DNA of 10,947 bases. Origin: an uncultured Eubacteriales bacterium (lineage in GTDB: Bacteria > Bacillota > Clostridia > Lachnospirales > Anaerotignaceae). Location of the stretch: NCBI GenBank assembly GCA_934552695.1, contig CAKTER010000042.1:1-10947 (forward strand). Reading direction: 5' to 3'. Shown in pieces: positions 1-10,947 of the stretch (position 1 is its first letter; each line of letters starts with the position of its first letter). A program made the position numbers and the translations under genes. The notes below the pieces were generated by a model. That model searched no databases. It worked only from the letters and a program-made list of their open reading frames with translations, and was not told where the DNA came from.

Positions 1-423
1 GAGTACAACTGCCGGTTTGGCGACCCCGAGACCCAGGCGGTGCTGCCCCGGCTGAAGTCCGACCTGCTGACGATTATGGAGGCCTGTGTGGACGGTACGC
101 TGGATAAAACCCCGGTGGAGTGGGCCGACGAAGCAGCGGTCTGCGTGGTGCTGGCCAGCGGCGGGTATCCCGAAAGCTACCAAAAGGGCTATCCCATTAC
201 CGGGCTGGCCGAGGCCGAAGCCCGGCCCCACACCCTGGTGTTTCACGCCGGGACGGCCCAAAAGGACGGGCAGTTTGTAACCAACGGCGGCCGGGTTTTG
301 GGCGTAGTCGGCTTGGGGAAAACCATGGAAGAGGCCATTGCCACTGCCTATGCCGGGGCGGATTGTATCCAGTTCGAGAAAAAGCACTTCCGGCACGACA
401 TCGGGATTAAAAAGAACCAGTGA
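1..423 (+). CDS. purD: Phosphoribosylamine-glycine ligase (GAR synthetase), C-terminal part
   Basis: PurD joins glycine to 5-phosphoribosylamine using ATP in the second step of de novo purine synthesis, in the cytoplasm. The window opens inside the gene; 140 codons remain, about the last third of a protein usually near 420 residues. The first residues read EYNCRFGDPETQAVLPRL, the ATP-grasp metal-binding signature of PurD (Asn and the RFGDPE block). The rest matches the family's C-terminal domain, including VCVVLASGGYP, the FHAGT turn and the late GRVLGVVGLG stretch. The frame is open from base 1 to TGA at 421-423. An HD-domain gene begins 11 nt downstream, so the two are probably cotranscribed, with purD as a late gene of a purine operon lying to the left. 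Identity is secure; only the start is missing. Confidence 0.96.
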   Translation, partial: EYNCRFGDPETQAVLPRLKSDLLTIMEACVDGTLDKTPVEWADEAAVCVVLASGGYPESYQKGYPITGLAEAEARPHTLVFHAGTAQKDGQFVTNGGRVLGVVGLGKTMEEAIATAYAGADCIQFEKKHFRHDIGIKKNQ

Positions 424-434
424 CGGAGGCGGCT

Positions 435-1022
435 ATGAACGAGCGATTGCAAAAGCAGCTGGATTTTTTGCGGGAGATCGATAAGTCGAAAAGCGTGTTC
501 CGGCAAAACTATCTGGCCGATGGAAGCCGGAAGGAGAATGACGCCGAGCACGGCTGGCATATGGCCCTGTTCGCCTGTATTTTGCAGGAGTACTTTCCCG
601 GGGCCGACCTAAACCGGGTGCTGCCCATGGCGCTGATGCACGACTTAATCGAGATTGACGCCGGGGATACGTATTGCTATGATACGGCCGGGCAGGTGGG
701 CAAGGCGGAACGGGAGGCGGCCGCCGCCCGGCGGATTTACGGCCTGTTGCCCCCGGAGCAGGGGGAAAAATACTTGGCCCTGTGGCAGGAGTTTGAGGCC
801 CAGGAGACCCCGGACGCTCAGTTTGCGGCGGTGCTGGATCGCATCCAGCCTTTGCTGCTGCAATTTTCCTCCCAGGGGAAAAGCTGGAAGGAACATGATA
901 TCTGCACGGCGCAGGTGCGAGAGCGCAACGCCGTTACCTTCCGGTGTGCCCCGGAGCCTATCCGCCAGCTGGTGGACGGGATTTTGGACGAAGCGGTACG
1001 CCGGGGGTATATAAAGCCCTAA
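435..1022 (+). CDS. HD-domain phosphohydrolase (YfbR / HD_3 type)
   Basis: A 195-residue soluble protein of the HD metal-dependent phosphohydrolase superfamily, closest by eye to YfbR-type 5'-nucleotidases. Visible motif residues are His39 and His42 in AEHGWHMA, the His69-Asp70 doublet in ALMHDLIEIDAGD, Glu73 and Asp75, and a later Asp in the AAVLDRIQ segment that can supply the last metal ligand. The family usually removes phosphate from (deoxy)nucleoside monophosphates; the substrate here is inferred. A GTG at 420 overlaps the purD stop, but GGAGG at 425-429 sits 5 nt before ATG 435, so 435 is chosen. Position behind purD fits nucleotide metabolism, and the gene ends just before a terminator, so it is likely the last gene of the purine transcript. 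Confidence 0.85.
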   Translation: MNERLQKQLDFLREIDKSKSVFRQNYLADGSRKENDAEHGWHMALFACILQEYFPGADLNRVLPMALMHDLIEIDAGDTYCYDTAGQVGKAEREAAAARRIYGLLPPEQGEKYLALWQEFEAQETPDAQFAAVLDRIQPLLLQFSSQGKSWKEHDICTAQVRERNAVTFRCAPEPIRQLVDGILDEAVRRGYIKP

Positions 1023-1027
1023 AAAAT

Positions 1028-1063
1028 AACGCCCTTGTCGGGAATTATCCCGGCAGGGGCGTT
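1028..1063. terminator. Bidirectional intrinsic terminator between convergent genes
   Basis: A 15-bp stem (arms 1028-1042 and 1049-1063, two G-T pairs, loop AATTAT) lies 5 nt past the HD gene stop. On the + strand it is followed by a broken T-rich tract from 1062; on the - strand it is followed by ATTTTTT. It can therefore end both the purD-HD transcript and the opposing macro-domain transcript. Confidence 0.8.
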
Positions 1064-1139
1064 TTGTGTATGTTTTGTGTGTAGGGGGAATGGAGCGGGA
1101 GGGACGGAAAAAGCCGAAGCCCTTGGGATTTTGGGGATT

Positions 1140-1655
1140 TTAGAGCTTTGCCCAGGCGGCCTCGTAGGCAGCTTTGGTCGCCTTGTCAAAGCAGACAAGG
1201 CGGACTTCCTCGGGCAGGGAATGTTTATCCAAAAAATCGGCAATGGCGTTAACGGCAATTTCTGCTGCCTGATCCACCGGGAACCGGTATACGCCGGTGC
1301 TGATGGAGGGAAAAGCAATGGTGCGGCAGTGATGGGAGGCGGCCAGCTTGAGGCATTCCAGATAGCAGCTGGCCAAAAGCTCTCGTTCCTGGTCGAACCC
1401 GCCGCGCCAGATGGGGCCCGGCGTGTGGATAATCCAAGAGGCCGGCAACCGATAGCCCCGGGTAATCTTGGCTTGCCCGGTTTTGCAGCCGTTTAAAGTG
1501 CGGCATTCCTCAATCAGCCGGGGGCCTGCCGCCCGGTGAATGGCGCCGTCCACCCCGCCGCCGCCCAGCAGAGAGGTGTTGGCAGCATTTACAATGGCAT
1601 CGGTGGATTGTTTGGTAATGTCGCCCAGCAGAATCACAATGCGTTGTTTGTCCAT
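1140..1655 (-). CDS. Macro-domain O-acetyl-ADP-ribose deacetylase / ADP-ribosyl hydrolase (YmdB-like)
   Basis: A 171-residue single-domain macro protein of the MacroD/YmdB group. Members bind ADP-ribose, deacetylate O-acetyl-ADP-ribose and can remove mono-ADP-ribose from proteins. Signatures in order are GDIT (11-14), NAAN (23-26), the glycine-rich [10 protein letters not shown] loop (31-40) that holds the distal ribose, HTPGP (77-81) and the phosphate-binding STGVYRFP (119-126). Length and motif order match full-length YmdB-type proteins, and Asn26 and Asp36, the residues normally linked to catalysis, are present. The ATG at 1655 is preceded by AAAGGCGG about 9 nt upstream. It is transcribed alone, convergent with the HD gene and divergent from the membrane protein/M23 pair. 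The physiological target cannot be read from the sequence. Confidence 0.93.
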
Positions 1656-1701
1656 GGATATGCCGCCTTTCTGTAGTATAAGGAAATGTGTCGATAGATT
1701 T

Positions 1702-1710
1702 AGTATATCA
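1702..1710 (-). promoter_or_regulatory. Possible extended -10 promoter for the macro-domain gene
   Basis: Reading the - strand, TGA-TATACT forms an extended -10 element about 47 nt upstream of the macro ATG. No convincing -35 was found 16-18 nt upstream. A second TATACT lies closer to the gene (plus strand 1675-1680). The 1656-1776 gap must also hold the promoter for the rightward gene pair, but no confident site was seen for it. Confidence 0.3.
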
Positions 1711-1776
1711 CAGTTTTATAAAAAAGGGTATATGGCTTTGGGGCTTGCCATATATTTTCAGCAGGGAGGGATGGAC

Positions 1777-2169
1777 ATGGAGCAAAAACGGCGGCCTGCG
1801 GCGTATCGGCCTCAGCGGCGGTATGCTCGTCCCAGTAGCGAGGAGCTGCTGCAAAAGAGACGGGAGCGGCTGTTTACCCAAGCGCTGCTGGCGGCGGTGC
1901 TGTTGGCAGGGGCTTTTATTTTGGCAAAACTGCCGGGGGAAAGGGCCCGCCTTTGGCGGGAAAAAGCGGCCCAGACCCTGGCCGGGGACGAAAGCGGCCG
2001 GGCTATGCAGGTATTCGAAAGCCTGTCGGAGCGGTGGACGGAGCCAAAGCCCACAGAGGAGCTTGAGGCAGCGCCCTTGTCGGGAGGGGCAGGGACGGAA
2101 TCGCTGGTAACGGAGAGCGCCGGTGCGGAGGACAGCGAAAAAAACGGAGTAGCGCCGGAGAAACCGTAA
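1777..2169 (+). CDS. Single-pass membrane protein; likely N-terminal part of the M23 peptidase encoded in the next frame
   Basis: A 130-residue product with a strongly basic N terminus (about 1-31), one hydrophobic segment at about 32-50 (LFTQALLAAVLLAGAFILAKL) and an acidic, low-complexity Ala/Glu/Gly/Ser tail. Charge placement predicts N-in, C-out topology, as in SpoIIQ-like membrane-anchored M23 proteins. ATG 1771 is only 1-2 nt past the GGAGGG at 1765-1770, so ATG 1777, 6 nt away, is preferred. The zero frame ends at TAA 2167-2169, 14 nt before the M23 frame. No function is recognised for this segment alone. Its linker composition resembles the start of the downstream frame, and a slippery run at 2138-2144 could join them, so I read it as the anchor half of a split or frameshifted peptidase. 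Confidence 0.72.
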   Translation: MEQKRRPAAYRPQRRYARPSSEELLQKRRERLFTQALLAAVLLAGAFILAKLPGERARLWREKAAQTLAGDESGRAMQVFESLSERWTEPKPTEELEAAPLSGGAGTESLVTESAGAEDSEKNGVAPEKP

Positions 2170-2219
2170 GCGGCTGGGAGCGGGTGGTTTGGCAGGAAGC
2201 CCAAACGGTGGCTCCGGCG
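2127..2219 (+). promoter_or_regulatory. Putative -1 ribosomal frameshift signal
   Basis: Three elements are seen. GGAGG at 2127-2131 lies 7 nt upstream of A AAA AAC at 2139-2145, whose zero-frame codons are AAA (2140) and AAC (2143), the correct phase for -1 slippage. After a 7-nt spacer comes a stem: CGCCGGAG (2153-2160) pairs with CTCCGGCG (2212-2219), and, beyond a 2x2 internal loop, ACCGT (2163-2167) pairs with ACGGT (2205-2209). A slip at this heptamer enters the M23 frame, which is open from 2067. The layout resembles the dnaX recoding site. Whether it works in the cell is inference; an A-run indel or sequencing error is the main alternative. Confidence 0.5.
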
Positions 2220-2798
2220 GAAGCAATCCCGGCCTTTGCCTACTACCGGGAGGAGGTTCCGGCGGCGGAGACCGAAGCGAAATCAGAAGAAGCGGAAAAC
2301 CCCGGCCCGGCGGCGGACAGAGCCGGGGAACCGGAGGCAGCGTTGGAAGCCGGGGAGCAGTGGCTGAACCCGGTGTGGGGGACGGTGACCTCCTCCTGCG
2401 GTGGGCGGCAAAACCCCCTGACCCATACTTGGGAGCTACACAACGGCTTGGACATTGCGCTGCCCGAGGGAACGGAGGTGGCGGCGGTGAAGTCCGGGGT
2501 AGTGACGGAATGCCGCACGTCCCCGTCCTTTGGCAAGCTGGTCAAGTTCCGGACCGACGATGGGTATACGGTGATGTACGCCCACCTTTCGGAAATTTTA
2601 GTCGCCGAGGGGGAGCGGGTGGCTCAGGGGGCGATTGTCGCCCGTTCCGGCAGCACCGGCTGGAGCACCGGGCCCCACCTGCATTACAGCCTGTGGAAGG
2701 ATGGTCAGCTGCTGGATCCGCTGGCGTTTTTGTATTTGCCGGTGACGGGGGAGGTGGCGGCGGAGTATGCCCGGCGAGGCGAGACTATGCCGGAATGA
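2184..2798 (+). CDS. M23 (LytM/SpoIIQ-like) metallopeptidase domain protein
   Basis: The C-terminal domain (about residues 60-185 of 204) is an M23 zinc endopeptidase fold, which cuts peptide cross-links in peptidoglycan outside the membrane. Key residues are present: His86 and Asp90 in HNGLD, His134 in YAHL, and His165/His167 in GPHLHY, so the site looks catalytically intact. Residues 1-59 are an acidic Ala/Glu/Pro linker. The only start in this frame is GTG 2184, with GGGAG at 2176-2180 just 3 nt away, and the product would lack a signal peptide or membrane segment, odd for a cell-wall enzyme. The frame is open back to 2067 and overlaps the preceding gene, whose membrane anchor it appears to need. 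Fused by a -1 slip at 2139-2145 the protein would be 340 residues, with zinc-site residues at 222, 226 and 303. It resembles sporulation peptidases, but no spo gene lies nearby. Confidence 0.88.
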   Translation: MVWQEAQTVAPAEAIPAFAYYREEVPAAETEAKSEEAENPGPAADRAGEPEAALEAGEQWLNPVWGTVTSSCGGRQNPLTHTWELHNGLDIALPEGTEVAAVKSGVVTECRTSPSFGKLVKFRTDDGYTVMYAHLSEILVAEGERVAQGAIVARSGSTGWSTGPHLHYSLWKDGQLLDPLAFLYLPVTGEVAAEYARRGETMPE

Positions 2799-2823
2799 AA
2801 AAAGCCGCTGGCTTCGCAGCGGC
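2798..2823 (-). terminator. Intrinsic terminator of the CobD-like operon
   Basis: GCCGCTG (2804-2810) pairs with CAGCGGC (2817-2823) around a 6-nt loop. On the - strand the stem is followed directly by TTTTTT (plus-strand A run 2798-2803), about 50 nt past the stop of the PLP enzyme gene. It abuts the M23 stop codon; on the + strand there is no T tract, so it probably serves only the leftward transcript. Confidence 0.75.
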
Positions 2824-2873
2824 GGATAGAAGGGCGCAGGTCGATGGAAAGACGGGGAACCCTCAAAGGATAC

Positions 2874-3968
2874 TTACCCCAAAAACTCTCGCAAGGAAGC
2901 CAGCAGGGCTTCGTTTTGCTCCGGCAGCTGAATGCAGAACCGCAGATAGCTTTCGTCCAAAAAGGTGAAGCTGGCGGCGTCCCGTACCAGCATTTTTCGG
3001 CGGATGAGCCGGTCGGTAATGGCGGCGGCGGTGATTTTTTGGGTTAGCAGCCGGATCAGGATAAAGTTGGAGGCGGTGGGATAGACCTTTACCGTATCCC
3101 AGCTTTTCAGCTCGGCCAGCAGCTTTTTCCGTTCCGATAGAATCAGCGCCCGGGTCTGCTGCATGAACTCCTTTTCCGAAAACAGGGTTTCCCCGGCAAA
3201 GGCGGCCAGGCTGTTGACGCTCCAAGGGTCTTTTTTGCGGGCCAGGGCCTCCCGCAGGGGTTGGCCGCCGCACACACCATAGCCCAGCCGCAAGCCCGGA
3301 GCGGCAAAAAACTTGGAGATCCCCCGAATGACAAAGAGGTTGTCGAACTCCCGGGTTAGGGGGATGGCACAGAGAGAGGACAGGTCATCGGCAAACTCGA
3401 TATAGGTTTCGTCCACCAGCACGGCAGTGTGATTGGCTTGGCAGTGAGTCAAAATCTCTCGGAGCTGGGGGACGGTGACGGCGGTGCCGGTGGGGTTGTT
3501 GGGATTGCACATCACAAACAAATCGGTTTCCGGGGTAAGCGCCGCCAGCAGGGCAGGCAGATTCAGCCGGAAATCGTCCTCCTCTTTCAGGGGGAAGTAG
3601 GTAAAGCTCCCGCCGCAAACCCGGACGCTGTTTTCGTACTCCGAATAGGCCGGGCCCAAAATCAGGGCGCACCGGGGGCAAAGGGCCCCGATAAAGCCGG
3701 AAATCAGCTCGGTAGAGCCGTTGCCTACCACAATGGTTTCCGGGTCGGTGCCGGTGTAGCGGCCAATGCTTTCCCGCAGCTTGCGATAGCCCTTGTCGGG
3801 GTAACGGCTAACCAAAGCAATGTGCTCGGCCAGGGCCCGGGCGGTATGGGGCGGGAACCCCAAGGGGTTTACATTCCCCGAAAAGTCGATGATTTGGTCT
3901 TTGGGGATGCCGTAGGCGGCTTCTACGGCGTCCAAATCGCCGCCGTGCTTGTGCGTAAGCTCGTTCAT
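2874..3968 (-). CDS. CobD/HisC-family PLP-dependent aminotransferase or decarboxylase
   Basis: A 364-residue fold-type I PLP enzyme of the class I/II aminotransferase family. The N terminus (HGGDLDAVEAAYGIP followed by DFSGNVNPLG) is typical of L-threonine-O-3-phosphate decarboxylase (CobD), which makes the aminopropanol arm of cobalamin; histidinol-phosphate aminotransferase (HisC) is the closest alternative. PLP-site residues are visible: Asn159 in NPNNPTG (155-161), Asp186 and Tyr189 in DETYIEF, the Schiff-base Lys219 in GISKFFAAPG, and Arg227. An ATG lies 21 nt further upstream, but AGAAGGA (plus strand 3974-3980) is 5 nt before ATG 3968, so 3968 is used. It is the second gene of an operon, 29 nt after the 515-residue gene, and is closed by a terminator. 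No other cobalamin or histidine genes are visible, so the exact reaction is open. Confidence 0.8.
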   Translation of the reverse strand: MNELTHKHGGDLDAVEAAYGIPKDQIIDFSGNVNPLGFPPHTARALAEHIALVSRYPDKGYRKLRESIGRYTGTDPETIVVGNGSTELISGFIGALCPRCALILGPAYSEYENSVRVCGGSFTYFPLKEEDDFRLNLPALLAALTPETDLFVMCNPNNPTGTAVTVPQLREILTHCQANHTAVLVDETYIEFADDLSSLCAIPLTREFDNLFVIRGISKFFAAPGLRLGYGVCGGQPLREALARKKDPWSVNSLAAFAGETLFSEKEFMQQTRALILSERKKLLAELKSWDTVKVYPTASNFILIRLLTQKITAAAITDRLIRRKMLVRDAASFTFLDESYLRFCIQLPEQNEALLASLREFLG

Positions 3969-3997
3969 AAAAATCCTTCTTTCTGGCAAAGGCAGAG

Positions 3998-5545
3998 TCA
4001 GTTGGTGTATTCGTACAGCGTTCTTTCGTATTCCGAAAGGGCCGGGCTTTGGTCGATGAGCCGGGGATAGCGGATGCGGGCCCGGCCCGGGGCGCAGGCC
4101 TCCAAGGTGATTTGCAGGGCCGGGCTCTCGGGGGCCAACGAGCGATAGGTTAGGTGGTCGCCCACAGTTAGGGCCAGCTCTGCCAAAGGGCAGTCGGGGC
4201 TACGGCGAATACGCAAACGCCCCTTTTTTTGTGGGCTAAATTCCTGCTCCCCGCTGCGGAAGCAATAGCCTTCCTCCGGGTCAAAGTCGAACAAATCGGC
4301 CAGCTCCTGATGGAGGTCGCACAGAGGCAGGTCGCCGGGCCATTGGAAACGCTTCCAAAACTCCGGCGTTTCGCTGTATTGCAAGCGCAGGGTATATATG
4401 GTGGTTTCCTGCTGGATGCGGTCGATTTCCCGCTCCGGGGCGTCCTCCGCCTCGGCGGTTAAGTGGTAGGCCTGCCAAATATCCCGCAAGGGCAGCAGCG
4501 GCGGCATTTTTTGGTAAGGGGGCCGGGCGTTTTGGGAGGGGAATAGCTCCCGGCCCAGCAGGGTGTGGTCAAACAGCAGACACAGAGAAAAGGCTTCCAG
4601 CGAGGCGTTGGGGTCGATGGGCAGGCTGTCGCACACATAGTTTAGCTCGTCCAAAAAATTGTAGTGCTGGTAATACAGCGGGTTGATGAGCCGCAGATAA
4701 TAGCCGAAGGGCGTGATGAGCCAACGGTCCAGCATGGCCCCCAAATGCAGAACAATGTTGTTAAAGTAGGGGTCTTTTCCGGCGGCCGCCTCCGGCGAGG
4801 AGGGGTCGAGGCCCATGGACATGTATTGATAGCAACCGGTCAGCAGTTCGTTTAAGGGCATTCGCTCGGTGAGGGCAGTGCGGAACAGCTCCCCGGGATT
4901 GCCGGGCTCCAAATAGACAAAAATATCCTGAAAGTGGGCCACGGCGTTTTCCAAGGCTGCCGAAATAAGCCGCTGCCAGCGGGCCGTGACCGGCAGGTGG
5001 AAAAAGTCCCCACCCTCCGGGGCCGGATGCAGCAGACGGCGGCCAATGGCGGGCAGGGGGGCCAAAAGCCCCAGCCGTTGGGCTACCTCGCCCAAAAATT
5101 CGGCATAAAAAGGGTCGGTTCGACTTAGCCGAGGGATGAGGGACGCCAAAAAGCCGGCAGTCAGCTGGCCCCGGTCGGTGCATTCGGCATAGGGGGCCGC
5201 TGCTTCCCACAGCCTTTGCAGGTCACCAAACACCGGGTGGTTTTCCAGAGTGTAGCGGCACAGACGGTAGCCGATGGCAAGGGCTCCCGTCTCGTCGGTG
5301 GAAAATACGGGCAGGGCGGCGGTGTACCCGTCCCCGCTGTAAGCCGTGGCGATGAGGTTGTTGGGGGACAAAATGCTTTTATCCAACAGAGGGCTGGCGG
5401 CCCACTTGCGAAACAAAGTGGGAGCCACCCGCAACAGCCGGGGCTTTTCGCAGGGCTCCAAATTTTGATACAGGGCGGTAAAGCCCTGAGTGAAAATATC
5501 TAAAAATGGTTGACAGGCAGCGTGGGGCACAAAGGTTTCGGCCAT
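3998..5545 (-). CDS. Conserved-looking protein of unknown function with possible pRiA4b ORF3-like C-terminal domain
   Basis: A 515-residue protein I do not recognise as a whole. It has no signal peptide or clear membrane segment and should be cytoplasmic. Residues 1 to about 360 look mainly helical, with aromatic-rich stretches such as GYYLRLINPLYYQHYNFLDE. From about residue 382 the pattern YTLRLQY, then FWKRFQWPGD, then LCDLHQELADLF resembles the pRiA4b ORF-3-like domain (usual form: P-x-WRR-x-x-VP then LHxxIQ), here diverged; this is recognition by eye only. Base composition and codon use match the neighbours, arguing against recent transfer. ATG 5545 has AAAGGA about 8 nt upstream. It is the first gene of a leftward operon with the CobD/HisC-like enzyme, from a promoter at about 5585-5613. 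The link to that enzyme is unexplained. Confidence 0.75.
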   Translation of the reverse strand: MAETFVPHAACQPFLDIFTQGFTALYQNLEPCEKPRLLRVAPTLFRKWAASPLLDKSILSPNNLIATAYSGDGYTAALPVFSTDETGALAIGYRLCRYTLENHPVFGDLQRLWEAAAPYAECTDRGQLTAGFLASLIPRLSRTDPFYAEFLGEVAQRLGLLAPLPAIGRRLLHPAPEGGDFFHLPVTARWQRLISAALENAVAHFQDIFVYLEPGNPGELFRTALTERMPLNELLTGCYQYMSMGLDPSSPEAAAGKDPYFNNIVLHLGAMLDRWLITPFGYYLRLINPLYYQHYNFLDELNYVCDSLPIDPNASLEAFSLCLLFDHTLLGRELFPSQNARPPYQKMPPLLPLRDIWQAYHLTAEAEDAPEREIDRIQQETTIYTLRLQYSETPEFWKRFQWPGDLPLCDLHQELADLFDFDPEEGYCFRSGEQEFSPQKKGRLRIRRSPDCPLAELALTVGDHLTYRSLAPESPALQITLEACAPGRARIRYPRLIDQSPALSEYERTLYEYTN

Positions 5546-5584
5546 AGGTTTAATCCTTTTCTTTTTGTAGGAATTGCTGAAAAC

Positions 5585-5613
5585 ATCTTAACAGATATGC
5601 TCGCATTTGTCCA
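5585..5613 (-). promoter_or_regulatory. Sigma-A-type promoter for the leftward two-gene operon
   Basis: On the - strand TGGACA (plus 5608-5613) and TAAGAT (plus 5585-5590) are 17 nt apart, with TGT before the -10 giving an extended TGn element. The start would lie near 5578, about 33 nt before the ATG. An 11-bp palindrome AACATAATGTT (5613-5623) begins at the edge of the -35 and could be an operator. Confidence 0.5.
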
Positions 5614-5658
5614 ACATAATGTTTTCGTTCCCATTTGCAAAAAAGTCGCAAAAAGGAC

Positions 5659-5687
5659 TTGTCAAACCGGTACTTTTCCAGTATTAT
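5659..5687 (+). promoter_or_regulatory. Sigma-A promoter of the ACT-hom-lysC operon
   Basis: TTGTCA (5659-5664), a 17-nt spacer and TATTAT (5682-5687) make a near-consensus promoter with a predicted start near 5694, giving a leader of about 43 nt. An A-rich stretch with two GCAAAAA repeats (5637-5656) sits just upstream and could act as an UP element. The leader is too short for a T-box or lysine riboswitch. Confidence 0.75.
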
Positions 5688-5703
5688 GGTCTTTACTGGG
5701 AAA
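5674..5703 (+). promoter_or_regulatory. Operator-like inverted repeat over the hom-lysC promoter
   Basis: TTTTCCAGTA (5674-5683) and TACTGGGAAA (5694-5703) are inverted copies matching at 9 of 10 positions, separated by 10 nt, so half-site centres are about two helical turns apart. The dyad covers the -10 box and the predicted start, where a dimeric repressor would block transcription. Only the right arm would be transcribed, so it is a DNA-level site rather than an RNA hairpin. Confidence 0.55.
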
Positions 5704-5736
5704 ACAGTTGTTTGCAAGGAAAGAACAGGGGGCCCT

Positions 5737-6180
5737 ATGAAGGTAGATAAAAATTATTACATTGTGGATAAAAACGTACTTCCCGAGGTTTTTTTAAAGG
5801 TCGTGGAAGCCAAGGGCCTGTTGGATAGCGGAAAGGAACGGACGGTACAGGCGGCGGTAGCCCGCGTAGGGATTAGCCGCAGCGTGTTTTACAAGTACCG
5901 GGACGCCATTTTCCCGTTGTACGAGCATTCCCGGGGCCGCACGATTACCATGTCGGCCAATCTGGAGGATAAATCCGGGCTGCTTTCCACGGTACTCAAT
6001 CAAATTGCCGGTGTGGGGGCCAATATTTTGACCATCCACCAGACCATCCCCATCAATGGCGTGGCCAACTTGACGGTGACCATTGAAACGGCGGATATGC
6101 AAGGGGATATTGGTCAGCTGGTCGAAACGGTGGAGGCGCTGGACGGCATCCAGTCGTTTAAGATTATTGCAAGGGAGTGA
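5737..6180 (+). CDS. HTH-like plus ACT-domain protein (PheB / UPF0735 type)
   Basis: A 147-residue protein with two parts. Residues 34-62 (including AAVARVGISRSVFYKYRDAIF) look like a helix-turn-helix of TetR-like shape. Residues 69-146 form an ACT domain with the ligand-loop pattern EDKSGLLSTVLNQIAGVGANI and a second half ending in IQSFKIIARE. ACT domains bind amino acids and control biosynthetic enzymes or regulators. This arrangement matches the PheB/UPF0735 family, often found beside pheA or hom in Firmicutes. ATG 5737 has AGGGGG 4 nt upstream; upstream in-frame ATGs lie before or within the promoter and are rejected. It leads the operon, and its stop overlaps the hom ribosome binding site, so translation is probably coupled. 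Role as amino acid sensor, in trans on Hom or on its own promoter, is inference. Confidence 0.88.
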   Translation: MKVDKNYYIVDKNVLPEVFLKVVEAKGLLDSGKERTVQAAVARVGISRSVFYKYRDAIFPLYEHSRGRTITMSANLEDKSGLLSTVLNQIAGVGANILTIHQTIPINGVANLTVTIETADMQGDIGQLVETVEALDGIQSFKIIARE

Positions 6181-6184
6181 GCGT

Positions 6185-7423
6185 ATGGCAGAGGTGGAGA
6201 ATGCTGTGGTGAACATTGCCATTTTGGGTTATGGCACGGTTGGCAGCGGCGTGTATCAGATTGTAAACGAAAACCAGGCGGTGCTGCGGCGCAAGTGCGG
6301 CAAAGACCTGGTTGTAAAATATGTATTGGACCTGCGGGAGTTTCCCGGTGACCCGGTGCAGGAGATTTTGACCCATCGGTTCGAGGATGTTTTGGAGGAC
6401 GATTCCGTGCGGCTGGTGGTGGAGGTTATGGGCGGGGTGGAGCCGGCCAACACCTTTGTGACCGCCTGCTTGGGCAAAGGCAAAAGCGTGGTTACCTCCA
6501 ACAAGGAATTGGTAGCCCGCCACGGCAGCCGGCTCATCCGGTTGGCCCGGGAGAACCATTGCAATTTCCTGTTTGAGGCCAGCGTAGGCGGCGGTATCCC
6601 CATCATCCGGCCGCTCATTTCCTCGCTGACCGCCGACGATATTTTGGAGATTAAGGGCATTGTGAACGGAACCACCAACTACATTTTGTCGGAAATGACC
6701 CGGTATGGCAAAACCTTTGAAGAGGTGCTTGCCTTGGCGCAGGAATTCGGCTATGCCGAAAAGGACCCGGCAGCGGATGTAGAGGGCTACGATGCCTGCC
6801 GGAAGGACGCCATTTTGTGTTCCCTGGCCTTTGGGAAAACCGTGGATTATCAGGAAATCCCCACCGAGGGGATTACCCATATTTCGGCGAAGGACATTGA
6901 ATACGCCAAGGCCATGGGCCGCACCGTTAAGCTGCTGGCCTATGGGAAAAAGAGCGAAAAGGGGGTAACGGCCCGGGTGGCCCCTTATTTGTTGCCCGAT
7001 GACCATCCCTTAAGCCGGGTGGACGGCGTGTTTAACGCTGTGTTTATAAAAGGGAATATGCTGGGAGACACCATGTATTATGGCCGGGGGGCCGGAAAGC
7101 TGCCCACCGCCAGCGCCGTCGTCTCGGATGTGGTGGATGCCATTAAGCATTTTGGCCGGAATATCATCATCGATTGGTCGGAAGAGAAACAGTCCGTGCT
7201 GCCTACCGACGCTGTAGAAACGTGCCAGTTGATTCGTATCTCCGAATCCCTGCTGCCCCTGGCCCGGCAGCTGTTCCCCCAGGCAGAGGTAGTGGATTTG
7301 CCGCAGCCCGACGGGGAATTGGCCGTAGTGACCGGTGTTGAGAGCGAGCATAGCGTTGCCGAAAAAATCCAAAAGCTGGCCGCCGCAGGCACGGTGCTGG
7401 GCGCCATTCGGATGCAGGACTGA
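6185..7423 (+). CDS. hom: Homoserine dehydrogenase
   Basis: Reduces aspartate 4-semialdehyde to homoserine with NAD(P)H, the branch point toward threonine and methionine; cytoplasmic. The 412 residues show the Rossmann loop GYGTVGSG (15-22), TSNKELVA (Asn106, Lys107), GGGIPI (135-140), NGTTNYIL (161-168) and the catalytic block [17 protein letters not shown] ending at Lys207. Residues about 345-412 take the place of the usual C-terminal ACT domain but are short and lack the D-x-x-G-x-L ligand loop, so feedback by threonine through this domain may be weak or absent. ATG 6185 is 4 nt after the upstream ACT gene stop, with AAGGGAG (6171-6177) inside that gene's end; an in-frame ATG at 6083 would overlap it by 98 nt and is rejected. 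Aspartokinase follows 17 nt downstream. Confidence 0.96.
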
Positions 7424-7440
7424 TTGAAGGAGGAAACCTT

Positions 7441-8661
7441 GTGTTAATTGTACAAAAATATGGCGGTAGCTCGGTGGCAGACCGGGAACGGGTCTACAAC
7501 GTAGCCAACCGCATTGTGGAAACGTATAAAGCCGGGAATCAGGTGGTGGTGGTACTTTCGGCTCAGGGGGATACCACCGACGACCTGATTGAAAAGGCCC
7601 GGGAGATTTCGGCCAACCCCTCCCGCCGGGAAATGGATATGCTGCTGTCCACGGGGGAGCAAATTTCGGTGGCGTTGATGGCGATGGCCATTCACGAGCT
7701 GGGGTATCCGGCTGTTTCGCTGAATGCGGAGCAGGTAGGGATTGACACCACGGCGGCTTACAGTAACGCCCGCATTAAAAATGTCCGCAGTCAGCGGCTG
7801 GAACAGGAGCTGGCCCGGAATAATATTGTGATTGTGACTGGGTTCCAGGGCATGAACAAGTACGACGATGTGACCACCCTGGGCCGGGGCGGGTCCGACA
7901 CCACGGCGGTGGCCCTGGCAGCAGCCCTACAGGCGGATTTATGCGAGATTTATACCGATGTGGACGGTGTGTATACGGCCGATCCCCGGGTAGTAAAGCA
8001 TGCGAAAAAGCTGGATGTAATCAGCTACGACGAAATGCTGGAAATGGCCACGTTGGGGGCGAAGGTGCTCCACAACCGCTCGGTGGAGCTGGCCAAAAAG
8101 TTTAATGTCAATTTGGTGGTGCGCTCCAGCCTGACCCGGGCGGAAGGCACGGTGGTGAAGGAGGTAGACGATACCATGGAACGGATGCTGGTAAATGGTG
8201 TGGCAGGCGATAGCGATATTTCCCGGATTTCGTTACTGCGGATTAAGGATGAACCGGGCCGGGCCTATGAAATTTTTTCGGCTCTGGCCAAGGAAAAGGT
8301 CAGCGTGGATGTGATTTTGCAGTCCATTGGCCGGGATGGAACCAAGGATATTTCCTTTACCGTAGCCCGGGACGATATGCAGCTGGCGCTGGATACGCTG
8401 GAAAAGAACAAGGCCCGGTTGGGCTTTGAAGCGATGAACCATAACGAAAACGTAGCCAAGCTTTCGATTGTGGGCTCGGGGATGGCAACCAATGCCGGGG
8501 TGGCCAGCACCATGTTTGAGGCGCTGTACGACGCCGGAATCAACATTATGATGATTTCTACCTCCGAAATCCGGATTTCGGTGCTGATTGATGCCAAGGA
8601 GCTGGATCGGGGGATGGCGGCCGTTCACGACCGGTTCATCCGGGAGAACAGCCGGTTTTAA
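7441..8661 (+). CDS. lysC: Aspartokinase (alpha subunit)
   Basis: Phosphorylates aspartate at the entry to the lysine, threonine and methionine pathway. The 406 residues contain KYGGSSVAD (6-14) at the nucleotide site, STGEQ (70-74) contacting aspartate, the GRGGSDTTA segment, [13 protein letters not shown], and two C-terminal ACT regions: one from about 260 with [14 protein letters not shown], one from about 340 with [19 protein letters not shown] and ending in EIRISVLID. Length and design match Bacillus aspartokinase II, a lysine-inhibited type. GTG 7441 has AAGGAGG at 7427-7433, 7 nt upstream. It is the last gene of the ACT-hom-lysC transcript, 17 nt after hom, with a terminator 31 nt beyond its stop. 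Which amino acid inhibits it cannot be read directly. Confidence 0.96.
8158..8178 (+). promoter_or_regulatory. Internal Shine-Dalgarno and start codon within lysC
   Basis: AAGGAGGT (8158-8165), complementary to the 16S rRNA tail, is followed 10 nt later by ATG 8176, in frame with lysC and corresponding to codon 246. A second in-frame ATG is at 8185. The position matches the internal start recalled for Bacillus subtilis lysC. Confidence 0.55.
8176..8661 (+). CDS. lysC: Predicted aspartokinase beta subunit from internal start in lysC
   Basis: An in-frame product of 161 residues identical to the C-terminal part of aspartokinase, covering both ACT regions and no catalytic domain. In Bacillus subtilis, aspartokinase II is an alpha2-beta2 complex whose beta chain (about 163 residues) comes from an internal start at codon 246 of the same gene; here the codon number is the same and a full Shine-Dalgarno lies in place. 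The beta chain would act as a regulatory partner that binds the feedback amino acid. Existence is inferred from the start site and the family parallel, not demonstrated. Confidence 0.5.
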
Positions 8662-8692
8662 AGGCTACATAGCAGCCTCCCCAGGGAGGATG

Positions 8693-8726
8693 GAAAAGAG
8701 CGGGGGACTGCTCTTTTCTTTTTTTT
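8693..8726 (+). terminator. Intrinsic terminator of the ACT-hom-lysC operon
   Basis: GAAAAGAGC (8693-8701) pairs with GCTCTTTTC (8710-8718) around an 8-nt loop and is followed by eight T (8719-8726). A small CCTCCC/GGGAGG hairpin (8676-8689) precedes it. This is a strong rightward terminator, 31 nt past the lysC stop. Confidence 0.9.
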
Positions 8727-8759
8727 CTTCCCATCTTCCGTTTCGGAACCGGTTAAATC

Positions 8760-8788
8760 AAAAAGGCTCTGCGGCAAGCCGCAGAGCC
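8760..8788 (-). terminator. Intrinsic terminator of the thiolase gene
   Basis: A perfect 11-bp stem, GGCTCTGCGGC (8765-8775) with GCCGCAGAGCC (8778-8788), is followed on the - strand by TTTTT (plus-strand A run 8760-8764). It lies 28 nt past the thiolase stop and back-to-back with the lysC terminator. Confidence 0.85.
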
Positions 8789-8816
8789 AAAGGAGTTAAT
8801 ATAATGTAAGGAAAGC

Positions 8817-9977
8817 TTACAGCATCTCGTAGATACCGGCAGCACCCATGCCGCCGCCGATGCACATGGTGACCATGGCGTACTTGCCGCCATGCTTCTC
8901 CAGGTAAGCCAGAGCCTTGCAGGTCAGGTTGGCGCCGGTAGCACCCAGAGGATGACCCAGAGCCAGAGCGCCGCCGTTGGGGTTAACCTTGGCCTTGTCC
9001 ATGCCGGTAATCTTGATGACGGGGATAGCCTGAGCGGCAAAAGCCTCGTTCAGCTCAATCACGTCCATATCCTCAATCTTCAGGCCGGTCTTCTTCAGGA
9101 CCTTGGGAACCGCCTCGATGGGGCCAATGCCCATCAGCTCGGCAGGTACGCCGCCCAGAGCAAAGCCAACAAACTTGGCGATGGGCTTAATACCCATTTC
9201 TTCGGCCTTCTCTTTAGACATCAGAACCACGAAGCCGCAGCCGTCGCTGGTCTGAGAAGAGGTAGCAGCGGTCACAACGCCGTCGGGCTTGAAGCAGGGC
9301 TTCAGAGCGGCCAGGCCTTCCAGGTTGGTGCCTTTGCGAACGCCGTCGTCCATCTTTACCACAACGGGGTTGCCCTCGCCGTCAACAGTCTCGATGGGGA
9401 TGATCTGGCTGTCGAACTCGCCGTTTTCGATGGCGGCAGCGGCCTTGGCATTGCTTTCCACGGCCATCTGTTCCATTTCCAGACGGGTTACGCCGTACTT
9501 GGCGGCTACGTTCTCAGCGGTCAGGCCCATGGGCATATAAGCCTCGGGATTGTGCTTCAGCATCCAGGGATCCAGGTCGCTTTCTTTGGTGTTGCTGCCC
9601 ATGGGAACCATGGTCATGGTCTCGCAGCCACCGGCAACCATAATATCTTCCTGGCCGGCCATGATGGCGTTGGCGGCAGTGGCGATAGCCTGCAGACCGG
9701 AAGAGCAGAAACGGTTGATGGTCTGAGCGGTTACGCAGTCGGGCAGGCCGGCGCGCTTTACGATAACGCGGCCCATGTTGTAGCCCATGGGGCCTTCGGG
9801 CATAGCGCAGCCTACGATTACGTCGCCGATATCCTCGGGTTTGATCTGGGGAACCTTAGCCAGAACGCCCTTCAGAACCTGTGCGCCGTATTCCACGGGG
9901 TGGGTAAAGGCCAGACCGCCCTTGCGGGAACGGGTAACGGGAGCTCTCCCGTAAGCAACGACTACTGCTTCTCTCAT
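8817..9977 (-). CDS. Thiolase (acetyl-CoA C-acyltransferase, FadA/AtoB family)
   Basis: A 386-residue thiolase II that condenses or cleaves acyl-CoA and acetyl-CoA, for example two acetyl-CoA to acetoacetyl-CoA. The active site is complete: nucleophile Cys91 in [16 protein letters not shown] (310-313), His342 in GHPLGATGA and Cys372 in [10 protein letters not shown]. The [11 protein letters not shown] form leans toward FadA-like 3-ketoacyl-CoA thiolases, so chain length is uncertain. An ATG 15 nt upstream overlaps the ribosome binding site; GGAGG (plus strand 9986-9990) 8 nt before ATG 9977 decides the start. Codon use is more selective than in the genes to the left, suggesting high expression. 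It is transcribed alone from a near-consensus promoter at 10050-10078, divergent from the beta-keto acid cleavage enzyme, with which it may share an acetoacetate/acetoacetyl-CoA pool. Confidence 0.94.
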
Positions 9978-10049
9978 AAAACATTCCTCCATAAAAATAG
10001 TAAGTGTAAGCCAGTTTTTGTAAGCTATTACTTATAAAAACTTCAACTC

Positions 10050-10078
10050 ATTATATACCAAGAAAAAGTCGGTGACAA
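10050..10078 (-). promoter_or_regulatory. Sigma-A promoter of the thiolase gene
   Basis: On the - strand TTGTCA (plus 10073-10078), a 17-nt spacer and a perfect TATAAT (plus 10050-10055) form a near-consensus promoter. The start would be near 10043, giving a leader of about 65 nt before ATG 9977. Its strength agrees with the gene's selective codon use. Confidence 0.8.
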
Positions 10079-10228
10079 GTCAAAGATGAAATTTTGCCGC
10101 CCTTTGAGCGCAAAAAATCGGGAGATGCAGCGTATTTTTGGGAATTTGGAACAAGAAGAGGGCAGTGGGGGCTTTGGCAGAGTTTTCCCGTATCCCTTGA
10201 AAAGGGGAGGGCAAAGATAAAAAAAATG

Positions 10229-10257
10229 TTGAAAATGGCAAATCAATATGCTAGAAT
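10229..10257 (+). promoter_or_regulatory. Sigma-A promoter of the beta-keto acid cleavage gene
   Basis: TTGAAA (10229-10234), a 17-nt spacer and TAGAAT (10252-10257), with TGC directly before the -10 (extended TGn element), form a strong promoter. The predicted start near 10264 leaves a leader of about 159 nt before the ATG. Confidence 0.78.
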
Positions 10258-10263
10258 TAAAAC

Positions 10264-10422
10264 GCAGTTGTGAATTTTTTATGTGGATATGCTGCAGAAT
10301 GCCCTTTGGGGCTGCTGCTACATATATTTGTATGATCAGAATGCCTGGTCGGAGGCAGACGAAGTCGTACTGTAAGCCATTTCATGGTAAGCGAGGACAG
10401 AACAGAAAAGGAGAGATTATTT
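10264..10422 (+). other. Long 5' leader of the beta-keto acid cleavage gene
   Basis: The leader holds a hairpin at 10294-10318 (GCAG/CTGC outside, GCCC/GGGC inside, TTTG loop) and a 5-bp stem at 10342-10357. No known riboswitch core and no terminator with a T tract is visible, and no leader peptide with a ribosome binding site was found. Its end carries AGGAG (10409-10413) for the downstream gene. Confidence 0.35.
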
Positions 10423-10947
10423 ATGGGAAACAAAGTTATCATTTCGGCAGCTTTGACTGGGGCCCTGACTCCCAAAGCCAAGAATGCCAATGTACCTGTG
10501 ACTCCTCAGGAGATCGCCGATGACGCTTACGCCTGCTGGAAGGAAGGCGCCGCCGTCGTTCACCTGCATATGCGCGACGAGAACGCCATGGGCACCATGG
10601 ACGCCAAAAAGTTCGCTGAGACCGTGAAGCTGATTCGCGCTCACGAGGATTGCGACGTTATCATCAACTGCACCTCTTCCGGTGATGCCAAGGCTACCGA
10701 AGAGACCCGGAAAGAGCACTTCCTGACCGTTCCCGGCATCGAAGTAGGCTCCTACGACATCGACACCTTCAACTGGGATATGATGTGGACCTTCGAGAAC
10801 TCCGCCGCTTTCCTGCAGGATCTGGCCAAGATTTACAAGGAAAAGGGCATCCGTCCCGAAGTTGAAATCTTCGACGAAGGTATGCTGACCATCGCCCGCT
10901 CCTATGTGGAGAGAGGCATCCTGGAGAAGCCCGTATGGTGCCAGTTC
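10423..10947 (+). CDS. Beta-keto acid cleavage enzyme (BKACE/Kce-like), N-terminal part
   Basis: The first 175 codons of a BKACE (DUF849) zinc enzyme, a TIM-barrel family near 275-300 residues; the window ends before the stop. The type member, Kce, converts 3-keto-5-aminohexanoate and acetyl-CoA to acetoacetate and 3-aminobutyryl-CoA in lysine fermentation. Visible marks are the N-terminal SAALTGALTP, the PVTPQEIADDAY segment, the zinc-binding HLH (His47, His49) in VVHLHMRDE, INCTSSGD near 95-102 and EVEIFDEGM near 146-154. From memory, Kce of Cloacimonas has Glu14 near the substrate amine; the aligned residue here is Leu15, so the substrate may differ. ATG 10423 has AGGAG 9 nt upstream. Codon use resembles the thiolase gene and suggests high expression. 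Family sure; substrate not. Confidence 0.88.
   Translation, partial: MGNKVIISAALTGALTPKAKNANVPVTPQEIADDAYACWKEGAAVVHLHMRDENAMGTMDAKKFAETVKLIRAHEDCDVIINCTSSGDAKATEETRKEHFLTVPGIEVGSYDIDTFNWDMMWTFENSAAFLQDLAKIYKEKGIRPEVEIFDEGMLTIARSYVERGILEKPVWCQF

What the first reader, a model, noticed from the sequence alone, without database searches (positions are those of the whole stretch)
2067..2219. Possible programmed -1 frameshift joining a membrane anchor to an M23 peptidase
Seen directly: the anchor frame (1777-2169) and the peptidase frame (open from 2067) overlap; A AAA AAC sits in the correct phase at 2139-2145; a GC-rich two-part stem (2153-2167 with 2205-2219) starts after a 7-nt spacer; GGAGG lies 7 nt upstream of the heptamer. 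Protein character also switches here: before the heptamer only the first frame has the acidic linker, after it only the second does. This is the same set of parts as the dnaX recoding site. A slip gives a 340-residue type II membrane peptidase plus a 130-residue anchor-only product, which could set a ratio of the two. I know of no described frameshift in this peptidase family. An A8-to-A7 indel, phase variation or sequencing error would look the same.
Basis: partly seen in the sequence, partly recalled or inferred. Interest (0 to 1): 0.78.

Follow-up and report, generated by a model that had tools for sequence, protein, structure and literature searches.

The report
Conserved frameshift in membrane peptidase gene
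A gut-type Clostridia bacterium and many of its relatives encode one membrane-anchored cell-wall enzyme in two different reading frames, so the ribosome apparently must slip by one letter to make the whole protein, and different lineages use different slip signals to do it.

Summary
In detail: overlapping anchor and M23 frames, an in-phase A AAA AAC, GGAGG 7 nt upstream and a two-part stem 7 nt downstream. It is not an isolated indel. Of 116 loci examined (window included), 95 carry the anchor and the M23 domain in different frames. In 44 of 95 the peptidase frame has no ATG/GTG/TTG before the domain.

Slip signals follow clades. 33 of 34 loci needing +1 end in CCC TAG or CCC TGA; this class has an SD-like element close upstream and no downstream structure. 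Of 61 needing -1, 26 (window included) have A AAA AAN, 20 of these with strong downstream structure; 15 have a G-run; 20 are unresolved. Single-frame orthologues exist, and +1 products align with four of five compared without a gap at the junction. Many loci lie at the clostridial spoIVFA position, before an M50 protease gene.

Best reading: conserved programmed frameshifting in an anchored M23 protein, with repeated exchange of the signal. The window is a -1, dnaX-like version among +1 relatives. No experiment was possible.

The parts
1763..1769 (+). AGGGAGG, likely ribosome binding site of the anchor frame, 7 nt before ATG 1777
   Evidence: sequence
1777..2169 (+). zero frame: basic N-terminus, one membrane segment, acidic linker; 130 aa product if no slip
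   Evidence: homologues P0123-P0126
2067..2798 (+). peptidase (-1) frame, open over the overlap 2067-2166 and on to the stop
   Evidence: Pfam M23 E 4.7e-30
2127..2131 (+). GGAGG, internal SD-like element, 7 nt before the heptamer (duplex energy of the region -9.5 kcal/mol)
2139..2145 (+). A AAA AAC slippery heptamer in the anchor phase; after a -1 slip reading resumes with CGG 2145-2147
   Evidence: E-K-N invariant in 5 anchors
2153..2167 (+). 5' arms of the two-part stem (2153-2160 and 2163-2167), 7-nt spacer from the heptamer
2205..2219 (+). 3' arms of the stem (2205-2209 and 2212-2219)
2167..2169 (+). zero-frame stop TAA; CCG TAA here lies about where relatives have CCC TAG (compared by eye)
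2148..2183 (+). -1 frame coding that lies before the first GTG (2184) of that frame: a diagnostic stretch for recoding
2436..2720 (+). M23 (LytM) domain with HxGxD and HxH metal-site motifs
   Evidence: residues 124-218 of P0001

Best explanation
The gene makes two proteins by programmed ribosomal frameshifting. Ribosomes that do not slip stop at 2169 and give a 130-residue membrane anchor. A fraction, slowed by the GGAGG:anti-SD contact upstream and the stem downstream, slip -1 on A AAA AAC and make a 340-residue type II membrane protein with an extracytoplasmic M23 domain. The same split is kept in many Clostridia, but the slip signal differs between clades: +1 on CCC TAG/TGA with a close SD (prfB-like), -1 on A AAA AAN with a downstream hairpin (dnaX-like), and probably -1 on a G-run. 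Shown here: the split, the signals, their conservation, the context and the single-frame orthologues. Inferred: that ribosomes slip, the ratio of products, and a role in septum or forespore envelope remodelling or in control of the neighbouring SpoIVFB-like protease.
For: Split frames in 95 of 116 loci; the other 21 are 8 unrelated M23 genes dropped, 10 single-frame orthologues and 3 unclassified. 44 of 95 lack any ATG/GTG/TTG before the domain. Last sense codon CCC in 33 of 34 +1 loci against 29 of 4342 elsewhere in the same anchors; in 20 of these sites aligned, only CCCT is invariant among 51 columns. SD duplex before the 34 +1 sites -4.95 against -2.72 kcal/mol for other codons, p 5e-6. 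The 70 nt after A-type sites: mean z -2.56, 20 of 26 below -2, control windows 8 of 104; +1 sites 0 of 34 (controls 15 of 136); G sites 0 of 15 (controls 2 of 60). Compensatory pairs in two A-type clades. The most variable codon position changes frame at the site in three of four groups. +1 products align without a gap at the junction with four of five single-frame orthologues. Close kin of the window are split alike.
Against: No expression data. 20 of 61 -1 loci have no slip motif that I accept, and some keep a GTG that could serve reinitiation. The window's tree neighbours are +1 CCC TAG, so its A AAA AAC is not shared with them, and no DNA of its closest kin could be fetched. Five of 26 A-type loci show no clear structure (G087, G189, G016, G276, G066, z -1.1 to 0.4). 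For the A-type class the SD test is only p 0.053. In the A AAA AAC group the codon-position test downstream was flat (20/42, 24/43, 24/43), and for its hairpin shuffles reach the number of two-sided pairs in 346 of 500. G-type products align with their single-frame relative with gaps near the junction. A GTG with GGGAG before it lies at 2184 in the window.
Confidence: 0.88

Rival explanations
1. Two separate proteins: the ribosome ends at 2169 and restarts at GTG 2184, giving an anchor and a free M23 protein (translational coupling).
For: GTG 2184 begins 14 nt after the stop, with GGGAG 3 nt before it. 51 of 95 split loci have an ATG, GTG or TTG before the domain, 8 of them with a 5-base SD match. 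One -1 clade keeps a GTG in the overlap.
Against: 44 of 95 split loci have no ATG/GTG/TTG before the domain (rarer start codons were not tested). In the Anaerotignum-like +1 loci the codon after the shared P-S is GTG, GTA, GTT, TTA, ATT or CTG, an aliphatic residue rather than a kept start. It does not explain the CCC TAG sites or the heptamer-hairpin pairs. A free M23 protein would have no membrane segment; the nine class-wide single-frame proteins begin with one (by eye).
Confidence: 0.07
2. The window gene is broken by an indel or a sequencing error.
For: The site is an A7 run, and the window's frame relation (-1) differs from its tree neighbours (+1).
Against: Database relatives carry the same anchor end and the same short peptidase frame. 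Relatives at 53-54% end 11 residues after E-K-N. Metal-site motifs are intact. SD and stem are better than shuffles.
Confidence: 0.04
3. Transcriptional slippage on the A run supplies the other frame.
For: A-type sites are short A runs.
Against: The hairpin and the upstream SD are ribosomal signals (interpretation). Runs this short are recalled to be poor slippage sites. It cannot apply to CCC TAG or G sites.
Confidence: 0.05

Closest known systems
dnaX -1 frameshift
   Same: In-phase A-run heptamer, SD-like element upstream, hairpin downstream, two products from one gene (architecture of dnaX recalled).
   Different: Unrelated gene. In dnaX the longer product is the zero-frame one (recalled); here slipping adds the catalytic domain. 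The heptamer is A AAA AAC in the window.
prfB +1 frameshift
   Same: +1 slip at a sense codon before a stop with a close SD, as in the CCC TAG relatives (prfB layout recalled).
   Different: CCC UAG rather than CUU UGA; not a release factor gene; the stop is TAG in 33 of 34. The window itself is not of this type.
CCC_UGA +1 sites of Listeria phages and pheL
   Same: Peptidyl-tRNA-Pro slip on CCC before a stop (passages of PMC5009743).
   Different: Phage or leader-peptide genes and UGA; here a chromosomal envelope gene, CCC UAG in 32 of 33 CCC sites.
Clostridial LytM proteins at the spoIIQ and spoIVFA positions
   Same: Membrane-anchored LytM domain at the spoIVFA position, described as non-orthologous displacement (passages of PMC3533761).
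   Different: The passages seen mention no recoding. The window copy is not in that gene neighbourhood.

Membership tests
programmed -1 ribosomal frameshifting (dnaX type) | slippery heptamer in phase within the frame overlap | tested here: met
   window; 26 of 61 -1 loci, window included
programmed -1 ribosomal frameshifting (dnaX type) | downstream structure at short spacing | tested here: met
   window z -2.87; A class 20 of 26 below -2
programmed -1 ribosomal frameshifting (dnaX type) | upstream SD-like element | tested here: inconclusive
   window -9.5 kcal/mol; A class as a whole p 0.053
programmed -1 ribosomal frameshifting (dnaX type) | conservation of the split and signal in relatives | tested here: inconclusive
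   split conserved; A AAA AAN conserved within other clades; in the window's own clade only E-K-N at protein level, and its tree neighbours use CCC TAG
programmed -1 ribosomal frameshifting (dnaX type) | both products observed | not testable with these tools
   needs reporter or mass spectrometry
programmed +1 frameshifting at a stop (prfB type), relatives | slippery sense codon before stop, close SD | tested here: met
   33 of 34 CCC-stop; SD p 5e-6
programmed +1 frameshifting at a stop (prfB type), window | +1 frame relation and CCC-stop | tested here: not met
   window needs -1 and ends CCG TAA
Peptidase M23 | Pfam domain above cutoff and HxGxD/HxH | tested here: met
   104.1 bits against 28.7; motifs
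SpoIVFA-position LytM protein | gene directly before spoIVFB in the minD-minE-rodA-mgsA cluster | tested here: not met
   not met in the window, which has a macro-domain gene upstream and a CobD-like gene downstream; met in 38 of 95 split loci for an M50 gene downstream
SpoIIQ | NCBIfam SpoIIQ equivalog score | tested here: not met
   59.4 bits against cutoff 250

The most novel reading that the evidence does not exclude
Selection across this group keeps the anchored M23 protein under recoding control while the recoding signal itself is repeatedly exchanged (+1 CCC-stop, -1 A-run with hairpin, -1 G-run, and single frame). The product ratio, or coupling of the enzyme to the state of translation (for example RF1 or tRNA-Pro supply at CCC UAG) around sporulation, would then be the selected trait.
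Probability: 0.4. Interest if true: 0.88.

Novelty: new variant of a known kind. Interest (0 to 1): 0.82.

Why it matters
Few conserved frameshift sites are known in non-mobile bacterial genes; dnaX and prfB are the textbook cases (recalled). Here one chromosomal envelope gene appears to need frameshifting across many Clostridia, with five changes between +1 and -1 types as the fewest on the tree as drawn, a tree with many weak forks. It is a natural experiment on why recoding is kept. It also explains why six named database entries among the 120 best hits are short 'M23 family metallopeptidase' proteins of 143-166 aa. [quoted passage not shown]

Tried and rejected
Rejected: indel or assembly error, pure reinitiation, transcriptional slippage (see rivals). 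Rejected by eye: intrinsic terminator, because the A-type hairpins printed are not followed by a clear U run. Led nowhere: no whole genome is held for the window; a plasmid search for near-identical DNA, a phage protein search and a viral-contig scan gave no close relative; the genome-contig scan gave 12 distant M23 genes; the order-wide search of 392 genomes found none closer than 67%. Whether the window lies inside or beside the 22-row +1 group is unresolved (p-AU 0.42).

Corrections and choices. One search did not turn minus-strand loci; misread seven single-frame loci; both were replaced. The final script accepts an anchor only if its stop lies no more than 6 nt before the peptidase frame opens, so overlap is partly built in; one search allowed 60 nt, and the only two rows I saw with the stop before the opening were misread single-frame loci (part of its output was cut). 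The window and G065, G222, G265 failed the script's thresholds and were set by hand or. HxGxD was used to place the domain, so its presence in 95 of 95 is partly by choice. Tree labels count 17 G, because G222 and G228 were later moved to unresolved. One search used a structure shifted by one column and was redone. For G060 and G091 the script took a later G-run than the TTG GGG GAG of their sisters. In one search, five of seven single-frame relatives of that clade were aligned (G176 and G268, near copies of G232, left out). An earlier count said 22 and 8; the output shows 23 needing +1 and 7 needing -1.

Dropped before counts: eight M23 genes judged unrelated by their N-termini, by eye (G138, G171, G178, G221, G229, G280, G283, G306). 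Three loci could not be classified (G093, G236, G264); G236 carries label A in the tree, from reading, but is not in the 26.

Full report
Observation. The anchor frame runs from ATG 1777 to TAA 2167-2169. The M23 frame is open from 2067 to 2798. A AAA AAC at 2139-2145 has the phase needed for a -1 slip. GGAGG 2127-2131 ends 7 nt before it. The RNA from 2146 to 2225 folds with stem arms 2153-2160/2212-2219 and 2163-2167/2205-2209, z -2.87; a 60-nt stretch that cuts off the 3' arm gives z -0.1. The M23 domain is a clear Pfam match (E 4.7e-30).

Not a private indel. A search of 5.8 billion proteins with the peptidase half, allowing 134-427 aa, gave 4662 hits; the 120 listed are all 138-204 aa. 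The closest, P0003, is 97% identical over 84% of the query and 204 aa long. With the anchor half as query, four relatives came back, all anchor-only. P0123 and P0124 end exactly as the window does. P0125 and P0126 (53-54% identity) keep E-K-N at the heptamer and end 11 residues after it. Their DNA could not be fetched, so codon-level conservation of the heptamer in the window's own clade is inferred.

The family is split. Genome searches of the order reached through locus L002 (101 of 295 genomes at E 1e-30) and of the family of one hit (50 of 58 at E 1e-25) gave 115 loci, 116 with the window. Eight were judged unrelated M23 genes, ten are single-frame orthologues, three could not be classified, and 95 have the anchor and the M23 domain in different frames. 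In these 95 the peptidase frame opens 7 to 418 nt before the anchor stop; the script's filter favours this (see Tried and rejected). In 44 of 95 no ATG, GTG or TTG lies in the peptidase frame before the domain: 20 of 26 A-type, 12 of 15 G-type, 4 of 34 +1, 8 of 20 unresolved. One split locus (G257) lies on a contig of 2,924,599 bases, the length listed for the longest contig of a protein named for Clostridium sp. MD294, which suggests the split also occurs in a well-assembled genome.

Signals. 34 loci need +1: 32 end CCC TAG, one CCC TGA, one TTT TAG. CCC makes up 29 of 4342 other codons of these anchors. In 20 of the sites aligned, only CCCT is invariant in 51 columns, with the next A and G at 90% or more. 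An SD-like stretch lies close upstream (p 5e-6) and no structure follows (0 of 34 below z -2). 61 loci need -1: 26 have A AAA AAN (11 A AAA AAA, 8 A AAA AAC, 5 A AAA AAG, 2 A AAA AAT), 15 a G-run, 20 none that I accept. After A-type sites the 70 nt are unusually structured: mean z -2.56, 20 of 26 below -2, control windows 8 of 104. Five of the 26 lie between -1.1 and 0.4. In two clades the hairpin starts 5 or 6 nt after the heptamer. In the A AAA AAA TAG clade (8 loci) all 72 cells of a 9-pair stem are paired, with two pairs changed on both sides and 3 of 500 shuffles as high on the covariation score. In the A AAA AAC/T clade (6 loci, 5 distinct) 95.4% of cells of 13 pairs are paired; two pairs are changed on both sides, a number that 346 of 500 shuffles reach, while 19 of 500 reach the covariation score. 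G-type sites show no downstream structure (0 of 15 below -2). The loci are related, so the counts are not independent trials.

Frame use. In two +1 groups and the A AAA AAA TAG group, the most variable codon position moves from the anchor frame to the peptidase frame at the site; in the last, the upstream signal is weak (22 against 19 and 13 of 37). The A AAA AAC group was flat downstream.

Product. In one clade, loci with CCC TAG sit beside single-frame orthologues. The +1 products of four loci align with five of these; at the junction there is no gap with four and one residue missing in G032. G-type products against G213 need gaps near the junction. Nine further single-frame proteins of 277-320 aa open frame came from a class-wide search (13 hits in 391 genomes); their order is not told.

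Context and identity. In several of those nine loci and many split loci the gene lies in minD-minE-rodA-mgsA-[M23]-M50 protease-TIGR03960 radical SAM. Pfam and NCBIfam confirm MgsA, the FtsW/RodA family, peptidase M50 and TIGR03960 in examples. The names minD, minE and SpoIVFB are recalled; no SpoIVFB model matched. 53 of 95 split loci have at least one of these neighbours and 38 have the M50 gene directly downstream. Several loci carry short flanks, and one reference per gene was used, so these are lower bounds. This is the position where clostridia are said to carry a LytM protein in place of SpoIVFA (passages of PMC3533761). The window has no such neighbours. SpoIIIAH is found in 54 of 58 genomes of one family, 53 over the cut-off, so that sporulation gene is common there. 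Seven loci of one clade have the radical SAM gene about 480-550 nt after the domain and no M50 match, so the role is not only control of that protease.

Evolution. On a tree of the M23 domain (116 rows, 142 columns, 48 of 113 inner branches open) the window falls in a supported set of 23 rows whose other 22 are all +1 CCC-stop. Inside or beside them is unresolved. The fewest changes are 13 among signal types, 6 between split and single frame, and 5 between +1 and -1; supported branches alone force fewer.

Literature. Ten searches with SpoIIQ, SpoIVFA, SpoIVFB, M23, Lachnospiraceae, sporulation and recoding terms listed no title or abstract start on recoding in this gene; one search listed 20 of 24 papers. 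Term searches gave no hit for peptidase, M23 or SpoI in PMC3711429, nor in the first 300,000 of 475,107 characters of PMC5009743. Of PMC4066793 I saw passages. The library lacks most subscription journals and preprints; supplements were not read.

Verdict. Programmed frameshifting in this gene family is very likely. The window is a -1, dnaX-like case. The reason for keeping it is open.

Noticed in passing
L087, L083, L091, L096 (G162, G286, G196, G154): A -1 clade ending GAA TAG CCG A in three and CGG TAA in G154, with no slippery motif and, in two of four, no usual start codon; the mechanism is unexplained.
   Followed up: partly
L107, L111, L123, L125, L138, L144, L146, L148 (X clade): Both frames of the overlap look conserved by eye (anchor end LW-D/E in most, peptidase frame G-T-V-G), with a GTG kept in most and A AAC CCN in six of eight; slip or reinitiation not decided.
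   Followed up: partly
L089 (G258): Only +1 locus without a final CCC: ends TTT TAG, which could also slip +1.
   Followed up: no
+1 loci: The stop at the +1 site is TAG in 33 of 34 and never TAA, while -1 loci use TAA in 26 of 61; a link to RF1 is possible, or a constraint on the next residue.
   Followed up: partly
L081, L079, L084, L086, L095, L080, L048: Clade with TTG GGG GAG keeps the split M23 gene but shows no M50 (spoIVFB-like) match between it and the radical SAM gene.
   Followed up: no
window 1140-1655 (-), 2874-3989 (-), 3998-5545 (-): Neighbours: macro-domain O-acetyl-ADP-ribose deacetylase-like gene, CobD-like aminotransferase just under its cutoff (279.2 against 290.55 bits), and a 515-aa protein with a PRiA4_ORF3 domain.
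   Followed up: no
window 5734-8661 (+): ACT-domain protein followed by two plus-strand frames that look like homoserine dehydrogenase and aspartate kinase (names of the latter two recalled, not searched).
   Followed up: no
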